Positions 1 through 64,000 of a stretch of 64,000 nucleotides of DNA are shown one piece after another; positions within the stretch are counted from its first letter, which is position 1, and every line of letters begins with the position of its first letter. A model generated the notes under the pieces. That model did not search any database. It saw only the letters and a list, made by a program, of their open reading frames with translations, and had not been told where the DNA came from. This stretch comes from Natrialba magadii ATCC 43099 (lineage in GTDB: Archaea; Halobacteriota; Halobacteria; Halobacteriales; Natrialbaceae): contig NC_013922.1 in NCBI RefSeq assembly GCF_000025625.1, forward strand, positions 372,001 through 436,000, given 5' to 3'. The position numbers and the translations under genes were made by a program.

Positions 1-75
1 CGATCCTGGTATCGAGAGTTCCGTGAAATCGTCCTGATGTGTGTCGTCTACAACATCAAACGTGCTGTGAGCTAA
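1..75 (+). CDS. IS transposase, C-terminal fragment (cut by window edge)
   Basis: Reading frame 1 is open from the first base to TAA at 73-75 and encodes 24 residues containing SWYREFREIVL and VVYNIKRAV. This ending is typical of haloarchaeal IS5-type transposases (DDE family), recognised from general knowledge of the family. Only the last two dozen residues are present, so the element cannot be named. It marks a mobile element at the left border of the accessory island. A perfect palindrome lies 17 bases past the stop. Confidence 0.7.
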   Translation, partial: RSWYREFREIVLMCVVYNIKRAVS

Positions 76-92
76 GCAAATCCAACGCCGTA

Positions 93-105
93 TGGTGATT
101 CACCA
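93..105. repeat. 13-bp palindrome after the transposase gene
   Basis: TGGTGA-T-TCACCA is a perfect inverted repeat with a one-base centre, between the transposase stop and the first island gene (which ends at 121 on the other strand). It could be part of the IS end or a small bidirectional terminator. The other IS end is outside the window, so the two cannot be separated. Confidence 0.4.
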
Positions 106-120
106 CGGCCGAGAAGATTG

Positions 121-579
121 TTATCTGCAGACTGGGCAAGAAGGATCGTCCTCGTCCCTTCGTACAGCATAGCGGAAACTACACTCAGAACAAGTTACCT
201 GTACAGTTTCAATCGATAAATGTGGAGATGGAGCATTCCGTGAACCGAAATCGATCTCATCAGTATTGGTTTCCACCTCGATGAAATCGTTCGAGGATAA
301 GCCGTTGAAGGCGTCTTCCCACATCTCTGCAAATTCTTTTTCCGCCATTCTCCGTAGCTCTGTTTCAGCTACTGCCTCACTATACGTTGCTTGTTCTTCA
401 GTCAAGAACTCATCCACCTCTTCTACCCACTCACAGTATGGGCATCGAAGATTCAAATATTGCTGTTCCTCAAAGGTCTCAGAGTGAATAGTGAACTTGC
501 CGTCACAGTGTGGACACTGGCGAGGGATCAAACCGTTTTCGTCCGTCGGCAAAGTGATATTCACTTCTTTCTTCGTCAT
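121..579 (-). CDS. Double zinc-ribbon protein of the defence-like module
   Basis: 152 residues. The start at 579 makes an ATGA overlap with the stop of the upstream gene; a start at 603 would overlap further and is less likely. Cysteine pairs at C22/C25 and C46/C49 form one zinc ribbon, and C130/C133 with C148/C151 form a second at the very C-terminus. An acidic helical stretch (about 55-120) joins them. No catalytic motif is visible. Translational coupling to the PLD-like gene suggests the two act together, for example as a nucleic-acid or protein adaptor for the nuclease-like partner. I do not recognise a named family. Confidence 0.8.
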   Translation of the reverse strand: MTKKEVNITLPTDENGLIPRQCPHCDGKFTIHSETFEEQQYLNLRCPYCEWVEEVDEFLTEEQATYSEAVAETELRRMAEKEFAEMWEDAFNGLSSNDFIEVETNTDEIDFGSRNAPSPHLSIETVQVTCSECSFRYAVRRDEDDPSCPVCR

Positions 580-1574
580 ACGATCACACTTCCTTTCTGC
601 CAAGCATTTTCGAACTGGCCAATAATCGTCTCCCGGTTAATCGGTCTGAGTTCTGAAGCCGTATGCTGTGTATCTCCGGCATCATGGAATGAATGACCCC
701 ACGCCCAACCATCTTCTCTATCTCGAATAACATAGCGGTCATGGAAATCCCAGTCACTATCGGGGAGAAATCGAACCTCAATAGTCGAATGATTCTGAAC
801 GAACTGGTTCACCCGTTTCTGATAACCACCTCCCGTAACACGGTCGGTCGTAACCACCTTGATCTCAACACCTTTCGGTACATGCTGTAACAGATCGTAC
901 AGTCCCTCACGGGCAAAACGGTCGATAATGATGACCTCGTCACGCGCTAACTCAGCGAAGTCTCGAAACAGATTCTCCGCCTTCCCCGACTCACCAGGAC
1001 CAATCGATGCCTGCCGAAACTTCTGCCGGCTGCCGATACGTGGGATTTCAACTCCGTCCTCCTCAAACTGCTCGAACCGTTCACTACCACTCTGAGTAAT
1101 CTTGATCTGGTGATAGAAAAGACCGCCACCACCTCCTCTGGTCTCTACAAACCGCTTCTCCTTCAAGTACCAGATATTCTGATCAACTTCATCTTCGTTA
1201 GCGTCGGCTTCAGCTATCAACTGATCTCGGTCGATATAGCCCCACCCAGGATCCTCTCTAATCGCTTGATACAGAACCCTCAAAATTTCGTACCGAGTAT
1301 CCGATTCAAGGATCGTCTCGTAACCTTGGGAATACAGCTCCTCAATCCCAGCTGGCGTGATCTGTATCCGTGCAACCTTACTGCTCATCGTCGGCTCGTT
1401 CTCTAAAAATTCTCCGTTGAGCCGTTCTACGTTGTATATGATATCTTCCCTGCTGTACTCGCTGAGGCTTTCGAATATCTCATTCCCGCCCCACTCTGTT
1501 AACGGATCGTCGTTGAATCGTTCATACAACCATTTCAGGATTTCACGTTGGATCTTTTTGTCCTGCTCTGCCAT
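576..1574 (-). CDS. Winged-helix protein with C-terminal PLD-like nuclease domain
   Basis: 332 residues from ATG at 1574 (MAEQDK); an upstream ATG at 1607 lies inside the promoter. Residues about 5-75 and 90-170 look like two winged-helix units. Residues about 195-332 look like a phospholipase-D-superfamily domain with DEVIIIDRF (strand 1) and H278-x-R280-x4-D285, an HKD motif with Arg in place of Lys, followed by WGHSFHDAG. Only one such motif is present, so an active enzyme would have to dimerise, as known for single-motif PLD nucleases. PLD proteins are effectors in DISARM (DrmC) and other defence systems. That this is the module's nuclease or DNA-binding effector is inference. Confidence 0.75.
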   Translation of the reverse strand: MAEQDKKIQREILKWLYERFNDDPLTEWGGNEIFESLSEYSREDIIYNVERLNGEFLENEPTMSSKVARIQITPAGIEELYSQGYETILESDTRYEILRVLYQAIREDPGWGYIDRDQLIAEADANEDEVDQNIWYLKEKRFVETRGGGGGLFYHQIKITQSGSERFEQFEEDGVEIPRIGSRQKFRQASIGPGESGKAENLFRDFAELARDEVIIIDRFAREGLYDLLQHVPKGVEIKVVTTDRVTGGGYQKRVNQFVQNHSTIEVRFLPDSDWDFHDRYVIRDREDGWAWGHSFHDAGDTQHTASELRPINRETIIGQFENAWQKGSVIV

Positions 1575-1604
1575 TTTCTTGTTAGAAAAACAGCGAGTCA
1601 AGAG

Positions 1605-1615
1605 CATAAATATAC
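1605..1615 (-). promoter_or_regulatory. TATA-like box for the PLD/zinc-ribbon operon
   Basis: On the minus strand the bases read GTATATTTATG, centred about 36 bp upstream of the ATG at 1574. This spacing fits an archaeal TATA box with a short or absent leader and supports 1574 as the start. Confidence 0.5.
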
Positions 1616-1770
1616 TGTTGATGCAGATTCAAATCGCTAGATTATTCGACTACGGCACCTCTCGATAAATTGTAGCAGTTCAGGTCTGAATCCGCAATAC
1701 GTCGCATATCTCGGTCAGTGTAACTGTCGAGTCTAAAAATGGGATTACACCATAGCCAGTTCCGCGTCCC

Positions 1771-4700
1771 TTACTTTTGGAAGCTAATCTCGACTTTCAA
1801 ACTCGACGCCTCGTCGGGCATACGCTCGAACAAGTCCTGTACCTTGGTGTAATCCTGTTCGGAGCGGAGCGTCAAGCTCACTTGCGAACGTTCGATGTCG
1901 GCCGTCCCCTGAAGCGCGCCGGGTACACCCTCCCGGTCCGGGAGCATGAACGTGACGTCGCCGTACTCGACAGTCCCGGTCTGGTGGTCTCTTCGCCATT
2001 TTCTGCGCATGGCGGCGACGTCGTCGCCGTTGTACTCGAATCGCCACGTCTCTGAACCGACGTCGGGGATCCGGAACGGATAACCCGGCACCCAATCGGA
2101 CGACTTCTCGGACCCTGTGGGCCCGACGACGTACACTGGCTCCTCCTCACGGCCGAGGTTCTGCAGAAGGAATGTTTGTACCATGTCCTCCGTAACGGAG
2201 CTATCGAACCGATCGGTGACCTTGGTCACGGTGAACTGGTCACCGATATCAAGGTCGGTTAGATAGTCTATAATCTGTTTGCCGATACGGTCGGAGACTG
2301 TCGGAACGATCTTCACCGTCATCGGATTCCGGTCGCCGAGAGAGTCCAAATACCGCCCGCCAGCTTCTAGCACGTACTCGTCGATGAGGAATTCATTCAC
2401 TGCCTCGCGGGCTGCCGTCTCGGTTTCGTCCGGCGGGAGGAACACAGATTCGTCCGCGCGGATCTCGCCAATGATCGTTTCGAGGTTTGCGTACCCCTCT
2501 GCATCGATCGCCTCTTCAATACGCTCGGCGAGATACGACCCACCGACAGTCGTCGCACTCCCGACGTCCCGGAGTGTCCCATCCGACTGCGGCTTATCGA
2601 GAATCTCGTTGCCCCGAACGACCACGTATTGGTCCTCGCGGTTCAGCCGCCCGATAGCACGCATCACGACGTCGTGGCTGTCGCCGTCGAGCCAGATCTC
2701 GCCATCCTCGACCAGTTCCAACTCGAAGTCACCGATATCAAGCGCCGTCGTCCCGCTTCCGAACCGCTGGCGGAGTTGCTGTTCGACGTCGTCAACACCC
2801 CACACGTCCACGTCCTCCTTTCGGACCAAGACGGTGTCAAGCGAACTTCCGGAGGGGTCGTCACGGAAGCCGCCGGAGTCACGAGCTAACACTGGCTTCC
2901 CTTCGAGGGCTTCCACGGTTGCGTTCAACACGTCGTTCGCGCTTCCGGGAATCGGGAGTTCCGGATCACGGAGGAACTGCTCGTACACGTCCTCGATCGA
3001 GATCTCGCCGCGACGCTCCATCAGGTCCGACACGATGGGCCACACGTGAGACTGCAGGTCGAAGGGATCTGCCGCCGCGGAGTCCGCGATGTTCGAAGCA
3101 TCGAGTTCCGGTCCATCGGAGACATAGACATCGAGGTCCATCGGTGCTACGAGATCGAACTCTTGGAGCAGGTTGTCTCCGTCTAGAACCTCTCCATAGA
3201 GCAGCTGCAGTTCTTCACGGAGCTCGCTTACCTCCTGGTCTTTCATCGACTGAATTGACTCGCGGATCTCGTCATCGAGGGACTCATCGGCGAGGACCTG
3301 ACGGGCACCTTCGATGTACCGTGCTTTATCGATGTATCGAGTCCCCGATTCAATCGCCTTGTCGCCGGAGGGCTGCACGAACACGAGCGTGTTCCGCCAC
3401 TCACGCCCGCGGCTGTCGTTTGTGATTACGCGCTCAACCTCCTCCTGTGTCCATTGATCGTCCTTTACCACGACCTTGATGTCGCGGTCGTCCGGGACGT
3501 CCCGAATATCGTCAGTTCGGAAGCCAACGGGAGATGCGTTCGACCCGAAGATGTCGGTTATGAAGTCGGCGGTTTCGGCCTTCGCTGATCGCTCGGAGAC
3601 ATCGACTGCGGCGTTCCGAATGAGTGCGTTCGGGTTCTGACGATCCCGGATGGCGTATTTCCCGTTCAGCTTGTGGAGGTGCCAGGCGACGCCGTGTAGT
3701 CGCTCAAGGTTGAGCACGACATCGGAGACGAGGTCGCCCGTCTGGTACGCCCCCATCACGATCTCCGAGACCTCTGCGCCCTCTCCCTCGCTCGGCTTCA
3801 GTGAGTAGAGCAGGATGGTGTTGAGGATGCGGCGACCATGGGGGACATCGTCCTCATCCACCCGATTCTTGATGTCGCCGGTCGCAGCGTTCAGTCGTTC
3901 GTAGTTAATCTTGGAGAGTTCGCCCTCAAACTCGATCCCATCGATATCCCCGTGTGTGATCAGGTTTGTCTGGTCCTGCATTTCGAGGAGGACCTTCGAG
4001 AAGAGGTAGATCATCCCGCGCGTGTTCTGGTTCCCCTCGTCAGCGTAGTACCGCGTCTCAAGCGCATCAAGGAGGACAGGATGGAACGGGTAGAGGTCGT
4101 GCATCTCCGAGAGGAGGTCGTCAGGAATGGTGACGTGGTCCGACTGATCGTAGGCGTCGAAGTACCCGTTCACGATCTCACGAGCAGCTGATTCGTCAGT
4201 GTCCTCGATCAACCGGTGGTGGAGGACTTCGCGCTTGTCCACCTGGTTGTTCATGTTGACTTCGACCGCCTGTTCCCGGTTCAGAATATCGTGGACCTCG
4301 GAGCCCTCACGAAGAACAGAGACGATAGTGTAGAGCTCTAAATCGGACAGTGCTGTCGATTCGAGCAGCGATTGGAGGAAGGCCTTGTTCGCGCTCTTGC
4401 GGTCCCCTTGGAGCGTATCGAACCAGTCCTCAAGCTCGTCGACGAAGAACGCGACGGTGTCATCGCCGACGGCGTCCTGAATCGTCTGCATGTCCGGATA
4501 GCCGCCGGACTCGTACGTCCCGGGGTCGTAGTGGAGTGCCTCGAAGAACGGCTCCCAAAGGTACTCGTACTGTTCGTTCTGCATAGCGACCGTGATTGGG
4601 ACTGCAGACTCCGGAAGCGATGATTCGAACTCCTCAATTTCCTCGGTTGCCCACGAACCCGCAGCAACGGGATCATCGAAACAGTGGTACAGCGCCACCA

Positions 4701-4977
4701 TTTGGTGGGATTTCCCACTCCCATAGGGGCCATAGAGGATGTGCGTCCCCCGTGGGTCATCGCCAGTCAAGGAATCGCGGAGGATCGAGAGGGCCTCTCG
4801 GAGCCCCTGAGTCATCAGCGTCCGTTCGAAGAAGAGCTCCGCGTCGGACTCGAATTCGTTGTCGTCGTCGACGTTGTAGAGCTTTACTTGACCATCTATT
4901 TGTCCGTCTTCTCGAAGTTCACGGCTGAGGGTTACCGTGTCTTCGAGGGTATTTGATAAAGATCCGGTTTGTGCCAT
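1771..4977 (-). CDS. DUF499-like AAA+ P-loop ATPase
   Basis: 1068 residues from ATG at 4977 (MAQTGS); the longer start at 5016 would cover the promoter. Walker A GPYGSGKSH is at 83-91 and Walker B VAFFVDELED around 175-183. A later DLYPFHPVLLDALE segment followed by QNTRG is typical of COG1483/DUF499 ATPases, distant relatives of the BREX ATPase BrxC/PglY. The long C-terminal half shows no recognised domain. In known defence islands such ATPases accompany SNF2 helicases, PLD proteins and DUF1156-type methylases. Here helicase and PLD partners are adjacent, but no methylase is seen. The role is likely DNA-dependent ATP hydrolysis within an anti-phage complex (inference). Confidence 0.85.
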   Translation of the reverse strand: MAQTGSLSNTLEDTVTLSRELREDGQIDGQVKLYNVDDDNEFESDAELFFERTLMTQGLREALSILRDSLTGDDPRGTHILYGPYGSGKSHQMVALYHCFDDPVAAGSWATEEIEEFESSLPESAVPITVAMQNEQYEYLWEPFFEALHYDPGTYESGGYPDMQTIQDAVGDDTVAFFVDELEDWFDTLQGDRKSANKAFLQSLLESTALSDLELYTIVSVLREGSEVHDILNREQAVEVNMNNQVDKREVLHHRLIEDTDESAAREIVNGYFDAYDQSDHVTIPDDLLSEMHDLYPFHPVLLDALETRYYADEGNQNTRGMIYLFSKVLLEMQDQTNLITHGDIDGIEFEGELSKINYERLNAATGDIKNRVDEDDVPHGRRILNTILLYSLKPSEGEGAEVSEIVMGAYQTGDLVSDVVLNLERLHGVAWHLHKLNGKYAIRDRQNPNALIRNAAVDVSERSAKAETADFITDIFGSNASPVGFRTDDIRDVPDDRDIKVVVKDDQWTQEEVERVITNDSRGREWRNTLVFVQPSGDKAIESGTRYIDKARYIEGARQVLADESLDDEIRESIQSMKDQEVSELREELQLLYGEVLDGDNLLQEFDLVAPMDLDVYVSDGPELDASNIADSAAADPFDLQSHVWPIVSDLMERRGEISIEDVYEQFLRDPELPIPGSANDVLNATVEALEGKPVLARDSGGFRDDPSGSSLDTVLVRKEDVDVWGVDDVEQQLRQRFGSGTTALDIGDFELELVEDGEIWLDGDSHDVVMRAIGRLNREDQYVVVRGNEILDKPQSDGTLRDVGSATTVGGSYLAERIEEAIDAEGYANLETIIGEIRADESVFLPPDETETAAREAVNEFLIDEYVLEAGGRYLDSLGDRNPMTVKIVPTVSDRIGKQIIDYLTDLDIGDQFTVTKVTDRFDSSVTEDMVQTFLLQNLGREEEPVYVVGPTGSEKSSDWVPGYPFRIPDVGSETWRFEYNGDDVAAMRRKWRRDHQTGTVEYGDVTFMLPDREGVPGALQGTADIERSQVSLTLRSEQDYTKVQDLFERMPDEASSLKVEISFQK

Positions 4978-5120
4978 CTTGATACTTACCAGACTCCTTT
5001 GACACCCAATAAGCACTATGGTCCTGTGGGTTCAGTCTGCTTTGTGAGTACCATAAGATGTACTGATCAGCGTTTGTCGGTCACAAAACGTATTTCACGC
5101 ATACTTGTCTCTACGAAAGT
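4978..5120. promoter_or_regulatory. Divergent promoter region with GTACCAT motifs
   Basis: This 143-bp gap separates the ATPase (minus) and helicase (plus) genes. A TATA-like stretch at about 5008-5017 (minus, TGCTTATTGG) precedes the ATPase, and one at about 5085-5097 (plus, around CGTATTT) precedes the helicase. Between them lie GTACCATA at 5048-5055 and GTACTGAT at 5060-5067, spaced 12 bp. These match the core of the 13-bp array at 8113-8359, and the string AGATGTACTGA (5056-5066) recurs exactly near the start of that array. An operator shared with the array is a reasonable inference. Confidence 0.55.
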
Positions 5121-6875
5121 ATGAGAGGCTACGACCTCGTCGATGTTGAGGTCTCGCACGAGCCTGCGGACGATCTTCTCGACTCCCTATCTACCGACAC
5201 TACCGATGGGAATCATCTACAGAGTATCCAGGCCGTTCGTCTTCATGCGGGTCAGCCGGACTCTGAACTTCGGTCGTTGAAGGAGTTAGACGAGAACGCC
5301 GTTAAGCTACTCGAACATCAGGTGGATGCAGCCTACCGGGCTCTCTTCGAGATGGATGGGAAAGCCCTTCTCGCTGACGAGGTCGGACTTGGAAAGACCA
5401 TTGAGGTCGGGATGATCCTCAAGGAGATGCATTTTCGGGACACGGATGAGTCCGTGCTCGTTCTCACGCCTGCACAACTGGCGAAACAGTGGCAGGCTGA
5501 GCTCCGTGAGAAGTTCGGCCTCGACTTTATATGCAACTATGACGACGAGTTTGAGGATTTTGATGCGCACGACTACATCATTGCGAGCATCGACACTGCG
5601 AAGAGTGAACGACACCGACAGACGGTACTCGACCGCAGCTGGGACGTTTTAGTACTTGACGAGGCACACTACGTCAAGAACGAAGAGACAAACCGATACG
5701 ACCTGATCGACCGGCTCTCGTACAACTACGCGTTCTTCCTGACGGCAACACCAATCCAGAACGAACTGACGGACCTGTATAATGTCGTCTCACTGCTCCG
5801 CCCTGGTCTGTTCGGTACGCGCGATGTGTTCCATCAGTACTTCGTGAACAGCAACCAAGAGACGCTCGTCAATCGAGACGAATTGCAAGACCGGTTGAAC
5901 AAAGTGATGATTCGGAACCGACGGGAAGACACGGACATCGACTTCACAGATCGAACTATCGACACACGAACGTTTGATCCCACTCAAAAAGAGCGCGAAC
6001 TCTATCAGGCAGTCTCCGATTACGTCAAAGGTGCATACAGCCAAGACCAAGGGCAGAAGCTAGTGTTGATGCTCCTCCAGAAGGAGGTTGTCAGTAGTCC
6101 TGTAGCGCTTAAGGAAACAATCGAGAAACGACTCTATGAACAGTCCGAACTCACCCACGCGGACGAACTGGAATCGATTCTTGATCTGATCGAAGATATT
6201 GATACGGTAACGAAACAGGAGCGTCTCCTGGACATCGTTGAAGAGGCCCGCGACAATGTCGAGATGGGGCGCGTGATCGTCTTCACGCAGTTCCGAGCGA
6301 CCCAACGACAGGTTCTCGACCGACTTGCCTCGGAAGGGTATACAGTACACGCGTTCCATGGCGGGCACTCCAGTAGTGAGAAGGAGAAGATCGTGAAGAA
6401 CTTCGAGGAGGAAGGAGGAATCCTTGTTTCAACCGATGCGATGAGCGAAGGCCGTAATCTTCAGTTCTGTAATTTGCTAGTGAACATGGATTTGCCGTGG
6501 AATCCGATGCGCGTCGAACAGCGGATCGGGCGTGTCCACCGTATCGGGCAGAAGCGGGATGTCTTCATATTCAATATGGCGCTAAAGGATACTGTTGAAG
6601 AATACGTGTTGGAGCGCCTCTACCACAAAATCGACCTGTTCCAACAGAGTGTAGGAGAACTGAGTTCAATCCTGAGTCGATTAGAAGAGTCCGGAACGAG
6701 CTTCGAAGACCAGATTTTCGAGCGGCTGGTTAATGCTGATTCAGAAGTCGATCTGGAGAACGATTTTGATGCGATGGCCGTCGATCTACAAGAACAACGC
6801 GAACTTGCTGACAAACTAGAGGAGTTCAACAGCGGTGTTTTCGAAGGCTTTGACCTGGGTGAAAGCGATGACTGA
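5121..6875 (+). CDS. SNF2/HepA-type superfamily 2 helicase
   Basis: 584 residues starting at ATG 5121, with a TATA-like element about 30 bp upstream. Motif I DEVGLGKT lies at 86-93, motif Ia LTPAQLAKQW near 115, DEAH at 180-183, and motif III LTATPIQN at 207-214. The C-terminal RecA lobe contains VFTQFRATQ, STDAMSEGRNLQ and QRIGRVHRIGQ (motifs IV-VI). This is an ATP-dependent DNA translocase of COG0553. It lacks the long C-terminal region of full-length HepA/DrmD-like proteins; the next gene, overlapping by 8 bp, seems to supply it. Likely role: DNA translocation or remodelling in the defence-like module (inference). Confidence 0.93.
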   Translation: MRGYDLVDVEVSHEPADDLLDSLSTDTTDGNHLQSIQAVRLHAGQPDSELRSLKELDENAVKLLEHQVDAAYRALFEMDGKALLADEVGLGKTIEVGMILKEMHFRDTDESVLVLTPAQLAKQWQAELREKFGLDFICNYDDEFEDFDAHDYIIASIDTAKSERHRQTVLDRSWDVLVLDEAHYVKNEETNRYDLIDRLSYNYAFFLTATPIQNELTDLYNVVSLLRPGLFGTRDVFHQYFVNSNQETLVNRDELQDRLNKVMIRNRREDTDIDFTDRTIDTRTFDPTQKERELYQAVSDYVKGAYSQDQGQKLVLMLLQKEVVSSPVALKETIEKRLYEQSELTHADELESILDLIEDIDTVTKQERLLDIVEEARDNVEMGRVIVFTQFRATQRQVLDRLASEGYTVHAFHGGHSSSEKEKIVKNFEEEGGILVSTDAMSEGRNLQFCNLLVNMDLPWNPMRVEQRIGRVHRIGQKRDVFIFNMALKDTVEEYVLERLYHKIDLFQQSVGELSSILSRLEESGTSFEDQIFERLVNADSEVDLENDFDAMAVDLQEQRELADKLEEFNSGVFEGFDLGESDD

Positions 6876-8034
6876 TGCAGCCCTCGCGGTCACGCAGTCT
6901 GCAGTCGAGGAATTTACCGAACGCTATTTAGAGTCGCTTGGCGGCACCATCGATAAACAAGGGGACAAGTGGGAGGCTACCATCCCCGATAATGAGGACA
7001 CGGAATTACCAGCCGGGAGGATGTCATTACTCACTGGCGACGACACCAATGAGGGGGCTACTGGAAATCCTCTTCATCCGGAGAGTGAGTTTTTCCAGCG
7101 AATTCTCAGAGAAGCGAGTGAACGTCGTCCCACGGGAAAGTTGACCATAGAAGCCGACCAGGCCAAAGTAGAGCTACCACAATGGGTGGAGGGAAGCGAC
7201 GTCGAAGTGAGAGAAACACAATTCACTCCGTATTACGACCGAGCGGCGATTGTGGTACTCTTCGAGGTGAGTATCGAGACTGTCAGTGAGTACCAACAAG
7301 AGTTCCTTCGGGCCATTGCCATAGATGGCCGCTCGGAACAGAGACTTCCAGAGTTGGAAGAGACGTTTCTTCGAATGACGTCTATTACCACGGAAACGGA
7401 ATCCACTGCCTCTCAATCGGCGTTTTCGGAAGCAGACGTACCTTCACTTCTCGACGTTGCCCAGAATCAGCTAATGGCGAAAGTGCAGACCGAAATTGAC
7501 GAAGTTCACAGAGAGGCATCCAGAGCTGCAGACGCAGAGGTCGAAGAGTACCGCCAGCTGCAACAACAACGGATCCAAGAGCTGGAAGAAGAATGTTCGA
7601 AGCTATCCTCAAAGATCGACGAACTAAGTGAAGCGATCAACGGTAGTGACCAAGATGACCGCGTAGAGGCACTTAAGGAGAGGAAAAAGGTGAAAGCAGA
7701 GTACGAGAAGGTTGATTCGGAGTTAAGTGACCTCCACAAGCAGCGAGATCAGGGATATCCTCAGAAGCAGGAAGAAATCCGTAAACGGCATGCGTTAGAC
7801 GTTCGAGTAACCCCTCTCACGGTAACACAGGTAGAGTACGAACGAGGAGAGATGGATATCGAATTAGCTGAGGAAGGAACGACTCAGACAGTCACTATTG
7901 GATATGGAAGCGGTATCGGACCCATGGAAAACGTTCGATGTTCGTCTTGTGATCAAGAACTTACTGCAGAAAACTCTCTACAGACTATCAAAGGCTCACT
8001 TCAGTGTAGAAGATGTACTTCGCCTAATCCTTAA
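6868..8034 (+). CDS. Coiled-coil zinc-ribbon partner of the SNF2 helicase
   Basis: 388 residues. The ATG at 6868 overlaps the helicase stop by 8 bp, so the pair should be translationally coupled. The N-terminal part has an ESLGG...W.A.IP pattern and then NPLHPESEFFQRIL, which recall the region after the helicase core in long HepA/DrmD-like proteins. A charged coiled coil fills about residues 205-315. C358/C361 and C380/C383 form a C-terminal zinc ribbon. It is best read as the split-off C-terminal half of a HepA-like protein. The alternative is an independent partner that merely resembles it. Confidence 0.8.
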   Translation: MTDAALAVTQSAVEEFTERYLESLGGTIDKQGDKWEATIPDNEDTELPAGRMSLLTGDDTNEGATGNPLHPESEFFQRILREASERRPTGKLTIEADQAKVELPQWVEGSDVEVRETQFTPYYDRAAIVVLFEVSIETVSEYQQEFLRAIAIDGRSEQRLPELEETFLRMTSITTETESTASQSAFSEADVPSLLDVAQNQLMAKVQTEIDEVHREASRAADAEVEEYRQLQQQRIQELEEECSKLSSKIDELSEAINGSDQDDRVEALKERKKVKAEYEKVDSELSDLHKQRDQGYPQKQEEIRKRHALDVRVTPLTVTQVEYERGEMDIELAEEGTTQTVTIGYGSGIGPMENVRCSSCDQELTAENSLQTIKGSLQCRRCTSPNP

Positions 8035-8112
8035 GAACAGAATTCAGTCAAAGGGTATGGTCAGTCCGCAATTTAGGGAGCAGCTTGTCGGCGCTTATCA
8101 TAAACTGGTTTA

Positions 8113-8359
8113 GTGGCTGTGAGATGTACTGAGTTGGTGTGCCATGTGGTTAGAACAAGTATCGAAGCCATGGCATCGTTCCTTGGTACAGTTCCAAGAT
8201 AGTGTACCAAGACTCTGTACTGTGTAACGGTACTCCGTCACTGTACCATGAACCGGTACTATAATTCTGTACCATGCTTGTGTACCATGAGATAGTAACA
8301 GGACTCTGAACCGAGACTGTGTTCCATGCCGTCGCGTCAAGGTACTGTACCGCGGTTTC
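8113..8359. repeat. Tandem array of about nineteen 13-bp repeats (GTACCATG core)
   Basis: Units start every 13 bases at 8113, 8126, 8139 and so on to 8347. The first eight positions follow GTACCATG. Exact copies are at 8243, 8269 and 8282. Copies with seven of eight matches are at 8139, 8204 and 8321. Most of the others match four to six positions, but the first (8113) matches only three. Positions 9-13 are loose, often ACTCT or ending in T. The phase never slips across 247 bp. Because 13 is not a multiple of 3, the conserved bases fall in all reading frames, so selection is on DNA or RNA rather than protein. It begins 79 bp after the last gene of the defence-like module. Confidence 0.85.
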
Positions 8360-8389
8360 ATTCGGAACGTGCGCACTCACCCAGCACTA

Positions 8390-8494
8390 TCAGAAATAGA
8401 CAAGACCGACGACGCCAGCAATGATCATGGTGAGCTCAAAGGCGAGGATCAGTATTTGCTCAAATCCGATCACATTCCGGACCAATATTAACAT
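8390..8494 (-). CDS. Possible 34-residue membrane peptide or gene remnant
   Basis: The minus-strand frame from ATG at 8494 to TGA at 8390-8392 encodes 34 residues with a strongly hydrophobic second half (ILILAFELTMIIAGVVGLVY), enough for one membrane helix. It is too short to judge coding by composition and may be the tail of a decayed membrane-protein gene, since the frame is open a little further upstream. It lies beside the 13-bp array. A role is unknown. Confidence 0.3.
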   Translation of the reverse strand: MLILVRNVIGFEQILILAFELTMIIAGVVGLVYF

Positions 8495-8547
8495 GAAGAT
8501 AGATCGAGACGGCAGATCCAACGTCGATTCCGCGCAAATAGTTCTCT

Positions 8548-8778
8548 TCACCGGAAGCACGTGATCCTGTTTGGCGATGCGTCAGTCCTCCCTCCATTGA
8601 TCAATCGCACGCACTCAGCAACTGCGTCCTGACCATGTTCCTCAACGGCGGTATGAGCGAGTGAGTCGGCATGCACACCCTCCCTTGGTGAGGAAACTCG
8701 ACGAAGCACGATCGAGACGACATCCCCTACCGATGGGTCAGCCGAATCACCAGTGACCTCACTCACATCGTACACCAT
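8548..8778 (-). CDS. Small acidic hypothetical protein
   Basis: 76 residues from ATG at 8778, beginning MVYDVSEVTGD. Composition (about a dozen acidic and fewer basic residues) suits a haloarchaeal protein better than the other frames here. No domain is recognised. It stands alone between two repeat regions. It could be a genuine small gene of the island or a chance frame. Confidence 0.4.
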   Translation of the reverse strand: MVYDVSEVTGDSADPSVGDVVSIVLRRVSSPREGVHADSLAHTAVEEHGQDAVAECVRLINGGRTDASPNRITCFR

Positions 8779-8897
8779 AATCTTGAGTGTCTGACTGTAT
8801 GCGCCGACGCGTCTAAAATCTCATCCGACTGCGCGCGAGTAGTAACCGTCTTTGCCAGCGTCATGGGTGAGCAGTAGGTTCCATGTAGCGTGCGCTT

Positions 8898-9115
8898 CAG
8901 GCAATCCAAGCAGTGATACCGAAAAAGAATTGCGGACACCCCCCGTCCCTATAGTTGAGTTTCGGGAAAGTCGCGTGATCTGCAGGAACGCAGACACTGC
9001 AGGCAATCCAAGCAGCGATATGAGCGAATAATTGCGGACACCCCCCGTCGTCCGGTCCGAACTGCGGGCAAGTCGTAGAACCCGTAGATCTGCGGTGACG
9101 CATCAGCAATCCAAG
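8898..9115. repeat. 102-bp direct tandem repeat, two copies plus a partial third
   Basis: CAGGCAATCCAAGCAG occurs at 8898 and exactly 102 bases later at 9000. TTGCGGACACCCCCCGTC recurs at the same 102-bp spacing, followed by a looser GGG.AAGTCG at matching positions. After an 8-bp difference around GATCTGC, the string CAATCCAAG appears a third time at 9107. The copies are diverged between the conserved blocks. Frames across it encode cysteine-rich, non-acidic peptides, so this is probably non-coding. Its function is unknown. Confidence 0.7.
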
Positions 9116-9293
9116 ACGGCGCACGCGATCGTGTCTCCCTCGGTTCTGTTGAGCAGGAGGATATGCTTCACTCTGGGTGGCTACGGCCATTGTCTTGGAC
9201 AGGAGTGACGTGTCGCCGGATATCTTGGATGAGAATTATAACGAGCTCATGGAGTCGGAGAAGGCCGAAAGTAGGGGGATTCCTCAATAACAT

Positions 9294-9929
9294 CTAATGC
9301 ATGACGTATGGGTAGAGCGAATCTGCCGGCCACTCACCGTTACCATCCTCAATCCATTTCAGGTAATCTCGGTAGGGATATACGTGGTATTTGTTATATT
9401 CCTCTGGCGGAATCCTGTCCAGATGCTCGTTCAACTTCTCATATCGATCGTACTTTTCCTGGTGGCAGAGGGCGCTGTAGGACCCGTACGCGGAAACCTG
9501 CACGTCTTCTATCCGGATGCGGCAGATGATGGCCGCTCCTCCGCGATCTAAGAAAGAGGTACCGAAGTGATTACTGTGGGGCCAGAGAAACACGCATCCG
9601 TAGCGTACGGATCCGGGTACGTGGTAGAGGTCGCTATGAACGTGCTCCAAGGGGTCGCCGAACCCATCCTTCAGGATCGACTCGGCTCGGTTGGGCTTGG
9701 TCTGGTGTACCAGCACTGCCTCGCCTAGTTCCACCTCTACCTCGCTTGCCTCCCTCGCTACCAGCTTTCTGGCGTCGTCGTTGTGCGATTGTGCCTCCAC
9801 CCATTCGACTGGCTGGACGTGACTGGGGTCAGCCATTGCTTCGACAGGGCCGTTCTCGGCACAGACCTCCGCGAGTCGCCTTAGGTTGTCGTCAGTGTTG
9901 CGGATTTGTTCGAGTTTCGAGTGTTCCAT
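9294..9929 (-). CDS. Possible ADP-ribosyltransferase-fold protein
   Basis: 211 residues from ATG at 9929. The segment VLVHQTKPNRAESILKDGF (about 72-90, H75) resembles the H..T....A..I...G motif that opens ADP-ribosyltransferase and DarT-like folds. It is followed by GCVFLWPHSN, where such folds have an aromatic second motif, and by a CRIRIEDVQV strand. The N-terminal 70 residues are helical and unassigned. No antitoxin-like neighbour is seen. If the fold is right it could be a toxin or defence effector of the island; the assignment rests on motif resemblance only. The third catalytic residue is not identifiable by eye. Confidence 0.5.
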   Translation of the reverse strand: MEHSKLEQIRNTDDNLRRLAEVCAENGPVEAMADPSHVQPVEWVEAQSHNDDARKLVAREASEVEVELGEAVLVHQTKPNRAESILKDGFGDPLEHVHSDLYHVPGSVRYGCVFLWPHSNHFGTSFLDRGGAAIICRIRIEDVQVSAYGSYSALCHQEKYDRYEKLNEHLDRIPPEEYNKYHVYPYRDYLKWIEDGNGEWPADSLYPYVMH

Positions 9930-10384
9930 CGGCCGTTAGTTCCGATTTGCGTTAACCGTCTCTCCCTCCTGGCCTCCTGGCTGGTTATGCTCTTGACCTG
10001 CACGCCGGTTCCAGGGTGGTCGCTACTACGGACGAACGGAGCGACTGGAGGATTGCGATGCACAGACCCAGAATAGTAGTCATATTTCGACGTAACCCAC
10101 TCTACTCACTTAAAGCTATAAGGAAATAAAACAGTCTAACTGACCAACTATCTCCGTATATGGCAACCGAAGGATCGATTGATTAGCAGTGTGTGAGTCG
10201 TTCTCATTGCATGTGAATTTAAGTGCTCCTTCAACCTAATGCGCAGACGTGCCTGGGGTGCGGGACAGAATCGCTATGTTCGTTAACGAATTCAAAATCG
10301 GCCTCCGCTCAATGAGAGCGAAAAATACCGATTCAGTAGGCTCAGGATGCGAATCCCGGTCCTTCAAGATCGCGTGCGAGAAAA
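9930..10384. other. Gene-less stretch between island and tRNA-Val
   Basis: No convincing gene is seen. The part from about 10080 to 10170 is AT-rich with several TATA-like strings. The frame starting near 10276 runs into the tRNA gene and is not coding. No copy of the tRNA 3' end was found here by eye, so no attachment-site duplication can be claimed. Confidence 0.5.
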
Positions 10385-10459
10385 TGGGTTGGGGCAGATT
10401 TGAACTGCCGACTTCCTCCGTGTGAAGGAGGTATCATAACCGGACTAGATCACCAACCC
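10385..10459 (-). tRNA. tRNA-Val (anticodon CAC)
   Basis: The minus strand folds as a tRNA. Acceptor GGGTTGG pairs with CCAACCC, the anticodon stem CCTCC/GGAGG encloses loop TTCACAC (CAC anticodon), and the T-arm contains GTTCAAATC. The discriminator is A, CCA is not encoded, and TTTT follows directly (10381-10384) as a likely terminator. The 3' end points toward the accessory island, the usual orientation for integration at a tRNA gene. Confidence 0.93.
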
Positions 10460-10673
10460 GCACCCGGTGCTATCCGCGCATTCGACTTAAGACTTCCTTT
10501 CAGTCGGCAGTGTGACCTGCCGACACAGGCACATCCGGTGTCTTCCCATCACCGAACCCGCTGGCTCCCTCACAGCAAATCGCGGCCAAACGCTTTGGTA
10601 TCATGCGAGCGGGGACTCGAGTCCCTCTGTCTCCCAACCCCCTGTTCCCGTGTACCCGCGCCGCCGCAGTCTC

Positions 10674-11207
10674 TCAGTACTCCGGCGCTTCCTCAGGCTC
10701 ACCCTCTCGTGCATTGACGACGCGGCCGAAAGTGAACAGGCCGTCCGACAGCCGGTTCAGGTACTGGACGGCCTGCTCGTTGATCTCCTCGTCCTGTGCG
10801 AGGTCGATGGCCCGGCGTTCGGCGCGCCGACACACCGTTCGTGCGTGGTGCAGTCGTGCGCCCGTATCGCTTCCCGAGGGGAGGATGAACGAAGTCAGCG
10901 GCTCGAGTTCCTCGTCGAACTCGTCGATCCAGTCTTCGACGGTGTCGACGTGCGCGGCAGTGATCGCGGGGTCGTCCTCGTCGGGATCGGGATTCGCGAA
11001 GTCGGCCTGGACGACGTGGAGGTGGTTCTGCACGCTTCGCAGGCAGTCGTCCACGTCGTCGTGGCCGGTCGGGCGAATCGTCCCGAGCAGCGCGTTGAGT
11101 TCGTCGACGGTGCCGTACGCCTCGATGCGGGCGCTCGTCTTCGAAACGCGGGTCATGTCCCGCAGGTCTGTCTGACCGTCGTCGCCGCGGCCGGTGTAGA
11201 TCGACAT
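10674..11207 (-). CDS. pduO: ATP:cob(I)alamin adenosyltransferase (PduO type)
   Basis: 177 residues. It transfers the adenosyl group of ATP to cob(I)alamin to form coenzyme B12. The N-terminus IYTGRGDDGQTDL is the ATP-binding signature of PduO-type enzymes. RIEAYGTVDELNALLG and the C-terminal helix with CRRAERRAIDL and YLNRLSDGLF are also diagnostic. The length is normal for the family. It stands alone, next to tRNA-Val, with no other cobalamin gene in view. pduO is the general family name; haloarchaeal annotations vary. Confidence 0.93.
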   Translation of the reverse strand: MSIYTGRGDDGQTDLRDMTRVSKTSARIEAYGTVDELNALLGTIRPTGHDDVDDCLRSVQNHLHVVQADFANPDPDEDDPAITAAHVDTVEDWIDEFDEELEPLTSFILPSGSDTGARLHHARTVCRRAERRAIDLAQDEEINEQAVQYLNRLSDGLFTFGRVVNAREGEPEEAPEY

Positions 11208-11330
11208 AGCCGAACCGACGGATGGTGCTTACTTAATTGCTAGCCGCTCGGCTGTCTCGTCGCTTTGCAGTCCCACTTACCAGCATCCGGAACCAGTACG
11301 TTCAATTCGCTCCGCGCGCAACCGCCTCGT

Positions 11331-11510
11331 ATGGCGATGGAACTCGATCACGACTGTCCCGACTGCGGCGAGGAACGGACGTTCTACCGTGCGGCGAGTA
11401 CGACTGTCCACCTCGGCGAGAAGGTCAAGTGGCACTGTCCCGACTGTGACTACGGATTCGTCCGGATCAGCGATAATGGAACCACGGTCGACTCGAGTGC
11501 AGACGCGTAG
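11331..11510 (+). CDS. Small zinc beta-ribbon protein
   Basis: 59 residues from ATG 11331 (MAMELD; an ATG two codons later is equally possible). CPDCGEERTFY and, about 24 residues on, WHCPDCDYGFVR form a two-knuckle zinc ribbon, a pattern common in small haloarchaeal proteins. It has no catalytic features and may bind nucleic acid or protein. It precedes the NAD kinase fusion on the same strand with a 90-bp gap, so co-transcription is possible but not shown. Confidence 0.75.
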   Translation: MAMELDHDCPDCGEERTFYRAASTTVHLGEKVKWHCPDCDYGFVRISDNGTTVDSSADA

Positions 11511-11600
11511 TTTCTCATTCTCCCACCGCCTTCGGAAACTCGTTGGTCGTCACACCAGGAACACCAACACCCATAGTCAGTCAGTTCCACGGATAACGTA

Positions 11601-13424
11601 ATGCAAGGACGTAGACTCGCGACGACGGAGGAGATCGTCGCGATCGTTAGTCCCGACAGCGACGATGTCGTCGCTCGACTCGAGTCCTGGACGGCCGAGC
11701 GCGACATCTCGCTGTCGACGGTGGCCGTCGGCGACGATATCGATCACGTCTACGACGAGAATCGGGCGACACTCGGCGTAACGATCGGCGGCGACGGCAC
11801 GTTCTTCGAGGGGATCAAGACCTTCGCACCTCGGAACGTCCCGCAGATCGGCGTCAACACGGGCACGCTCGCCTTCCTCGCACGCGTCGAGCCCGAAGAT
11901 CTGGAGGCTGCACTCGACGAGATCATCCACGGCCGCGCCAAAGTCGATAGCCGCCAGCAGGTCGTCGTCCACGGAGAAGGTATCGACGCGACGGGGATCA
12001 ACGATGTGATGGTCGAACACGTGCCGCCCGAGAATCCGATCGACCGCAAGATCACGCAACTCGACGTCTACGCCGACGACGAGTACATCGGTGAGTTCGA
12101 GGGAACCGGCCTCGCGGTCTCGACGCCGACGGGTTCAACCGGTATCTCGTTGTCCGCCAACGGCCCAATTCATTATCCGGTCGACAACCACACGCTCCAG
12201 CTTGTCCCGTTACACACCCACCAGATCGGTGTCCGACCAATCATTGTCTCGTCCTCGACGGAGCTTCGGCTCGTGACCCGCGGGCCGGCAACCCTGCTGG
12301 TCGACGGCGGTCGGGCGAACGCCACACTCGAGACTGGCGAGGAGGTCCTGATTACGGGCGCAGAACGGCTTGCCCACGTGGTCCGAACGAGTTACGACGA
12401 CCACTTCTTCACCGCGATTTCGAAGAAACTCGGGTGGGGAATCCGCGATGTCGACGAGCCCCAGCGCCAGTCAACCACGGCGGCGCGCGAGCAAGCGGGA
12501 GATTTCGCTGCCGAGTCGGTCGGCGACGACCACGGCCTTCCCCCTGGCCCTGCCCCTACTCCGTCTCCTTCGCGTGCCCCCGGTTCCGACTCCACGACTC
12601 CGGCGCTGACGGACGGCGATTCCTCGACGGTACTCGAGCACGCCCACACGATTGCAACGGAGGCTGCCGAGGCAGCCGGCGAACCGCTGCGCGAACTGCA
12701 CGGCCAGGTCGAGACCGTCGACGTCAAGAGCAACAAGTCGGATATCGTCACCGAGGCGGACCATCAGGCCAATCGGATCATCACGACCGTTATCGACAAC
12801 GAGTTCCCAGATCACGGCATCGTCTCCGAGGAACAACCCCGCAGGAACGGTAAGAACGGCTACACGTGGGTCGTCGATCCCCTCGACGGAACCGGGAACT
12901 TCGCCCACGGAAATCCCAACTACTCGATTTCGATCGCTCTCCTCGAGAACGGCACGCCAGCGATGGGTGTCGTCTACGTTCCCGAAACGGACGAGTTGTT
13001 CAGCGCAATTGCAGGTATCGGTGCCTGGCGAGACGGCGACCCGATCGAAACGACGGATCGCGACCGACTGGACGAGAGTATGCTCATCTCGGGCTACGAT
13101 CCGGACGGCACGTTCCTCTCGCACTTCTACCAGGAGTCACGCGGTGTCCGCCGGCTTGGCTCGGCCGCGCTCAACCTCTGTTATCTCGCGAGTGGCAGCG
13201 CCGACGCGACCTGGGAGCACGACACCTATCCGTGGGACATCGCCGGCGGCCTCGTCATCGCTCGCGCCGCGGGTGCAACGATCACCGACGAGCGCGGCGA
13301 GCCGTTCGTCTTCGATCTCGCGACCGACAAGCGGACAGCGCTGCTCGGCTCGAACGGGCCGCTGCATCCGGCGCTACTCGAGCACCTCGGGACGGGGTTG
13401 CCGGACCGAAGCGGAGACCGGTAG
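11601..13424 (+). CDS. NAD kinase fused to inositol-monophosphatase-type phosphatase
   Basis: 607 residues. Residues about 1-275 are an ATP-NAD kinase with GGDGT at 63-67, NTGTLAFL, and PTGSTGISLSANG. An Ala/Pro/Ser/Thr-rich linker follows at about 285-330. Residues about 335-600 are an IMPase/FBPase-family domain with EEQ near 409, DPLDGTGNF at 425-433 and WDIAGG near 544, the metal-binding set. The methanogen enzyme MJ0917 combines NADP phosphatase and NAD kinase, as I recall in the opposite order. A bifunctional NADP-balancing enzyme is the likeliest reading; the phosphatase could instead act on fructose bisphosphate or inositol phosphate. Confidence 0.9.
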   Translation: MQGRRLATTEEIVAIVSPDSDDVVARLESWTAERDISLSTVAVGDDIDHVYDENRATLGVTIGGDGTFFEGIKTFAPRNVPQIGVNTGTLAFLARVEPEDLEAALDEIIHGRAKVDSRQQVVVHGEGIDATGINDVMVEHVPPENPIDRKITQLDVYADDEYIGEFEGTGLAVSTPTGSTGISLSANGPIHYPVDNHTLQLVPLHTHQIGVRPIIVSSSTELRLVTRGPATLLVDGGRANATLETGEEVLITGAERLAHVVRTSYDDHFFTAISKKLGWGIRDVDEPQRQSTTAAREQAGDFAAESVGDDHGLPPGPAPTPSPSRAPGSDSTTPALTDGDSSTVLEHAHTIATEAAEAAGEPLRELHGQVETVDVKSNKSDIVTEADHQANRIITTVIDNEFPDHGIVSEEQPRRNGKNGYTWVVDPLDGTGNFAHGNPNYSISIALLENGTPAMGVVYVPETDELFSAIAGIGAWRDGDPIETTDRDRLDESMLISGYDPDGTFLSHFYQESRGVRRLGSAALNLCYLASGSADATWEHDTYPWDIAGGLVIARAAGATITDERGEPFVFDLATDKRTALLGSNGPLHPALLEHLGTGLPDRSGDR

Positions 13425-13591
13425 CCCGAAACTGCTGGTTTTGACTCCTCTACTGTGGCCGTTTTCCAGGGCCGGTTGCTGGTTTGCATCGCACGCAGCG
13501 AAACGGCACAAAGCTGTTTCGGTGGTGTGACCACCGGTTTCATCCCTCGAATACGCTTATCGTCACCGCTGTTCGTCGTAGGTGTAGGAAC

Positions 13592-14254
13592 ATGTCACTC
13601 TTCCCGACCGAGATGGAGAGCGAACGCCTCCGGTACGAGCGAGTGCACCCGGAAGAGTTCGACGCGTACGAACTCTACGAGTACGTCCAGGCCGGCACCC
13701 CTCACGTCGACGAGTTGACGGAGTATATGCCGTGGGACCCACACGCTCACCCAAAGGAGTCGTTCGACTGGGTCGAACAGTCCGGTAAGCAGTTCGACGA
13801 CGGCGAGGCCGCAAACTACCTGGTTCGGCTGGCGGAGGATGAGGCCGGCGTCAAAGTCGAAGACGAAGACGAAGACGAAAACGAAGACGAAAACGAAAAC
13901 GAGGGCAAGCAAGCCGGCGAACTGGCCGGTACAGCGGGACTCTCCGTGGACTGGGACTGCAAACGGGCGGTCTTCGGCACGTGGTTCCGGAAACCGTTCT
14001 GGGGCCGTGGCTACTCCGGTGAGCGCGCTGCTCGCATGCTCGAACTCGCCTTCGACCGACTGGATCTCGAACTGGTCGCTGTTGCACACGACCCGGAAAA
14101 CGACAAATCGCGTCGCGCGATCGAGAAGTACGTCGATCGCTTCGGCGGCCGCAAAGAGGGTCGACTCCGAAACAAGGTCGTCATCGACGACGAGCCGCGA
14201 GCCCTCGTTCAGTACAGCATTTCGCGTGAGGAGTGGGAGCGGAACTGCGAGTGA
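13592..14254 (+). CDS. GNAT N-acetyltransferase with repeat-encoded acidic insert
   Basis: 220 residues from ATG 13592 (MSLFPTEMES); the frame is open further upstream but lacks haloarchaeal composition. The N-terminus ESERLRYERVHPEEF and the FGTWFRKPFWGRGYSGE acetyl-CoA loop fit the RimJ/RimL branch of GNATs. A strand with ELVAVAHDPENDKSRRAIEKY follows. Residues about 89-105 are a run of Asp/Glu/Asn encoded by GAAGAC and GAAAAC hexamers, inserted before the core strand ELAGTAGLSV. The substrate is unknown. The gene stands alone between the NAD kinase fusion and the convergent gcvPB. Confidence 0.87.
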   Translation: MSLFPTEMESERLRYERVHPEEFDAYELYEYVQAGTPHVDELTEYMPWDPHAHPKESFDWVEQSGKQFDDGEAANYLVRLAEDEAGVKVEDEDEDENEDENENEGKQAGELAGTAGLSVDWDCKRAVFGTWFRKPFWGRGYSGERAARMLELAFDRLDLELVAVAHDPENDKSRRAIEKYVDRFGGRKEGRLRNKVVIDDEPRALVQYSISREEWERNCE

Positions 14255-14314
14255 GTCTGCTGGACGCTGAATCGTGGACCCCGAAAAGAAAACCTGAACC
14301 GGAAAACGGCTCTC

Positions 14315-15814
14315 CTACGTGTCTTCCTCTGCTAACTCGTGCCAGGACAGCCGCGGGCTCCGCGCCGCGCTGGTCTGGTCGATCCGTCGCGCCGTCGTCC
14401 GCTCGGGGGCGTCCTCGAGTACCTCGTCACTCTCCTGAGCAACCGCGTTGAACGCCGCCGCGAGGCGATCGAGTGTGTCCTTGCTCTCGATCTCCGTCGG
14501 CTCGGTCATCAGCGCCTCGGGGACGATTTCGGGCCACTTCGTCGTCGGCGGGTGGACGCCGTAATCGAGCATCCGCTTTGCGACGTCGGCTGCGTCCTGG
14601 TCGCCCGCGCTGGCGACGAATTCGTGGTGGAACGGCCCGTAGGGAACGTCGTACTCGATCTGGCTCGCGAGGTAGTTCGCGTTGAGTACGGCCTTGGCGC
14701 TGGCGTCCGTCAGTCCCTCGTCGCCGAGGCGGGCGATGTAGGCGAACGCCTTCACGAGGACGAGCCAGTTGCCCTGGAAGCCGTGGACGTTGCCGATGGT
14801 GTGGTCGGGATCGAACAGTTCGTAGGTCGCCTGCCCGGAATTCGTCTCCGCGTCGGCCTCACGAACGCGAGGCGCAGGCAGGAACGGCTCGAGTTCAGCC
14901 ACGACACCAACGGGTCCCGCACCGGGACCGCCGCCGCCGTGGGGCGTCGCGAACGTCTTGTGGACGTTGTAGTGCATCACGTCGAAGCCCATATCGCCCG
15001 GTCGTGCGCGGCCGAGCAGCGCGTTCAGGTTCGCGCCGTCGTAGTAGAGAAGACCGCCGACGTCGTGGACCATGTCGGCAATCTCCTCGATATCGCGCTC
15101 GAACAGGCCGAGCGTATTGGGGTTCGTAAGCATCAGCGCAGCTGTGTTCTCGGAGAGGGCGGCCTCGAGCGCATCGAGGTCGACACGCCCGTCTTCGTCG
15201 CTCGGCAGCGAGACGACGTCGTAGCCGCCGAGTGCGGCGGTCGCGAAGTTCGTCCCGTGGGCACTCTCGGGGATGATGACCTCGTCGCGGTGGCCCTCGC
15301 CGTTGTGTTCGTGGTAGGCCGCGGCGACGCGGATGCCGACGAACTCGCCGGCTGCACCTGCGGGCGGCTGGAGCGTAACGGCATCCATGCCACCGATTCG
15401 GCCGAGGTAGTCCTGCAGTCGATACAGCAACTCGAGTGTCCCCTGAATCGACTCCTCGGAGCGATCAGGGTGGACCGCAGCCGAGGGCAGCGCCGCCACG
15501 TCCTCGGTGAACTTGGGGTTGTACTTCATCGTACACGAGCCAAGCGGGTAGGGGCCGCTGTCGATCCCGTAGATCATCTGCGAGAGGCGCGTGTAGTGAC
15601 GGGCGAGCTCGGGCTCCGAGAGTTCGGGCAACTCGAGGTCGTCTCGTGTGAGGTCGTCGGGGAGTGGTGAGTCGCCGGCTCCGATGTCGACGCTGGTCTG
15701 ATCCTTCTCGGAGAGTAGCGGTTCGTACTGGCCGTCGTTGACGTAGCGAGCCTGGTCGTAACGGACCTGGCTGGCGTCCGTCGTTGGGTCGTTGGTCGTC
15801 TGATCGTTACTCAT
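14315..15814 (-). CDS. gcvPB: Glycine dehydrogenase (decarboxylating) subunit 2
   Basis: 499 residues. It is the PLP-bearing half of the two-subunit P-protein, which decarboxylates glycine and passes the aminomethyl group to lipoyl-GcvH. [18 protein letters not shown] (K286 the expected PLP lysine) and [10 protein letters not shown] near 92-101 are diagnostic. It overlaps gcvPA by 4 bp (ATGA). The C-terminal 30 residues are Ser/Ala/Arg-rich and not typical of the family, possibly an added tail. No gcvT or gcvH lies in the window. Confidence 0.95.
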
Positions 15815-17160
15815 CGAACCACCTCCGTCATCGCCGCGACGAAGTCGTCGAGATCGTCGTCAGGGACGCCGGCAACACAGACCTGAATCTCGTGCTCGCC
15901 GACGACGTGGACTGCGAAGCCGCGTTTCTCGAGATCCTCGGCAATTGCCGGCGCGGGCTGGTCGACGCGTGCGACGAACTCGCGGATGTGGTGGCGGTCG
16001 TGGACCGGTGCCTGGACGCCGTCGAGGTCGTCGAGTCGCGCCGCGAGTTCATCCGCGCGCGTGACGCCGCGCTTTGCGAGGTCGACCATTCCGTTCGGGC
16101 CGAGAGAGGCCGCGTGCATCGCGGTTCGCAGCGCGACCCAGGCCTGGTTCGTACAGATGTTACTCGTTGCACGCTCGCGTCGGATGTGCTGCTCGCGGGT
16201 CTGCAGCGTGAGGGTGAACGCCCGCCGGTCGGTCGCGTCCTCGCTCACGCCGACCAGTCGGCCGGGCACCTGGCGCAGGAACTCCTCACGGCAGGCGAAG
16301 AGGCCAAGCCCCATGCCGTAGCTCGTCGGCAGGCCGAGGACACTTGCGTCGCCGATGACGACGTCTGCGCCCACGTCCGCGGGTCGCTGCAGGAGCGAGA
16401 GTGCAACGGGGTCCGAACCGAGAACGAACAGCGCGTCAGCGCCGTCTGCGACCTCGCCGATCGACTCGAGTTGCTCCTCGATCGTTCCGCGCACGGTCGG
16501 ATTCTCCGCGTAGACCATGACGACGTCGTCGCCCTCGTCGACAGTGGACTCGAGTGCGTCCACGTCGACGGTGCCGTCGTCGGTCGGGTAGGACTCGACG
16601 GTGAGGTCGGTGCCGGCGACGTAGTTTTCGAGCGTGCTTCGTCGGCCGTCTCGCAGGAGGTCGGGGACGAGCACGCGGTGGCCGCTCGTCGAGCGGACGC
16701 GCTCTGCGAGTGTTGCGGCCTCGCCGAGTGCCGTCGCGGCGTCGTACATCGAGCAGTTGGCGATTTCCAGTCCTGTGAGTTCGACCAGCAGCGACTGGTA
16801 CTCGAACAGCGCCTGCAGGAAGCCCTGGGAGACTTCGGGCTGGTACTGCGTGTAGGACGTAAGAAATTCGGACCGATCCGCGAGGTGGTCGACGAGCGAG
16901 GGGATGTAGTAGCCGTAGTGGCCTCGCCCGAGTAGTTCCGTCAGGTCTGCGTTCCGATCGAGCACCGAGCGCACGAGCCGGCGCGTCTCGCGCTCGGACC
17001 GTGCGTCGATCCCGAACCCGTCGGTGAACCGAACCGCTTCGGGAATGTCAAAGAGCTCGTCGACGGAGTCGACCCCGATCGCCTCGAGCATTGCTGTGCG
17101 TCCATCGTCCGTGTGGGGAGCGTAGGGACTCCCCGTCGTGTATGTATCAGACTCGTTCAT
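15811..17160 (-). CDS. gcvPA: Glycine dehydrogenase (decarboxylating) subunit 1
   Basis: 449 residues. It is the N-terminal-type subunit of the glycine decarboxylase P-protein, acting as a heterodimer pair with gcvPB, which it overlaps. [35 protein letters not shown]-type residues and [11 protein letters not shown] are family hallmarks. The length is normal. Its start is only 7 bp from a GTACTG tandem repeat (17167-17255), which therefore occupies the promoter or leader. Haloarchaea usually place gcvT and gcvH beside it; here the upstream neighbour is unrelated. Confidence 0.95.
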
Positions 17161-17166
17161 ACCGCC

Positions 17167-17255
17167 TCACTGCGTGATTGTACTGGGTGATTGTACTGCT
17201 GGTACTGGTCGCTGGTACTGATCGCTGGTACTGGAATGGTACTGTACTGGTATCC
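17167..17255. repeat. GTACTG tandem repeat upstream of gcvPA
   Basis: GTACTG occurs at 17180, 17193, 17202, 17215, 17228 and 17244, and GTACT at 17239. Three of the gaps are exactly 13 bp. Adjacent units GTACTGGTCGCTG and GTACTGATCGCTG differ at one base. The block fills the region just before the gcvPA start and shares the GTAC core and 13-bp step with the array at 8113-8359. It may be an operator cluster or a simple slippage product. Confidence 0.7.
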
Positions 17256-17420
17256 GGATTCGCCCGTGCAGCCGGTGTGACCCAGCGCCCTCCTCGTCCC
17301 GCTCTCGGAACCGCGAACTGCCGTTCGAGACACGATAGCTGTCTGTTGCAGCTAGGGGATAATGAACGCACCCGTTCCGGTGAGCGCAACCGTCATCTGG
17401 TGTCGAAATGCACGGTGGGG

Positions 17421-18722
17421 TTACTGGGTACTTGAATCCGAGCCGTCGGCGTCGGCGGTGTCGTCTGTTTTGTCGGTCGCTTCGTCCGTGTCGGTGTCGT
17501 CTGTTTTGTCGGTTGCTTCGTCCGTGTCGGTGTCACTCTCGCCTGCACCGCGGGTCTCGTGGTCGCCGTTGCTCTCATCGTCGTCGCCGTTCCTGTCGGT
17601 TCCGACACCAGTACCGACCGTCTGCACTCCCTCGTCCTCGCCCGGTTGTCCGGCACCGGTAACTGGCTGGGTACCCGCCGCGCGCTCTCGGGCGAACAGG
17701 TCGAGGGTGATCTTCGCGCCGCCGAGGACGACCGGTCCGATGAACAGACCGACCGCGCCGAAGATGATCAGCCCGCCGAAGATACCGACGACGATGATCG
17801 CGGAGTTGAACGCGCTCGTCCGGCCGATGAGCGCAGGCCGGATGTAGGTATCCGAAGCGCTGACGATCGAGCCGTAGGCGACGAGTATGCCGGCCACGAC
17901 GAACTGTCCCGTTGCGAGTAGATACAACGAAACGGGGACCCAGACACCGAACGCACCGATGAGCGGCAACAGCGCGAAGACGAACGTCACGACCGAAAGC
18001 AACACGACGGCAGGAACTTCGAGTAACGCAAGCCCGATACCCAGGAGAATAGCCTGAATTGCGGCGACTGCAACGTTGCCGACGACCGACGCCCACATGA
18101 GCTGATCGAGCTCCGAGAGCAGTTCTGAGAGCAGTTCGTCTTCGACCGGCAGGACGCGCGTGACCCACTCGGCGAACTCGCTGCCGTCTCGCAGAAGGGC
18201 AAACAGGACGAACAGCGTCACGGTAAGGCCGATGAGTATCCCCGGCACGCCGCCGGCGATATCGAGCGCGCTCATCGCGAGTCCCTGCAGTCCCGTCGCG
18301 ATGGGCTCCTGGTAGGTCTGGTAGAATTCGACGACGTCAATCGAGTAGCCGGTCGCCTCGATCTGAGACTCGATCGCCTCGATGTCGAGTTGCCCGTTCT
18401 GGATGGCACCGACGAGACCGAGTGCTTCCCGAAATGCGACAATGAGGACGTAGGTGAGCGGCAGGAGAATCGCGAGAATCGCGACGGCGACGAGTGTCAG
18501 CGCGGCGATAAGCGGACCCGTGTAGCGCTCGAGCCAGCGCTGTGCAGGGCGGAGAATGTACGCGAGGACGACGCCGAGCAGCACGTACTGTAGATACGGC
18601 AGGATGACAAGAAGTCCGAGTAACGCGGCGACGACAGCGACAACGGTCAGCCCGGGCCGTTTTGCATACCAGCCGCCGGTCGGGGGACGATCGGCCATGG
18701 TATCTGTCCGTTTTGCACTCAT
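17421..18722 (-). CDS. AI-2E family (PerM/UPF0118) transporter with acidic repeat tail
   Basis: 433 residues. Roughly eight membrane segments are visible: two near the N-terminus, one around 75-95, and a cluster at about 160-340. The family-typical ALLPLIGAFGVWVPVSLYLL and a terminal segment with GLFIGPVVLGG are present. Family members export small molecules or ions; the substrate here is unknown. The C-terminal 80 residues are Asp/Thr/Glu-rich and end in two direct copies of DTDTDEATDKTD, encoded by a 36-bp tandem repeat at about 17460-17535. A start at codon 9 (18698) is also possible. Confidence 0.9.
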   Translation of the reverse strand: MSAKRTDTMADRPPTGGWYAKRPGLTVVAVVAALLGLLVILPYLQYVLLGVVLAYILRPAQRWLERYTGPLIAALTLVAVAILAILLPLTYVLIVAFREALGLVGAIQNGQLDIEAIESQIEATGYSIDVVEFYQTYQEPIATGLQGLAMSALDIAGGVPGILIGLTVTLFVLFALLRDGSEFAEWVTRVLPVEDELLSELLSELDQLMWASVVGNVAVAAIQAILLGIGLALLEVPAVVLLSVVTFVFALLPLIGAFGVWVPVSLYLLATGQFVVAGILVAYGSIVSASDTYIRPALIGRTSAFNSAIIVVGIFGGLIIFGAVGLFIGPVVLGGAKITLDLFARERAAGTQPVTGAGQPGEDEGVQTVGTGVGTDRNGDDDESNGDHETRGAGESDTDTDEATDKTDDTDTDEATDKTDDTADADGSDSSTQ

Positions 18723-18885
18723 GACGCATTATTTTGGTGATATGATCGTCGTAAGCGGACCAGCTCCCACGTCCTCACGGCCACGGTACCGTTGGACAGG
18801 TTCGTTGCTGCCCCAACTGCTGTCTGGCAACGCTGCTCCAGTCAACGGTGGCGTAGGGTGAACTCGAGTGCCACGTCTCCCGGGC

Positions 18886-21510
18886 TTAATCGAGCAGTGG
18901 CCGTGAGGAGTTCGTGACGACGAGCAGGCTGCTCGCACCCATCGCGATGGCGGCGAACAGCGGGTTCAGGAGTCCTGTCACCGCGAGCGGGATCGCGATC
19001 GCGTTGTAACAGAACGCCCAGCCGATGTTGCCCTTGACGCGGCGGTCCGTCGCCCGCGCGAGTTCGAAGACGGTGTCGACCGACGAGAGGTCGTCATCGA
19101 CGAGCGCCACGTCGGCGGCGTCGGCTGCCATCGCCGTTCCGCCGCCGAGTGCGACGCCGAGATCCGCGCTGGCGAGCGCCGGCGCGTCGTTCGTCCCGTC
19201 GCCGATCATCACCGTCTGGCCGGTCCGCTTCAGTCGGTCGACGGTTTCAGCTTTCCCCTCCGGCGGGACGCCGGCGAACACCTGATCGACGGCGTCGTGC
19301 TCGCGGAACTGCGCGGCTGCGCGGCGGTCATCGCCGGTCAGGACGACGATATCAGTCCCCGACTCCGAAATCGCGGTGAGCGTCTCGTCCCAGCCCTCGC
19401 GGAGATCGTCGCCGACGACGATCAGGCCGTCCGCAGCGCCGTTGCGGCCGACGGCGACCGGAACGCGCCCGGTTTCGCGCGCGTCTGCGATCTGCTCAGC
19501 GAGGTTGCCCGGCACGGTCCACCCCCGATCACGGAACAGGTCCGGATGCCCGACGATGAGGTCGTCGCCGTCGACGACGCCGGAGACGCCGTTGCGATGG
19601 GATTCGAACGAGTCGATTCGGTCGTCGCCTCCAGTTTCGCGACCCTCTTCGGTCGCCTCTCCGTCGGCTACAGCCAGTTCGTCCTCCGATGACGCAACCG
19701 CTCCACCGTCCGCTACCGGCGACGCTGGCGTCGCTGCCGCAATCGCCTCACCGACCGGGTGGGCAGAGCGGCTCTCGAGTACCGCCGCCTGTTCGAGCAG
19801 GTCGTCCGCGAGGTCGGTGTCGACGACGGTCATGTCGCCGGTCGTCAGCGTGCCGGTCTTGTCGAAGACGACAGTGTCTGCGTTCCGGATGCGCTCGAAG
19901 ACGCTGTCGTCGAAAACGACGATGGAACGCTCGAGTGCGTCCCGGATCCCGGCGGCGACGGCGAGGGGGGTCGCGAGGCCGAGCGCGCACGGACAGGAGA
20001 CGATCAGGACAGTGAGGCCGACGAGCAGGGCGTCGGCAATACTGGCACCGAGGAGGAGGTAGATGCTTGTCACGACGAACGCGAGCACGAGGACGAGCGG
20101 GACGAAGATCGTCGCCAGTTTGTCCGCGAGCTTCTGGATGCCGTGGGTGCCACTCTGGAGGTCCCAGACGAGTTCGCTGATCCGGTCGAGCGTGCTCGTG
20201 GCGTCCTCGCCGACTGCGACGGTGAGCGAGCCGTCGGAAACGATCGAGCCGCCGACGACCTCGTCGCCCGACTCCTTGGTCACGGGCAGGGATTCGCCGG
20301 TGACGACGGCTTCGTCGACTGCGGCCTGACCGCCGACCACGGTGCCGTCGATAGGGATTCGCTCGCCGGTGCGGACCAGGACGTGATCACCGGACTCGAG
20401 TTCATCGACGGCGACGGTTGTCTCGCCGTTGCTGGTGGTGTCAGTGTTTTCGTCGTCGGTGACGGTGCTGCTGTCGACGGCGGTGCCACTGTCGATGGCA
20501 GTGCTCGTATCGCCGTCACCACTGGTGTAGACCCGGCGGGCTTCATCGACCTGCACCGCAGTCAGATCGGAGAGGCGGTCCATCGCCTTGCGTTTGAGCG
20601 TCGACTCGTAGTAGCCGCCGACGGTGACGATGACGATGATGGCGACGGTCACGTCGTAGTACAGTTCTGGATCACCGACGACGATCGAGAGCGTACTGTA
20701 GAGGTAGGCACTGATGGCTGCGATCGAGACGAGCAGGTCCATGTTCGGCGATCGAGTTTTGATCGCCACGTAGGCGCCCTGCAGGATCGGCTTCCCGGTG
20801 ATCATCAGGATGATCGTCGTCAGTGCAGCGATGCCGATGTAGAACGGCGTCGCGCGGCCGCTCGCGAGCGCTTCGGTGAGGAACTCGGTTGTGCGGTCGT
20901 CGTAGAACAGCCCACCGAAGTAGGTCGGGTAGATGATAACGATGTACTGCATCATCACCATCATCCCCATCAGGACGCCGACGGCGACGCGTCCCATCTC
21001 CCAGTTGTCGGCTCGACGGCGGCTGATGGCGTCCTCGCGGTCGTAGGCGCTGTAGCCGAGCTTGCTGATCTCTTCTTTGAGCGTTTCGACCGACACCGTC
21101 TCCGGATCGTGGTCGATCCGCGCCGTATCCGTCACGTAACTCGAGCTGGCGTGGCTGACGCCCTCGGTGTTCGACGCGACGGACTCGATGAACGCCTCGC
21201 AGGTCGCACAGTACATGCCGTCGACCTCGAGGAAGGTGGTCTCGTGGCCCGGTGGGACCGTTCTGTCTTCGACCTCGTCCTTCCCCTCGCTCTCCGCGTC
21301 GGGCGCCGAACGTGCGTCCCGGATATCCGTCGCGTCAACGTCCTCGACGTCGCCGAGCGCGTCGTAGACGTCTCGACAGCCGACACAGCAGAACGCGTTG
21401 CCGTCGTCGACGACGCCGCTGCCCTCGACCGGCAGCTCACAGAGCGTACAGCCGGTGTCACTGTCCGCCGTGGCGTCCGGGTCTCGGTTCGTGTCGTTCG
21501 TCTCTGTCAT
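18886..21510 (-). CDS. Copper-translocating P1B-type ATPase, CcoI/FixI-like
   Basis: 874 residues. The N-terminus carries a CTLC/FCCVGC cysteine cluster (C21, C24, C41, C42, C45) and then an HMA-like domain with C101ATC104. Membrane helices follow. SCPCALGLATP near 505 is the CPC copper site, DKTGT near 548 the phosphorylation site, SAHPVGEA near 581 the HP motif, and GDGTNDAP near 768 the hinge. The Cys-rich N-terminus and the neighbouring TauE/SafE-like gene resemble CcoI-type ATPases that deliver copper for haem-copper oxidases. Simple copper export (CopA) is the alternative. Two acidic/Ser-Thr loops (about 345-385 and 595-640) look like haloarchaeal insertions. Confidence 0.93.
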   Translation of the reverse strand: MTETNDTNRDPDATADSDTGCTLCELPVEGSGVVDDGNAFCCVGCRDVYDALGDVEDVDATDIRDARSAPDAESEGKDEVEDRTVPPGHETTFLEVDGMYCATCEAFIESVASNTEGVSHASSSYVTDTARIDHDPETVSVETLKEEISKLGYSAYDREDAISRRRADNWEMGRVAVGVLMGMMVMMQYIVIIYPTYFGGLFYDDRTTEFLTEALASGRATPFYIGIAALTTIILMITGKPILQGAYVAIKTRSPNMDLLVSIAAISAYLYSTLSIVVGDPELYYDVTVAIIVIVTVGGYYESTLKRKAMDRLSDLTAVQVDEARRVYTSGDGDTSTAIDSGTAVDSSTVTDDENTDTTSNGETTVAVDELESGDHVLVRTGERIPIDGTVVGGQAAVDEAVVTGESLPVTKESGDEVVGGSIVSDGSLTVAVGEDATSTLDRISELVWDLQSGTHGIQKLADKLATIFVPLVLVLAFVVTSIYLLLGASIADALLVGLTVLIVSCPCALGLATPLAVAAGIRDALERSIVVFDDSVFERIRNADTVVFDKTGTLTTGDMTVVDTDLADDLLEQAAVLESRSAHPVGEAIAAATPASPVADGGAVASSEDELAVADGEATEEGRETGGDDRIDSFESHRNGVSGVVDGDDLIVGHPDLFRDRGWTVPGNLAEQIADARETGRVPVAVGRNGAADGLIVVGDDLREGWDETLTAISESGTDIVVLTGDDRRAAAQFREHDAVDQVFAGVPPEGKAETVDRLKRTGQTVMIGDGTNDAPALASADLGVALGGGTAMAADAADVALVDDDLSSVDTVFELARATDRRVKGNIGWAFCYNAIAIPLAVTGLLNPLFAAIAMGASSLLVVTNSSRPLLD

Positions 21511-21530
21511 TGGTTAGTGCGCGGTAGTGA

Positions 21531-21557
21531 TCGTGGTAATCGTGGTAATCGTGGTGC
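21531..21557. repeat. Three 9-bp repeats TCGTGGTAA before the copper ATPase gene
   Basis: TCGTGGTAA, TCGTGGTAA and TCGTGGTGC follow each other in the 60-bp gap between the TauE/SafE-like gene and the copper ATPase gene. Both genes are on the minus strand, so the repeat sits in the ATPase leader or promoter. Confidence 0.6.
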
Positions 21558-21570
21558 TCCCAATCAGTGC

Positions 21571-22464
21571 TCAATGGTGGCCGTGGCCGCCCGACTCGAC
21601 ACCCGGTGCGTCGATACCGTCGTAGAACGGCAACTCGGGGTGTGGAACGTGGATTCCAAGGCTCATCAGCCCGTGAGCGAACAGGACGTAGCCGAGGACG
21701 ACGAACGCGACCCCGAGGAGCTGGTGTACCCGGCGGCGGTGTGCCACGTCGATAGAATCGATGATCGTCCCGTACGCGAAGACCGCTGGTACCGTCCCGA
21801 GTCCAAGGGCTGCGAGCGCGATCGCCCCGCCGGTCGGGGACCCAGTTGCGAAGGCGTACAGAAACGCCGGGTAGAGAATTGGGCAGGGCAAGAGACCGTG
21901 AAGCGCACCGAGACCGACGATACCTGGCCCGTTCGCGAGCCGATCGACGTACGTCGTCAACCAGCCCGTCACGCGCTCGAGCCCCGGCAGGTGAATCCCA
22001 CCGCTAGCCGTCTTCCCGAGCACGTAGTAGACTCCCGTTATCATGACGAACGCACCGATGAGCAATCCGAGCGTTCCGCGAGTGAACTCGAGTGCCGGCG
22101 TCAGTTGCTCGGTGGTCACGAACAGGAGGCCGCCGAGTGCGCCGAAGGCCGCGCCGAGGAGGGTGTAGCTCGCGGTGCGCCCGAGGTTGAACAGTGCGTG
22201 TTGGCGGACTTCGTAGGTGGTGAGGTGACCGGAGCGGGAGCGGGTGGTTGCTGTGGCACCGCTGCCGTCGGTTCGGACGGAGCCGTCGCCGTTGCTCTTG
22301 TCCGTGCCCGTGTCGTTTCCGCTGGTCCCGTCACTGTCGTCGGTCATCCGACTCGCGTAAATCGTCACGAGCGGCCCACACATGCCGATGCAGTGGGCAC
22401 CGGCTAACAGACCGATCACGAAGAACAACACGACGTCGATGCCGAGGAGCGAGAGTGGATCCAT
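21571..22464 (-). CDS. TauE/SafE (UreH2-like) membrane protein next to copper ATPase
   Basis: 297 residues from ATG 22464 (MDPLSLLG); the longer frame adds an unlikely N-terminus. Six or so membrane helices are visible. HCIGMCGP near 24-31 in the first helix is the signature of the COG2836 sulfite-exporter-like family, whose members often neighbour CcoI ATPases and may move or hand over copper. A loop at about 40-85 is rich in Ser, Thr, Gly and Asp. The C-terminus ends HGHH, a possible metal-binding tail. It is probably co-transcribed with the downstream ATPase (60-bp gap). Confidence 0.85.
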   Translation of the reverse strand: MDPLSLLGIDVVLFFVIGLLAGAHCIGMCGPLVTIYASRMTDDSDGTSGNDTGTDKSNGDGSVRTDGSGATATTRSRSGHLTTYEVRQHALFNLGRTASYTLLGAAFGALGGLLFVTTEQLTPALEFTRGTLGLLIGAFVMITGVYYVLGKTASGGIHLPGLERVTGWLTTYVDRLANGPGIVGLGALHGLLPCPILYPAFLYAFATGSPTGGAIALAALGLGTVPAVFAYGTIIDSIDVAHRRRVHQLLGVAFVVLGYVLFAHGLMSLGIHVPHPELPFYDGIDAPGVESGGHGHH

Positions 22465-22724
22465 GCGAATCAGTGCGCAGTCGTTAGCTGCCCTAGTCAC
22501 CCCACCGGGTAGTGCGTTTCGCCTTCGATCCGCTCAGTGTGGCGCTCGTGGGAGATACAGGCCGAACGCGTTCGGAATTCGAGGGCTGAAGTCAGTAGCC
22601 GAGTGTCGGAGACACTGCTGGTGCCTAGCAACTGACGGCACAACTCGAGTGCAATGCACAATTTGTGTGTCCCGCGCTGATCAGCGACAAACCGCGAAAT
22701 ACCACAACGAAAAACAACAGTTCC

Positions 22725-24062
22725 TTACTCGACGTAGCGGTATTTCCGCTCGCCCATCCGACCCCAGCCGTCGAAGACGAACTCGTCTTCGGGCGTCGTG
22801 AACTCCTCGACGTCGATGTCCATCTCGTGGTTGTGCGCGTCGTGGATCTGCTCGTAATCCGCCCAGTCCATATCGTAGCGCGCCTCGAGTTGCTCGTCGA
22901 CGTTCAGCGCCTCGATTTCTTCCTCCCAGCCGTCTTGGACGATTTCTGAGTGAATCTCGGCCTGCGCACCGCTCCCGTAGGAGCCGATCAGTAGCGTCTC
23001 GCCCGTCAGATCGCGACCGGACTCGAGGGCCTGCTTCAGCGCGCTTGCGCGGGCGATGTGAACCGAACCAGTGTACCAGTTGCCGACCTCACGCGAGAGC
23101 GCCAGTGTGGGATCGATCGTCTCGGCGTACCACTCCTGGTACCGGTCGGTCTCCTTGAGCGCGTCCATGTACTCGCGAACGGCATCGCGGAACGCCTCTT
23201 CGTCGTCGAACGCCTCTCTACGGGGCTGTCGACCGATCTCTTCGGCGAGTTCCTCTTCGACCGCCGTATCACGCGTAACGTGGCGATACGCGAGCATCGC
23301 TGCCTTGCGCACCATACCTGGGAACGGCGTGTGGAACGGCGCGAACACGAAATCGTCGGGATGGACGTCGCCCGCGACGCTCTCGTAGTCCTCCAGAGCT
23401 TCACGCATGCGTGCGAGGTAGACCTGCACGGAGCGCTTGCCGTCGACCGAGGGGAACTGCTGATTCGGTTTGAGGAAGTCGGTTTCGTCGGCCGAGCCGT
23501 AGCCCTGTTCGGCGGAGAGTTCGATCAGGTCGGGGTCTTCGTCGATGTACATCGCGACGGCACCCGCGCCCTGGGTTGCCTCGCCGGCGTCGCCGCGGGC
23601 GTAGAGTGCGGTGTCAGTGGCGATGACGAGCGCGCCGCGGCCGCGGTTGCGACCCGCACGGATCCAGTTGAACGCGTCGTCCAGACTCTGCGTGCCGGCG
23701 ATGCAGGCGAACTTGCGCTCGCCCTTGTTCGCGTGGTGGAAGTCGCCGTCGTAGACTGATTCGAGGCAGCCAGCGACGTACGTCGAAACTGGCTTCGAGT
23801 TGTCGAACGAGCTCTCGGTTGCGACGTCGATACGGCCGATATCGTCGGGTTCGAGGCCCTTGCGCTCCATCAGGCGGTGGGCCGCGTTTGCGCCCATGGT
23901 GACGATGTCCTCGTAACTGTCGGGGAACGAACTCGCGTTGAGGCCGAGCCCTTTCGTGTACTTTTCGGGGTCTTCGCCCTTCTGCGGCGCGAACGTCCCG
24001 GGAAGGTCGAGTTTGAGGTTCCCGGTCCAGATCTCGATGGCATCGATACCGACTGCTGTCAT
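22725..24062 (-). CDS. hmgB: Hydroxymethylglutaryl-CoA synthase
   Basis: 445 residues. It condenses acetyl-CoA with acetoacetyl-CoA to HMG-CoA, the committed step toward mevalonate and archaeal lipids. The catalytic Glu is in ATESS (E83), the nucleophile in KFACIAGTQS (C120), and the His in FAPFHTPF (about 240). The length fits archaeal HMGS. It is apparently monocistronic. Its TATA-like element at 24083-24091 suggests a near-leaderless transcript. Other mevalonate-pathway genes appear at 56.9-58.6 kb. Confidence 0.95.
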   Translation of the reverse strand: MTAVGIDAIEIWTGNLKLDLPGTFAPQKGEDPEKYTKGLGLNASSFPDSYEDIVTMGANAAHRLMERKGLEPDDIGRIDVATESSFDNSKPVSTYVAGCLESVYDGDFHHANKGERKFACIAGTQSLDDAFNWIRAGRNRGRGALVIATDTALYARGDAGEATQGAGAVAMYIDEDPDLIELSAEQGYGSADETDFLKPNQQFPSVDGKRSVQVYLARMREALEDYESVAGDVHPDDFVFAPFHTPFPGMVRKAAMLAYRHVTRDTAVEEELAEEIGRQPRREAFDDEEAFRDAVREYMDALKETDRYQEWYAETIDPTLALSREVGNWYTGSVHIARASALKQALESGRDLTGETLLIGSYGSGAQAEIHSEIVQDGWEEEIEALNVDEQLEARYDMDWADYEQIHDAHNHEMDIDVEEFTTPEDEFVFDGWGRMGERKYRYVE

Positions 24063-24082
24063 ACTGGAATACTATGCAGCGA

Positions 24083-24091
24083 CCTATATGG
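24083..24091 (-). promoter_or_regulatory. TATA-like element of hmgB
   Basis: The minus strand reads CCATATAGG, 21-29 bp before the ATG at 24062. This is the expected distance for an archaeal TATA box driving a leaderless mRNA. Confidence 0.5.
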
Positions 24092-24179
24092 TATTGTCGT
24101 TCGATGTTTCGACAACTGACGTACTTTCGGCGCAAGTTCTGACGCCGTTCTGAGGGTTTCAGCGTGCTTCTCGATCACA

Positions 24180-24320
24180 CTACTCCCATTGTTCTCGTGC
24201 TTCTCACAGTACACCCTTCTCACATTACATATTTCTCACACTGCACATACCCACACTACGCATATTACACATACTTTACACACTTCTCATACTATACTCA
24301 GACCACTCACACTCGCCAGT
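24180..24320. other. CA-rich intergenic tract upstream of hmgB
   Basis: The 314-bp gap between hmgB and the DUF2150 gene holds no gene. About 24180-24320 is strikingly rich in CACA/TACA words and poor in G. TTCTCAC is repeated at 24201, 24217 and 24233 (16-bp spacing), followed by ACACATAC-like words. It is unlike the GC-rich surroundings. The only frames across it are short and hydrophobic by chance. Confidence 0.6.
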
Positions 24321-24376
24321 ATCCGTTCGAAAGCTGTGTGGCTTAAAACACGGTCCGATCGTCGGCTCTCGGATCG

Positions 24377-24955
24377 CTATTCGTCTTCTTCGACGACTTC
24401 CGGATCGCTCATCGCACTCTGGAGGCTGTCGAGGCCGTTGATCCACTCCGTGACCAGCCCGTACTCCAGATCTTCCGCCACGGTCATGTCGAGTTCCGCG
24501 TCGTCGACGATGAGTGTCCCTGCCTGCGCGGCGTAGCCGAGTGCAGCGTCTAGGTCCTCCTCGGCTTCCGCGTCGGCTGCAGCACTGAGGTAGTCGCCAA
24601 CAGTCCCGTCCTCGGCAGGTCCGTGTGCGATGTACTCCTCCGCAGCGAAGAAGACGCAGACGAGGCTCGTCTGGACACCATCGACCAGGATCAGCTTCTC
24701 CTCGTCTTCGATGTCGACCTCACCGAGGACGATCTCGCGCACGTCTGCGATCTCCTCGAGTGCGGCCTCGTCGTCCAGGTCCCCGTCGTCGTAGGCGGCA
24801 ACGATCTTTGCGATGGCGATCGCCGTGTCGTCCTGTAGGTTCAGCAGGAGACGGGCCGACGATTCGTCTTCGGGATCGATCTCTTCGTCTTTGATGCGAT
24901 CGATCCAGTTCTGCCATCGTTCCTCCGAGTAGTACTCGGTCGGGGGATTGCTCAT
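24377..24955 (-). CDS. DUF2150 family protein
   Basis: 192 residues, highly acidic and largely helical. It begins with EYYSEERWQNWIDRI and contains LLLNLQDDTAIAIAKIVAAY, patterns I associate with the DUF2150 family of haloarchaea and methanogens. There are no membrane segments or catalytic motifs. The function of the family is unknown. It is followed downstream by the CA-rich tract and hmgB; the TatD gene upstream is on the same strand with a 73-bp gap. Confidence 0.8.
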   Translation of the reverse strand: MSNPPTEYYSEERWQNWIDRIKDEEIDPEDESSARLLLNLQDDTAIAIAKIVAAYDDGDLDDEAALEEIADVREIVLGEVDIEDEEKLILVDGVQTSLVCVFFAAEEYIAHGPAEDGTVGDYLSAAADAEAEEDLDAALGYAAQAGTLIVDDAELDMTVAEDLEYGLVTEWINGLDSLQSAMSDPEVVEEDE

Positions 24956-25028
24956 ACAGACACCTACACCGGCCGCTTGAAATGCCTTTCTCTACTTGTA
25001 CGCCGCCACGACAGAACCAGAAACGGCC

Positions 25029-25901
25029 TTACTGGCCGGTAGCGCCCTCGAGCGTGCCTTCGGTGTCGATTCCGTAGACGAGCTCGGGGGTTTCAACGTG
25101 GGCCGTCCGGACCGCGTCGTCACGACCGTTCTCGAGTAGCCATCGAACGCGACGGGGGACTGTTTTCGGTCCGAGGACGGCTCCTGGCCGGCCGGGGTCG
25201 TCAACGTAGTCGGTTTCCATCAGGAACGGCGCGTTCTGTTCGACGGCGCGTTCGGCCGCGCGTTCGAGACGGTCCTTGTCGCTCATGACGCTGGGTGTTG
25301 GACCTTCGAGTCGGCCCGCGGCGTAGTGTTTGACGACTTTGTGTGCGGGCAAGCCGCGGTCTTCAGCCCACTCGGCGACCGCGGTCAGATCTTCGCTCGC
25401 TTCGGTGTGGAGCTGAACCGCACAGTCGAGGTCGCCGCCGTGTTCGAAGGCGCGGCACATGACGGCGTTCGAGGCCTCCCAGACGGCCTCGGCGACGTCG
25501 TAGTGGGGCCGACCGGATTTGAGCGCGAGCGCCTCGCCGCGTTCGACGAACTCGGCGGCGACGTCGATCCCGCCCTGCATGATCTCGCGCGCCTCGTCAG
25601 GGCTGTAGCCGCGATCATCGACGAGTCGCGAGATGAGCCCCGGATGCACACCAAGAACGGGCCAGGCGCGGCCTGGCAGTTCAGCGGACGCGTCGGCGAC
25701 GATTTCGATGGTCCGCTCGAAGACTGGGCGAAAGTCCTCACCAGTATCGGCCTCGACGCCCAGATGCCAGGAGGGCTTGTTCACCACGAGCAGGTGCGTG
25801 CCACCGACGCGAGCGAAGTCACGAACGGCGTCGATTCCGCGGTGGGCGTCCGGATCGAGGTGCAGGTGGTTGTCGAGAACCGGCGTCTCGTCGTCGAGCA
25901 T
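25029..25901 (-). CDS. TatD-family metal-dependent hydrolase
   Basis: 290 residues. It is a TIM-barrel amidohydrolase with DNHLHLD near 10-16 (first metal-binding HxH), GVHPGL in the middle, VQLHTEA, VVKHYAAG and METDYVDDP, matching the ordered metal ligands of TatD/COG1099-type enzymes. TatD proteins are Mg-dependent 3'-5' DNases in bacteria. The archaeal COG1099 branch is uncharacterised, so DNase activity is only an inference. Confidence 0.88.
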   Translation of the reverse strand: MLDDETPVLDNHLHLDPDAHRGIDAVRDFARVGGTHLLVVNKPSWHLGVEADTGEDFRPVFERTIEIVADASAELPGRAWPVLGVHPGLISRLVDDRGYSPDEAREIMQGGIDVAAEFVERGEALALKSGRPHYDVAEAVWEASNAVMCRAFEHGGDLDCAVQLHTEASEDLTAVAEWAEDRGLPAHKVVKHYAAGRLEGPTPSVMSDKDRLERAAERAVEQNAPFLMETDYVDDPGRPGAVLGPKTVPRRVRWLLENGRDDAVRTAHVETPELVYGIDTEGTLEGATGQ

Positions 25902-26062
25902 ATCCGCTGGTGGGGGCGCGACTCGGGAAAAGTCACCGACTCCCGGTCGAATCCGTGTTGACCGAGCCTATATACGACTTCGATCACAGTGGAACCAATG
26001 TGAACTACGAACAACGGTCTTTCAACGTATCGGCACCCCGTACCCGGATTAACTGGGAAAAG

Positions 26063-26072
26063 ATATTTATAG
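26063..26072 (+). promoter_or_regulatory. TATA-like box of the Hsp20-like/cdc48 operon
   Basis: ATATTTATAG lies 30-39 bp upstream of the ATG at 26102, in an otherwise GC-rich stretch. It is one of the clearest archaeal TATA boxes in the window and drives the translationally coupled pair. Confidence 0.6.
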
Positions 26073-26101
26073 TAGTGGCGATTACGTTGGGTTAGTAACG
26101 A

Positions 26102-26346
26102 ATGACTCTCGAGCAATTCACCAACGACGAAGAGCAGGTTGCCCGTCGGTACGAGTACGACGACCAGCTCGTCTTCGTCGTCGACTTCGGCGCTGCCATC
26201 GCTGATAGCGCAGTCGACGTCGTCGACGGGACGGTTCTGGCCGTTCTCGACGGGACGCAGTACGAAATCGAGCTACCCGAGGATGCAGACGACGCGCATA
26301 CGTTTATCAAAAACGGGGTGCTCACTATCGAAGTGGAGGGCGACCG

Positions 26347-26350
<4 letters not shown>
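26102..26350 (+). CDS. Small Hsp20-like protein coupled to cdc48
   Basis: 82 residues, all beta-like, with a C-terminal [13 protein letters not shown] resembling the last strands of alpha-crystallin/Hsp20 domains. It is much shorter than a full Hsp20 and lacks the I-x-I tail. I believe haloarchaea carry this family (DUF7127-like) beside Cdc48. The stop overlaps the cdc48 start by 4 bp (ATGA), so the two are coupled. A substrate-recruiting or regulatory partner of the Cdc48 unfoldase is a reasonable inference. Confidence 0.75.
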
Positions 26351-28611
<2,261 letters not shown>

Positions 28612-28780
28612 GCGCGTTGCCTGCGGTTTGATTCTCTCGTTCCGCTTTTTGGACGTCGACACCGTCTGTTTTGACGGTTGATGAGTCGCTTTTGCAGTGG
28701 GTTATCCAGTCGAACGTGAAGTGACAGCGGTAAGGACTGCCATGGCCACAGTCACAACTGCTTCACAACCCATACTCTGC

Positions 28781-29128
28781 CTACTCGAGTTTCGATGAGG
28801 TCTCCTCGAGTACCGACTTGACGATCGGTTCGAACGGTTCAGTTGTGTCGACCAGTTCCTGGCACTGGTTGTAGCTAACGAGTCCAGAGGCCGCCAATCT
28901 CGGGACATGGGCGTGGTAGAGCGCGATGTACGTCCGTTCGACGGTGCGGTCTGGAAGTGCCGCGACAGGCTCGTCGTGCGTTCGGCTGGCGACGGCGTCG
29001 GCGAGTTCGGCGAGTTCGATCGGCGTCTCGCGCTCGTCGAGACACCGGAGCACGTCTCGAAACCGCTGGTCTGCGAGTGCTCCGAAGACCTGATCGGCGT
29101 CCACGTGATTGGCTCGTTTCTCGCCCAT
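28781..29128 (-). CDS. Winged-helix protein of the DUF7344 type
   Basis: 115 residues from ATG 29128 (MGEKRA), chosen because the frame upstream is short and atypical. DADQVFGALADQRFRDVL, LAELADAVA and a C-terminal ALYHAHVPRLAASGLVSY are hallmarks of haloarchaeal winged-helix proteins annotated as DUF7344 (ArsR-like fold). It probably binds DNA as a dimer. The target is unknown. The neighbouring HTH_10 regulator on the same strand ends 75 bp upstream of this start, so joint transcription is possible. Confidence 0.75.
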   Translation of the reverse strand: MGEKRANHVDADQVFGALADQRFRDVLRCLDERETPIELAELADAVASRTHDEPVAALPDRTVERTYIALYHAHVPRLAASGLVSYNQCQELVDTTEPFEPIVKSVLEETSSKLE

Positions 29129-29203
29129 GACAATGGCTGATACTCGACCTGTCAAAAAGAGCGACTTGGTTGTATATATCAGCCACTTATCTGTCAGGGT
29201 GTG

Positions 29204-29872
29204 TCAGTCTCGTCGTCCTCGGTCCTCGCCGACCTGTCCCACCGTCAGTACGTGGCCGATGAGGTTCTTGTGTGCGTGGTGTAAGCGTTTCGAGAGTGCC
29301 TGCTGGGTAATTCCGAGTGACGCAGCGAGTTCGGTCATCGTGATCTGCTGTGGCACGTCGAAGAATCCCTCCTCGTAGGCTGTCACGAGGGTCTCTCGCT
29401 GCGTCGGTGTGAGTCCGTACTGCGAACTCGCCATCGGCTGGGACTGTTCGTAGAGTCGGTCGAGTTCGAAGTCGACGCCGCGCTCGCGACAGAACTCGTG
29501 GAAGTCCGAAACCGTCTCCTCGTCGTCGAAGCGCATCTTCAGATTCCAGTGCTCGCCGGTTCCCGTCGCCTCGAGGATCGTCGCACCGATTCCGACGTAC
29601 GCGTAAATAATCGCCTCGATGTTTTCCGTCCATTCGGCCCTGTAGAGGACGGTGTCGTCGAACTCACTCACCCGCGTCGCGTTTGTTATCGACGGATCCC
29701 TTTCGAACGCTTCCTCGAACGCCGCGTGGTCCTTGCCGGTCACCCAGAAGTACGGCATGAGCCGATCTTCACTCGTCGCGACGAGTCGTTCGACCTCGAC
29801 CACCATCTCCGGCGCAGCCGACAGCGTCTCGTGCAACGCAAAGTCCCCAGAGTCAATCGTGAACTCACCCAT
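29204..29872 (-). CDS. Bat-type HTH_10 transcriptional regulator
   Basis: 222 residues from ATG 29872; an ATG three codons upstream is equally possible. The C-terminal ~60 residues (QYGLTPTQRETLVTAYEEGF through LGITQQALSKRLHHA) are the HTH_10 domain of bacterio-opsin activator-like proteins. The N-terminal 150 residues resemble the sensor half of these regulators, with a ligand unknown. Such proteins are abundant haloarchaeal regulators of stress and metabolism. The target genes cannot be inferred from the neighbours. Confidence 0.85.
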   Translation of the reverse strand: MGEFTIDSGDFALHETLSAAPEMVVEVERLVATSEDRLMPYFWVTGKDHAAFEEAFERDPSITNATRVSEFDDTVLYRAEWTENIEAIIYAYVGIGATILEATGTGEHWNLKMRFDDEETVSDFHEFCRERGVDFELDRLYEQSQPMASSQYGLTPTQRETLVTAYEEGFFDVPQQITMTELAASLGITQQALSKRLHHAHKNLIGHVLTVGQVGEDRGRRD

Positions 29873-29959
29873 GACGCTCATGCTGAGCGTTCGGCTCTCA
29901 GCGTCGATAAGGCTCTGGCTGGATTTTGACCACCGACTATCGGTCCAGGAGACGACGTG

Positions 29960-30430
29960 TCAGGTCGACTCCTCGCCCTCGAGTGACTCGAGTACACGCT
30001 CGGCGTGCCCGTCCGGGCTGACGTTCTCGTAGACGGTCTCGATGGTTCCGTCCGGGCCGACGACGTACGTGTTGCGGAAGACGCCGTCGAAGGTGTTACC
30101 GAACATCTGTTTTTCGCCGTAAGAGTCGTACTGCGTCGCGACCGTGCCGTCTTCGTCCGAGAGCAGGTCGAACGAGAGGTCATACTCGTCCGCAAAGGAG
30201 TCGAGGTCCGACACCGGGTCGTCGCTGATCCCGACGACTGCCGTGTTGGCATCCTCGAACGCCGCCAGCGCGTCGTCGAACTGGCAGGCTTCGGTGGTAC
30301 AGCCCTCTGTGTTCGCCCGTGGGTAGAAGTAGATCACGAGCCGTTGGCCGTCGAAATCGGCTAATCGGACGGCTTCACCGTGTTGATTCGACAGTTCGAA
30401 CGCGGGTGCATCGTCGCCAACGTCGAGCAT
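29960..30430 (-). CDS. bcp: Thioredoxin-dependent peroxiredoxin, BCP/PrxQ type
   Basis: 156 residues from ATG 30430 (MLDVGDDAP); the frame upstream is not peroxiredoxin-like. It reduces peroxides with electrons from thioredoxin. YFYPRANTEGCTTEACQF (about 30-47) contains the peroxidatic Cys and a second Cys five residues later, as in two-Cys BCP enzymes. The start codon lies about 135 bp beyond the end of gins51 on the same strand. Regulation is not evident from the sequence. Confidence 0.94.
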   Translation of the reverse strand: MLDVGDDAPAFELSNQHGEAVRLADFDGQRLVIYFYPRANTEGCTTEACQFDDALAAFEDANTAVVGISDDPVSDLDSFADEYDLSFDLLSDEDGTVATQYDSYGEKQMFGNTFDGVFRNTYVVGPDGTIETVYENVSPDGHAERVLESLEGEEST

Positions 30431-30565
30431 GGGAGTGAGTTCGTGACTGCGGTGGTAGGTGTTGTGGTTCCGAGAGCGCGGCGGGTTGAGCGTTCGCAAC
30501 GTGCGCTGCTCACAGCAGACGCTCGCAAAAATCACTCTGTCGACTCACAAATACCAGCCCGACTG

Positions 30566-31621
30566 CTACTCGAGTTGCTCCGCCGCTTCGCGCTCGACGA
30601 GCGGTGTTGCGTTGGCCTCGGGCAGCGTTACGACGTCGTCGCTGGCAAGGGTGTATTCGCGGTCGTCGACGCCGAGGATATTGCCGACGTCTTCGGTGAT
30701 TTTGACGGTGACGCGGTCGACGGCGAGTGTCTCAGTGTTCCGGTCGGAGTCGGGAGCGCCCGTCTCGGCATCGCCTCCCTCGTCAGTCGCTTCCGGGCCG
30801 GGAGCCGGCGGGGTACTCGAGTCGGCTGGCGGTTCGGGTGGGTCTGCGGGCGCACCTGCGGACGGGGCGTCGGCATCGCCGAGCGAATCTGCGTTGCCCA
30901 ACGAGTCTGCGCCGCCCATCACGTCTGCAGGAGAGACGGTGTCTGTCTCTGTCGTGCCAGCCGCCATTCCATCCGACTCAGCCGTCTCGGCCGGCGATTC
31001 TGCCGGTGGTGTCGGCGGTTCGGGTTCGGGTTCGGGTTCGGGTTCGGCCGCAGCCCCTGGTTCGGGTGACGGTGGCTCCGGCGCAGGATCCGTTTCGTGC
31101 GGTGATATTTCGTCGCCGGCCTGTTCCCTGGAATCGGAACGTGGATTCTGGTCGGCAGCGGACGCTGCCAGCGAGTCGGAGGTGGGATCGTCTGACGAGG
31201 TGTCGATCCTCGATCGCTCGTCCGCACCGTCATCGACACCCTCGAGCACATCGAGCACGCGGCTCTTGTTCGAACTGATGCGCTCGACGAGGTCGTCGAA
31301 CAGATCCGCCTCCTCGGCGGTCAACCCGTCATCGTTGGCCGCCATCCCCGCAGCGGCGAGACTCGCCTGCTTGACGAGTTTGCCCATCCGGCGCTCGTAA
31401 ATCGCCTCGACGACGTCCTTGGCGGTCTCGATTTCGTCCGTCAACCGCCCCACTTCGGGCGAGGAGAAGGGGTCGTCTACGCGGTCGGCCACGCGTTCTC
31501 GCTCGTCCTCGAGTTCGGCGATGTACTCGCCGACCTCCTGGTAGAACGAGGGGCGAAGATTCTGGAGGCTGTCCTTCTTTCGCTCCTTGCTCTGGACCGA
31601 GCGGAGTTCGTTCAGATTCAT
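30566..31621 (-). CDS. GINS complex subunit Gins51 with long disordered linker
   Basis: 351 residues. It is a component of the archaeal CMG-like replicative helicase complex (GINS with MCM and GAN/RecJ-like). Residues about 1-125 are the helical A-domain with LQNLRPSFYQEVGEYI. Residues about 290-351 are the beta B-domain with VKITEDVGNILGVDDREY. Between them lies a roughly 150-residue acidic, Pro/Ser/Asp-rich linker that includes an EPEPEPEPEP run. It overlaps priS by 4 bp, the conserved archaeal pairing, so both replication proteins are co-produced. Confidence 0.92.
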   Translation of the reverse strand: MNLNELRSVQSKERKKDSLQNLRPSFYQEVGEYIAELEDERERVADRVDDPFSSPEVGRLTDEIETAKDVVEAIYERRMGKLVKQASLAAAGMAANDDGLTAEEADLFDDLVERISSNKSRVLDVLEGVDDGADERSRIDTSSDDPTSDSLAASAADQNPRSDSREQAGDEISPHETDPAPEPPSPEPGAAAEPEPEPEPEPPTPPAESPAETAESDGMAAGTTETDTVSPADVMGGADSLGNADSLGDADAPSAGAPADPPEPPADSSTPPAPGPEATDEGGDAETGAPDSDRNTETLAVDRVTVKITEDVGNILGVDDREYTLASDDVVTLPEANATPLVEREAAEQLE

Positions 31622-32793
31622 TCTTTCTCCTTCTCAGCGCGCCCGCGTGCCATCAGAAAGACGGCAACGTACTCTGGTAATGACTGGTCACCCTCCGAGA
31701 CCGTAAAGCTATCTCCTCCGAGTTCGACCTCGCCACCGTCGGTCACGTCGACCGCGATTTCCTGTCCCTCGAACGTCTCGGGGACGGCATCGACCAGCGG
31801 GTCGAAGCCCTCGAGTTCGTCGCGCTCGAGGCGGACCGTCTTCAGTCCGCTGCCGCCGTGGAGGGTTCCCGGCAGGCGGATCAGCCGGTTCGTGTCCGTC
31901 GTCACCGGTTCGTCGATGGGGGCGTTGTCCTTCTCGACGGCCGTCGACGCGAATCGCTCTGCGAGCTGGGCGACCGCGGTGTGGACCGTGACGTTCCCCG
32001 CCTCGAGCTGTTCGCGGTTGTTCCGTGCGGCGTTCAGGGTCGCCGTCGCTTTCCCCTCGCCGATGCCGTCGAACTCCTGGAGGCGCTCGAGTGCGGCCTC
32101 GTCCTCGAGTGCGAGCAGGTCGTCGACGAAGGTCATGAAGTGGTCGTGGGTTCGTTTCCCCCAGCCGCCTTCGATGCGGAGGGTGCGGCGCTCGGTCGGC
32201 GTCTTTCGGCCGAGTCCGGCGACGGTTTCGGTTTCGATCAGGTTGTCGAAGTCGAGGCCGATGCCGCGGACGTAGTCGACGATTTCGCGGCGGTGTTCTC
32301 TGTCGAGGTGGCGAACGTTGTCGTCGCGGACGTGAACGTGGTAGCCCCGTCCGCCCGAGAAGACGATTTCGAGCTCCTCGAAGCCGAAGTCGTTCTCGAG
32401 GAAGTCGAGCAGTCGGAAGAGGGCCTCCTTACACGTGGCGAGCATCTCGGCGTAGGAGTCTTCGCCAAGCGTGACGTCCGGCAGGTGGTCCGCGTCGAGG
32501 TCGAAGACGAGGTCGGCGGATTGCCAGTCTTTTGCCTTCATCGAACTCGCGCTCGGATCCCGAAAGCGGCCCGCGGAGAAGTAGACGTGTCGCGGGCGCT
32601 TGCGGACGAGAAACTCCGAGAGGTCGCCAAGCTCGAGCAGTGACCGGTGGCGGACCATCGTCGTGCCAGGCCCCTCAGTCCAGGGGATGAATCCCCACTC
32701 GCGCTCGTTCGCGGCGGGCGGTGGTGTTAGCTCCGTCCGTCGGTAGTAATCCCGAAATCTCCCCCGAAGATAGGCCCTCGTTCGCTCCTCCAT
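31618..32793 (-). CDS. priS: DNA primase small (catalytic) subunit
   Basis: 391 residues. It synthesises RNA/DNA primers together with PriL, which is not in the window. DLVFDLDADH (catalytic Asp in DLDAD at 98-102) and SGGRGYHVHVRDD in the middle are the primase signature motifs. HYFSAGRF-type residues near 70-77 fit haloarchaeal PriS. The length is normal. A TATA-like element lies about 30 bp upstream, and a repeat block lies beyond it. Confidence 0.96.
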   Translation of the reverse strand: MEERTRAYLRGRFRDYYRRTELTPPPAANEREWGFIPWTEGPGTTMVRHRSLLELGDLSEFLVRKRPRHVYFSAGRFRDPSASSMKAKDWQSADLVFDLDADHLPDVTLGEDSYAEMLATCKEALFRLLDFLENDFGFEELEIVFSGGRGYHVHVRDDNVRHLDREHRREIVDYVRGIGLDFDNLIETETVAGLGRKTPTERRTLRIEGGWGKRTHDHFMTFVDDLLALEDEAALERLQEFDGIGEGKATATLNAARNNREQLEAGNVTVHTAVAQLAERFASTAVEKDNAPIDEPVTTDTNRLIRLPGTLHGGSGLKTVRLERDELEGFDPLVDAVPETFEGQEIAVDVTDGGEVELGGDSFTVSEGDQSLPEYVAVFLMARGRAEKEKE

Positions 32794-32819
32794 GCGCTTG
32801 CGCTACTCGTCGTGGCGCG

Positions 32820-32832
32820 GGTATAATTGTAT
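32820..32832 (-). promoter_or_regulatory. TATA-like element of priS-gins51
   Basis: The minus strand reads CAATTATAC in this stretch, roughly 30-40 bp before the priS ATG at 32793. The tandem repeat at 32872-32940 lies just upstream of it. Confidence 0.45.
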
Positions 32833-32871
32833 TGTCTTGGACTGTCCGGCTGGGCGACCGGCGCTGATCGA

Positions 32872-32940
32872 CACTGATCGGCACTGGCGGCACTGGGTGA
32901 CACTGGCGACACTGATCAACGCTGGGCGACACTGGGCGGA
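32872..32940. repeat. CACTGG tandem repeat upstream of priS
   Basis: CACTG begins at 32872, 32882, 32891, 32901, 32910 and 32930, with CGCTG at 32920. The spacings alternate 10, 9, 10, 9, 10, 10, close to one helical turn. It lies between priS and the downstream end of the RimI-like gene, and could phase a bound protein or bend DNA at the replication-gene promoter. It could also be only a slippage product. Confidence 0.65.
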
Positions 32941-33417
32941 CTAGCGGCGCATCAGATCCGAGAGCCGGTCTGTGATTCCGTCGCCGGAGCCGAGTTTCAG
33001 GTAGTAGGCGTCGCCGCCGTCCTCGTAGTAGTTGTCGATCCGGCGCTTGATCTCGAAGCCCAGATGTTCGTAAAACTGCAGCGCGTTCTCGTTGCTCGTG
33101 CGCGCGTGACAGGTAATCGTCTGGTGGTCGTCGGCGACGCGAGCGACGAGCCGTTTGCCAATCCCTTCACCGCGGAACTCTGGAGAGACTGCGAGAAAGA
33201 GAATGTAGCCGTCGCGTCGAACCGCAGCGAAGCCGATGAGGTCGCCGTCTAGCACGTAACAGTGGACCGTCGATCGGCGATAGGCGTCGGTGAAGAAGTC
33301 GCGTCGTTGCTTGAGGACGTCCTCTTCGCGATTGATCTCCTCTTTGAGCTGCCAGGCCTGCTCGACGAACTCGTCGTTCCCTGGCGTAACGACGCGCCTG
33401 TCGATGTTGACGCTCAC
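32941..33417 (-). CDS. RimI-like GNAT N-acetyltransferase
   Basis: 158 residues from GTG 33417. This start is preferred because a TATA-like AATTATATT (minus strand, 33441-33449) lies about 25 bp upstream, fitting a leaderless mRNA; GTG at 33423 is also possible. The acetyl-CoA loop FRGEGIGKRLV and NALQFYEHLGFEIKRRIDNYY are typical of RimI-related protein N-terminal acetyltransferases. Its protein substrate is unknown. Confidence 0.85.
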   Translation of the reverse strand: MSVNIDRRVVTPGNDEFVEQAWQLKEEINREEDVLKQRRDFFTDAYRRSTVHCYVLDGDLIGFAAVRRDGYILFLAVSPEFRGEGIGKRLVARVADDHQTITCHARTSNENALQFYEHLGFEIKRRIDNYYEDGGDAYYLKLGSGDGITDRLSDLMRR

Positions 33418-33575
33418 TACCACTGCCTTACATCGTCGCCAATATAATTCCACCGGCAACGGGGCTGCCGATGGGATATACACAGTCTGCTGACAATCGT
33501 GTCCGATCAGACAGACGTCGAGTGAAAGCGACGGGCATACGACGGCGGTCGTGGTATGGTGTCCAAGAGACGACT

Positions 33576-34055
33576 ATGGGATTCGAACTTCGGGACCACA
33601 CCGCCGATATCGGGGTCGAGGCGACGGGCGAGTCGCTCGCGGACGTATTCGCGTCGCTTGCAGACGGCCTCGCAGCGGCCTCCTGCGATGATATTCCGGA
33701 CGATATCGGTGAGCGATTCTCGCTATCGGTCACTGCCGAGAATCGAGAGGCATTGCTGTTCGACTATCTCGACGAACTGATCTACCTTCGAGACGTGCGC
33801 GCTGAACTGCCGGTTGACCACCACGTCGAGACGATTGACGAAGTCGACGCAGACGCAGACGCAGACACCGACACCGACGCCGACGCCGACGAATCGGCAA
33901 ACCCCGCCACACAACAGTGGTCGCTCACCGCAACTACCCGCGGCGTCCCGCTCGCCGAAATCGACGCTCGCGAAGTAAAGGCGGTCACCTACTCCGAGAT
34001 GCGACTCGAGACGGTCGACGAGCAGTGGGAAGCGTACGTCGTCTTCGACGTCTAA
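33576..34055 (+). CDS. Archease, RtcB activator, with acidic insert
   Basis: 159 residues from ATG 33576. Archease promotes guanylylation of the RNA ligase RtcB, whose gene lies 1.3 kb downstream on the same strand. FELRDHTADIGVEA at the N-terminus, FDYLDELIYL and the C-terminal REVKAVTYSEMRLE are family hallmarks. Residues about 92-110 are an extra Asp/Ala/Thr run encoded by GAC-GCA-type repeats, inserted in a loop before the last strands. Confidence 0.93.
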   Translation: MGFELRDHTADIGVEATGESLADVFASLADGLAAASCDDIPDDIGERFSLSVTAENREALLFDYLDELIYLRDVRAELPVDHHVETIDEVDADADADTDTDADADESANPATQQWSLTATTRGVPLAEIDAREVKAVTYSEMRLETVDEQWEAYVVFDV

Positions 34056-34132
34056 CGGTACACCTCCCGGTTCGCTGGCTCATTGCGGCCTCGTATACGT
34101 ATATTTCCCTGTGGGTGGCGTGGATACTGACA

Positions 34133-35284
34133 ATGGGGCATCGCCATTGCCACCGGCATCGCCATCGCCGTCGCCGTCGCCGTCGCCGTCGCCGGATACG
34201 CCTCGCAAGCGTATTCGTCCTCTCCCTCCTCATTCTGGCACCCAGCCGCGTCAGCGCACACGAGGAGTACGTCGTCGACGACGAGGAAGACGTCGCTCTC
34301 GGCGAGTTCTTCTCAGAAGCACTTTCCGATCCGCACGTCATCGGACCGCTCGTCGCCGGCGCGCTCGCCGTCGCACTTCTGGTCGGCGGTTACCTCCTCG
34401 TCCGCCCCTTCCAGCGAGACCTCGCAGCATTTCGATTCGCCATGCGGGAGTACATCGAGTACGTTCCCTGGCTCTTGCGCATCTCGCTCGGAATTCCACT
34501 TATCGGCGCCGGCTTCAGCGGCTACTTCATCTCACCCGCACTCGAGTTCGACCTCCGACTCCTCCAGATCGCGCTCGGATTTCTCCTCCTCTTCGGCCTC
34601 GCGACTCGCGTCGTCGCACTCGTCGGCCTCGCGACTCGCGTCGTCGGCGTGGTGATCTGGCCAACGCTCCTGTTGCAACTCGAGTTCGTTGGCGGACTGG
34701 CGGCCATTGCGTTGCTCGGGAGCGGGCAGCCGAGCGCGGATCACGTCCTTCAGCGGGTTGCCGGCTCGCCGGGGACGGTCTACAGACGACTCGATCCGGT
34801 ACACGAACGCGCACGGGGGTTTCAGGCGCGGATCGATCCCTACGAGCGGTACCTGCCGGCGGTCGTCCGGGTCGGGCTTGGAGCGACGTTCATCTATCTG
34901 GGTGTGACCCAGAAACTCCTTCAGCCGGGACTCGCGCTCGCGGTCGTGGACCGGTACGACCTCACGGCCGTTATTCCGGCCAGTCCGGAGCTGTGGGTGA
35001 TGGGTGCTGGGCTGGCCGAAGCGGGGCTCGGAATCGCGATCATTCTGGGCTTTTTCACGCGTGCGAGCGCTGCTGCTGCGCTTGCAATGTTCTCGCTGAC
35101 GCTGTTTGCGCTGCCGGACGATCCGGTGCTCGCCCACGTCGCGCTGTTCGGGATGGCCTCTGTGCTGCTCATCACTGGTGGCGGGCCGTACGCGCTCGAC
35201 AGTCGACTCGAGCGGCTCGAAGCCGACACTGACGCCGAGACGGCGGATGCAACGCCGACCGAGGCAACACAGGCTCGTGGCTGA
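34133..35284 (+). CDS. DoxX-like membrane protein between archease and rtcB
   Basis: 383 residues from ATG 34133. A stretch [13 protein letters not shown] (about 9-21), encoded by GCCGTC-type hexamers read out of their usual frame, precedes a signal-like segment (FVLSLLILAPSRVSA). About eight membrane helices follow, with ALGFLLLFGLATRVVALVGL and GLGATFIYLGVTQKLLQPG typical of DoxX-like proteins. No Met or GTG start lies between the Arg run and the signal. Function is unknown. Its place between archease and RtcB may be incidental. The exact start is uncertain because the repeat could have shifted the frame. Confidence 0.7.
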   Translation: MGHRHCHRHRHRRRRRRRRRRIRLASVFVLSLLILAPSRVSAHEEYVVDDEEDVALGEFFSEALSDPHVIGPLVAGALAVALLVGGYLLVRPFQRDLAAFRFAMREYIEYVPWLLRISLGIPLIGAGFSGYFISPALEFDLRLLQIALGFLLLFGLATRVVALVGLATRVVGVVIWPTLLLQLEFVGGLAAIALLGSGQPSADHVLQRVAGSPGTVYRRLDPVHERARGFQARIDPYERYLPAVVRVGLGATFIYLGVTQKLLQPGLALAVVDRYDLTAVIPASPELWVMGAGLAEAGLGIAIILGFFTRASAAAALAMFSLTLFALPDDPVLAHVALFGMASVLLITGGGPYALDSRLERLEADTDAETADATPTEATQARG

Positions 35285-35372
35285 CGGCTGCGAGGTCGTC
35301 CGAACGAAAGTGCCCGTGGGTAGTCGACTGGAGAGACGAACATCTTTCATCGTCGGGGTCGGAGTTTCGGGT

Positions 35373-36839
35373 ATGAGCAACGACACGTTCGACGCCGACG
35401 GCATCACGCTCGAGCAAGTGCGTGAGTACGTCTGGGAGATACCACAGGAGGGGGACATGCGTGTTCCCGCGCGAGTGCTTGCCAGCGAGGCTCTGCTGGA
35501 GGAAATCAAGGAAGACAAGACACTCGAACAGATCACAAACACGACCCACCTGCCGGGGATTACCACCAACGCGATCTGTATGCCCGACGGCCACCAGGGC
35601 TACGGCTTCCCCGTTGGCGGGGTCGGCGCGCTGGACGCCGAGAACGGCTGCATCTCGCCGGGAGCTGTCGGCTATGATATCAATTGCGGCGTCCGGATGA
35701 TGCGCACAAATCTGACGTACGACGAACTCAAGGGTCAAGAAGCGGAACTCGTCGACTCACTATTTGCAAACATTCCGTCAGGTCTGGGTGGTGGCGGCGT
35801 CGTCGAAGCCGGCGTCGACACCGTCGACGAGATCCTCGCCCGTGGCGTCGACTGGGCACTCGAGAACGGCCACGCAGTCGAGGACGATCTCCTGCACTGC
35901 GAGGACGAGGGGATGCGTGAGGGTGCCAAGCCGGAGAAAGTGAGCCAGAAGGCCAAGGATCGCGGGAAGAACCAGATCGGTTCGCTTGGCTCCGGAAATC
36001 ACTTCCTCGAAGTCCAGCGCGTGACGGACATCTTTGACCCCGAAGTCGGCGAGGCGTTCGGACTCGAGGAAGACCAGATCGTCGTCCTGATCCACTGTGG
36101 CTCGCGCGGGCTGGGCCACCAGACGTGTAACGACTACCTTCGTAAGATCGAGCAACAGCATCAGGGCCTGCTGGACCAGTTGCCGGACAAGGAACTGGCT
36201 GCAGCGCCCGCGGGCTCACAGCTCGCCGAGGACTACTACGGTGCGATGAACGCGGCGATCAACTTCGCGTGGGTCAACCGTCAGCTGATTATGCACCGCA
36301 CGCGGCAGGTGTTCGAGCGCGTCTTCGACCGCTCGTGGGAGTCGATGGAGATGGATCTGCTGTACGACGTGGCACACAACATTGCGAAGAAGGAGATGCA
36401 CGAAGTCGATGGAGAAGAGCGCGAACTCTACGTCCACCGCAAGGGTGCAACGCGCGCGTTCCCCGCTGGCCACCCCGAGGTCCCGAAAGCATATCGCGAC
36501 GTCGGCCAGCCGGTCATCATCCCCGGCAGCATGGGCGCGGGCAACTACGTTCTCCGCGGCGGCGAGAACTCTATGGACCTCACGTTCGGCTCCACCGCCC
36601 ACGGCGCGGGGCGGCTGATGAGTCGTACCCAGGCGAAAAACGAGTTCTGGGGCGGCGACGTACAGGACGAACTCGAGGAGCAGGAGCAGATTTACGTGAA
36701 GGCACAGTCGGGTGCGACGGTGGCCGAGGAAGCGCCGGGCGTCTACAAGGACGTCGACGAGGTCGTCCGTGTCTCGGACGAGTTGGGTATCGGCGACAAG
36801 GTTGCGCGGACGTTCCCGGTCTGTAACATCAAGGGATAG
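35373..36839 (+). CDS. rtcB: RNA-splicing ligase RtcB
   Basis: 488 residues from ATG 35373 (MSNDTF). It joins 2',3'-cyclic phosphate and 5'-OH ends with GTP, as in tRNA splicing and repair. The Mn2+ and GTP site residues are in MPDGHQGYGFPVG, GYDINCGVRM, GSGNHFLEVQ and HCGSRGLGHQ; the guanylylated His is in GSTAHGAGRLMSR. The C-terminus ends CNIKG as usual. No intein is present. Archease lies upstream. Confidence 0.97.
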   Translation: MSNDTFDADGITLEQVREYVWEIPQEGDMRVPARVLASEALLEEIKEDKTLEQITNTTHLPGITTNAICMPDGHQGYGFPVGGVGALDAENGCISPGAVGYDINCGVRMMRTNLTYDELKGQEAELVDSLFANIPSGLGGGGVVEAGVDTVDEILARGVDWALENGHAVEDDLLHCEDEGMREGAKPEKVSQKAKDRGKNQIGSLGSGNHFLEVQRVTDIFDPEVGEAFGLEEDQIVVLIHCGSRGLGHQTCNDYLRKIEQQHQGLLDQLPDKELAAAPAGSQLAEDYYGAMNAAINFAWVNRQLIMHRTRQVFERVFDRSWESMEMDLLYDVAHNIAKKEMHEVDGEERELYVHRKGATRAFPAGHPEVPKAYRDVGQPVIIPGSMGAGNYVLRGGENSMDLTFGSTAHGAGRLMSRTQAKNEFWGGDVQDELEEQEQIYVKAQSGATVAEEAPGVYKDVDEVVRVSDELGIGDKVARTFPVCNIKG

Positions 36840-36872
36840 CGGTCGCTGTCGGGCGTTCTCGTCTCGGTAGGG

Positions 36873-36914
36873 CTGCGACTGCGACTGTAACTACAACTGC
36901 AATTGCAACTGCGC
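36873..36914. repeat. Seven hexamer repeats CTGCRA
   Basis: CTGCGA, CTGCGA, CTGTAA, CTACAA, CTGCAA, TTGCAA and CTGCGC follow in register in the short gap between the convergent rtcB and the small minus-strand gene. No stem-loop terminator was recognised beside it. Confidence 0.6.
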
Positions 36915-36919
36915 CACGT

Positions 36920-37150
36920 TCACTTGAGGCGGAACGGATTGTCGTCCGTTTCGTCCTCGCTTTCATCGCTGCTGTCCGCTCCATCGCTCTCGTAGGGTTT
37001 TCGGGCGGTGATCGTCACCGTGGCCTCGGGAGCGTCCTCGTCGGACCACGGGCTGTCGTAGGCTGAGAGTTCGAGATCGGTCACGTCCCAGCCGGCGGCT
37101 TCGATTTGTTCGACGAGTTCGCGCTGGTCGGAGAGCATCGCATCGTCCAT
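36920..37150 (-). CDS. Small haloarchaeal protein, unknown function
   Basis: 76 residues from ATG 37150 (MDDAML). About 50 residues of mixed alpha/beta character (LVEQIEAAGWDVTDLELSAY, then ATVTITARKPY) are followed by an acidic Ser/Asp/Glu tail ending NPFRLK. It has no recognised domain. Composition is typical of real haloarchaeal proteins. It is divergent from moaA and convergent with rtcB. Confidence 0.65.
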   Translation of the reverse strand: MDDAMLSDQRELVEQIEAAGWDVTDLELSAYDSPWSDEDAPEATVTITARKPYESDGADSSDESEDETDDNPFRLK

Positions 37151-37317
37151 AGGCGGCGTACGCTGCTCGTCGGTGTAGTTCTTCTGTCGGCAGTATCGAC
37201 CCGCGCTCGATTTTGTCACCGATTCCGTCTACTGCCTGGACAATACGTAACTGAAATGGGTTACGTCGAGCAGAAATACCCGGCGCGCTTAAGCGGTTTC
37301 GACCGAAACGGGATGGT

Positions 37318-38343
37318 ATGCTCACCGACGAGTTCGGGCGCGAGGTGACCGGGGTTCGCGTCTCGCTCACCGATCGGTGTAACTTTGACTGCGTCTACTG
37401 TCACAACGAGGGCCTCGGCGACACTCGCGGACCGATGGATCCACAGGACGACGAGATGGAAACCGACGACGTCGTCCGGTTTCTCGAGGTGGCTGCCGAG
37501 TTCGACGTCGACGCCGTCAAGTTCACTGGTGGCGAGCCAATGCTTCGCCAGGACCTGACGGAGATCATCGAACGCACCCCCGAACAGATGGAAGTCTCGC
37601 TGACGACGAACGGCACGTTTCTCCCCGGCCGTGCCGAGGAACTGGTCGACGCCGGCCTCGACCGGGTCAACGTCTCCCAGGACGCACTCGACCCCGAGGA
37701 CTTCGCCGCCGTCACGAAAAGCGGCGCGTACGACAAGGTACTCGAGGGCGTCGACGCTGCACTCGAGGCGGGACTGGATCCGGTCAAGCTCAACATGGTC
37801 GTTTTCGAGCACACGGCGGGCTACGTGCCGGAGATGGTCGACCACGTCGCCGAGAACGAGGGGCTGCAACTCCAGTTGATCGAGTACATGCCCGAGCTGA
37901 CGGGTCGGCCGGAGTGGAACATCGATATCCAGCGCGTTCACGACTGGCTGGCCGAGCAGGCCGCCGAAATCGAGCACCGAGAGATGCACGACCGGAAACG
38001 GTACTGGATCGAGAGCGACGACGGCGTCGACAGCGAGGGTGATGATGGAGACGAGAACAGCAGTGGCCGCGGCATGGTCGAAATCGTCGACCCCGTCGAG
38101 AACCCGACATTCTGTGCGAACTGCCACCGGGTTCGGGTCACCCACGAGGGCTACCTGAAGGGCTGTCTCAACCGGAACGACGACCTCAAACCGATGGGCG
38201 AGATGACCAAACCCAAGATCCGCGAGGCGTTCCGAGAGGTCGTCGCGAATCGCGTTCCGTACTACGGCGAGTACATGATCCGAAACGGCGACGGCGAGTG
38301 GGAAGTCAACGACAAATACATCGAAGGATACGCACAGAGCTGA
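37318..38343 (+). CDS. moaA: GTP 3',8-cyclase MoaA
   Basis: 341 residues. It is a radical-SAM enzyme of molybdopterin synthesis that converts GTP to 3',8-cyclo-GTP. The N-terminal cluster motif is C21NFDC25VYC28, followed by KFTGGEP. The C-terminal second cluster has [19 protein letters not shown]. An acidic Asp/Ser/Gly insert (about residues 233-250) lies just before this second cluster. It ends YAQS, without the Gly-Gly tail I recall as functionally important in bacterial MoaA. No other molybdenum-cofactor gene is in the window. Confidence 0.94.
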
Positions 38344-38386
38344 GTGTTTGGTGTCACTGCGTTAGTTTCTACACAGATCGATCCCC

Positions 38387-39109
38387 CTAGCGCGGCGGCC
38401 GATTCCGTGCGCCGCTGTGTCGTCGCTGATCCGAGTCATCCGACCGGTTCGTACCCAGTCCAACCGTGATGAGCGCAGCCGCGAGCAACAGCAGCGCCAC
38501 CGCCGCGGTCGGCTGCCCGCTTGCACCGAAGACGTAGACGCCGTAGCCGATCGTCCCCGCGAGGAGACCAACCAGCAGACTCGAGCCAAGCTGGACGATC
38601 TCGAGTCGGATCGTGCGCGCTTCCCGGCCGAGCTGGGAACCGAGATCGAGTCCGCTGTGCCCGAGGTCCCACGCGAGGACGGTCGCGACGGTGCCGGCGA
38701 TCAGCGGCTCGACCACGGGCGTCTCGATACCGGCGAGGATGAGCGTCGCGAAGATGACCAGCGCGCCACCGTCGATGACTCGTGGCCGTCCTCGCAGGAG
38801 TCCGATAGCGAGTGCGAGCGCGCCGAGTACGGCGACGCCGAACACGGCCAGATCAGTGCCGGGCACGAAGAGCGTCGCCGCGGCTGCGACGAACGCGGCA
38901 CCGAACGCACAGCCACTCGAGAAGACCGTCGGTTTTCGGGTAAGTGAGACGGGTCCGGCGTCGTCATCTGCGTCGGCCTTGGCTTCAGCTTCCGCGTGTT
39001 GGTCGGCACCCATTGCGTGCTCGCCGTTCGATGTCTCCCCGACCTGATCCCCGGCTGGGCCTGTCGCCGGTCCTGCGGATTCCGCGTGCGTTCCGTCTTG
39101 CGGCGTCAT
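38387..39109 (-). CDS. Membrane protein of the DUF58 operon
   Basis: 240 residues. The first 50 are acidic and Ala/Gly-rich; about six membrane helices follow (residues 63-215), with GLLRGRPRVIDGG between them. The C-terminal tail is Arg-rich. Haloarchaea place such a protein (annotated DUF7519-like, as I recall) after DUF4129 and DUF58 genes. It overlaps the DUF58 gene by 4 bp, so it is the last gene of a three-gene operon. Function is unknown. Confidence 0.72.
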   Translation of the reverse strand: MTPQDGTHAESAGPATGPAGDQVGETSNGEHAMGADQHAEAEAKADADDDAGPVSLTRKPTVFSSGCAFGAAFVAAAATLFVPGTDLAVFGVAVLGALALAIGLLRGRPRVIDGGALVIFATLILAGIETPVVEPLIAGTVATVLAWDLGHSGLDLGSQLGREARTIRLEIVQLGSSLLVGLLAGTIGYGVYVFGASGQPTAAVALLLLAAALITVGLGTNRSDDSDQRRHSGARNRPPR

Positions 39110-41160
39110 CGGCGACCACCTCGTCCCGCCGCGTGGCGTGCGAACACCTCGTCGATCGAGTCCGTCGGTTGCCAGTCGATGACTGGAATGCCAACCTGCT
39201 GCAGGTCGAACCGTCGAACGCGGCGGGCGGTCGCTGCCATCTGGTGGCCGATCGTCCGATCGGCCGTTGGGTCCGGACTCACGACTGTTACGGCGTGGCC
39301 GCGCGCGTCGAGTCGCCGGGCGATTGTCGTCGCCATCGAGTCACAGAGCGGCGAGAGAAACACGATCTGGGTCTCCGCCGAGAGCCGTCGGCGAATCGTC
39401 CGCAACTGCGAGAGCCACCGACTCTCCGTCGCTGGCGGCATTGTCTCGAACTGCGGGTGTGTCGCGAGTAGCTCCTGGAACCGAATCTCGTGATCCCGGC
39501 CCGACGCCGGAGCGAGCCAGCACGGCTCCGACATCGACGCAGCCGACTCTGTTTCGTCGCGACCGACGGGGCCGATTCCTGCCAGTCCGACAGTGTCTCC
39601 CTCGGCGAGCAGCGAGGCGGCGATGCGACCCGCTGCGGCGACCGAGCGATCGACCGCGTGGGCTGCGTCCGGTTCGGGTGCGAGGAACGACCGTTTTCGC
39701 GCATCGACGAGGACGACGACGCGGGCCGCCCGCTCCTCGTGGAACGAGAGCGTCGCAAGCTCGCCGGACTTCGCTCGCCGATTCCAGTCGATACGCGAGA
39801 GCGGGTCGTTCGGCCGGTACTCCCGAACGGAGTGAAACGTCGTCCCGGATCCCCCCTCGGTCGTCGTCAGCCGACCCGCGAACGAGGCCGCCGTCGTCCG
39901 AAGCGGCACCGGCGCGGCAACCGGCCGAAGTTCGGGTTCGCAGACAACCGTCGTCTCCGCCCCGACGAAACACTCGCGCTCGGTCGACCGCGAGAGGTCA
40001 CGCACGAGCGCGAGCGCGGGATCGAATTCGTGCTTGCCACGCTGGACAGTGACGGTGTACTCGAGCCCCACCGACTCGCCGGGGCGAAGCGCGGTCCCGA
40101 GGCGACTCGAGCCCTCGGTGACGGCGAGACCGGGTGGAACGCCGTCGACGAAGCGGAGGTCCGGAACGAAGCGCGAACCGGTGTTCGTGAGCGTGACCTG
40201 GACGGTGATTTCGTCGCCGGGATCGGGTTCCTCGTCGCTCAGGGTGCGTTCGATCTCGAGTGCTGGCTCGGGCGGCTCGAAGGCGCGGGCGAAGCCGGCA
40301 TAGCCGATGCCGACGACGCCGGCGAGGACGACGCCGGGTGCCTCAGCGAGCGTGCCGATGCCGATGGCGAGGAGGGCGACGGCACCGATGCCGGTCCAGT
40401 AGCCGGTCTGTCGCTTTCGACGGGTTGTCGTGTCTGCTACCGACCGGTTCGTGGTTCGGCGTGGGGTGTCATCGGTCGTCTGTGCGCTGGTGCGGTGTTG
40501 GTAGACGTACTGCGGGAGAGCGTGCTCGGGGGTGGTGTGGCTGTCATCCCCAGTTGTGCCCCCGCTGTCACCGTCGGTCGTGTCATCGGTCCCACGACCA
40601 GCCCCCCTGTAGCCGACTGCAGCAATCGCAGCAACGGTGTGTCGGACGCTCCGCTGGAACGTCGTCTGTCCATCGATGGCTGTTCGAAGACGACTCACCA
40701 CCGACCGTGACGGCAATTCGACCGACTCCGAGAGGAACGCGGCAGCGATCCGGTCGTCCGTCCAGGAACCGCGTTCGAGCCGATCGGTCGCTTCGGCCAC
40801 CGACTCACCGTTGAATCTCGTTAGCACTGCGACGGCCGCAGCCCGGAGCCCATCGATCGTTCGTCGACCGTGTACGGTGTAGCCGTCTGTCGCCCGCTGG
40901 AAGGCCGCAAGCGACTGCGAAAATGACTCGCCAGGAACTGCGACTGCCGTTCGGCGCTCGGGTTCGACGCTCGCCGAGCCAGGTGACTGCTCGAGTCCCC
41001 GCCGCAGGCCGAGCGCACGAAGCCCGATCAGTACCGCGAGCAGCCCCACCCCGAGAATCACGCTTTCACCGATGGTGAACTCGAGTACTCCGACCATGAC
41101 TGCGATACCGATCGCAAGCGCGAGGAGGCCAAGCAGGAGCGGTGTGCGCCGGATATTCAT
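39106..41160 (-). CDS. DUF58 domain protein
   Basis: 684 residues. Two N-terminal membrane helices (about 10-45) are followed by an acidic/Thr-rich region, a second helical pair (near 250-290), a beta-rich segment with GDEITVQVTLTNTGSRFVPD, then the DUF58 core YRPNDPLSRIDWNRRAKSGEL and a vWA-like domain beginning RVVVLVDARKRS. Such proteins usually work with MoxR AAA+ ATPases in cell-envelope processes. It overlaps both neighbours by 4 bp. Confidence 0.9.
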   Translation of the reverse strand: MNIRRTPLLLGLLALAIGIAVMVGVLEFTIGESVILGVGLLAVLIGLRALGLRRGLEQSPGSASVEPERRTAVAVPGESFSQSLAAFQRATDGYTVHGRRTIDGLRAAAVAVLTRFNGESVAEATDRLERGSWTDDRIAAAFLSESVELPSRSVVSRLRTAIDGQTTFQRSVRHTVAAIAAVGYRGAGRGTDDTTDGDSGGTTGDDSHTTPEHALPQYVYQHRTSAQTTDDTPRRTTNRSVADTTTRRKRQTGYWTGIGAVALLAIGIGTLAEAPGVVLAGVVGIGYAGFARAFEPPEPALEIERTLSDEEPDPGDEITVQVTLTNTGSRFVPDLRFVDGVPPGLAVTEGSSRLGTALRPGESVGLEYTVTVQRGKHEFDPALALVRDLSRSTERECFVGAETTVVCEPELRPVAAPVPLRTTAASFAGRLTTTEGGSGTTFHSVREYRPNDPLSRIDWNRRAKSGELATLSFHEERAARVVVLVDARKRSFLAPEPDAAHAVDRSVAAAGRIAASLLAEGDTVGLAGIGPVGRDETESAASMSEPCWLAPASGRDHEIRFQELLATHPQFETMPPATESRWLSQLRTIRRRLSAETQIVFLSPLCDSMATTIARRLDARGHAVTVVSPDPTADRTIGHQMAATARRVRRFDLQQVGIPVIDWQPTDSIDEVFARHAAGRGGRR

Positions 41161-42137
41161 GTGCTGTCGCCTCCCGGGTGATCGGATGGGCCGACCTGCT
41201 GGCTCGCAGAGTGGGTGTCGGCGCTGTCGTCACCGTACGTCACTTCGATTTCACGGAGGATCGAGACGGCTCGCTTCTCGAGTTCGGGTGTCGTCTCGGT
41301 AGTACCGTAGCGGACGTCTTCGAACAGGTGCGTGAGTTCGTCGACGTGCTGTCGGTCGAGTCCGGCGTCGATAGCTGCGGTGGCGAACTCACCGGGCGTG
41401 CTCGACTCGGGTCGGTCGACGTCGAGGGGCTGGGTCATCTCGCGCCAGGCGCGATAGATTTCGTTATCGACATCGTCCGTGTCGTCGAGTCGGTCTGCGG
41501 CCCGGCCGGCGGCGGAGCCAACGGCGAGGGCGTCTTCGTTCTGTTGCTGGCCCTCATCTTCGGGTGGCGCCACCGCTCCTGGCTCGGTTTCCTCACCGGA
41601 GCCGCGCGTGAGAAACACGCCGGCGACGAAGATGGCCGTGATAATCGCGAGGACGGCGACCAGCGCGTTCGTTGGAACGAGGTCGGTTCTTTCGCCGTCG
41701 CCGCTCCCGGGCGCTGCGGGTTCGCCGTTCTCGTCGCCGGGGATCATCTCGTCCGCAAGTGATGGGTCACCCGCCTCGAGGAACAGGTAGACGAGTGCCA
41801 TTCCGATAAGCGCCATCACGAGGCCGATAGCGATCAGCTTCACCGCTTCGCGCCGATTTGCGAGCAGATACCAGACTGCTGCAATCACCCCGATGATGAC
41901 GATCGCGTAGATGAGGTACTCGAGAAACGTCGGAATTTCAGGGGCGGTTGCGGGGTCTTCGGGAGGTGGCGGCTGCTCGATGGGGTCACCGCCGCCGTCG
42001 CCGTTACCACTGCCGGGTGCGGAGCCGCCCGAGCCACCGGTTTCGAGCGGTGAGTCGATCGTCGCGGCGACGAGTGCGACTGCAACGATACCGCCGATGG
42101 CGGCGAGCACTCGGATGAGGAGGTTGTTTCTGGACAC
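41157..42137 (-). CDS. DUF4129 domain membrane protein
   Basis: 326 residues from GTG 42137. The longer open frame runs back through a 27-bp repeat and the antisense of tRNA-Ser, so it is rejected. It has an N-terminal signal-like helix (RVLAAIGGIVAVALVAA), two central helices near 80-130, another around 170-190, and acidic loops. The C-terminal REMTQPLDVDRPESSTPGEFA...LTHLFEDVRYG is the DUF4129 signature. It is first gene of the operon with DUF58, consistent with an envelope-associated role of unknown chemistry. Confidence 0.8.
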   Translation of the reverse strand: MSRNNLLIRVLAAIGGIVAVALVAATIDSPLETGGSGGSAPGSGNGDGGGDPIEQPPPPEDPATAPEIPTFLEYLIYAIVIIGVIAAVWYLLANRREAVKLIAIGLVMALIGMALVYLFLEAGDPSLADEMIPGDENGEPAAPGSGDGERTDLVPTNALVAVLAIITAIFVAGVFLTRGSGEETEPGAVAPPEDEGQQQNEDALAVGSAAGRAADRLDDTDDVDNEIYRAWREMTQPLDVDRPESSTPGEFATAAIDAGLDRQHVDELTHLFEDVRYGTTETTPELEKRAVSILREIEVTYGDDSADTHSASQQVGPSDHPGGDST

Positions 42138-42218
42138 CGATTGTGCGGTTCTTGTGTCGCATCGATAATAAGTGAGTTCATGGGATGGGATAGGGTGGTT
42201 GTGAGTCAGTGTGTAGTT

Positions 42219-42299
42219 TGGTAGCTGTGAGCGGGTGTGGTTGCTTGGTAGCTGTGAGTGGGTGTGGTTGCTTGATAGCTGTGAGCGGGTGTGGTTGCT
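42219..42299. repeat. Three tandem 27-bp repeats upstream of the DUF4129 gene
   Basis: Units at 42219-42245, 42246-42272 and 42273-42299 share GGTAGCTGTGAGCGGGTGTG and differ at one or two bases. They lie 80-160 bp before the GTG start at 42137, in the promoter region. In the minus-strand frame they spell a 9-residue repeat (SNHTRSQLP-like), which is not typical haloarchaeal protein. Confidence 0.8.
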
Positions 42300-42469
42300 G
42301 GGTGTCGTACTGCGTCTGTGTGGGAGGTCGTGTGTCGCAATTCCACACGAGGGCGACGATTCGTCGCCACCTTTCGTTGCGCTTAAGTACTCGACGGGGG
42401 TAGGTTCGGGTGCGATACGTGTAGGGGACGCAGTCCCCGAGTCCGAGAGGGCGATGATAGAGACACGGT

Positions 42470-42552
42470 GTCGTGGTAGCCAAGCGGCCCAAGGCGCATG
42501 GTTGCTAACCATGTGGCGTCAAGCCTCCGGGGTTCGAATCCCCGCCACGACG
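42470..42552 (+). tRNA. tRNA-Ser (anticodon GCT)
   Basis: Acceptor GTCGTGG pairs with CCACGAC; anticodon arm CATGGTTGCTAACCATG has GCT in the loop; a long variable arm (TGGCGTCAAGCCTCC) marks a class II tRNA; the T-arm is GGGGTTCGAATCCCC. CCA is not encoded. It stands directly upstream of rps13, as in other haloarchaea. Confidence 0.95.
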
Positions 42553-42624
42553 TCGGATATACCCGAGACTGGCACCTTTGCCAGTCGATTGCACCGCTGC
42601 AGACCAGACACTGATACACGACAT

Positions 42625-43140
42625 ATGAGCGCGGAAGAACCCCAAGAGCAAGAGGACGAAGACCTGCAGTACTTCGTCCGCATCGGTCAAACCGACCTTG
42701 ACGGGACGAAGTCCGTCGAGCGCTCGCTGTCGGAGATGAACGGGATCGGTCGCCGGACCGCCCGACTCATCGCCGAGAAAGCGGGTGTCGACCGAACGGC
42801 GACGTTCGGCCGACTCGACGAGGACGTCATCGACGAGGTCGTTACACTCGTAGAGAACTACGCCGAGGAAGTTCCGGACTGGCTCAACAACCGCCAGAAC
42901 GACTTCTACAGCGGCGAAACAACCCACGAGATCGGCAACGATCTCCAGCTAAGCCGTCAGCACGACATCAACCGGATGAAGATGATCGACTCCTACAAGG
43001 GTGTGCGCCACAAGCGCGGACAGAAGGTCCGCGGACAGCGCACCAAGTCCACCGGTCGTACGGAAGGGACCATCGGAGTCAACGTCGAAGAAATCCGCGA
43101 AGAGCAGGCTGAAGGCGGCGACGAGGAGGGTGACGAATAA
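42625..43140 (+). CDS. rps13: 30S ribosomal protein S13
   Basis: 171 residues from ATG 42625 (MSAEEP). It binds 16S rRNA in the head of the small subunit and contacts the P-site tRNA. YFVRIGQTDLDGTKSV, NGIGRRTARLIAEKAG (helix-hairpin-helix) and YKGVRHKRGQKVRGQRTKS are diagnostic. Acidic extensions at both ends are haloarchaeal. It opens the protein-coding part of the superoperon; its stop overlaps the rps4 start by one base. Confidence 0.97.
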   Translation: MSAEEPQEQEDEDLQYFVRIGQTDLDGTKSVERSLSEMNGIGRRTARLIAEKAGVDRTATFGRLDEDVIDEVVTLVENYAEEVPDWLNNRQNDFYSGETTHEIGNDLQLSRQHDINRMKMIDSYKGVRHKRGQKVRGQRTKSTGRTEGTIGVNVEEIREEQAEGGDEEGDE

Positions 43141-43661
43141 TGCCACTCGGAACCGACACCAAGCAGTACGAGACGCCGAACCACCCATACCAGGGTGAAC
43201 GGATCTCCACCGAGCACTCCCTGCTCGACCGCTACGGCCTGAAGAACAAAGAAGAGCTCTGGCGAGCACAGTCCGAACTTCGCTCCTACCGGCGCGAGGC
43301 TCGTGACCTGCTCGGCCAGGCACAGGGTGACGAGGCAGTCCAGCGCCGCTCCGAGGAGTTCCTCGGACGCCTGAAGCGCGTCGGCATCCTCGACGAGGCA
43401 GACGAACTCGGCGACATTCTGTCGCTCGAGGTCGAGGACGTCTTAGAGCGCCGTCTCCAGACGGTTGCCTACCGCAAGGGTCTCGCGAACACGCCACAGC
43501 AGGCGCGACAGTTCATCATCCACGGCCACGTGGTCGTCGGTGACCAGCGCCACCGTGTTCCATCGTACGTCGTCGACGTCGACGAGGAGGACCTCGTCGC
43601 GTTCGACGAGACCAGCCCACTCGCGGACGACCTCCACCCAGAGCGAGCGGAGGGTCAGTAA
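43140..43661 (+). CDS. rps4: 30S ribosomal protein S4
   Basis: 173 residues. It is a primary 16S rRNA-binding protein of the 30S body. The S4 RNA-binding domain is seen in [32 protein letters not shown]. The N-terminal [15 protein letters not shown] and [20 protein letters not shown] segments are archaeal/eukaryotic S9-type features. The start TAATG overlaps the rps13 stop; rps11 starts 2 bp after its stop. Confidence 0.97.
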
Positions 43662-43662
43662 C

Positions 43663-44052
43663 ATGAGTCAGGACGACGAAAAGTGGGGCGTAGCCCACGT
43701 GCACGCATCGTTCAACAACACCATCATGACCGTGACGGACCTCACGGGCTCGGAGACGATCACGAAGTCCTCCGGCGGAACTGCCGTCAAGCAGAACCGC
43801 GACGAGGCATCGCCGTACGCCGCGATGCAGATGGCAGAATCCGTCGCCGAAGAGGTCAAGGCTGCCGGCATCACGGGTCTGCACGTTCGCGTGCGTGGCC
43901 CTGGCGGCAACCTCCAGAAGTCCCCCGGTCCAGGCGCGCAGGCAACGATCCGCGCACTCGCCCGCTCGGGCATCGAGATCGGCCGTATCGAGGACGTTAC
44001 GCCGATCCCACACGACGGATCGCGCGCACCCAAAGGAAAGGGCGGCTACTAG
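43663..44052 (+). CDS. rps11: 30S ribosomal protein S11
   Basis: 129 residues from ATG 43663 (MSQDDE). It is a platform protein of the 30S subunit near the mRNA exit path. [38 protein letters not shown] and the C-terminal [20 protein letters not shown] are highly conserved. The length is typical. Gaps to its neighbours are 1-3 bp, so it is translated from the polycistronic superoperon mRNA. Confidence 0.97.
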
Positions 44053-44055
44053 ACC

Positions 44056-44805
44056 ATGAGTGCAGAGTACGACGTCGAGTTCGTCGAACGCGAGGAACGT
44101 GACGCACGCTTCCTCGTCCAGGGCATCACGCCCGCGTTCGCCAACGGGATTCGACGCGCGATGCTTGCAGACGTGCCGACGATGGCGATCGACACCGTTC
44201 GATTCGTCGAGAACTCGTCGGTCATGTTCGACGAGCAGCTCGCGCTTCGACTCGGGCTCGTTCCGCTGACGACGCCGCCTGTCGGCGAGTTCGTCGAGGA
44301 CGACACCGTGACGCTCTCGATCGACGTCGAAGGGCCAGCAACCGCCTACTCGGGCGATCTCGTCTCGAGCGACGACCTCGTCCAGCCCGCAGACGAGAAC
44401 GTCCCGATCATCGACCTCAAAGACGGACAGCGTCTCGAGGCCGAGGCGGACGCCGTGCTCGACCGCGGTAAGGACCACGCAAAACACCAGGGCGGTGTTG
44501 CAGTCGGCTACCGTCACCTACAGCGTGTCGCCGCCGTCGAGGACCTTCCTGAATTCGAGGACCCAGACCGCCGCATCGTTCGCGGTGTCATCGAAGAGGA
44601 CGGCGAACTCGTTCCAACGAGCGAGTTCGACCACGACCTCTCGAATCGGTACCCTGGAAAGGAAGTTACACTCGAGGACGTGCCAAACTCGTTCGTTTTC
44701 CACGTGGAGACGGACGGCTCGTTCTCGGTCGAGGAGCTGGTCACACGCGCCGCCGACACGATCGAATCGCGCGCGACTGAACTCGAAAACGCAGTACAGC
44801 TATAA
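44056..44805 (+). CDS. rpoD: DNA-directed RNA polymerase subunit D
   Basis: 249 residues. It is the archaeal Rpb3/alpha-like assembly subunit that pairs with Rpo[29 protein letters not shown] is the dimerisation signature, and [13 protein letters not shown] opens the protein. The ferredoxin-like cysteine cluster found in some archaeal RpoD proteins is absent, as expected in haloarchaea. The symbol is the archaeal one and is unrelated to bacterial sigma-70. Confidence 0.96.
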
Positions 44806-44959
44806 CGACAGATGAACCCACGCCCCCGATCCAACCGATACGACCGCGAGTTTGCTTTCAGCGGCGCCGTGAGCGACGAGACCGCTGCTGGCACTCGCGG
44901 ACGCGGAGAAGCTGGAATCGAAAGGGGTTTGAAGGGGCGACGGGTAGACGGAAGTGCGA

Positions 44960-45044
44960 GCAGGGATAGCCAAGTCAGGCCAACGGCGCAGCGTTCAGGG
45001 CGCTGTCTCGTAGGAGTCCGCAGGTTCAAATCCTGCTCCCTGCA
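44960..45044 (+). tRNA. tRNA-Leu (anticodon CAG)
   Basis: Acceptor GCAGGGA pairs with TCCCTGC, discriminator A. The anticodon stem CAGCG/CGCTG encloses TTCAGGG, giving CAG. A long variable arm and T-arm GCAGGTTCAAATCCTGC complete a class II tRNA. It lies between rpoD and rpl18e. A GAAAGGGGTTTGAA stretch at about 44920-44935 may serve as its own promoter. Confidence 0.95.
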
Positions 45045-45144
45045 TCACTTCTCGTCAGCAGTGTATCGGTCATCGCGTTCGAGAGCATCGAGCAGCGATC
45101 ATCGATTCCACTCGACACGTCTCTCGTGTCGATCACGCAGATTT

Positions 45145-45150
45145 GGAGGA
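45145..45150 (+). promoter_or_regulatory. Strong ribosome binding site of rpl18e
   Basis: GGAGGA lies 5 bp before the ATG at 45156. It is a full Shine-Dalgarno match, uncommon in the window, where many starts appear leaderless or coupled. It fits translation from within the mRNA after the tRNA-Leu is processed out. Confidence 0.7.
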
Positions 45151-45155
45151 AACCA

Positions 45156-45509
45156 ATGAGTAGCAAGACCAATCCGAGGCTCAACGATCTTATCGCCGAG
45201 CTGAAGTCGACGTCCCGCGAAACGGACGCCGACGTCTGGCAGGACATTGCGGATCGTCTCGAAAAGCCCCGGCGCACCCACGCTGAGGTCAACCTGGGCC
45301 GTATCGAGCGATACGCACGCGAGGAAGAGACTGTCGTCGTTCCCGGCAAGGTGCTGGGCTCCGGCGCACTACAGAAGAACGTTACCGTCGCCGCCGTCGA
45401 TTTCTCTTCGTCCGCAGAGACGAAGATCGACCAGGTCGGCGAGACAGTACCGCTCGAGCACGTGCTCGAAGAGAACCCTGATGGGGCAAACGTACGGGTG
45501 ATTCGATGA
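45156..45509 (+). CDS. rpl18e: 50S ribosomal protein L18e
   Basis: 117 residues from ATG 45156, set by a strong Shine-Dalgarno. It is an archaeal/eukaryotic large-subunit protein related to L15. [34 protein letters not shown] and [15 protein letters not shown] are family hallmarks. The stop overlaps the rpl13 start by 4 bp. The length is normal. Confidence 0.96.
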
Positions 45510-45961
45510 GTGCAAGCATCGCAGAGTTCGACGCAGACATCGTCGTCGACGCCGGCGACTGTATTCTTGGTCGTGTCGCCAGTCAGGTCGCCCAGCGCGC
45601 CCTGGACGGCGAGCGCGTCGCAATCGTCAACGCTGAAGACGCCGTTATTACCGGCGACAAAGAAGACATCTTCGGCACCTACCGCAAGCGACTCCAGCTG
45701 GGGTCCGACCGCGGGCCGTACTACCCCAAGCGACCGGACACGATCTTCAAGCGCTCCGTTCGTGGCATGCTGCCGTACAAGAAGCCACGCGGCCGCGAAG
45801 CGCTCGACAACGTCCGTGTCTACGTCGGCAACCCGTACGAGGATGACGACGACCGCGAGGCCGAGATCCTCGAGGACACGTCGCTGGACCGACTTTCGAA
45901 CATCCGCTTCGTCCATCTGGGCGAAGTCTCCGACCAACTCGGTGCTAACGTTACATGGTAA
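45506..45961 (+). CDS. rpl13: 50S ribosomal protein L13
   Basis: 151 residues. It is an early-assembly 23S rRNA-binding protein. [21 protein letters not shown] and the central [23 protein letters not shown] are characteristic. It overlaps rpl18e by 4 bp at its start and rps9 by 7 bp at its end. An acidic C-terminal segment is a halophile feature. Confidence 0.96.
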
Positions 45962-46353
45962 CCAACACGAGTGGCAAGAAGAAGACGGCCGTCGCCCGCG
46001 CAACCGTAAGCGAGGGTGAGGGTCGTGTCCGTATCAACTCGAAGCCAGTCGAACTGGTCGAACCCGAGATGTCCCGGCTCAAGATGCTCGAGCCATTCCG
46101 CATCGCAGGCGACGACCTGCGTGACGGGATGGACATCGACGTCCGCGTCGAAGGTGGCGGTATCAGCGGTCAGGCAGACGCCGTCCGCACCGCTATCGCA
46201 CGCGGAATCGTCCAGCATTCGAACGACGCCGAACTCCGCGACGCGTTCATGGAGTTCGACCGTTCGCTGCTGGTCAACGACGTTCGCCAGTCCGAACCAA
46301 AGAAGTGGGGCGGCCCCGGCGCTCGGGCCCGCTACCAGAAGTCCTACCGCTAA
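45955..46353 (+). CDS. rps9: 30S ribosomal protein S9
   Basis: 132 residues. Its C-terminal tail reaches the P-site t[26 protein letters not shown] opens the protein, [10 protein letters not shown] lies in the middle, and [17 protein letters not shown] closes it, with the invariant terminal Arg. It overlaps rpl13 by 7 bp and is followed by rpoN after 12 bp. Confidence 0.97.
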
Positions 46354-46365
46354 GGTGATTCAAGC

Positions 46366-46560
46366 ATGATGGTACCGGTTCGGTGTTTCACCTGTGGCAC
46401 GGTCGTCGGCGAACACTGGGAAGAGTTCGACGAACGAGCGAACGAGGGCGATGAGGACCCCGAAAAGGTCCTCGACGAACTCGGTGTCGACCGCTACTGC
46501 TGTCGGCGCATGCTCGTCAGTCACACTGACCTGGTCGACGTCGTCTCCCCTTACCAGTAA
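46366..46560 (+). CDS. rpoN: DNA-directed RNA polymerase subunit N
   Basis: 64 residues (start at 46366 or the adjacent Met codon 46369). It is an Rpb10-type zinc-binding subunit that bridges RpoD and Rpo[11 protein letters not shown] at the N-terminus and [11 protein letters not shown] in the second half contain the four metal-binding cysteines. It lies between rps9 and rpoK. The name is archaeal and unrelated to sigma-54. Confidence 0.97.
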
Positions 46561-46568
46561 CAGCAACA

Positions 46569-46745
46569 ATGCAACAACAACGCCACAACCGCTACGAGAA
46601 AGCCCGTATCCTCGGTGCACGCGCACTGCAGGTTTCCTACGGCGCACCGGTGTTGACCGAGTCCGATCAGACCGAGCCGATCCTGATCGCCGCCGAGGAG
46701 TACGACGCCGGCGTGTTGCCGTTTACGGTCAAGCGAGGCGAGTAA
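46569..46745 (+). CDS. rpoK: DNA-directed RNA polymerase subunit K
   Basis: 58 residues. It is the Rpb6/omega-like subunit that stabilises the polymerase. [23 protein letters not shown] is the Rpb6 signature; the C-terminus contains [23 protein letters not shown] 46569 lies 8 bp after the rpoN stop, and eno follows after 3 bp. It is short but fits the usual size of archaeal RpoK. Confidence 0.96.
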
Positions 46746-46748
46746 GCG

Positions 46749-47960
46749 ATGACGCTCATCACCGACGTACGACTCCGACGTGTGCTCGATTCGCGTGGGA
46801 ACCCGACGGTCGAAGCCGACGTTCTTACCGAGAGCGGCGGCTTTGGCCGTGCCGCGGCACCGAGCGGTGCCAGCACCGGCGAGTACGAAGCCGTCGAGCG
46901 ACCGCCCACCGAGGCGATCGCAGCGGCCCGCGAACACGCCGTTCCGCGACTCGTCGGTGAGGCCTACGCTGGTAACCAGCGCGAGGTCGACTCGATTCTC
47001 CACGCCGCAGACGGCACGGACGACTTCTCGAAAATCGGCGCAAACAGCGCCGTCGCCATCTCGATGGCCGCCGCGAAGGCCGGTGCCGACGTGCTTGGCG
47101 CGCCGCTGTTCCAGCACTTAGGCGGTGCCTTCCGTGGTGAGAACTTCCCGATTCCGCTCGGTAACGTCGTCGGCGGCGGCGAACACGCCGCAGACGCAAC
47201 GGACATTCAGGAGTTCCTCACAGCACCCGTCGGCGCACCAAGTGTCGCTGACGCCGTCTTCGCGAACGCTGCCGTCCACGGCGCTGTCGCAGACCTACTC
47301 GAGGAGCGTGACGTTCCGTCGGGCAAGGGCGACGAGGGTGCGTGGGCACCGTCGATCGAGGACGAGGACGCCTTCGAGATCGTCGACGAGGCGGTTTCGC
47401 AGGTCGAAGACGACGTTGGCTTCGAGATCCGATTCGGGCTCGACGTTGCCGCGGCCGAGATGTACGATGCCGACTCGGAAACCTACGAGTACGAGTCAGC
47501 AGGCATCAGCCGCGACACGGACGAGCAGATCGAGTACATCGCCGACCTCGTCGACGAGTACGATCTGGTCTACGTCGAGGATCCGTTCGACGAAAACGAC
47601 TACGAGGCGTTTGCTGAACTCACCGACAACGTTGGTGACCAGACGCTGATCTGTGGCGACGACCTGTTCGTGACGAACACGGACCGACTCGCCGACGGCA
47701 TCGACCAGGGTGCGGCAAACAGCATCCTGATCAAGCCGAATCAGATCGGCACGCTGACTGACGCCTTCGACGCGATCGAACTCGCGACCGAGAACGGGTA
47801 TGACTCGGTTGTCTCACACCGCTCGGGCGAAACGGAGGATACGACGATCGCACACCTCGCCGTCGCGACCGACGTCCCGTTCATCAAGACGGGTGCCGTC
47901 GGCGGCGAGCGAACCGCCAAGCTCAACGAGCTCATCAGAATCGCAGACGACGCGACATGA
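46749..47960 (+). CDS. eno: Enolase
   Basis: 403 residues. It converts 2-phosphoglycerate to phosphoenolpyruvate. The N-terminal [12 protein letters not shown], the metal-binding Asp in [11 protein letters not shown] and CGDDLFVTN, the catalytic Lys in [11 protein letters not shown], and [17 protein letters not shown] are all present. It overlaps rps2 by 4 bp within the ribosomal superoperon, the usual archaeal location. Confidence 0.98.
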
Positions 47961-48748
47961 CAGACGACAACGCAACCCAGGAAGGGCTCGACGCTGCCGA
48001 AGAGGAGATCGACGAGGAGCCAGCAGAAGGTGCTGGCCCCGCCGCCGATCCCGAGGAAGACGTCGAGCCAGTTGACGAACAGTCCGCTGAGGCTGACGCC
48101 GAGGCAGAACCAGCAGCGGAGGAAGACACGGGTCCAACCCTCGACGACGACGTAATGTCCGACGAGGAGGCCGACCTGCTCATCCCCGTTGAGGACTACC
48201 TCGGTGCCGGTGTTCACATCGGTACCCAGCAAAAGACCAACGACATGGAGCGGTTCATCCACCGCGTCCGCACCGACGGTCTCTACGTCCTCGACGTTTC
48301 GAAGACCGACGGCCGTATCCGCACGGCCGCGGACTTCCTCTCGAACTACGACCCAGAACAGATTCTGGTCACGTCTTCGCGCCAGTACGGTCGCTTCCCG
48401 GCAGAGAAGTTCGCCGAGGCTGTGGGTGCTCGCGCCCGCACCGGCCGCTTCATCCCCGGAACGCTGACCAACCCCAAGTACGACGGCTACATCGAACCCG
48501 ATGTCGTCGTCGTCACTGACCCGATCGGTGACGCCCAGGCAGTCAAAGAGGCGATCACGGTCGGGATCCCAGTCATCGCGATGTGTGACTCGAACAACCA
48601 GGTCAGTAACGTCGACCTCGTCGTCCCGACGAACAACAAGGGTCGCAAGGCCCTCTCGGTCGTCTACTGGCTGCTCGCAAACGAGGTCCTCGACCGTCGC
48701 GGCGCAGAGCCGTCCTACTCGCTCGAGGACTTCGAGAGCGGCGTCTAA
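47957..48748 (+). CDS. rps2: 30S ribosomal protein S2
   Basis: 263 residues. It is a late-assembling 30S protein that recruits mRNA. Residues from about 75 on match S2: [62 protein letters not shown] and [24 protein letters not shown]. The first 65 residues are an acidic Ala/Glu/Asp-rich extension. It is the last large gene of the superoperon in this window. Confidence 0.97.
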
Positions 48749-48957
48749 CGTAGTTTCGAGAGTTTCTCGTTCCAGTTCGTTCCAGCGTGTTGCTGGCCGT
48801 TTTCTTCGTCGTTCCAGTCCGTGCGCTGGCGGTTGTGCGCCGCGTAGCCGCTGTGATATCTTATCCACACAGTGCAAGCCACCAGCGACTACCGGTGTTC
48901 GGTCGCAACTGACGAGCGAAGGAATTAGGTAGGTGCCACGACGAGTACCGATATCAG

Positions 48958-49086
48958 ATGTACGACCTGCTGTTTACCTTCGAGGAGGAACGACTTCCCC
49001 CCGCAGTCATCTTCGCGACCGGTGCGCTGATCGCTGTCTTCGTGCTCGGTCTGCTCTACCGCGGTGTGGCGTTCGCACTGTTCTAG
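48958..49086 (+). CDS. 42-residue single-pass membrane protein
   Basis: From ATG 48958 to TAG 49084-49086. It begins MYDLLFTFEEERLPPAVIF and continues with one hydrophobic helix (ATGALIAVFVLGLLYRGVAF). Acidic residues lie before the helix, and a basic residue interrupts its second half. It lies 210 bp after rps2 on the same strand. It is a plausible real gene, because codon use and acidic N-terminus fit. Its function is unknown. Confidence 0.55.
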   Translation: MYDLLFTFEEERLPPAVIFATGALIAVFVLGLLYRGVAFALF

Positions 49087-49117
49087 CGCTGCCAGCCTGG
49101 GGTCAGTATAGGACGGG

Positions 49118-50188
49118 TCAGTCGCCGTCCAAAGACGGAGACACTCCCGTCTGCTGTGCTGATTGACTGTTCTGCCGTCTGTCCTCACCCGCAAGACACT
49201 CCTCGTACACCGCCCGAAGCCGCTCGCCCATCGTCTCCGCCGTATACGAGGCGAGTTTCTCCCGGCCATCCGAGGGCTCGCCGGACTCGAGTACCCTCGC
49301 CAGGTCACGCACCAGATTGTCCTCGCCGAGTGTGACCGATGCGTTCGACACGTCCCCAAGCACCTCCCGGGCAAAGCCGACGTCACGCGCGACGACTGGC
49401 GTGTTGCACGCGGCGGCTTCCTTGACGGTCATCGGACCGCTTTCGAAGCGTGAGGTGAGGATGACTGCGTCCGCGGCGTTCAGGTAGTATGGCATCTCCT
49501 CGTAGGGTTCGTTGGCAACGGTTTTGAGGGTGATGTCAGCGTCGGAGTCGGAGTCGGAGTCGGACTCGAGTACCCCCGCTACACCATCGACCACCCGTCT
49601 GGCGAGTGGGAAATTCTTCTCGTCTCGCGAGGGGGCGTACGGGAAGAGGACGATTTGCGTGTCCTGGTCCCAGCCGACGCGCTCGCGAGCCTCGGTTTTC
49701 GGAATCGGGCGGAACATCTCGGTGTCGACTGGGAACGGGATTACGTCGCAGGGGCAATCGACGCGTTCGGCCATGGCGTTCGAGGGGACGATCACGCGGT
49801 CAGTTCGGGCGACGGCGCGTTTGATCAGCGGTTCGTAGGGATTGGCACGGTACTCGCCGCCCCAGAGGGTACAGACGACGGGGAGTCGTCCGTTCGTTCG
49901 TCCCGAGCGACCGATGCTCGGACATCTCGACGCGGCCAGCGCAAAGGGAATTGTCAGCCCGTAATTCGCGTGAATCAGGTCGTACTCCCCGCGGGCTTCC
50001 CGGAGTACCTGCGGAAGGTACCGAGCGTAGTTGGCTATCGTCCGCTGGCGAATCTCGTCGTCGACCGCGCGGTGCTCGCCCGGGACCGGGAGAGTCGTGA
50101 CCTCGATGCCGACGGACTCGAGTGCAGTGCGCTGGGACTGGTAGAAACTTCGCCAGGCGGTTGTGGTGAGGTTCAGGACGCGTATCAT
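49118..50188 (-). CDS. Glycosyltransferase family 4 protein
   Basis: 356 residues with a GT-B fold. The N-terminal half holds YDLIHANYGLTIPFALAASR. The C-terminal half has IPFPVDTEMFRP, the VLFPYAPSRDEKNFPLA nucleotide-sugar site, and SRFESGPMTVKEAAACNTPVVARDVG, which contains the E-x7-E motif of family 4 enzymes. Acidic Ser/Asp-repeat residues (SDSDSDSD) sit in the middle. The neighbouring DUF354 gene suggests joint work on a surface glycan or glycolipid; the substrate is unknown. Confidence 0.9.
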   Translation of the reverse strand: MIRVLNLTTTAWRSFYQSQRTALESVGIEVTTLPVPGEHRAVDDEIRQRTIANYARYLPQVLREARGEYDLIHANYGLTIPFALAASRCPSIGRSGRTNGRLPVVCTLWGGEYRANPYEPLIKRAVARTDRVIVPSNAMAERVDCPCDVIPFPVDTEMFRPIPKTEARERVGWDQDTQIVLFPYAPSRDEKNFPLARRVVDGVAGVLESDSDSDSDADITLKTVANEPYEEMPYYLNAADAVILTSRFESGPMTVKEAAACNTPVVARDVGFAREVLGDVSNASVTLGEDNLVRDLARVLESGEPSDGREKLASYTAETMGERLRAVYEECLAGEDRRQNSQSAQQTGVSPSLDGD

Positions 50189-50210
50189 GGTTTCTGTGCT
50201 GGTCAGTGTC

Positions 50211-51416
50211 TCAGTTCCGGTTCACCGATGGCCGGTCCGGCCTCGGCGGGGATTCTGTTTCTGGACATGGTCCGGGGTGATTCAGAGCCTCAGATCCGGC
50301 GTCGGAACCGGAGCTGGGTCCAGAACCGGACGCTGCCAGCGTCGGTCCCGAATCCCGGTCCTCGGGCGTCGGCTCAGGTACGTCCGCGAGAATCTGGCTG
50401 AGAATGTACTGCGTGACATCGATTTTCGTCGCGAGCAGCGCCTCGCGTCTGTCTGCCCAGTTCGACGCGGCGCTCGGATCGCGATAGAGTCGCGTCAGTT
50501 CGCGAATCGCCGTCGTCTCGTGATCCGTATGAAACGAGCGGACGAGGCCGTACTCTGCGAGTTCGCGGAACTTCCCCATCTCCGACGTGCCGGCGAAGGG
50601 GCTGATTCGAACGGTCGGCGTTCCGAGGAGGCCGGCCTCGAGTGTCGTTGTCGCGACCTCGCCGACGACGAGGTCGGCGAACGCGAGCAGGTGATGAAAG
50701 TCAGCCGGCGGGACAGGCAACGGTTCCGCGCTGGTTGGCAGCGGACCATCTCCCTCGTCGGCGACGAAGACGCGGCCGTCGGTGGCGAGTTCGTCGACGA
50801 TTTCGTGTCGCCCAGCGGCCGAGATCCCGGACTTTCCGATGTCGTGATTGCCGTTCCACGCACCAAATCGGAGGACGGCGTACCGGTCGTCGGGATCGAC
50901 ACCGTGGGTGCGCAGCCGATCCGGATCGGGGTCGAACCGGTCGGGGTGGAGGTACGCCAGTTCGTGGTAGCCGGGATACCTGACGTGCTCGGCGTCGTAC
51001 GTCTCGCGGAAGCTCTCGGGCGTGTAGAGCACGTCCGTAAACGGGATCGTGAGCCGATTCCCGCCGTTGATCGTCGTCTCGGTGTCGATGTAGACGTGAC
51101 TCTCCGCACCGACCAGTGTCCCGACGTGGGTGGCGGCGATACCGTGGCTGGTCAGGATGTAGTCCGGATCGATCGCTCGCGCTCGACGGAGGAGCCGGGC
51201 CTCGTAACAGAGCTGCGTCAGTCCGAGACCGAGCCAGCCTCGTGGCTCCCCGCAGAGCAGTTCGTGGTCGATCTCGTAGGCGTCGAGTAACTCCCCCACC
51301 ACGCCCTTCTCGCGGGCGAACACGAACACGTCGTGGCCCGCCGACTCGAGTTCACCTACGACGTGCTTGAAGAAGTGCACGTTCGCCGCGTGCTGTATTG
51401 TGATCACGATGTCCAT
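50211..51416 (-). CDS. DUF354 glycosyltransferase-like protein
   Basis: 401 residues. It begins MDIVITIQHAANVHFFKHVV and has LTSHGIAATHVGTLVG, YIDTETTINGGNRLT and a later GEVATTTLEAGLLGTPTVRI, the pattern of DUF354 proteins, GT-B-like relatives of UDP-GlcNAc 2-epimerase. The C-terminal 55 residues are a low-complexity Ser/Pro/Gly tail. It is 22 bp upstream of the GT4 gene, so the pair forms a probable surface-polysaccharide operon. Confidence 0.85.
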   Translation of the reverse strand: MDIVITIQHAANVHFFKHVVGELESAGHDVFVFAREKGVVGELLDAYEIDHELLCGEPRGWLGLGLTQLCYEARLLRRARAIDPDYILTSHGIAATHVGTLVGAESHVYIDTETTINGGNRLTIPFTDVLYTPESFRETYDAEHVRYPGYHELAYLHPDRFDPDPDRLRTHGVDPDDRYAVLRFGAWNGNHDIGKSGISAAGRHEIVDELATDGRVFVADEGDGPLPTSAEPLPVPPADFHHLLAFADLVVGEVATTTLEAGLLGTPTVRISPFAGTSEMGKFRELAEYGLVRSFHTDHETTAIRELTRLYRDPSAASNWADRREALLATKIDVTQYILSQILADVPEPTPEDRDSGPTLAASGSGPSSGSDAGSEALNHPGPCPETESPPRPDRPSVNRN

Positions 51417-51631
51417 CGTGTGTACTCAGTTCGGACATCCCGTCCAGCGTCTATTACTAGCTACCCGATAGAACAGTCGCGTGTGCTGAAACGGTCATCA
51501 GTGGCGTGAACCGGACGTGAAACAGTTTCAAACCGAGATTCCTCCCCGCATAAGGGACGAGGGGTCCTCGCTACCGCAGGGTGAAATGCATGACTGAGTC
51601 CCGGCTCACGCGATTCCCACGCCTCGCGCCA

Positions 51632-52561
51632 CTACCGCCCGTCCATCGCTTCGTCGACCAACTCCCCGAGCACCGTGACCGCGTCCTCGGCCGTTTCGCC
51701 AAACACGAACGTCGTCGGCTCGATTCCGAACGCGCCGCAGTGGTAGGCGACCCGTGGCACCGCACCTCGCTCCGCGAACCGTTCCCGGAGGTGTGTCCCA
51801 CGGTCTTCGTACTCTGCGTCGAACTCGAGTGGCTCGTAGCCAAGCGCCTCCGCAGCGCCGAGAAGGTCGTCGTCCGTCGCGATGTTGAGCGCGCCGCGAA
51901 CGTCGGGGTCGGTATCCTGTGCAGCAAGAACTGCTGTTGCAACGTGTTTCGACGCGCCGAACTCCGGATTTGCAGGGATTTCGATACGTCCACTCATCGC
52001 GTAGATACGGCCGGGAATGGCAGCGACATCAGTTTCGTCGCGCGCTTCGGGAAGTGCCATGCCGATGTTCGTGCCGACGTTCGGGACGAGTGCTGCCATG
52101 CCCGGTGTCGACGCGAGCGTTCGGGCGGCCGTACGGACGGTGGCGAGGACATCCCGTTCGGCTCGCACGTCAGGGTCGAAGCCGCGAACACAGAGGTCAC
52201 AGCCAAGCCCCTGGAGTTCGGGCATCTCCTCCTCGTGGAGTTCACAGATCGGGCCGCGGTCCTCGAGTGTGCGCACGAGCGAGAGCAGTTCTGCGAGTGC
52301 GTCGTAACCGTCCATCTGCCCGCTCGCGAGTCCGTCGGCGATTCGATCGACCGTTGCAATCGTTTCGGGATCGTCACGGAAGCGGTCGTCGCCGCCGTTT
52401 GCACCGCTTATATACTTGCTCACTGCCGCCTGGGTGACGCCGAGATTGGCGGCGATTTCCTGCTGGGTCATCCCGCGCTCGGCGAGCTGGGTCGCGAGCA
52501 TCGCACGAACCGTCGGCAGAAACCGGTCGACGACGAGTTCGCTCGGCAAGACGAGAGTCAT
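51632..52561 (-). CDS. ThiR-like regulator (HTH plus ThiN domain)
   Basis: 309 residues from ATG 52561 (MTLVLPSE). Residues about 25-65 are a helix-turn-helix (MTQQEIAANLGVTQAAVSKYI). An intermediate part contains CELHEEEMPELQGLGCDLC. The C-terminal ~170 residues form a ThiN (thiamine-phosphate synthase-like) domain with PGMAALVPNVGTNIGMALP and IPGRIYAMSGRI. Archaeal ThiR proteins use this domain to sense thiamine phosphates and repress thiamine genes. No thiamine biosynthesis gene or TPP riboswitch is seen nearby, so the targets are elsewhere. Confidence 0.88.
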   Translation of the reverse strand: MTLVLPSELVVDRFLPTVRAMLATQLAERGMTQQEIAANLGVTQAAVSKYISGANGGDDRFRDDPETIATVDRIADGLASGQMDGYDALAELLSLVRTLEDRGPICELHEEEMPELQGLGCDLCVRGFDPDVRAERDVLATVRTAARTLASTPGMAALVPNVGTNIGMALPEARDETDVAAIPGRIYAMSGRIEIPANPEFGASKHVATAVLAAQDTDPDVRGALNIATDDDLLGAAEALGYEPLEFDAEYEDRGTHLRERFAERGAVPRVAYHCGAFGIEPTTFVFGETAEDAVTVLGELVDEAMDGR

Positions 52562-52624
52562 GCCACCGGGTTCGAACGTCACCGGCTTAAATTCGCCTCC
52601 ACGGACCGCGCCGTGAGGGCGGGT

Positions 52625-52712
52625 ACTGCTTTACTGCCCACTGCTTGCTGCTTGCTGCTCACTTCCCACTGCTCACCGCTTGCTGCCCACTCCCCACTCC
52701 CCACTCCTCACT
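52625..52712. repeat. Low-complexity CACTGC/CACTCC repeat
   Basis: Words CCCACTGC, TTGCTGC, TCACTTCCCACTGC, CCCACTCC (three times) follow one another with irregular spacing in the gap between the histidine kinase and ThiR genes. Its right end reaches the last codons of the histidine kinase gene. The sequence is pyrimidine-rich on the plus strand. Confidence 0.55.
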
Positions 52713-53937
52713 CCAGAAGACGGTCACGCTGTGTCTGGTCAACTGCCGGCTGGGATGCCGGCAGCGTAAACGAAAACACAGAACCGACACCGGGTTCGGA
52801 CTCGACCCAGAGCTCCCCACCGTGGTGTTCGACGATGCGCTGACAGAGTGCGAGCCCAATCCCCGAGCCGCTGTGATCGTCGAGCGCGTGGAGCCGCTGG
52901 AACAGCTCGAAAATCCGGTCCTGTGCTGACGGCTCGATACCGATCCCCTCGTCTCGAACCGTAAACTCCCACTCGGTGCCTGTCTCACTCGGCGCCGCAG
53001 ACACGTGAACGCGTGGCGGCTCGTCACCGCTGTACTCAATCGCGTTACTGAGCAAGTTCTGGAACAGCTGCCGAAGTTGGCTTGGGTTGGCGTAGACCTG
53101 TGGCAGCGACTCGGTCGTAATCTCTGCATCGCTCTCGTCGATCCGAACCTGCAGATCAGTCCGCACGTCCTGCAGCGTCTGCTCGACGTCGACTCGCTCG
53201 AACTGCCCGCCGTTCGCCTGCGTGTCGATCTTCGAGTACTCGAGTAACCCGGTGACCATCGCCTGCATTCGGTCTGCGCCGTCGACCGCGTAGTCGATGA
53301 AGTCGGTAGCGTCCTCGTCGAGTTCGTCGCCGTACCGTTCTTCGAGTAGCTGGAGATAGCGCGAGATCATCCGAAGCGGCTCCTGAAGGTCGTGTGAGAC
53401 AGTCGAGGCGAAGTGGTCCAGTTGTTCGTTCGACGCCTCGAGTTGGCGGACGGTTCGACGAAGTTCTTCGCGGGTTTCGACCAGGGCGTCGTTTCGCTTC
53501 TCGAGTTCCTGCTGTATCGCGAAGAGTTCGCCGTTACGTCGTTGAACCTCTCGCTGACGGGTGCGTGCCTGCGCATCGTGGATACCGATTCCGAGGCCGG
53601 CGATCGAGCCGAGTGCGAGCGCGAGCGCCCGCTCGCCGAAGGTGAACGAGCCGGCGACACCGGGATGAACTGCCCGGAGAACGAGGAAGACGAACATGAC
53701 GGCAATGCCGGCGAGACACCAGCCGACGATTCGCGGATAGGTTTCCGGGTCGAACTCCGACCGCGAGAGCCACCGACCGAGTGAGAGAAAGAGCACACCC
53801 GCAAATCCGATCAGGACGAAATCAATCCCCGCTTCGAGGACCGCACCGCCGCGCACGACTTTGAGGAGTGACTGCCCAGCCGCGATAAGAAGGAAAAGAA
53901 CACCCAACAGGTAGATGTACCGGGACTGGCGGATCAT
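52708..53937 (-). CDS. Membrane sensor histidine kinase
   Basis: 409 residues. Four membrane helices lie in residues about 5-120; a coiled coil (about 125-172) links to the HisKA domain with VSHDLQEPLRM (H182). The ATPase domain shows the N box LLSNAIEY, G1 DEGIGIEP and G2 SGSGIGLALCQRIVEHHGG. There is no receiver, PAS or extracellular domain. No partner response regulator is adjacent. Haloarchaea have many such orphan kinases; the signal is unknown. Confidence 0.93.
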   Translation of the reverse strand: MIRQSRYIYLLGVLFLLIAAGQSLLKVVRGGAVLEAGIDFVLIGFAGVLFLSLGRWLSRSEFDPETYPRIVGWCLAGIAVMFVFLVLRAVHPGVAGSFTFGERALALALGSIAGLGIGIHDAQARTRQREVQRRNGELFAIQQELEKRNDALVETREELRRTVRQLEASNEQLDHFASTVSHDLQEPLRMISRYLQLLEERYGDELDEDATDFIDYAVDGADRMQAMVTGLLEYSKIDTQANGGQFERVDVEQTLQDVRTDLQVRIDESDAEITTESLPQVYANPSQLRQLFQNLLSNAIEYSGDEPPRVHVSAAPSETGTEWEFTVRDEGIGIEPSAQDRIFELFQRLHALDDHSGSGIGLALCQRIVEHHGGELWVESEPGVGSVFSFTLPASQPAVDQTQRDRLLE

Positions 53938-54002
53938 TCGGTTCGAGTAAGCGATGGCTCTATTTGAGCCGCGCGGTCAGTGTGGCCTCGTGGCTGTACG
54001 AA

Positions 54003-54965
54003 CTACTGTGCCGACCGCCGGTCCGCGTCAAGGACGTCTCTGACACGGTTCGCGACGAGTTCGACGCTGACGACGAGGACGAGAATCGCGACGACCGCTG
54101 CCATCACCCGCGTGTAATTTCGCGCGTTGAACGCCATGATCAGTGGATAGCCGATCCCACCGGCACCGACGATTCCGAGCACGGAACTCTTGCGTGCATT
54201 AATCTCGAGGTAAAACAACACCCAGGCGACGTACGCCGTCGCCACCTGCGGCAGTCGGGCCGCCGAGGTCGTCGCCAACAATCCGCCACCGCTCGAGGCG
54301 ACCGCCTCGACCGGTGCGGCGTCGATTTCTTCCATCTCGTCAGCGAACAGCCGCCCCAGGTCGCCGATAGTCCCCATCGCAATCGCTAGCGCCCCGGCGA
54401 CGGGGCCGAGCCCGGCCAGAATCACGAACAGGAGTGCATACACCATGCTCGGAACCGCACGAATCCCACCCAGAAACAGACGGACCGGTGCGTGGACCAC
54501 CCGTGGCGTGACGTTGCTCGCCGCGAGGAGTCCAAAACAGACGGCAAACGGCAACCCGATCGCCGTCCCGACGCCCGCAATCGCAAGCGTCTCGAGTGTC
54601 GCCGGGACGAGCGTCGGCGCATCGCCCTGTAGCTGCGCCCAGAGCTGTCTCGGTGCAAGCATCTCCTCTACCAGGACATCACGCAGATTGTCTCGATGGG
54701 CGTAGAGATAGGCGAGATCGAACCCCATCCAGCGCGCGGTCGCAAGGACGACGGCGAGAAGCGAGACGACCACTGTGACCCGGCCGAGCAACCGCCGCCG
54801 CCAGCGACGCTGAATCTGGTCGAACTCGCCGTCAACAGTGACACTCTCTTCAGCAGTGCCCGGACCTGACTCCGGTGTCGAATCTGGCTGTGGCATCGAA
54901 CCCGACTCCTGACCGACCGAGTCCGCAGCAGCGTCCGCACGCCCATCCGAACTGGATTCATCCAT
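54003..54965 (-). CDS. phnE: Phosphonate-type ABC transporter permease
   Basis: 320 residues from ATG 54965 (MDESSS); ATG 54971 is equally possible. It has an acidic N-terminal cytosolic segment (about 1-60), then six membrane helices. The permease loop ASSGGGLLATTSAARLPQVATAYVAWVLFY near residues 225-255 has the EAA-like motif of PhnE. It overlaps phnC by 8 bp. With phnC and phnD it forms a phosphonate/phosphate-type importer. Confidence 0.9.
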   Translation of the reverse strand: MDESSSDGRADAAADSVGQESGSMPQPDSTPESGPGTAEESVTVDGEFDQIQRRWRRRLLGRVTVVVSLLAVVLATARWMGFDLAYLYAHRDNLRDVLVEEMLAPRQLWAQLQGDAPTLVPATLETLAIAGVGTAIGLPFAVCFGLLAASNVTPRVVHAPVRLFLGGIRAVPSMVYALLFVILAGLGPVAGALAIAMGTIGDLGRLFADEMEEIDAAPVEAVASSGGGLLATTSAARLPQVATAYVAWVLFYLEINARKSSVLGIVGAGGIGYPLIMAFNARNYTRVMAAVVAILVLVVSVELVANRVRDVLDADRRSAQ

Positions 54966-55665
54966 CCCCATCGTACACCTCTCCGATTCGATCCAGTTCG
55001 ACCTCGGCCGCTGGCGCATCGAGCGTGAGCCGACCGGACTCGAGTGCAAGATAGCGATCCGCAACCTCCTGGGCGAGTCGTGGCTGGTGGAGGCTGACGA
55101 GTCCGACGACCTGTTCCCGGCGAACGAGCGCCGCTAGCTGGTCGAGTACGTCGCGAGCCGTCGCCGGATCGAGCGATGCGACCGGTTCGTCGGCCAGAAT
55201 AACCGCGGGCTCTTGCTGCAGTGCGCGTGCGATGCCGACGCGCTGACGCTCACCACCCGAGAGGTCGCCCACGCGTCGGTCCGCATCGCCGGCCAACCCG
55301 ACCGCATGAAGTCGCTCGACTGCAGCTCGCTTCTCCGCCGGCGCGTGCCACCCGAGCAGTTCTCGCCAGACGGGTTCCCGTCCGAGACCGCCATCGAGGA
55401 CGTTCTCGAGGGCGGACTTGCTGTCGAGGAGCGCGCCTTCCTGAAAGACGAGCGCGATATCGGTTGGGTCGGGTGGCTCGTCTGCGAGCCGAATCGAGCC
55501 CGTATCGGGCTGTTCGAGCCCGTTCAGACACCGCAAGAGGGTTGTCTTGCCGGCTCCCGACCGGCCGACGAGGATGGCGAGCTCGCCGGGTGATAGCTCG
55601 AAGTCGATGTTCTCGAGTGCTCCAACGCCGTCGTAGCGTTTCTCGAGGTCGGTGACGGTGAGCAT
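54958..55665 (-). CDS. phnC: Phosphonate-type ABC transporter ATPase
   Basis: 235 residues. It powers import through phnE. Walker A is VGRSGAGKTTLLR (about 33-45), the signature LSGGERQRVGIARAL near 136-150, and Walker B VILADEPVASLDP follows. The Q-loop is ALVFQEGAL. The downstream permease overlaps it; the binding protein phnD lies upstream with a repeat-containing gap. Confidence 0.94.
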   Translation of the reverse strand: MLTVTDLEKRYDGVGALENIDFELSPGELAILVGRSGAGKTTLLRCLNGLEQPDTGSIRLADEPPDPTDIALVFQEGALLDSKSALENVLDGGLGREPVWRELLGWHAPAEKRAAVERLHAVGLAGDADRRVGDLSGGERQRVGIARALQQEPAVILADEPVASLDPATARDVLDQLAALVRREQVVGLVSLHQPRLAQEVADRYLALESGRLTLDAPAAEVELDRIGEVYDGDG

Positions 55666-55680
55666 GGTGGTAGTTGTGGT

Positions 55681-55742
55681 GTCGGTGGAATGCTGTGCCA
55701 GTGGTGATTGTTATGGTCGGTGGAGTGCTGTGCCAGTGGTGA
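55681..55742. repeat. Direct repeat of 27 bp in the phnD-phnC gap
   Basis: GTCGGTGGAATGCTGTGCCA and its continuation occur at 55681-55707 and again at 55716-55742, with one mismatch (35-bp period). The copies lie directly before the phnC start at 55665, in the leader. Confidence 0.8.
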
Positions 55743-55792
55743 GTCCGATACCCGTGTTCGGTAGCCCTACGGTTCGTTTTCGCTTCGTCTGT

Positions 55793-56743
55793 CTATGATC
55801 CGTCTTCGTCTTCGTCCTCGTCCTCGTCCTCGTCCGTTTCCGCCTCATCCAGCGTCTCAATATCCACACCCATCTCCTCGGCAACGTCACGAACTCCTTC
55901 GTAGAGGTCGGGATCGAACTCACCGTACTCGTCGACCCGGTGGTCCTCGAGTGCCTCTTCGGGCGTCGCGACCAGTCGCGCTGCGAGTTCGTCGCGAACA
56001 TCGTCCGGTGTCTCTGGTTTGGCGACCACAACGTCGAACGGAATCGGATCGCTCTCTGCGATCTTGACAATTTCGTCGTCTTCGGGATGCTGGAAATCAC
56101 CGTAGGCTGCGGCGTCGACGTGACCGTTTTCGAGTGCAGTGAGTGCAGCGTCGTGGCCGAACGACCACTCGATATCGAAGTCTTCGGGCTCGGTTTCGAG
56201 GTCGCCTGCGTGGAGACCGGCTTCGCTGAGCGTGTATCGCGGGAACATGCCACCGCTCGCGGACATTGGATCAACCATCGCGATCGTTTTCCCTTCCAGA
56301 TCGTCAATCGAGTCGATGTCGGTCTCGGCTCTGGTTGCAATGTACGTATGATAGGAGTCAGCGCCGTGGGACCAGTTGACGGCGAGTGGATTGATGTCGT
56401 CCTCCTGTGCCAGAACGAAGATAATCGGCGAGAGGTTTGCCAGTTCCGTGTGTCCGTTGACGACGCTCTCGACGACGCCGTTGTAGTCTGTCGTCGGTGT
56501 TCCCTCGACGGAATCGACGCCGTCGAACCCGTCTGCAAGCCACTCGAAGGTTCCGCCGTACTGCGTCCGCAGTTCCTCCGCATCCTGGAACGGCGGGAGT
56601 CCGAACTCGATCGAGCCGTCTGCCCATGCGCCAACGGGGTGTTCTGCTTCGTCGATATCCGAGTCCCCGAAGTCGCCGAGACAGCCCGCGCTGGTCGCTG
56701 TGAGTCCGCCTGCGACTGCGCCGAGATAGGTTCTCCGATTCAT
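55793..56743 (-). CDS. phnD: Phosphonate-type substrate-binding lipoprotein
   Basis: 316 residues from ATG 56743 (MNRRTY). The twin-arginine signal and the lipobox TSAGC (Cys about 21) predict Tat export and lipid anchoring. The body matches PhnD/SsuA-like phosphonate-binding proteins: FGLPPFQDAEELRTQY, YHTYIATRAETDIDSIDDLEGK, DPMSASGGMFPRY. The C-terminus is a run of Asp-Glu pairs. It supplies the ligand to phnC/phnE downstream. The actual ligand (phosphonate, phosphite or another oxyanion) is not certain. Confidence 0.9.
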   Translation of the reverse strand: MNRRTYLGAVAGGLTATSAGCLGDFGDSDIDEAEHPVGAWADGSIEFGLPPFQDAEELRTQYGGTFEWLADGFDGVDSVEGTPTTDYNGVVESVVNGHTELANLSPIIFVLAQEDDINPLAVNWSHGADSYHTYIATRAETDIDSIDDLEGKTIAMVDPMSASGGMFPRYTLSEAGLHAGDLETEPEDFDIEWSFGHDAALTALENGHVDAAAYGDFQHPEDDEIVKIAESDPIPFDVVVAKPETPDDVRDELAARLVATPEEALEDHRVDEYGEFDPDLYEGVRDVAEEMGVDIETLDEAETDEDEDEDEDEDGS

Positions 56744-56855
56744 ACCTCCGCTCGGGACCACCCAGGGATAACAGTCACGAATAGCGCTGTGCGTGTCAAC
56801 GGAATCGAACGAGGACAGACAGAACGACCGATTTCGATCGAGGCCTGAGTGAATA

Positions 56856-56864
56856 GGTATTAAT
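56856..56864 (+). promoter_or_regulatory. TATA-like element of mevalonate kinase
   Basis: GGTATTAAT lies 24-32 bp before the ATG at 56888, the spacing of a leaderless archaeal promoter. The region upstream belongs to the divergent phnD gene. Confidence 0.4.
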
Positions 56865-56887
56865 CATCGTCGAACGAACGGCCGGCT

Positions 56888-57874
56888 ATGACAGTCTCGA
56901 GCGCCCCCGGCAAGGTCTATCTTTTCGGGGAGCACGCGGTGGTCTACGGCGAACCGGCCGTCCCGTGTGCGATCGAGGTACGGGCACGCGTCGGCGTCGA
57001 ACGGCGCGACGACAGCAAACTTCGCGTCCACGCGGACGACCTCAGTCTGGACGGGTTCACGGTGGAGTACGGTGGCGACGCCGACGGACGGCCAGACATC
57101 GACGTCTCCGAGTCGCTGCTCGTCGCCGCGACGCAGTACGTCGACAGCGCGATCGAACAAGTCCGCGACGTGACTGGTGAGGAGGACGTCGGCTTCGACG
57201 TCACAATCGAGAGCGATATTCCGCTGGGAGCCGGACTCGGCTCCTCTGCGGCCGTCGTCGTCGCCGCCATCGACGCCGGCACTCGTGCCCTCGGAACGAC
57301 ACTGGAACCGGCCGAACTCGCCGAACGAGCGTACCGAACGGAGTACGACGTACAGGACGGCCAGGCCTCTCGCGCGGATACGTTCTGCTCGGCGACTGGT
57401 GGTGCGGTCCGCGTCGAGGGCGACGACTGTCGCTCGCTCGATGCACCGGATCTACCGATCGTGATCGGCTTCGACGGCGGCGCTGGCGAAACCGGTGAAC
57501 TCGTCGCGGGCGTGCGCGGCCTGCGCGAGGAGTACGAGTTCGCGGCGGATACCGTCGAAACGGTCGGCGACGTCGTCAGAAACGGCGAGCAAGCACTTGC
57601 TGCCGGCGATGTAGAGGAGCTCGGCCGACTCATGAACTTCAACCACGGCCTGCTTTCAGCGCTCGGGGTGTCCTCGCGCTCGCTGGATACGATGGTGTGG
57701 GCGGCCCGCGACGCCGGCGCGTACGGCGCGAAACTCACAGGTGCCGGCGGCGGCGGCTGTATCGTCGCGCTCGATCCAACGGATGAGACCGAGACCGCAC
57801 TCTCGTTCACGCCGGGCTGTGAGGACGCGTTCCGTGCCGAACTCGCCGAAGAAGGGGTGCGCCGGATCGAATGA
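56888..57874 (+). CDS. mvk: Mevalonate kinase
   Basis: 328 residues. It is a GHMP kinase that phosphorylates mevalonate for isoprenoid synthesis. APGKVYLFGEHAVVYGEPAV is the N-terminal substrate site, IPLGAGLGSSAAVVVAAI the ATP loop, and KLTGAGGGGCIVAL the C-terminal GHMP motif. The length is normal. It overlaps ipk by 4 bp, so the two enzymes are co-produced. Confidence 0.97.
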   Translation: MTVSSAPGKVYLFGEHAVVYGEPAVPCAIEVRARVGVERRDDSKLRVHADDLSLDGFTVEYGGDADGRPDIDVSESLLVAATQYVDSAIEQVRDVTGEEDVGFDVTIESDIPLGAGLGSSAAVVVAAIDAGTRALGTTLEPAELAERAYRTEYDVQDGQASRADTFCSATGGAVRVEGDDCRSLDAPDLPIVIGFDGGAGETGELVAGVRGLREEYEFAADTVETVGDVVRNGEQALAAGDVEELGRLMNFNHGLLSALGVSSRSLDTMVWAARDAGAYGAKLTGAGGGGCIVALDPTDETETALSFTPGCEDAFRAELAEEGVRRIE

Positions 57875-58635
57875 TCGTTCTGAAACTCGGCGGCAGCGCG
57901 ATTACGGAGAAAGACCGCCCGGAAACCCTCGACGGAAAGTCGCTTGCGACGGCAGCGGCGGCCGTTTCGAGCGCGTTCGGTGCCACCAACGACAACGGTG
58001 GCGGCAACGCGATCGACGACCTCGTCATCGTCCACGGCGGCGGCAGCTTCGGCCACCACAACGCAAGCGAGCACGGCGTGACGACGACCGCTGGCAGCCA
58101 CGACCCCGCAGCAGTCCACGACATCCACGGCGCGATGACGACGCTCAACGAGTTCGTCCTGAGCCGCCTACTCGAGTACGACGTGCCGGCGGTCCCAGTG
58201 CACCCGTTCTCTACGGCCCACCGTGACGCGGACGGCGACCTCACACTGCCGAGTCAGCAGGTTGCCACGCTGGTCGAGGAGGGTTTCGTTCCCGTCCTCC
58301 ACGGTGATCTCGTCGCACACGCCGGAGAGGGTGTTACCGTCGTCAGCGGCGACGAACTGGTCGTCGACCTCGCACGCAGTCTCGATGCGGACCGCATCGG
58401 CCTCTGCTCGACGGTACCCGGTGTGCTCGACGATGCGGACGAGGTTGTGTCCGAAATCTCGTCGTTCGATGCCGTCGCAGATATTCTCGGTGAGAGCGAG
58501 GCCACAGACGTAACGGGGGGGATGGCTGCGAAGGTGCAGGCGCTGCTCGAACTCGAACCAGAGGCGTCTATTTTCGGCCTCGCCGACATCGAACCGTTCC
58601 TGGCGGGCGACGAGCCCGGGACGACGGTTCGCTGA
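57871..58635 (+). CDS. Isopentenyl phosphate kinase
   Basis: 254 residues. It converts isopentenyl phosphate to isopentenyl diphosphate, the last step of the archaeal mevalonate route. The amino-acid-kinase fold shows LKLGGSAITEKDRPE at the start and IVHGGGSFGHH (catalytic His) near 50-60. VTGGMAAKVQALLEL in the C-terminal half fits IPK. It is coupled to mvk. The following gene is on the opposite strand. Confidence 0.95.
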   Translation: MIVLKLGGSAITEKDRPETLDGKSLATAAAAVSSAFGATNDNGGGNAIDDLVIVHGGGSFGHHNASEHGVTTTAGSHDPAAVHDIHGAMTTLNEFVLSRLLEYDVPAVPVHPFSTAHRDADGDLTLPSQQVATLVEEGFVPVLHGDLVAHAGEGVTVVSGDELVVDLARSLDADRIGLCSTVPGVLDDADEVVSEISSFDAVADILGESEATDVTGGMAAKVQALLELEPEASIFGLADIEPFLAGDEPGTTVR

Positions 58636-58653
58636 GGAGTGCGACGTTCGCGC

Positions 58654-60876
58654 TCAGTCGAACAGCACCCGATCCAGAACCGGCCGCAGGAACGACCCAC
58701 GGCGCGTTTTCTTCGAGTGAACCAGTAACACCGGCCCTTCAACCGAGGCCGCGATCCGGTCCGAACGTTGCTCGATGAGGAGGTCGGGGAGCCGCCGGTG
58801 GGTCACCGTACTCAGCATGACGAGCTGAGCCGACTCGAGTTCCTCGGTCAGATCGTCGATCGCATTGTTCGTTCTGAGAATCGACGAGTCGACGGGAACG
58901 GTACAGAGCTCGTCGAGTTCGGCGTGGTACTCCTCGATCGCCTCCTCGAGTTCCTCGGGGGCGTCCTCGGAGACGGTAAAGACGAACCGGACGCGGGCAT
59001 CGAGGATGTCGGCCATCGCGTCGGCGAGTTCGACCTTGAGGGGGTCGTTGAACGGGCTTCGGTCCGTAACGATCGCGATCTCTTCTAACTCGACCGGCTG
59101 TTCGTGCTGAACGAAGACCACGTCACACGGCGCGTGTTCCATGATCCAGTCGGTGTCGCGGCCGAAGAGCGTGTCGAGTCGACTCGTCGGCTTTTGCCGG
59201 GCGAGTACGAGGTCGGAACCGGTGCGCTCGGCGAAGTTGACGACCGCGTGGCGGGTGTCGTGGCTGACGATTTCGCCGACTTCGACGGGGATACCGAGAT
59301 AGCGCACGAGGTCGTCGGTTCGCTCCTCGAACTCGGCGTCTTCGGGAGTGAGCTCCTCGGCGGCGGTGTCGAGTGGCACCTGATCGGGGACTTCGTCGAA
59401 GCGGATCACGCGGATTCGACCCCCCTCTCGGCGGACGATCGGTGCGGCGAGCTGGATCAGCGCGTCTTCTTGCTCTCTGGTCACGTCACGGCGAATCGGG
59501 ATGAGAACCTCGTATCGGTCGTCGTCTTCGAGCTGTTCTTCGGTGTCCCGGACGAACTGACGGCCGGCTTCGCGGCGGGCAAGGCCCTTGGCAACACCTT
59601 CGCGTTCGACGCGCGACTCGGCGTACCATTTGTACCAGACGTAGCCGAAGATGACGATCCCGATCGAGCCGGCGATCGGCAGCAGATCCATCCAGCCGAT
59701 GATGAACACGCCGGAGACGATACCGAAGAGCTGGACCCACGGATAGCCCGGCGTGTAGAAGTCGGGGTCGTACCACTCGAGATCGCGCTCGCGGAACGCG
59801 ATCAGTGCACCACAGACGAGGATGTAGACGAGAATCTGGAACGCGCCGGCGGACTTCGCAATCTGCTCGACGTCGAGTGTGAGGATCGCGAAGATCATGA
59901 ACGCGCCCGTGGTGACGATGGCGACGATCGGCGTCGCAAAGCGCGGGTGGATGTACTCGAAGACATCGAGGAAGAGATTGTCACGGCTCAGCGCGAGCGG
60001 ATAGCGAGAGGCAGTTAGAATACCGGCGTTCGCGGTACTGACGAGTGCGAGCAGTGCGGCGAGGACAATCGCGAACAGGAACAACTCCCCGAAGAGGACG
60101 TCGACGGCTTCGGCCATCGGCGCTTCCTCACCGGCGAGGATTTCGCCCTCGATGACGCCGACGAGGACGAAGACGAGCAGCGCGTAGAGGATCGAGGTCG
60201 CGACGAGCGAGGCGAGCAGGCCGAGCGGAAGGTTACGGCCGGGGTTCTCGATTTCCTCGGCGACGGCGGCGACCTTTGTGACGCCGGCATAGGAGACGAG
60301 CACCGTTGCGGTTGCAGTGAACACACCGCTGAGCCCCTCGGTGAAGAACGGGTCGTAATTCGCGCCGTCGACACGGATGATCGAGCCGGCAACGAAGACA
60401 GAGAGAATGAGGAGCATGACGATGACCATAATCAACTGCAGACCACCGGTTTGCTTGACACCGATCAGGTTAACGGCGATCAGAATGAGCGCAAATGTCA
60501 CCGCAACTGCCTCGATACTCGGAAGCGCCATCACAGCTTCGAGGTAGAACATGCCGCCGACGAGCGCGAGTGCACCCTTTAGCATCAACATGAGCCAGGT
60601 GCCGAGGCCGGCGATAGTTCCCACAGCAGGCCCCATTCCGCGTTCGATGAAGACGTAGTCGCCGCCGGCTTCAGGCATCGCCGTTCCGAGTTCGGCAATG
60701 CTCAGTGCGGCCGGTACGACGAGGATTGCAGCGATCACGAACGAGAGGATAACCGCGGGACCGGCTTCGGCCATCGCGATGCCGGGCAGGATGAAGATAC
60801 CGCTGCCGATCATCGCACCCATACTGATCGCGATAACGGAGAACAGACCGAGGTCACGTTCGAGATCCTTCGCCAT
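58654..60876 (-). CDS. APC-family amino acid permease with C-terminal USP domains
   Basis: 740 residues. The first ~430 form about twelve membrane helices of the amino acid/polyamine/organocation superfamily; SMGAMIGSGIFILPG at the start is the substrate-binding helix 1 motif. The C-terminal ~290 residues are two universal-stress-protein-like domains (segments beginning YEVLIPIRRDV and EEIAIVTDRSPF), likely cytosolic regulators. The substrate is unknown. It interrupts the isoprenoid gene series on the opposite strand. Confidence 0.9.
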   Translation of the reverse strand: MAKDLERDLGLFSVIAISMGAMIGSGIFILPGIAMAEAGPAVILSFVIAAILVVPAALSIAELGTAMPEAGGDYVFIERGMGPAVGTIAGLGTWLMLMLKGALALVGGMFYLEAVMALPSIEAVAVTFALILIAVNLIGVKQTGGLQLIMVIVMLLILSVFVAGSIIRVDGANYDPFFTEGLSGVFTATATVLVSYAGVTKVAAVAEEIENPGRNLPLGLLASLVATSILYALLVFVLVGVIEGEILAGEEAPMAEAVDVLFGELFLFAIVLAALLALVSTANAGILTASRYPLALSRDNLFLDVFEYIHPRFATPIVAIVTTGAFMIFAILTLDVEQIAKSAGAFQILVYILVCGALIAFRERDLEWYDPDFYTPGYPWVQLFGIVSGVFIIGWMDLLPIAGSIGIVIFGYVWYKWYAESRVEREGVAKGLARREAGRQFVRDTEEQLEDDDRYEVLIPIRRDVTREQEDALIQLAAPIVRREGGRIRVIRFDEVPDQVPLDTAAEELTPEDAEFEERTDDLVRYLGIPVEVGEIVSHDTRHAVVNFAERTGSDLVLARQKPTSRLDTLFGRDTDWIMEHAPCDVVFVQHEQPVELEEIAIVTDRSPFNDPLKVELADAMADILDARVRFVFTVSEDAPEELEEAIEEYHAELDELCTVPVDSSILRTNNAIDDLTEELESAQLVMLSTVTHRRLPDLLIEQRSDRIAASVEGPVLLVHSKKTRRGSFLRPVLDRVLFD

Positions 60877-61281
60877 TACTCACGCATTCTGAACGGAAGG
60901 TTAGAAAGCTTCGCATCTCGGAACCGAGTGGGCTATATTCCGAAACGAAATGAAAGCATTGCCGCGAAAGTCACGGATCATGTGACACGCGTTCAGTTTC
61001 AGTGGGGCCCCTTCTGGAGAGCGACCACCGGCAGCGAGCCGAATACGAAAAGGGACCCCAACCCACTGCGTTTTTAACACCCGGGCGTGTAGATGGCAGT
61101 AACGAAACCCGCGGGCAAGTGCGTCTCGGGGCGGTACTGCCGACGAACGCCGTCGTCACACCGCCACTGTGCCGAACGCATAGCGGGATGGCCGACGCGC
61201 TGTAAGACGCCGGGGCCGACAAGCAGGAGTCCGCGGACTGTTTCGGTGAGAGTCAATACGCGGCTTTCAGTGCTACGAACT
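60877..61281. other. Gene-less stretch before RNase J
   Basis: This 405-bp gap separates the APC gene (minus) and RNase J (plus). The frame of RNase J is open back to an ATG at 61093, but its extra 63 residues are Arg/Cys-rich, unlike haloarchaeal proteins. A TTTTTAA at about 61072 could be a TATA-like box for a transcript with a roughly 180-nt leader. I see no RNA gene that I can name. Confidence 0.5.
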
Positions 61282-62634
61282 ATGGAAATCGAAATTGCAA
61301 CAATCGGCGGCTACGAAGAAGTCGGACGGCAAATGACTGCCGTTCGCGCCGGTGACGACGTCGTTATCTTCGACATGGGGCTGAACCTTTCGCAGGTTCT
61401 CATCCACGACAACGTCGAAACCGAGCGGATGCACAGTCTCGACCTGATCGACATGGGCGCAATTCCGGACGACCGGATCATGAGCGACCTCGAGGGCGAC
61501 GTGCAGGCAATCGTGCCAACGCACGGCCACCTGGACCACATCGGTGCCATCTCCAAACTGGCCCACCGCTACGACGCACCCATCGTCGCCACGCCCTTTA
61601 CGATCGAACTGGTCAAACAACAGATCGAGGGCGAGCAGAAGTTCGGCGTCGAGAACGACCTGATCAAGATGGACGCCGGCGAAACAATGTCGATCGGCGA
61701 CTCCGGCAAGGTCGATCTCGAATTCGTCAACGTCACCCACTCGATCATCGACGCGATCAACCCGGTCCTGCACACGCCCGAAGGCGCAGTTGTCTACGGG
61801 CTAGACAAGCGCATGGACCACTCGCCAGTCATCGGCGACCCAATCGACATGGAGCGCTTCCGTGAGATCGGTCGCGAAGGCGAGGGTGTCCTCTGTTACA
61901 TTGAGGACTGTACGAATGCGAACAAGAAGGGCCGGACGCCCTCCGAGAGCGTCGCCCGCGAACACCTCCGGGACGTCCTCTACAGCATGGAAGACTACGA
62001 CGGTGGTATCGTCGCAACGACGTTCTCGAGTCACATCTCGCGTGTCACGAGCCTCGTCGAGTTCGCCAAGGATATCGGCCGACAGCCAGTCCTCCTCGGG
62101 CGCTCGATGGAGAAGTACTCCGGCACCGCAGAGCGACTCGACTTCGTCGACTTCCCGGACGACCTCGGCATGTTCGGTCACCGCAAGTCCGTCGACCGCA
62201 CGTTCAAGCGGATCATGAACGAGGGCAAGGAGAACTTCCTGCCCGTCGTGACGGGCCACCAGGGCGAGCCACGCGCGATGCTCACCCGCATGGCCCGCGG
62301 CGAGACGCCGTACGAACTGGACGACGGCGACAAGGTCGTCTTCTCCGCTCGCGTGATCCCGGAGCCGACCAACGAGGGCCAGCGCTACCAGGCCGAAAAG
62401 CTGCTCGGCATGCAGGGCGCTCGCGTCTACGACGACATTCACGTCTCCGGCCACCTGAATCAGGAGGGCCACTACAAGATGCTCGACGCACTGCAGCCCC
62501 AGAACATCATCCCGGCCCACCAGGACCTGAAGGGACTGTCGGGCTACGTCAAGCTCTGTGAGAGCGAGGGGTACCAGATGGGACGAGACATCCACGTCTC
62601 GCGCAACGGCAACCTCATCCAGCTTGTCGAGTGA
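61282..62634 (+). CDS. rnj: Ribonuclease J
   Basis: 450 residues from ATG 61282 (MEIEIAT), the conserved start of archaeal RNase J. It is a metallo-beta-lactamase/beta-CASP 5'-3' exonuclease or endonuclease. HGHLDH at 81-86, VTHSIIDAI, then the beta-CASP motifs SHISRVTSL and VTGHQGEP, and [11 protein letters not shown] with [10 protein letters not shown] at the C-terminus are all present. It lies before idsA with a 1-bp gap, as in many archaea. Confidence 0.96.
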
Positions 62635-62635
62635 T

Positions 62636-63685
62636 ATGACGACCTCCAAGGCACGAGAAGAGACGGTACTCGAGGCGGTCCGAGCGCGACGGGAACTCGT
62701 CAACGAGGCGATCCCCGAAGAGCTCCCAGTACAACAGCCCGAACGGCTCTACGAAGCCTCGCGGTACCTGCTCGATGCAGGCGGTAAACGGCTGCGTCCG
62801 GCCGTCCTACTCGCGGCGGCGGAAGCACTCGCAGACGTCGAGCCACTGTCGACCGACTACCGATCGTTCCCGACGCTCTCCGGTGAGGAGATCGACATGA
62901 TGGACGCTGCAGTCAGCGTCGAGGTTATCCAGTCGTTCACGCTGATTCACGACGACATCATGGACGATGACGACCTGCGTCGCGGCGTTCCCGCCGTCCA
63001 CCGCGAGTACGATCTCGAGACGGCCATCCTGGCCGGCGATACACTCTACTCGAAGGCGTTCGAGATCATGCTCGAGACAGGTGCAGATCCGTCCCGTATG
63101 GTCGACGCACTCGACGTACTCGCGACCACCTGTACGAAGATCTGTGAGGGCCAGGCCCTCGACGTTACCTTCGAAAAGCGCGACAACGTCGCGCCCGAGG
63201 AGTACCTCGAGATGGTCGAACAGAAGACTGCAGTCCTCTATGCTGCGTCTGCCTGCCTCCCAGCAATCTTGCAGGGGGCCGACCAGGAGACGATCGACGC
63301 ACTCTACGGCTACGGCCTCGACATCGGCCGCGCGTTCCAGATTCAGGACGACGTGCTCGACCTGACCGTTCCGAGTGACAAACTCGGGAAACAACGCGGC
63401 AGCGACCTTGTCGAGGAGAAACAGACCCTCATCACCGTCCACGCCCGCGAGCAAGGCGTCGACATCGAGGGACTCGTCGACACCGAGGATGTCGACGCCG
63501 TCACCGAGGCGGAAATCGACGACGCCGTCGCCGAACTCGAGAAGGTAGGCTCGATCGACTACGCCAACGAGACTGCTCGCGACCTGGTCGAACAGGGGAA
63601 GAATCGCCTCAGCGTGCTGCCGGACAACGAGGCTCGCGAGTTGCTGTGTGAGATCGCAGATTACCTGATCGAACGCAGCTACTGA
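62636..63685 (+). CDS. idsA: Geranylgeranyl (polyprenyl) diphosphate synthase
   Basis: 349 residues from ATG 62636. It chains isopentenyl diphosphate units to make the C20 (or longer) precursor of archaeal lipids. The first Asp-rich motif is DDIMDDDD (106-113) followed by LRRG; the second is DDVLD (238-242). GGKRLRPAVLLAAAEAL near 49-65 binds isopentenyl diphosphate. Product length is not certain from sequence. It is transcribed with rnj. Confidence 0.95.
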   Translation: MTTSKAREETVLEAVRARRELVNEAIPEELPVQQPERLYEASRYLLDAGGKRLRPAVLLAAAEALADVEPLSTDYRSFPTLSGEEIDMMDAAVSVEVIQSFTLIHDDIMDDDDLRRGVPAVHREYDLETAILAGDTLYSKAFEIMLETGADPSRMVDALDVLATTCTKICEGQALDVTFEKRDNVAPEEYLEMVEQKTAVLYAASACLPAILQGADQETIDALYGYGLDIGRAFQIQDDVLDLTVPSDKLGKQRGSDLVEEKQTLITVHAREQGVDIEGLVDTEDVDAVTEAEIDDAVAELEKVGSIDYANETARDLVEQGKNRLSVLPDNEARELLCEIADYLIERSY

Positions 63686-63736
63686 CTCGCAGACAAGTCA
63701 CCACAAGCACAGCACTGCTTCCGTTTCTGCTGTGTA

Positions 63737-64000
63737 CTACCTGTTCGTGACCTCCTGGTCTTTCTCTGGCTCTGTCCGCTCCGTCCGCTCCGTTCGCCCT
63801 GTCTGGGACTCTCCCGCCTCGGACTCGAGTCCCCTCTCCCCTTCCATCGACCCCATCGACGTCACCCGAAAGCCACGATCCCCGCGCGCCTGATGCGTTC
63901 GCTGAGGATACGGAATCGTAATCGCTTCGCGCTCGAAGGCATCCTTGATCGCGTCGATGACAGTCGTCTGGGCTTGCCAGACCCGTCGGCGCTTCGGGTT
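63737..64000 (-). CDS. MscS-type mechanosensitive channel, C-terminal part (cut by window edge)
   Basis: 87 residues are visible before the TAG at 63737-63739. The segment DAIKDAFEREAITIPYPQRTH is the cytosolic end of MscS-family channels. It is followed by about 50 charged residues including a TERTERTEPEKD repeat tail, encoded by the CCGTCCGCTC-like repeats near 63775-63800. The channel and membrane parts lie beyond the window. Such channels relieve osmotic down-shock. Confidence 0.8.
   Translation of the reverse strand, partial: NPKRRRVWQAQTTVIDAIKDAFEREAITIPYPQRTHQARGDRGFRVTSMGSMEGERGLESEAGESQTGRTERTERTEPEKDQEVTNR

Follow-up and report, generated by a model that had tools for sequence, protein, structure and literature searches.

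A centromere-like array of 13-bp dyad units in an integrated, defence-carrying element of Natrialba magadii

The stretch of Natrialba magadii DNA analysed here (64,000 nucleotides from C1, a contig in a 4.4-Mb genome; hereafter ‘the window’) carries a real 13-bp repeat array at positions 8126–8359 of the forward strand, in which 18 units (GTACCRYGRTACW), each comprising a 12-bp dyad plus one basepair, follow one another at a 13-bp pitch. We consider it an even proposition that this is a centromere-class (SegB-like, parS-like) iterated binding array that is orphaned from any ParA. The original prediction had named an iteron-like protein-binding array among its possibilities, and comparisons of sequence argue for that part of it.

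The array and its repeat unit

Set in 13-base rows, positions 8113–8359 hold their register throughout, with no insertions or deletions. Identity within the array is 0.50, 0.48 and 0.48 at lags of 13, 26 and 39 bp, as compared to approximately 0.2–0.3 at other lags, and the mean over those three lags (0.488) was equalled by none of 2000 dinucleotide-preserving shuffles (0.250 ± 0.017; z = 14). The original prediction described about nineteen units in exact 13-bp register over 247 bp; the register stands, but the first of those units (at 8113) drops out, leaving 18. Its count of 16 out of 19 units matching at least four of eight core positions was too low, since the rows give 18 of 19 against GTACCATG. 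The checks it proposed gave a divided answer, in that lag identity is strong (z = 14) but Tandem Repeats Finder detects just a fragment of the array (8215–8246), because the units are degenerate. The objection that 13-bp periodicity might be common in this genome did not hold: the best 117-bp stretch of the array scores 0.58, against a background of 0.267 ± 0.027 and a maximum of 0.447 over a 400-kb sample of this genome. The top three 13-bp signals in the surrounding 101 kb are the window array and two further arrays of its unit.

The five best-kept units occupy positions 8230–8292 (forward strand; profile R1, 49.1 bits, E 1.1e-13), and the consensus GTACCRYGRTACW is identical in the window array and in 117 units pooled from other genomes. 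The unit is dyad-symmetric (r = 0.74, permutation p = 0.04), corresponding to a 12-bp palindrome, GTACCRYGGTAC, that is repeated every 13 bp. The alternation of GGTAC and GTACC that had been pointed out earlier is borne out, and arises because each unit is that dyad followed by one base.

The host element and related arrays

The G+C content drops from approximately 0.63 to approximately 0.50 over C1:339k–382k. A tRNA-Val(CAC) gene (window 10385–10459, reverse strand) is the integration site and right end of a 43.7-kb element, and a 27-bp att repeat (AAAATGGGTTGGGGCAGATTTGAACTG; 10381–10407) has an identical copy at C1:338663 that marks the left element end. That distal repeat is a copy of the tRNA-Val 3′ end, and a tyrosine integrase gene starts there, which together place the window array within an integrated element, 2.0 kb from its tRNA end. 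In addition to the integrase, the element encodes an Orc1/Cdc6 protein (a TIGR02928 match at 269.7 bits, where the cut-off is 181), an AbrB/MazE-like protein, serine recombinases, McrBC and a defence module composed of DUF1156, zinc-ribbon, PLD, DUF499 and SNF2 proteins. Within the window, the genes of that module encode the zinc-ribbon protein (PDC-M14A; 121–603, reverse), the PLD-type protein (PDC-S05; 576–1607, reverse), the DUF499 ATPase (1771–5016, reverse) and the DrmD/BrxH-like SNF2 helicase (5121–6875, forward). A 399-aa gene (6835–8034, forward) is the last before the array, which begins 92 bp past its stop codon, and a 211-aa gene (9294–9929, reverse), whose product has no match in Pfam or PADLOC, converges on the array from the other side, so that the array lies between convergent genes.

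A weight matrix built from the window array located five more arrays in this element, all of them shorter, at C1:353.8k, 355.3k, 360.0k, 361.9k and 364.1k. At C1:353.8–355.8k, an array and approximately 430 bp of downstream DNA are duplicated in tandem, with 73% identity. Elsewhere in the window, at 17169–17252, Tandem Repeats Finder reports a further short series of repeats, 13 bp and 11 bp long, with GGTACTGG units (a weak profile match, E 0.03). The same genome also contains a second, small remnant bounded by tRNA-Glu (C1:458994–464400), with a weak array approximately 0.3 kb from its end.

Pattern and profile searches found the unit GTACCRYGRTACW in 12 of 125 Natrialbaceae genomes, the weakest being G046 and G103 (E near 0.002), and it persists across several genera; the original prediction would have been undermined by absence of the array at other loci, and that absence was not seen. 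The array-bearing regions are R071 (L046 and its neighbours), R094 (L047/L247/L048), R056 (the L049 region, Natrinema hispanicum), R064 (L050), R067 (L051), R110 (L052), R015 (L053), R066 (L248), R109 (L249), R103 (L250), R046 (L251) and R000b (L054, the remnant in the window's own genome), beside the present element. Most occurrences of the unit are in elements with a tRNA-Val, tRNA-Lys or tRNA-Glu boundary: a full gene for one of these tRNAs and/or an integration-derived 3′ fragment is present in nine of the 13 array-bearing regions, and in six of those nine the tRNA end lies 0.3–2.6 kb from an array. Four of the tRNA-bounded, array-bearing elements encode Orc1/Cdc6. Matches to the pattern in other haloarchaeal families were all chance or coding repeats, and a BLAST search of the window array against plasmids and phages gave zero matches. 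An exact four-unit pattern searched against genome contigs and viral contigs returned, among the matches listed, mostly simple exact repeats from unrelated bacteria; the true arrays among them were in two Natrialbaceae records only, Haloterrigena sp. H1 and Natrinema hispanicum.

Arrays of the same pitch at haloarchaeal parA genes

One weak match, L055 (in G076), was rejected as a member of the GTACC family since its unit is different and lies directly upstream of a ParA gene, and that location led to the testing of haloarchaeal ParA upstream regions. Comparing lags of 7–22 bp for 56 ParA genes (47 non-redundant) from several families and ParA clades, we found 13 bp to be the best lag upstream of 46 of the 47, as opposed to 4 of 318 control gene upstream regions taken from the window's genome. 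These arrays sit directly upstream of parA (for example at loci L255–L261 and L293–L312), and their motif varies by ParA clade, indicating that the pitch is kept even as the sequence changes. Clade 1, the largest group, comprises 31 loci with consensus GTAACAGATATCT and a dyad symmetry of r = 0.96. Each of two complete plasmids has a single 13-bp-pitch array over threshold, the one linked to parA. The literature that we searched yielded no report of 13-bp repeats, a 13-bp pitch at parA, or par sites in haloarchaea; what archaeal plasmid and chromosome centromeres look like is a listed open question (PMC5120986).

A small partner gene follows parA on its 3′ side, usually with a 4-bp overlap; its product starts with a KxGxGxxxF-type N-terminus and continues through an acidic linker into a C-terminal domain that is conserved. 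The pattern of that domain looks like a ribbon-helix-helix, a reading drawn from sequence only because the partner proteins gave no convincing match to Pfam, NCBIfam or the PDB, and none to a solved SegB. In several records the partner gene is annotated as an acyl-CoA dehydrogenase, which is probably wrong. Sulfolobus SegB, itself a ribbon-helix-helix protein, binds a 13-bp palindrome, TCTAGASTCTAGA (PMC12284271).

The GTACC arrays share their 13-bp pitch and dyad-symmetric unit with these putative haloarchaeal partition-site arrays. The closest likeness is to the clade-1 loci (such as those of Halobacterium salinarum plasmid PHS3, whose partner protein is WP_010904098, and of Natrinema plasmids), which have the same pitch, dyad units and a degenerate, intergenic, tandem array. 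The clade-1 GTAACAGATATCT and the window GTACCRYGRTACW share GTA-CA-----CT in one register while the right half of the unit differs, and the GTACC profile is nearest to that of clade 1 at r 0.5–0.65, a marginal likeness only just beyond chance as judged from a column-permuted null (95% at 0.54, 99% at 0.61). The arrangement differs as well, in that the clade-1 array lies directly upstream of parA and is single in each of the two plasmids tested, whereas the present element contains six arrays and no parA. No homologue of ParA or of its partner was found in any array-bearing region examined (20–60 kb each), nor was a GTACC array found beside the ParA/partner pairs of the same genomes, which sit on other replicons. 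We therefore describe the GTACC arrays as centromere-like and orphan, and not as a partition locus.

Bacterial plasmid centromeres of the ParR/omega type consist of tandem short iterons that are bound cooperatively by ribbon-helix-helix proteins. They are alike in their tandem short repeats but differ from the present arrays in pitch, motif and host, and their repeats adjoin the partition operon. The SegAB system of Sulfolobales, which pairs a ParA-type protein with its partner, is alike in its class of site, a 13-bp palindrome, and in having sites that are also distant from the operon, although the SegB sites are described as scattered and the window array is a long tandem (PMC12284271).

We infer both that the GTACC arrays have a binder of the same type as the parA arrays and that they function in partition. 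In the arrangement that we envisage, each 12-bp dyad would hold a dimer of a small DNA-binding protein, most likely of the SegB-like ribbon-helix-helix kind, and dimers on neighbouring dyads, spaced exactly 13 bp apart, would pack into a filament. The array would belong to a family of tRNA-integrating, plasmid-like Natrialbaceae elements, and might be of use to the element in its free state or provide a tether through a partition protein acting in trans. A more specific version, possible but on the unlikely side, is that the elements carry several free-standing centromere-type arrays without partition genes, to be recognised in trans by a partition protein of the host or of a plasmid; defence islands would then hitch-hike on, or interfere with, the machinery of replicon segregation.

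Competing explanations and signs of decay

The main rival to the centromere reading, although we regard it as unlikely, is that the arrays form a recombination platform at which gene cassettes enter and leave islands through serine or tyrosine recombinases that the elements encode. Homology between islands breaks within or at the edge of arrays: the array of R067 has an insert of approximately 0.5 kb between ATAC motifs where that of R110 is uninterrupted, the ATPase gene of R056 is cut at GGATA and joined to array-like units, and R066 and R103 retain partial arrays. Arrays also lie on both sides of the defence module (genome 364.1k and 380.1k), and several of the elements encode serine recombinases. 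These breaks support recombination at the arrays, or simply reflect exchange between repeats, which promote ordinary recombination too in mobile islands that are mosaic anyway. The breakpoints are moreover few and vary in their position within the unit, the array-bearing elements do not all have one recombinase family in common, and the arrays, with up to 18 tandem dyads, do not resemble known core or res sites. The insert in R067 (L051 9392–9919, compared with L052 10027–10038) lies at an ATAC motif and contains a 151-aa open reading frame.

A regulatory array, bound cooperatively by a transcription factor of the host or the element that silences or insulates the AT-richer island, is a rather improbable explanation. 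MetJ boxes are cooperative operators made of tandem dyad units, which the present units resemble; some arrays lie 170–500 bp upstream of genes (for McrB and an ATPase), and a constant motif amid varying gene content would suit a host-encoded binder. However, the window array, the arrays beside Orc1/Cdc6 (this element and R071) and those beside a helicase/zinc-ribbon pair (R015 and R103) are located between convergent gene ends and not at promoters, and occurrence of the unit in so few of the 125 genomes indicates that it does not define a core regulon.

Two narrower proposals of the original prediction, which tied the array to the defence module, lost ground. An operator of the module is disfavoured by the position of the array, between convergent genes and 92 bp past the stop of the 399-aa gene, where it adjoins no promoter, and by a homologous module in R094 that has no array at the matching position. 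Arrays elsewhere are independent of the module, and they occur in elements that lack it and beside unrelated genes, which argues against a recognition or titration site for the module's proteins. The DUF1156/McrBC/DUF499 module was likewise rejected as the common partner of the arrays, being missing from most array-bearing elements. A CRISPR array, which would have near-identical repeats of 20–50 bp separated by unique spacers, was also discarded, as the units are 13 bp long and degenerate and no cas family was found among the module proteins scanned.

It is improbable that we are viewing non-functional relics, namely fragments of plasmid centromeres left by integrated and decaying plasmids. 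Truncated arrays in R066 and R103 and the lack of nearby partition genes fit such an origin, as do substitution rates in close pairs of arrays, where the core changes as often as the spacer (R064/R056, 0.04 versus 0.06; R067/R110, 0.10 versus 0.11; R015/R103, 0.24 versus 0.06). Deeper pairs, in contrast, keep the core better (R094/R110, 0.23 versus 0.36; window/R071, 0.29 versus 0.41), as would follow if the arrays were functional during the mobile state, and the motif persists in several genera. The pooled test for core constraint gave p = 0.11, and with the core evolving no more slowly than the spacer in close pairs, the resident copies may be decaying, and possibly are relics already. In L250 (G103), at approximately 9940–10050 (C4:14640–14740), several G:C to A:T changes at GTAC and CpG are seen relative to L053, as if that copy were decaying.

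It is very improbable that the arrays are replication-origin iterons (ORBs) for the element's Orc1/Cdc6. Haloarchaeal ORBs are similarly repeats in elements that carry Orc1/Cdc6, and in both this element and R071 the distance from cdc6 to an array is 0.7–0.8 kb; but the arrays have no G-string, have a short 13-bp pitch and are downstream of cdc6, while candidate G-string ORBs (GAGGGGTGGGGG repeats) are found upstream of this element's cdc6 at genome 357.3–357.5k, and many arrays have no cdc6 near them. ORBs are tied to their own cdc6 (PMC4441112), whereas the array motif is constant between this element and R071 even though their Orc1 proteins are only approximately 22% identical; for that reason, and given the separate G-string candidates, Orc1/Cdc6 was rejected as the array binder. 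The sequence upstream of cdc6 (C1:357329–357514; L011 7330–7514) comprises two 69-bp direct repeats with inverted G-strings (CACCCCCTC ... GAGGGGTGGGGG), and is a likely origin.

A source of structured RNA, which the original prediction had also raised, is extremely improbable: the units are self-complementary, but folding tests on four arrays, of which that of the window was folded on both strands, gave z-scores of −0.8, −0.9, −0.2, −2.4 and +1.1, so that the fold was no better than that of shuffles in four of five cases, and Rfam gave no matches.

A 13-bp-pitch array upstream of parA thus offers a testable signature of haloarchaeal centromeres that is largely independent of sequence and can be used to find them. 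With the window array, the signature reaches integrated elements that carry defence genes but no partition genes; if binding were shown, the array would link mobile defence islands to segregation.
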